This document shows positions 1 through 9,820 of a stretch of DNA of 9,820 nucleotides, one piece after another; positions within the stretch are counted from its first letter, which is position 1, and every line of letters begins with the position of its first letter. Below the pieces are notes generated by a model, which saw only the letters and a list, made by a program, of their open reading frames with translations, was not told the DNA's origin and ran no database searches. The translations under genes were made by a program, and so were the position numbers. Where the stretch lies: assembly GCA_947564305.1 (NCBI GenBank), contig CANOBT010000188.1, forward strand, positions 1 to 9,820, given 5' to 3'. The stretch comes from an uncultured Lachnospiraceae bacterium. GTDB lineage: Bacteria > Bacillota_A > Clostridia > Lachnospirales > Lachnospiraceae.

Positions 1-156
1 ACATACGTCCGTTTCTACATTAGCTGTCAATTCACTGATATTCGGTTCATCATTCTGAGCGATATCTGCTGCCGACACGCAAGCCGGCAGACTCCAAGCC
101 ATAGCCATAGCCATGAGCAATGCCGGACATCTCTTTGATCTCTGCCTTATTGTCAT
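1..156 (-). CDS. Secreted protein, N-terminal part only (signal peptide; cut by window edge)
   Basis: A minus-strand frame opens at an ATG at 156-154 and stays open for 52 codons to the window edge. A textbook AAGGAGGTG ribosome-binding site sits at about 162-170, which fixes the start. The N-terminus has the three parts of a Sec signal peptide: a basic start (MTIRQRSKR), a hydrophobic stretch of Ala, Met, Leu and Trp (about residues 11-24), and a small-residue cleavage region (ACVSAAD, probably after Ala29 or Ala30). A Cys at residue 26 in LPAC resembles a weak lipobox, but Pro at -2 is unusual, so ordinary signal peptidase I cleavage is favoured. The mature start is acidic and polar. The rest lies outside the window and the function is unknown. 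It lies directly downstream of the proposed guide-RNA region and in the same direction, so it could be affected by read-through or be a regulatory target; this is inference. Confidence 0.75.
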   Translation of the reverse strand, partial: MTIRQRSKRCPALLMAMAMAWSLPACVSAADIAQNDEPNISELTANVETDVC

Positions 157-232
157 ATTGCACCTCCTTATATCCAAAGCCTTTTCTCAAATAACCGTCC
201 TTTAAATAATAAGGAATATATACTAAATTTTC

Positions 233-266
233 AGCATCTTTTACTCTTTAGTATAGATGCTTTTTT
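233..266 (+). terminator. Rho-independent terminator-like hairpin, plus-strand polarity
   Basis: A perfect 7-bp stem, AGCATCT (233-239) with AGATGCT (255-261), encloses an inner TACT/AGTA pairing and is followed by a T-run at 261-266. On the minus strand the sequence after the hairpin is GAAAATTT, which is a much poorer terminator tail, so polarity is plus. No plus-strand gene ends here. It may block antisense transcription, mark the 3' side of the guide-RNA region, or be residual. Confidence 0.55.
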
Positions 267-518
267 AATAAGATATATTGGTCACCCTTGCCGGGTGATG
301 CGGCTTACGCCGCTTCGCTCCCTGCTAGATCATGACCATGCCGCAACTCTGAAAGCTGCAACACGCATTTTCATGTTCACAGGGTCTTGGCCTACCCAAT
401 ACACAGACTTATAAGGAATCATCCTCCATCTGCCTTCTAATGCCGTATTGTGTTTTTATATCATGAACGCACTCTTTTAGTCCTTGCGGTAAAATCCCGG
501 CTCATCACCGGTATTTAT
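262..518 (-). ncRNA. Candidate omega/guide RNA of the nuclease-dead TnpB-like protein
   Basis: TnpB and TldR proteins use an RNA that overlaps or follows the 3' end of their gene, with a scaffold first and the guide at the extreme 3' end. The DNA after the TnpB-like stop fits this. In minus-strand order it contains a 6-bp stem with one G-U pair (359-354 with 348-343), a GCGGC-GTAA-GCCGC hairpin closed by a GNRA tetraloop (313-300), and a TCACCC-GGCAA-GGGTGA hairpin (298-282). Longer-range pairings such as CAATAC with GTATTG (around 398-403 and 445-450) are also possible. The sequence just after the last hairpin, from about 279 to 260 on the minus strand and starting AATATATCTTATT, would be the guide. 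Boundaries are estimates, because neither the 5' end nor the exact scaffold-guide junction can be set without homologues or RNA-seq. Expression could come from the TnpB-like transcript, and so from the invertible promoter. Confidence 0.45.
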
Positions 519-1844
519 CTAAACAGCCGTTCTTATGATCGTCTTTCCCGATTGCCCCCGCTTTTTTACATTGCGGGCAGTATTTATCTTTTCATCATCC
601 TGATATCCGCACACCCCGCAGAAAAATAACCCGTCTGTCTTTTTCCCTGCCGCTCCGCACTTACTGCACTCGCGGCTGATATCTTTCCCAAGCACCTCCG
701 CAATCTCAACCGACTGCTCCCTGCACTTTTGCTCCAGACGCTTCCGGATATATCCTCTCTGCCACCGGGAGACAGAATAATTGATATTCTTGTTAACGCC
801 ACCGCTCTGCGGCTTTGGAAGCTTTACCATATAGATGAGCCCCGGCTTTTCCTGGCTCAGGAAACGGTTCAGTTCCTGATTGATATAGCTGTGGAGCCGC
901 TCCTCCATCCGCCGTTTTCCTGCATGATACTTCTTGCGTCCTGAATTCGCCTGCTTATTGCGGCTATATATCTTCGCCTGCATACGCACCCAGTCAGAAT
1001 ACTCCGCCTGATACTTCCCAAGCTTCTCCCCATAGCAATGCCCGTTATCCGTCGTCAGCATCGTATACATACCCAGCGCCACCCCGACACACTCCTGATA
1101 GTCCGCATGACGGCGCACCGCAACCTGGACCGGCACTTTGATCTCCAACCTCTGCTCTTTCGGATACAGCTTGATGTAAAGCTGACAGCCATACCGGTTA
1201 TTATCCGTCAATGGGATAAATACACGCTTTCTCTTTTCCTTTATCGCGATGTAAATCCCCTGATCCGCATACCGATAAGCTCTCTCCGATATAGAAAACC
1301 CATCCGCCATATCTGTGTGCAGCTTTACCTGCGCCTTTCTCACCTGTCTGCGCAGATAGCGGTGCAAATGTTCTGTCTCTACCGCTCCTGCCAGTTCTTC
1401 GTATTGCTTCTGTACCTTCTTTGTAAGCTCTACTGGATTCTGATTCAAAACAGCATCAAATGCATTATTAACCTTGAGCAAAAACCGCAGATAATGCTTT
1501 TCCTCAGCCGAGAAGCATTCATTTTTATTGATAAGCTGTCTCAATCTGGTCTTTGTCCTGGTCCACCGGCACTTAATGTCTCCCAAAGCATCAAAAACCG
1601 CGAGATAAAAATAGACAGAAGGAAGCCCTAACTTTTCCCGAAAGCCGCTGTCTGTCATCTCATTCTGCACGGTATAGCCCGGATAAAGCTTGCTTAAGCT
1701 TCCAATCCCTCCAAAACGGGCATATACATAGTTCTTTACTTTCCGGTAATCTTCCGCAATCTCCAGAAGTTTTCCCATATCTTCTTCTGAAACCAGCCCC
1801 TTGCTATACTGATGGACGGTCTTGCATATCTTTTCCGACGGCAT
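519..1844 (-). CDS. Nuclease-dead TnpB-like (TldR-like) predicted RNA-guided DNA-binding protein
   Basis: The frame opens at an ATG at 1868, but the better start is the ATG at 1844: GGAGGGG lies 8 nt before it, while the upstream ATG has only an adjacent CAGG. That gives 441 aa; residue numbers below count from the 1868 ATG. The C-terminal half aligns by eye with TnpB/OrfB: a RuvC-I strand (VGVALG, 261-266), a RuvC-II strand (LIYMVKL, 344-350), the conserved helix before the zinc ribbon, CSKC/CGVC zinc ribbon (401-420), and the RuvC-III motif DDEKINTARN (424-433). In active TnpB these motifs carry D, E and D; here the aligned residues are Ala264, Val348 and Lys427, so all three catalytic acids are gone while the fold and zinc ligands remain. 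That pattern is the hallmark of TldR proteins, which bind DNA through a guide RNA and repress transcription without cutting. Residues 1-250 are helical and basic, fitting the WED/REC lobes. An invertible promoter lies upstream and a structured RNA candidate downstream. Targets are unknown. Confidence 0.82.
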   Translation of the reverse strand: MPSEKICKTVHQYSKGLVSEEDMGKLLEIAEDYRKVKNYVYARFGGIGSLSKLYPGYTVQNEMTDSGFREKLGLPSVYFYLAVFDALGDIKCRWTRTKTRLRQLINKNECFSAEEKHYLRFLLKVNNAFDAVLNQNPVELTKKVQKQYEELAGAVETEHLHRYLRRQVRKAQVKLHTDMADGFSISERAYRYADQGIYIAIKEKRKRVFIPLTDNNRYGCQLYIKLYPKEQRLEIKVPVQVAVRRHADYQECVGVALGMYTMLTTDNGHCYGEKLGKYQAEYSDWVRMQAKIYSRNKQANSGRKKYHAGKRRMEERLHSYINQELNRFLSQEKPGLIYMVKLPKPQSGGVNKNINYSVSRWQRGYIRKRLEQKCREQSVEIAEVLGKDISRECSKCGAAGKKTDGLFFCGVCGYQDDEKINTARNVKKRGQSGKTIIRTAV

Positions 1845-1890
1845 TACCCTTTCCCCTCCAGTATGCATCCTGCAAAAGACGCCGCATTTT

Positions 1891-1912
1891 CAAAAGGTGT
1901 ACTTTTTGGAAA
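1891..1912 (+). repeat. Left inverted repeat, probable serine-recombinase crossover site
   Basis: This 22-bp sequence, starting CAAAAGGTGTAC, is the exact reverse complement of 2021-2042. It is itself almost a palindrome: TCAAAAGGTG and TACTTTTTGG match around a centre at 1899/1900 with GT as the asymmetric central dinucleotide. Two half-sites meeting at an asymmetric 2-bp core is the architecture of crossover sites used by small serine recombinases such as Hin and Gin. It lies between the promoter and the TnpB-like ribosome-binding site, so it is transcribed as part of the leader in the present orientation. Confidence 0.75.
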
Positions 1913-2020
1913 TAGAAAATTCTATCCAAAGTCTTAACCATTCTATTATATTATCGGCAATTCGTCAACAAAATTAATGTCATTTCCATTATAATCCACG
2001 AAATTATAAAAGTAAACTAT
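1913..2020. mobile_element. Predicted invertible 108-bp promoter segment (phase switch)
   Basis: This AT-rich segment is bounded by perfect 22-bp inverted repeats, carries one good promoter, and lies next to a serine recombinase gene. Site-specific inversion between the dyad centres would flip about 134 bp. In the orientation shown the promoter points left into the TnpB-like gene (ON). The flipped form would point right, into a plus-strand terminator at 2047-2068 and antisense to the recombinase 3' end (OFF). Only one orientation is seen here, so inversion itself is inferred. An alternative is that the repeats are operator or resolution sites without inversion, but inverted orientation favours a switch. 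Confidence 0.65.
1940..1968 (-). promoter_or_regulatory. Sigma-A type promoter inside the invertible segment
   Basis: On the minus strand a -35 box TTGACG (1968-1963) and a -10 box TAGAAT (1945-1940) are separated by exactly 17 bp. Each box matches consensus at five of six positions. Transcription would start near 1933, cross the left repeat and enter the TnpB-like gene. No comparable plus-strand promoter was found in the segment, so flipping should switch the gene off rather than merely swap promoters. Confidence 0.7.
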
Positions 2021-2042
2021 TTTCCAAAAAGTACACCTTTTG
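2021..2042 (-). repeat. Right inverted repeat, probable serine-recombinase crossover site
   Basis: This is the exact 22-bp reverse complement of 1891-1912. Read on the plus strand with the next base it holds the 20-bp near-palindrome CCAAAAAGTACACCTTTTGG at 2024-2043, in which 8 of 10 base pairs are symmetric around the central AC (2033-2034). It ends only 4 bp before the terminator hairpin at 2047. Confidence 0.75.
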
Positions 2043-2046
2043 GCAA

Positions 2047-2068
2047 CTTCCAAAATGGAAGCTTTTTT
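2047..2068 (+). terminator. Plus-strand terminator abutting the right crossover site
   Basis: A 6-bp stem, CTTCCA (2047-2052) with TGGAAG (2056-2061), has an AAA loop and is followed by C and six T (2063-2068). On the minus strand the hairpin is followed by TTGCC, so it should not stop the recombinase message efficiently. No plus-strand gene needs it. It would stop transcripts from the invertible promoter once that promoter is flipped to face right, protecting the recombinase gene from antisense RNA. Confidence 0.6.
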
Positions 2069-2090
2069 ATTTCTGAGAATCTTCCATATA

Positions 2091-2699
2091 TCAGCCTTTC
2101 AGCTGGTTCTTATATTTCCTTGCTCTCCGATAAAAGGTCGTTACAGCCAGATTGCATTGTCTCGCCGCCTCGGCTCCCGATATTTCCTTGATCATCCATT
2201 TATTACAGATCTGACTAAAATTTTCCGGCATCGGCTTTTCAGGTCTTCCAAACTGCACGCCCCGCCGCTTGGCCGCCTCGATACCCTCCCGCTGTCTCTG
2301 CCGGATATTTTCCCGCTCATTTTCAGCGACAAACGAGAGCACCTGCAACACGACATCACTCAAAAATGTCCCCATCAAGTCTTTCCCCCGGCGGGTGTCC
2401 AAAAGCGGCATATCCAGTACTATGATATCCACTTTATTTTTTTTCGTCAGAATCCTCCATTGCTCCAGGATTTCCCCATAATCACGCCCCAGACGGTCAA
2501 TACTTTTTATGTACAGCAGATCTCCCCGCTCTAGTTTCTTCAGCATTCTCTGATACATGGGACGCTGGAAATCCTTTCCGGACTGCCTGTCTATATAGAT
2601 ATTCTTTCTCGGCACCCGCATTTCACTTAACGCAATCAACTGCCTGCCTTCGTTTTGTTCTCTGGTGCTCACACGCACATAGCCGTATACCTTTCCCAT
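2091..2699 (-). CDS. Small serine recombinase (resolvase/DNA invertase family)
   Basis: At 202 aa this is the usual length of the Hin/Gin/Tn3-resolvase group. The N-terminal catalytic domain begins YGYVRVSTREQ, with Ser11 as the nucleophile and Arg9 beside it. The DRLGRDY motif at 68-74 supplies further active-site arginines, and the long E helix runs through about 125-147 (ENERENIRQRQREG). The motif GVQFGRP at 147-153 leads into a C-terminal helix-turn-helix at about 165-198 (SGAEAARQCNLAVTTFYRRAR). The ATG at 2699 has AGGAGG 5 nt upstream. IS607 TnpA, the usual serine-recombinase partner of TnpB, has its DNA-binding domain in front of the catalytic domain; the order here is the opposite, so this is an invertase/resolvase type. 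It most likely acts on the repeats at 1891-1912 and 2021-2042. A passenger resolvase from another element is the alternative. Confidence 0.9.
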   Translation of the reverse strand: MGKVYGYVRVSTREQNEGRQLIALSEMRVPRKNIYIDRQSGKDFQRPMYQRMLKKLERGDLLYIKSIDRLGRDYGEILEQWRILTKKNKVDIIVLDMPLLDTRRGKDLMGTFLSDVVLQVLSFVAENERENIRQRQREGIEAAKRRGVQFGRPEKPMPENFSQICNKWMIKEISGAEAARQCNLAVTTFYRRARKYKNQLKG

Positions 2700-2788
2700 C
2701 TGTACCTCCTGTAATTTAAGATTTTCAAAATTGTTTTCAAAGACTTCTCTTTACAGAATAAGTGTACAGAGGAACGAGGGAAAGAATC

Positions 2789-2835
2789 AAAAAATCTGAT
2801 GTAAAATATGACATTTCCATACTTTACATCAGATT
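2789..2835 (-). terminator. Rho-independent terminator for the 2845-6982 transcription unit
   Basis: A perfect 13-bp inverted repeat (AATCTGATGTAAA at 2793-2805 with its complement at 2823-2835) has a 17-nt loop. Read on the minus strand it is followed by a T-rich tail (six T at 2794-2789). It lies 10 bp after the pseudogene stop codon and closes the minus-strand transcription unit ahead of the recombinase gene. Confidence 0.8.
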
Positions 2836-2844
2836 CTTACGCTA

Positions 2845-3602
2845 TCACACTACCGCTTCCACTATTGTCTTATCCCCAACTCTTACAGTCTTTACCCCCG
2901 TTTCTTTCCTCTTATTAAAATTAAAACTGAGCATATACCCTCGCTCGTTATATTCATTTCCATGCCAAATCTTCATTTCTATAATAAATTGTTCCCCTGC
3001 GTATTCCACAATTATATCCGTTCTTCTGGCATCTCTGGTCTGTGCCTCCACATAATAATTACCCGTTCCGTTGATAATCGGTTTCAAATACAGCAAGAAA
3101 AATAAGAAAACATCTCGCTGTTCAGCGATTCTTCCGCCACGAACAGCTCTAACAGATACATCTCAAAAATCCGATTAGCTATCACCACACTACCATTCTC
3201 TTCTTTCAGAAAACCAAACATACGTCCCAGATTCATATACTTTTCAGCAGGGCTTAACGCTGTCTGCTTTCCCTGAAACAGTATTCTCTCCACTACACTT
3301 CTTAGCTTCTTAAATTTATCTAACTGCCTGATTTTTGCAAATGCACATACAAATGTCCCTGCATCCGCAAATTCTTCTGTACTGATACCCTGGAAATCCA
3401 TTGACACAACAAGATACTCACCTTTCAAGTATTCCTCCAATGCTCGAAGGGTTGTCGTCTTTCCATACTGTCTTCCTCTATTGATAACAAAATATTTTCT
3501 ACGGTCCACATACAGCCTTTTAATATTTCTCAGCCTGTCATCAAGCCGTACCATATAATGCTCATCCGGCCTGCACACCCCTTCAGTATTAAAGTACCGC
3601 AT
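2845..3602 (-). pseudogene. Decayed AAA-ATPase/PD-(D/E)XK nuclease family gene (DUF1703 type), several deletions
   Basis: Two overlapping frames carry pieces of one recognisable family. Frame 1 (3602-3084, 172 codons) holds the family's N-terminus (MRYFNTEGVCRPDEHYMV), an intact Walker A (NRGRQYGKTTT) and the end of the ATPase domain (MFGFLKEENGSVVIANRIFE). Frame 2 (to 2845) holds the C-terminal nuclease core, with TDIIVEY and the EMK catalytic motif. From memory of intact members, which are about 500 aa or longer, the Walker B and sensor region between KIRQLDKF and the MFGF block is deleted. Some 50 residues are missing at the frame junction near 3084-3106, where a deletion also shifts the frame, and about 15 are missing between NEYNERG and YMLSFNF. 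Little or no function is expected. The family is multicopy in Clostridia and of unclear role. It lies 37 bp after the three-gene cassette and ends at a terminator. Confidence 0.85.
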
Positions 3603-3639
3603 CAGTAGTTAGCTCTCCCCCTCTGCCGTTTCCATATAT

Positions 3640-4596
3640 TCAATGATATTTTACTGTCGGAAGTTTATGCCCTACATGCCCTATATAAATAATCTTCTTT
3701 TCCGGAACTGGATGAAAAAAGATTCGTCCCGCATAACTTCCTGTAAATCTTGTATGCCAGGAAAATATTTGTGTACTACCATCCGGGAGCGAAAATGTAT
3801 GTTCTTCCGAAAAGCGCTTTAGTGTTGCTTCAGATTCCGGAGTTGCTTTTGGCAATAACTCTTTATCAAACTTCTTTTCCATCACTTCCGCTGTTCGCTG
3901 TAATTCTAACAGCCGCTTATACACTTGTCCCGCTTCCGACACCCCTACATCCTTTTTACAACCTTGTACTGCATTATCGCAGAATATGAGATTCGGGAGC
4001 ATTGTCTTCACACTTCCCAGAACGTCCTGACCTGATATAATCCCCGTATACTGCCATTCTTCCCGTTTTTGTTCATAAAAACCTTTAAAAGCTTTTATGT
4101 TCTCTTGAAAGGATACATTCGGAACCTTAACCAGGTGTTGTTCTAGCTCACCATCATCAGAAAGTTCTAAATAACTCCCCTTAATTTCCGATATTTTCCA
4201 ATGTTCGCTGCTTAAGAAACTGACTGTCACACCATCCATTTCATAAGCCAGAAGACAGCCTTTTGACGCTTGCTCCTCATGGAGAAATTCCGTTCTGAAA
4301 TCACTTTCTTTTTCCTGTTCAAATTTTACGGAATTATATATAGCCGATTTATTTAAAAGTGCACGAAATCTTCTTTTGTTTTCCAAATCCACCGTGGGAT
4401 CATTCCTCCATCGTTCTATCCGATATTCTCGTGCCAGTTCAAAAGACCTATAATCCTGATCCAACAAAATACTATCATTATGTATGATTTTCTTTACTTC
4501 AAAGCAAGTATCTAAAAAAGAATTCATAATCTGTTTGCCATCTTCTATTGCTTCAACTGGAAACCTGGCTGACAGATCGTTCATTATCATTTGCAT
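3640..4596 (-). CDS. Unrecognised 318-aa protein, third gene of the DUF262/ATPase cassette
   Basis: I do not recognise this family. The ATG at 4596 has AGAGGA 8 nt upstream and lies only 12 bp after the ATPase stop, so the genes are co-transcribed. The protein is soluble, with no signal peptide or membrane segment. It is charged and mixed alpha/beta by eye, with a helical N-terminal half (ELAREYRIERWRNDPTVDLENKR in the region of residues 53-75) and a long Lys/Glu-rich helix around 225-260. The last 45 residues stand out: SWHTRFTG, GRIFFHP, then IIYIGHVGHKLPTVKYH. The pattern of RI-F followed by IGHVGHKLP looks like a compact beta-rich domain with conserved His residues. It faintly recalls RelE/ParE-type toxin ends or other small nucleic-acid-acting folds, but I would not assign it. 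Context suggests an effector or partner of the ATPase. Confidence 0.85.
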   Translation of the reverse strand: MQMIMNDLSARFPVEAIEDGKQIMNSFLDTCFEVKKIIHNDSILLDQDYRSFELAREYRIERWRNDPTVDLENKRRFRALLNKSAIYNSVKFEQEKESDFRTEFLHEEQASKGCLLAYEMDGVTVSFLSSEHWKISEIKGSYLELSDDGELEQHLVKVPNVSFQENIKAFKGFYEQKREEWQYTGIISGQDVLGSVKTMLPNLIFCDNAVQGCKKDVGVSEAGQVYKRLLELQRTAEVMEKKFDKELLPKATPESEATLKRFSEEHTFSLPDGSTQIFSWHTRFTGSYAGRIFFHPVPEKKIIYIGHVGHKLPTVKYH

Positions 4597-4608
4597 TATA
4601 TCATTCCT

Positions 4609-5718
4609 CTAAAACAAATCATCAATCGCTCTATCCCATTCGTCAAAGAATCCGGCCGGCCAAAAACTAAGTCTCCCATCTATATTTAGAATAGGGTTTT
4701 CTATTACAGGTATTATCTTATCTTCACCAGATTGTTCCAATCTTCTTCTGGTAAAATAATATAACTGCACAAGCTCCGGACTAATCTTTTCATTTTTAGC
4801 ACTTAACCGTATCCCATTCAATATATGGTCACTATGGGTTTCCACAATAACTTGTACACCGCCTTGAGCTGCCCTTGCAATTAATTCACCCATTTTTCTT
4901 TGGCCTTTCGGATGAAGATGAGCTTCCGGATTTTCTAAAATCAATAATTCTCCGCTTTTTGCCTTTAATAAAGCCAAAACAACCGGAAGTACATAAGAAA
5001 TTCCAAATCCTACATTTTGCGCCGTATAATAATCTGCTCCGACACCGCCTTCTTGATGTACCGTAAGTCCTATTCGATTACTATGTCCATAATCCTCCAT
5101 ACGAAGAGAAATACCCGGTGTAATCTCCCCCATCCAACATTCCACCTGTCTTAAGAGACGTATGTTTTCTTCCCCATCATACAAAATACTCTCATTTTCC
5201 ACATCTTGCAGCTCATGTGTCTGAAGATAATGCACTGCATACTCACCATGATTCCCTACTTGTTTATTCTCCCATACTTCATAATACGACTTCTCATAAC
5301 TGCTTTGAGGACCTAATCGATCTGCAGCTATATAATTAAAGCCATCCCCAAATAAATTCATGTCTCGCATTGCCTCTGCATTAATCGTACTAGTCAGTCT
5401 TAGAAAATCCGATGCTCCATTATAATCGTATTCCGCACATAAATAATCTTGTCCATCTTCAACTAAAATACATATTTTATTTTCTTTTGCATCCGTATAC
5501 AGAACATCTTTTCCAACTCCGAGATTTGTATATTTTCCATTTAAATATATCCCTTTTTCCAATGCGTTTTGTTCATAGGATTGTCTTAATAAAAGAAGCA
5601 TCTGAATCACTGTGGATTTCCCCATGCTATTAACACCTGAAAATAAATTCAAATTCGAAAGTTCCAAAGAAATATGTTCAAAACATTTAAAATTGGATGC
5701 TTCAATCTTTCTTATCAT
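4609..5718 (-). CDS. AAA/ABC-type ATPase with C-terminal DUF3696
   Basis: This 369-aa protein starts IRKIEASNFKCFEHISLEL, the usual opening of RecF/SMC-like (AAA_15/AAA_21) ATPases. Visible motifs are Walker A GVNSMGKST (28-36), the AADRLGPQ block (131-138), an ABC-signature-like NVGFGISYVLPVV (235-247), Walker B with its family tail LLILENPEAHLHP (258-270), and the H-loop ETHSDHI (293-299). The tail DGRLSFWPAGFFDEW (348-361) is the DUF3696 signature. All motifs are intact, so it should bind and hydrolyse ATP. Such ATPases, related in architecture to OLD and GajA but without a Toprim domain, are common sensor or motor subunits of multi-gene phage-defence systems. The ATG at 5718 has AAGGAGG 7 nt upstream and overlaps the DUF262 gene by 17 nt, implying translational coupling. 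A sequence-level family name beyond DUF3696 cannot be given. Confidence 0.93.
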   Translation of the reverse strand: MIRKIEASNFKCFEHISLELSNLNLFSGVNSMGKSTVIQMLLLLRQSYEQNALEKGIYLNGKYTNLGVGKDVLYTDAKENKICILVEDGQDYLCAEYDYNGASDFLRLTSTINAEAMRDMNLFGDGFNYIAADRLGPQSSYEKSYYEVWENKQVGNHGEYAVHYLQTHELQDVENESILYDGEENIRLLRQVECWMGEITPGISLRMEDYGHSNRIGLTVHQEGGVGADYYTAQNVGFGISYVLPVVLALLKAKSGELLILENPEAHLHPKGQRKMGELIARAAQGGVQVIVETHSDHILNGIRLSAKNEKISPELVQLYYFTRRRLEQSGEDKIIPVIENPILNIDGRLSFWPAGFFDEWDRAIDDLF

Positions 5719-6982
5719 TCAGAATCCTCCTTAACATATGATTCATATACCCAAAACGCAGCGAGAATGACTTTTTATCACTCGCCTTAAGCACTTGTAA
5801 AAATACGGAATTACTACAAAGCTCTAAAAACTGCTTATATACTTTATTCTTGTTTTTCACCAGTATATTTATTTCCGAATCTTCCAAAATAAATATATTT
5901 CTGCACCACGCTTCATAAATCGCCTTATTGATTGGACGGCGTATACCATCTTCTCCTAATTTTCGGAATGCATATTTCCCCATAATTCGTTTTGATGCAA
6001 TCATAACTCTTTTAAACTGGTACTCTATGTCTGTTTCTTTTGCACAGTCTTTTGAATTCAAATATTCCATCGCCCCGTTCAGATAGTTATCCAAAATCCC
6101 TTCATATTTATCAGTTCCATAATAACAGACTGCCACAAAGCGAAGTACAAACTCTTGATCCATCATCCGGTCATCCCGTATGCTGTATGTAGTCGCCTCT
6201 TGAAATTCCGGGAATCTTGCAAACTTTTTGCATAATTTTGTTGCTGCCCCTTGATATAAGGCATGCCGTATCTCCTGCGGCTTTAATTCCAGTCCGCCTG
6301 TATTAATTCTTTTGAAAATATTATACTTTACATTTGCAGGCGTCCCCCCTTTCACAATATATGCAATAATATTGGTCTCATCTATGCGCCTCGCAAATGT
6401 TCTCGGCAGTTCGTTAAATTTCAATCCATTTAAGTCCTGATAAAACTCTAGTCCCGTAAGTTCTAATGTCTCATCTACTACAAATTCTTTCAAAGCAGTA
6501 ATTCTTTGCAAACCATCGATAATCAGCCAATTGTCTCTATCCCCTCCATCAAAATAAAAAGCCGGAATTGGTATGCGCAGGAGCAAAGATTCTATTAATT
6601 GGCTTTTCTGCACTTTTGTCCACAAACCACTCTTCCGTTGAAAATCTGTATTCATATTGATCTCATCGTACTCTAAACGCTTGATAATGCTGGATAATTC
6701 CATGGTTTTCATGTCAATGTCTATTTTACTTGGGTCAAATGGCCGTATTTTCGGCATTAAGACATCTTCATCCTCCGCCTCAACCTCTAATGCATCATTT
6801 ATTACTTCTATCTCTGCTCTTTTCAGATAATTTATAATTTCATTGTATGTGCTTTCTGTCTGTTTTTCTGACGGAATTCCCACGAAATAATTTGTGATAA
6901 TCATAGAGCTAAGCTTCCCTGCCTGCTTTTTTCCCATTTCCACTAACAAATCTAAATCTTTCTTTTCTCTTTCATTAAACAT
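5702..6982 (-). CDS. DUF262 (ParB/Srx-like) domain protein, first gene of the defence-like cassette
   Basis: The 426-aa protein shows the DUF262 landmarks in order: TDFQRKSGLW (112-121), where the family usually has a FQR-x2-3-W block; IIDGLQRITAL (154-164), which carries the DGxQR signature related to ParB/sulfiredoxin nucleotide chemistry; and INTGGLELKPQEIRHAL (226-242). The first 80 residues are an acidic, probably helical extension (EVEAEDEDV). The rest after about 260 is helical with many basic residues. DUF262 proteins include GmrS-type subunits of modification-dependent nucleases and components of several anti-phage systems, so a nucleic-acid-sensing or nucleotide-hydrolysing role is plausible. 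There is no HNH (DUF1524) tail here, so it is not a complete GmrSD enzyme. The ATG at 6982 has AGGAGA 6 nt upstream; the ATG at 6986 is followed at once by a stop. It overlaps the ATPase gene by 17 nt and is driven by the promoter at 7024-7052. Confidence 0.92.
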   Translation of the reverse strand: MFNEREKKDLDLLVEMGKKQAGKLSSMIITNYFVGIPSEKQTESTYNEIINYLKRAEIEVINDALEVEAEDEDVLMPKIRPFDPSKIDIDMKTMELSSIIKRLEYDEINMNTDFQRKSGLWTKVQKSQLIESLLLRIPIPAFYFDGGDRDNWLIIDGLQRITALKEFVVDETLELTGLEFYQDLNGLKFNELPRTFARRIDETNIIAYIVKGGTPANVKYNIFKRINTGGLELKPQEIRHALYQGAATKLCKKFARFPEFQEATTYSIRDDRMMDQEFVLRFVAVCYYGTDKYEGILDNYLNGAMEYLNSKDCAKETDIEYQFKRVMIASKRIMGKYAFRKLGEDGIRRPINKAIYEAWCRNIFILEDSEINILVKNKNKVYKQFLELCSNSVFLQVLKASDKKSFSLRFGYMNHMLRRILNDKKD

Positions 6983-7023
6983 GCATAATCTCCTAATATC
7001 GTGTATATAATTATCTTATAACG

Positions 7024-7052
7024 ATTATACTTTATCGGGGAATTTTTGTAAA
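7024..7052 (-). promoter_or_regulatory. Near-consensus promoter of the DUF262/ATPase operon
   Basis: On the minus strand TTTACA (7052-7047) and TATAAT (7029-7024) are separated by exactly 17 bp. The predicted start is near 7017, giving a leader of about 35 nt that contains an ATCGT/ACGAT dyad. The -10 overlaps a possible plus-strand -10, TATACT at 7026-7031, so the two directions may compete. The -35 directly abuts the start codon of the divergent small ORF. Confidence 0.8.
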
Positions 7053-7247
7053 ATGGAATCTGAATATGCAGTTAAAATTTCTCTTGTAGAACACATACAT
7101 GATAATCCAAAGAATCCATATTATTGGAGTTTAATGAAATATGACGCTTTATGGCACCAAGTTGCCTTTGGATGGGAAGATTCTCCTGAGAAATGCTTAT
7201 CAGCAGCACAGGGATACTATCACGAATTAATGCTACACAAATCATGA
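7053..7247 (+). CDS. Small 64-aa protein of unknown function, divergent from the DUF262 operon
   Basis: This is the only convincing plus-strand ORF. Its composition looks like real protein rather than a shadow: there is no gene opposite, and it is rich in Trp, Tyr and His with a plausible helix (SPEKCLSAAQGYYHELML). I do not recognise the family. The start is weakly supported: GGGGA at 7037-7041 lies about 11 nt before the ATG, and a TATACT -10 (7026-7031) has only a poor -35 near 7002-7008. The opposing operon's -35 box ends right at its start codon. It could be a small accessory or regulator of the divergent cassette or an independent small gene. No terminator was found behind it. Confidence 0.45.
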   Translation: MESEYAVKISLVEHIHDNPKNPYYWSLMKYDALWHQVAFGWEDSPEKCLSAAQGYYHELMLHKS

Positions 7248-7302
7248 AAGCATTAATTCAACGATTTATAAATAGCTGATATTATACTTTCCAAATTTTC
7301 TG

Positions 7303-8517
7303 TTAAATATTTTTTTTACTATATAGGTCTAATGTTTCAAGAGCAGGTGAAACCCATACAATTTTGTTTTCAGGCACTCCCATATCAAATAAATCCTTTT
7401 TTATACTAGCAGCAACATTCTTCTCCAAGACAGCAATCAAAATTTTATCATAGCTAATATCATATATTGTTTGTGGTGATTTCACTAATTCAGGATACTC
7501 ACAAGACGTATGATTTCGCGCAACCCAAGCACATACCTTGCAATATTTTGTTGTTATTATCTGTCTGTAATAAACAACCCCTACCTTACCTGCTCCATAT
7601 ATTACAATTTCCGAATCTTTATTTATTTGAGAAAAAGGGAAAATAAATGATTCAACCATTTTATATTCATCATAACTAAAAACCCCCAATTCTGTATAGA
7701 TGTGTTTTAATAAAAACCACCTCATTTGAAAAGGAAACTGCTTTTCTAATACATTCTTCCAATAGGGGCTAGACATAAACTGACGTTTTAGACCATTAAA
7801 CAAATATGAAAACCTTTCAAAAGCTCTTGAATCATACCCAACCGCCACAGAATCACTTCGTATTCGATGATGATATGGCGCTTCTTCTAAAATTACCATA
7901 CATTTTACCTCCAAGATAACGGAATAAATAAATGCATGATCCTCACCGTCCCAAATCCTGTCATCTACATCATATTGATACTTTTCAACAATACTTTTTC
8001 GTAACAACTTGTCCCAACAAGCCGGTGATAACCCCCATTTTCCGATTTTTCCCACATATAGCATTTGTCCAAATACTTCTTCTACAAGTTTCGACTCTCT
8101 ATAAACACCTGGTGTAATATAATTTTCTCTAATAACTTCATATCCGTCGCAAGACTCCTGATGTGCCGTAACGACCATATCTGCCTGATGCTTTTCGGCT
8201 TTTTCCCACATCAATTCATACATATTGGGTTCAATCCAATCATCACTATCCACATAAGCAACCCATTCTCCCTGCGCAATCTGCAGGCCTGCCTTTCGCG
8301 CTGAAACAAGTCCTCCATTTTTTTTATGAATAACCCGAATACGCGAATCCATTTTTTCATATTCATCACAAATCAATCCACACATATCCGGAGACCCATC
8401 ATCCACTAATATAATATCAAGATTTTTATAAGTTTGATTTATAATGCTATTAAGACATTGTCGCAAATATTGCTCAACTTGATATATTGGAACAATAATA
8501 CTTATTAAAGGTTTCAT
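7303..8517 (-). CDS. Family 2 glycosyltransferase with C-terminal Rossmann-like domain
   Basis: The N-terminal GT-A domain is clear: ISIIVPIYQVEQYLRQCLNSI (5-25) is the nucleotide-sugar-binding start, ILVDDGSPD at 36-44 holds the first acidic pair, and YVDSDDW (88-94) is the metal-binding DxD. The later GED (191-193) is the usual region of the catalytic base. After a linker a second domain begins at about 302 with IVIYGAGKVG (304-313), a Gly-rich Rossmann turn, followed by DKILIAV; such tails occur in glycan-synthesis enzymes and may bind a nucleotide or partner. It should transfer a sugar to a cell-surface polysaccharide or glycolipid on the cytoplasmic side of the membrane. Acceptor and sugar cannot be deduced. 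The ATG at 8517 has GGGAG 8 nt upstream and is 4 bp from the methyltransferase stop, so they form one operon. No terminator is visible after the stop at 7303. Confidence 0.93.
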   Translation of the reverse strand: MKPLISIIVPIYQVEQYLRQCLNSIINQTYKNLDIILVDDGSPDMCGLICDEYEKMDSRIRVIHKKNGGLVSARKAGLQIAQGEWVAYVDSDDWIEPNMYELMWEKAEKHQADMVVTAHQESCDGYEVIRENYITPGVYRESKLVEEVFGQMLYVGKIGKWGLSPACWDKLLRKSIVEKYQYDVDDRIWDGEDHAFIYSVILEVKCMVILEEAPYHHRIRSDSVAVGYDSRAFERFSYLFNGLKRQFMSSPYWKNVLEKQFPFQMRWFLLKHIYTELGVFSYDEYKMVESFIFPFSQINKDSEIVIYGAGKVGVVYYRQIITTKYCKVCAWVARNHTSCEYPELVKSPQTIYDISYDKILIAVLEKNVAASIKKDLFDMGVPENKIVWVSPALETLDLYSKKNI

Positions 8518-8521
8518 CCTT

Positions 8522-9703
8522 CTAACTCCCTTTCTGTAATCTTTCTATGCTAAAACCTTTTGGTATAAGGAAATAATTCAAACTTCCGCATAAATTTTTT
8601 TCCTCAAAGGCCTTTTCCTCATAATTCCAGTACTTTATAGAATATTTATAAACTGTATTTACAAACTTGCAAATCACCGACTGCTGATGAATATTGTTAT
8701 ACTCAAGCAAAATCAATGGATGATATTTTTTAATTGTTTCTCTCATACCGTGAATCACTTTTTCTTCAAATGCTTCCGCATCTATTTTGACAAAAAAGAC
8801 AGGCTTTTTAATATTCTTTACCATTTCATCAACAGTCTCAACCGGAACCTCCTTCTTAATCAACCCAGTTTTAGAAAAATTACATGCCGATGCTCGTGCC
8901 AATGCCCTTTCTTGAAGAAAACTCGCTTCCTCAGAGTATTCCTTTTCAAAAGCCGGAACAAAAAATGACAATTGACCACAGATGTCACCAGCTCCTTTAT
9001 TTTCTATGCGCATTCTTCCTTTTCCAAAATTTCTTTGAATCAATTGTAAAGATTCAAGTAAATTAATTTGTGGCTCTACTGCAATAACATCCATTTTTGT
9101 CAATTTCAAAAAACTTAAAGAACTCTGCCCAAGATTTGCCCCAATATCTAAAATTGTACCATTTGTAATATCACCGAACATTTCCAAAAAAGAATAATCT
9201 TTTTCATGATATCTCTGATTGGAGCAATATATTAAATTATTAATAAGACCTTGCTGCAATTTTGCCGAATGCATATCTTTGATTTCCTGAAGTAAACAAC
9301 CATCTTCATATCGAGTTCCTAAAAAACAGCTATGATTACCCAATATAGATATTTTCAAAACAACTTCGTCTGAATCCAATGAAAGTTCTAAACTTTTTAT
9401 GTTTTCCCATTTTCCATCAAAAAGGATCTTATTTGTTCCAAGATCTATGATTTGACCCTCTGCTTTTTGGGTTATATCGTTCTGAACAAACACTCCATAA
9501 GGAAATATATCAAGCATTAAAATTTTCCCCCAGCATTTACATACCTTTACAATAATTTCTCTTCTGAAATTATTCTGGTACCAGTCTTTTACTATTTTAA
9601 AATGCTCGGATGTAACTAACAAATGGTGCATTTTTTCGAACTGGTCATGTATCAGTAAGCCGGATAGTCTCGCAGGTAATATTTTATTCAATGGTATTTC
9701 CAA
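8522..9703 (-). CDS. FkbM-family SAM-dependent methyltransferase (start uncertain, probably longer)
   Basis: The 393-codon frame has an FkbM methyltransferase core in its C-terminal half: GTILDIGANLGQSSL (182-196) is the SAM-binding glycine loop, VIAVEPQINLLESLQ (206-220) carries the acidic residue that holds the ribose, and FVKIDAEAFEEKVIHGM (304-320) with LILLEYN (329-335) are the family's later motifs. It should O-methylate a sugar or other small group in a surface glycan, matching the glycosyltransferase 4 bp downstream. The listed start is a TTG without a ribosome-binding site. The frame continues upstream as protein-like sequence, so this TTG is probably not the true start; see 9704-9820. 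The first about 140 residues look like an extra domain of unknown role. Confidence 0.8.
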   Translation of the reverse strand: MEIPLNKILPARLSGLLIHDQFEKMHHLLVTSEHFKIVKDWYQNNFRREIIVKVCKCWGKILMLDIFPYGVFVQNDITQKAEGQIIDLGTNKILFDGKWENIKSLELSLDSDEVVLKISILGNHSCFLGTRYEDGCLLQEIKDMHSAKLQQGLINNLIYCSNQRYHEKDYSFLEMFGDITNGTILDIGANLGQSSLSFLKLTKMDVIAVEPQINLLESLQLIQRNFGKGRMRIENKGAGDICGQLSFFVPAFEKEYSEEASFLQERALARASACNFSKTGLIKKEVPVETVDEMVKNIKKPVFFVKIDAEAFEEKVIHGMRETIKKYHPLILLEYNNIHQQSVICKFVNTVYKYSIKYWNYEEKAFEEKNLCGSLNYFLIPKGFSIERLQKGS

Positions 9704-9820
9704 TTCTTTTATTTGCTTCAGTATTTCTTCCTCATATTTTAGGGAAGAAATTAAAATATAATCATAAGCCTGAATTATTCACGGAACAGTATCTGAACTG
9801 ATAACTGTACCATGAATCTG
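9704..9820 (-). pseudogene. Upstream in-frame extension of the methyltransferase gene, interrupted by TGA
   Basis: Reading upstream in the methyltransferase frame, the codons down to 9778 give YDYILISSLKYEEEI and then LKQIKELEIPLNKI, which resembles the end of the Rossmann-like domain often fused to glycan enzymes (DYILI...YEEI...LGIP..KI). The frame meets a TGA at 9781-9779, but beyond it the same frame continues to the window edge as IHGTVISSDTVP, also plausible for that fold. No ATG or GTG with a ribosome-binding site lies between the TGA and 9703. The simplest reading is a longer gene with a nonsense mutation or sequencing error; a genuine alternative start is less likely. Confidence 0.45.

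Follow-up and report, generated by a model that had tools for sequence, protein, structure and literature searches.

The window analyzed here, a 9,820-nt stretch of DNA from an uncultured Lachnospiraceae bacterium, probably encodes a TldR-like RNA-guided repressor that is phase-varied by promoter inversion and acts on sibling surface operons, as judged from sequence comparisons. In the proposed mechanism, a serine invertase would flip a promoter cassette of ∼110 to 120 bp that is flanked by two dyad sites. In the orientation directed at tnpB, the promoter would transcribe the dead TnpB, a structured guide-RNA scaffold of ∼260 nt, and the surface operon behind them; readthrough into that operon is expected because no terminator was predicted on the tnpB strand. 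The protein, which retains the TnpB/Cas12f fold without the residues needed for cutting, is expected to form a ribonucleoprotein with a guide starting with ATRTRYYTTATT and to bind matching DNA after an AAGTWT-like TAM, either in leader regions of sibling surface operons or in the Y-I/V-P-Y-F stretch of a glycerophosphotransferase-like gene. A locus in the ON state would then repress its siblings while its own operon would be spared through mismatches, giving a heritable on/off surface program.

The candidate repressor is a nuclease-dead TnpB-fold protein encoded by the open reading frame at 519..1868 (-), whose likelier start, the ATG at 1844 (441 aa), has GGAGGGGAAAGGG just upstream and fits the family consensus MPxxKICK. 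Like a TldR, it has the TnpB/Cas12f fold with a Zn ribbon, which is intact (PF07282, E value of 5.9e-8). The loss of all catalytic residues claimed in the preliminary description extends to the close homologs: all 121 aligned sequences (the window protein and the best 120 of 1679 relatives) have A or S at the first RuvC position, V, M, or A at the second, and K at the third, and none keeps the D/E/D triad. A solved Cas12f chain, aligned by profile, served to assign the E-to-V and D-to-K replacements; for the RuvC-I D-to-A replacement, we take the GIDLG motif as the basis of the assignment. Despite the dead triad, conservation among the relatives spans the whole gene; the Zn ribbon and many other residues are invariant. 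A total of 172 relatives were confirmed, and the loci compared below were drawn from the best 80 of these.

The open reading frame at 2091..2699 (-) encodes, as proposed earlier, a 202-aa serine DNA invertase-type recombinase (PF00239, E value of 1.8e-28), with YVRVSTREQ and DRLGR, which we take to be motifs of the recombinase family, and, by eye, a helix-turn-helix-like region at the C terminus. Against NF009949, the family model of Mpi, the Bacteroides master invertase of surface locus promoters, this protein scored only 46.5 bits (cutoff, 272), and it is not an equivalog of Bacteroides Mpi. The present locus shares a serine recombinase with IS607 and the TnpB protein family with IS607/IS605 elements, whereas its TnpB is dead and promoter inversion takes the place of transposition. 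A remnant of such an element is ruled out by the recombinase score against the IS607 TnpA model NF033518 (18.5 bits, far under the cutoff of 110) and by the dead triad.

The recombinase gene adjoins two inverted, unstranded recombination sites: site 2 at 2021..2043, with a 22-bp arm at 2021-2042 and the dyad CCAAAAAGT-AC-ACCTTTTGG, and site 1 at 1891..1912, an inverted copy that matches site 2 at 22 of 22 positions and lacks the outermost dyad base. The repeat is thus perfect over 22 bp and encloses a promoter directed toward tnpB, just as the preliminary description had it; the arms are 108 nt apart. Homologous loci keep the repeats, with paired sites of similar cores (at most 2 mismatches) in 55 of 81 loci and none in shuffled sequences or control stretches. 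The invertase gene adjoins tnpB at only 8 of the 80 fetched loci (some contigs end early), so that elsewhere the invertase would have to work in trans.

The 108-bp invertible segment itself (1913..2020, unstranded) was delineated by an inverted-repeat search and by the opposite orientations seen in related loci. It contains the predicted promoter TTGACG (1963-1968)-17 nt-TAGAAT (1940-1945), which spans 1940..1968 (-) in the ON orientation, toward tnpB, and a second promoter match, TTTACT-17-TATAAT (1988-2016, minus strand), that also points at tnpB. Promoter-like matches are not in excess in positions 1-2800 (7 versus 5.2 by chance), and the case for TTGACG-TAGAAT comes from the recurrence of this motif in other loci, not from the match count; by fuzzy matching, it is reversed in 27 of 81 loci. 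Just outside site 2, a weakly supported terminator-like hairpin at 2047..2061 (+) (4 such hairpins found versus 2.0 in shuffles) would face the promoter when it is turned OFF. The flipped orientation, whose absence the preliminary description had named as an argument against its reading, was found in related loci: the segments of L002 and L008 are opposite in orientation and 96.6% identical over 117 nt (tnpB-side flank, 93%), and those of L066 and L069 are likewise opposite and 98.3% identical over 117 nt (flank, 79%). Promoter segments thus occur in both orientations among related loci, the comparison being one of paralogs or related loci and not of reads from one strain. L055 and L019 carry long palindromic assembly artifacts; pairs involving them were for this reason not relied on, although both loci were kept in the orientation counts.

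The structured noncoding DNA reported behind tnpB was confirmed at 267..541 (-), for the most part outside the 519..2699 interval to which it had been ascribed. This guide-RNA-like noncoding RNA (ncRNA) begins inside the 3' end of tnpB, and its 3' part consists of a conserved scaffold, ending with GGGTGACCA, followed by a guide-like 12-mer, ATRTRYYTTATT in the consensus; the first 12 nt of the putative guide in the window are ATATATCTTATT (267..278, minus strand), and the guide may extend to about 261. In an alignment of 40 of the 74 ncRNAs with both ends located (77 minus L035, L060, and L076), 96.2% of the cells are paired, and 36 of 54 pairs show changes on both sides, compared with 19.3 upon shuffling (none of 500 shuffles reached the observed value), a structure far beyond chance. 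The scaffold end was found by pattern in 78 of 81 loci, including one false match, L042, that was dropped; the guide set of 84 comprises the 81 loci without L013, L049, and L075 (no scaffold end) and L042, plus 7 further guides. A known RNA family was rejected, as window positions 1-3000 gave no Rfam match at E values up to 1. Pairing of the guide-like 12-mer with the scaffold in a pseudoknot was rejected for lack of a convincing covarying partner column. Scaffolds that stand alone, away from any TnpB, were rejected as well: the 24 motif matches with zero mismatches (in 10 genomes) are all at TnpB loci. Matches with one mismatch were in part other TnpB loci and in part background, including the repeated GTAGCGGCGAGCGAAAT.

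Behind the RNA, the start of the next gene of the putative operon was read from the sequence at 1..156 (-) as 52 signal-peptide-like codons, the gene being cut by the window end. In the relatives, the downstream cargo consists of surface proteins and sugar-nucleotide and glycan enzymes (Pfam tally of 81 of 93 listed genes). The MRKAQKK protein received no name from Pfam or NCBIfam; the name used for it is taken from PF04464, which 10 of 120 listed relatives carry (2 of them rescanned), and from a GT-B-like model. The parts of the system with the best support, inversion and surface cargo, would fit plain phase variation, in which the flipped promoter switches the surface operon only, leaving the dead TnpB with its RNA as a decaying transposon passenger. 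This reading is nevertheless very improbable, as the conservation of the whole tnpB gene despite the dead triad, including the invariant Zn ribbon, and the compensatory changes in the RNA show that both are under selection.

The guide 12-mers recur exactly in the leaders of downstream surface operons, 16 times in sense and never in antisense (shuffled mean, 0.18), and a TAM-like GTNT precedes 15 of these 16 matches (TAM-flanked shuffle mean, 0.007; 84 loci). The leader element thus contains the 12 nt found downstream of the scaffold, with GTNT replacing the preceding scaffold letters. In the window, this element (208..223, minus strand), located in the leader of the next gene, consists of a TAM-like GTAT (220-223) and the target-like core ATATTCCTTATT (208-219), which differs from the resident guide at 2 of 12 positions and is identical to the guide in other loci. 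The guide consensus also matches the conserved Y-I/V-P-Y-F codon stretch of the glycerophosphotransferase-like gene, where own sites differ from the own guide at 1 to 4 of 12 positions. Protein conservation could contribute to this coding match, and the excess of A/T-ending codons is also seen in neighboring codons (34 versus 22.1 at -2 and 41 versus 27.5 at +6), so the codon signal is not limited to the core. The guides thus match TAM-flanked genomic target-like sites, which adds to the RNA-guided part of the regulator envisaged in the preliminary description. The guide is in the mRNA sense, so that its pairing partner would be the template strand; it is in this configuration that dead Cas12a halts elongation most effectively.

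The same elements could instead be RNA or transcription signals of a cis-acting leader, with the dead TnpB binding its own nascent RNA as a UpxY-like antiterminator or attenuator of the operon behind. Such a role would suit the position of the RNA between tnpB and the next genes wherever the scaffold end was located, the resemblance of an invertible promoter plus first-gene regulator to the Bacteroides capsule loci (PMC7315117), the weak promoter-like match (206-234) that overlaps the leader element of the window, and the fact that none of the 60 leader and coding sites equals its own guide (2.2 expected; P = 0.09). It is still quite unlikely, given that the shared 12 nt with GTNT in 15 of 16 exact matches are what a TAM plus target predict and that the same stretch is found within a coding region, too.

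Some findings weigh against the preferred reading, that of an RNA-guided repressor. One-base differences from the own guide occur at three sites (L005, L010, and L031), and in genomes with at least 2 loci (39 sites, 19 of them intergenic), 5 of the 19 intergenic sites match another guide in the same genome (3.0 expected; P = 0.13). Neither self-avoidance nor within-genome guide/site matching reached significance in these tests, and mutual exclusion among loci is only suggested. Neither a leader nor a coding site was found within 2.7 kb in 29 of 84 loci, and many second sites (ATGTATTWTATT) lack a matching resident guide. When up to 2 mismatches to the leader element were allowed across whole genomes, 31 matches were obtained versus 22 in controls, which is near the control level; exact matches alone were informative. 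A genome-wide phase-variable RNA-guided identity switch is a tentative possibility: the 12-nt guide of each ON locus would block sibling leaders or glycerophosphotransferase genes, its own operon would be protected by differences that are synonymous or affect a single base, its own guide DNA would be protected by the lack of a TAM, and new surface operons would enter the network once they had gained a leader sequence that mimics the coding target.

Somewhat unlikely, and overlapping the preferred reading, so that the odds do not sum to one, is isoform replacement without a network, in which a module arriving by phage or other transfer silences the homologous resident gene, with little cross talk among resident modules; TldR-FliCP reportedly silences the resident flagellin. 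One viral contig does carry, behind an endolysin gene, a module with an invertase, a 28-nt inverted repeat (93%), a promoter, a 51% TnpB relative, a glycerophosphotransferase-like gene, a cytidylyltransferase-like gene, and GDPD; its RNA, missed by the motif scan, was recognized by eye and has the guide-like end CTGTGCCTTATT. The low number of leader sites that match a resident nonself guide (only 5 of 19) and the presence of sites in TnpB-less surface loci of A. muris and Schaedlerella point the same way. However, this is a single contig, its TnpB has no match in 50,697 phage records (phage carriage as a rule was rejected on these grounds), and 7 of 11 TnpB-positive genomes carry several chromosomal tnpB copies (G089, with a weak match at an E value of 2e-5 and 27% identity, was counted as negative).

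Returning to the preferred reading, TnpB homologs were reportedly exapted as RNA-guided transcription factors, TldR-FliCP and the oppF TldR (said to have been described by Wiegand in 2024). Compared by features and not by sequence, these share with the present loci the lost RuvC residues, a guide scaffold behind the gene, a TAM, and nontransposon cargo, whereas the phase-variable promoter and the other cargo set the present loci apart. UpxY and UpxZ are, to our knowledge, not RNA-guided, unlike the system proposed here. In Bacteroides capsule loci, UpxY counteracts premature termination and UpxZ acts as a repressor of nonadjacent loci (PMC7315117). The Mpi/UpxY/UpxZ system, likened here by function, also has invertible promoters at several surface loci, a first-gene regulator, and cross-locus repression. 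The preliminary description knew of no described serine invertase that switches a dead TnpB, a statement that no longer holds: csrA-associated TldR loci with hin in Oscillibacter and Flavonifractor plautii have such an arrangement (PMC13418256). Both sets of loci, likened by layout and not by clade, combine a dead TnpB and guide RNA with a ∼120-bp invertible promoter segment, an upstream invertase gene, several loci with predicted cross-targeting, and targets inside open reading frames (PMC13418256). The csrA-TldR cargo is flagellin and csrA, whereas the present cargo consists of surface glycan or surface protein operons, and leader sites mimicking the target further distinguish the present loci. 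A crude CsrA or flagellin motif had no match in the 82 scanned loci. The precedent narrows the novelty to a variant with different cargo; the original observation is confirmed, none of the three outcomes that the preliminary description had named as counterevidence was observed, and its reading as a phase-variable RNA-guided regulator is supported, with repression itself being putative.

If this reading is correct, RNA-guided transcription control derived from TnpB would not be confined to flagellin and transport but would also cover surface glycans and proteins in gut Lachnospiraceae, and the dead-TnpB roadblock would gain a large natural stock of guide/TAM/target pairs. It would also show how a coordinated surface switch like that of Bacteroides could be operated by these bacteria with unrelated parts.

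All four parts named in the preliminary description are present in the window, as is one further part at which it had only guessed. On the minus strand, the ORF for a serine recombinase (2091-2699) is followed by a promoter between inverted repeats (1891-2042), the TnpB-like gene (519-1868, with a more likely start at 1844), a structured RNA (267-541) and, 3' of the latter, a signal-peptide-like ORF starting at 156. The repeat arms are identical over 22 nt and, read directly, form a dyad in which an AC core separates the half-sites CCAAAAAGT and CCAAAAGGT, with the outermost base missing from the left copy; crossover sites of serine recombinases have this shape. Since the promoter pattern TTGACG-17-TAGAAT is directed at tnpB, the window represents the ON state. 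Another match, TTTACT-17-TATAAT, runs in the same direction. A terminator-like hairpin at 2047-2061 of the plus strand would face the promoter once flipped OFF, whereas the minus strand of 1-2800 has no predicted terminator; counts of these patterns are near chance. Bounded by the end of tnpB and a conserved GATGACCA, the RNA spans roughly 230 to 460 nt in most loci (maximum, about 720). In an alignment of 40 loci, 96.2% of the cells in 54 predicted pairs are paired, 36 of these pairs show changes on both sides (versus 19.3 in shuffles), and none of 500 shuffles reached any of five structure measures. The RNA has no match in Rfam, and in a motif scan of 10 genomes all 24 exact matches lay at TnpB loci, with no sure scaffold elsewhere.

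The loci sampled are the best 80 of 172 confirmed in genome contigs and, judging by record titles, come mostly from Lachnospiraceae, often with several per genome. Paired sites 110 to 155 bp apart were found in 55 of 81 loci, in none of 20 rounds of shuffled upstream regions, and in no same-length stretches within tnpB. The promoter is OFF in 31 of these 55 loci and ON in 13, with 11 left without a call; a motif scan of all 81 loci gave 27, 5, and 49, respectively. The flipped orientation exists among related loci: related 117-nt segments lie opposite to each other in the locus pairs L002/L008 (96.6% identity; tnpB-side flanks, 93%) and L066/L069 (98.3%; flanks, 79%). At their recombination sites, L019, L021, L036, L049, L050 and L055 contain long palindromic joins, probably assembler traces of both orientations; pairs involving L055 or L019 were set aside as evidence. 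Although the recombinase gene adjoins tnpB in only 8 of 80 fetched loci, a close relative (E ≤ 1e-60) is encoded in 10 of 11 TnpB-positive genomes among relatives of Sporofaciens musculi, versus 24 of 105 others (Fisher P = 1.4e-5, kinship ignored), so the recombinase may serve several cassettes in trans, as Mpi does.

Directly after the scaffold lie 12 nt of the form ATRTRYYTTATT, with conservation fading by about +18 and no pairing-type covariation between the variable guide positions and scaffold columns. Exact non-self matches to these guide 12-mers number 46 in 81 loci, versus a mean of 10 for 20 shuffled guide sets, 11 for reversed guides and 11 for complemented guides. Between 8 and 250 nt past the scaffold, all 16 exact matches found in 84 loci lie on the sense strand (antisense, 0), with GTNT immediately before 15 of them; 300 shuffled guide sets gave a mean of 0.18 and a maximum of 3 in this range. 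With a degenerate TAM-plus-core pattern, 18 loci yield 23 leader sites of this kind, and the opposite strand yields none. The pattern prescribes GTNT and parts of the core, which are therefore conserved by construction; at positions it leaves open, the sites share A at -6 and -5 and have A or T at -2. The guide's own DNA is preceded by ACCA or similar, and by GTNT in 0 of 84 loci; in sequence, the leader sites look as expected of a TAM plus target. Leader sites with the core ATGTATTWTATT or a near variant occur in nine loci (L001 to L006, L008, L015 and L021), in several as the second of a tandem, and correspond to none of the guides identified in their own genomes. Two surface loci, L180 and L183, each carry MRKAQKK-type glycerophosphotransferase-like genes and two TAM-plus-core sites, with no TnpB scaffold within the fetched region.

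A glycerophosphotransferase-like gene lies behind tnpB in 40 of 77 loci by homology, and its guide-matching stretch falls within codons for a conserved Y-I/V-P-Y-F motif. Leader and coding-range sites never share a locus (0 of 84), and leader sites translated in frame resemble KVYVPYL, as if they mimicked the coding target. Of 45 coding sites, 19 have CCT as the proline codon, where the codon preferences of the individual genes predict 8.5; this was one of nine codon tests, and its P of 1e-4 was obtained by simulation and ignores kinship. Codons -2 and +6 show an A/T excess like that of the core, so the codon signal extends beyond it.

Three leader sites of S. musculi agree with guides of other resident loci over 12 to 15 nt. 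Pooled support for resident cross-targeting is weak: sites match a resident non-self guide in 5 of 19 cases (3.0 expected, P = 0.13) and their own guide exactly in 0 of 60 (2.2 expected, P = 0.09). Given these tests, three sites that differ from their own guide by one base, and 29 of 84 loci with neither kind of site, mutual exclusion among loci is only a hypothesis. Being of mRNA sense, the guide would base-pair with the template strand of its target. For dead Cas12a, PMC5460296 describes an about 330-fold elongation block with template-strand pairing versus about 6-fold or none otherwise; with the guide in that orientation, a transcription roadblock in leaders or ORFs is plausible. According to PMC13418256, TldR targets lie inside fliC ORFs and the TldR seed comprises guide nucleotides 1 to 6, within which most of the variable positions of the present guide family fall (3, 5 and 6 of 3, 5, 6 and 7).

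Upstream of the switch, window positions 3640-6982 of the minus strand hold a candidate anti-phage defence operon of three successive genes that match PADLOC NsnC (4e-62), NsnB (5e-114) and NsnA (1e-119), in most cases with almost full model coverage. Two ORFs at 2845-3602 (minus strand) resemble one decayed AAA-ATPase-like gene and are related by eye to positions 1842-3011 of L107, an Acetatifactor muris locus, where that stretch adjoins a TAM-plus-core element. Genes for a GT2 glycosyltransferase and an FkbM methyltransferase (7303-9703, minus strand) give glycan-type surroundings.

The cargo was classified by running Pfam on 81 of the 93 genes listed in first or second place after the RNA, a set without the glycerophosphotransferase-like genes. 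The cargo includes sugar aminotransferases (7), nucleotidyltransferases (6), IspD-type cytidylyltransferases (3), glycosyltransferases, epimerases and capsule-synthesis families; many other scanned genes have no Pfam family, and some of their products look secreted by eye. PF04464 was found in 10 of 120 listed relatives of the MRKAQKK protein, whose predicted model is GT-B-like (pLDDT 89.6) and best matches UDP-GlcNAc 2-epimerases (TM 0.36-0.54). The 41.5-kb viral contig L237 carries, at 4111-11213, an endolysin gene followed by a module of an invertase, a 28-nt inverted repeat, a promoter, a 51% TnpB relative, the RNA (by eye), an MRKAQKK gene, a cytidylyltransferase/oxidoreductase fusion and GDPD, a parallel to the phage-borne flagellin TldR.

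The preliminary description knew of no dead TnpB switched by a serine invertase; such an arrangement has since been described. PMC13418256 places hin genes upstream of csrA-tldR loci, reports inversions of ~120 bp in Flavonifractor plautii, and predicts cross-targeting of flagellin genes. The terms Lachnospir-, capsul- and polysaccharide do not occur in that paper. A scan of 82 loci here for a crude CsrA or flagellin motif found none, and no report of another TnpB- or TldR-based surface switch was found in the open-licence literature. The csrA-tldR arrangement with hin is the same kind of system as the one seen here, and what is new in the present loci is their different cargo.
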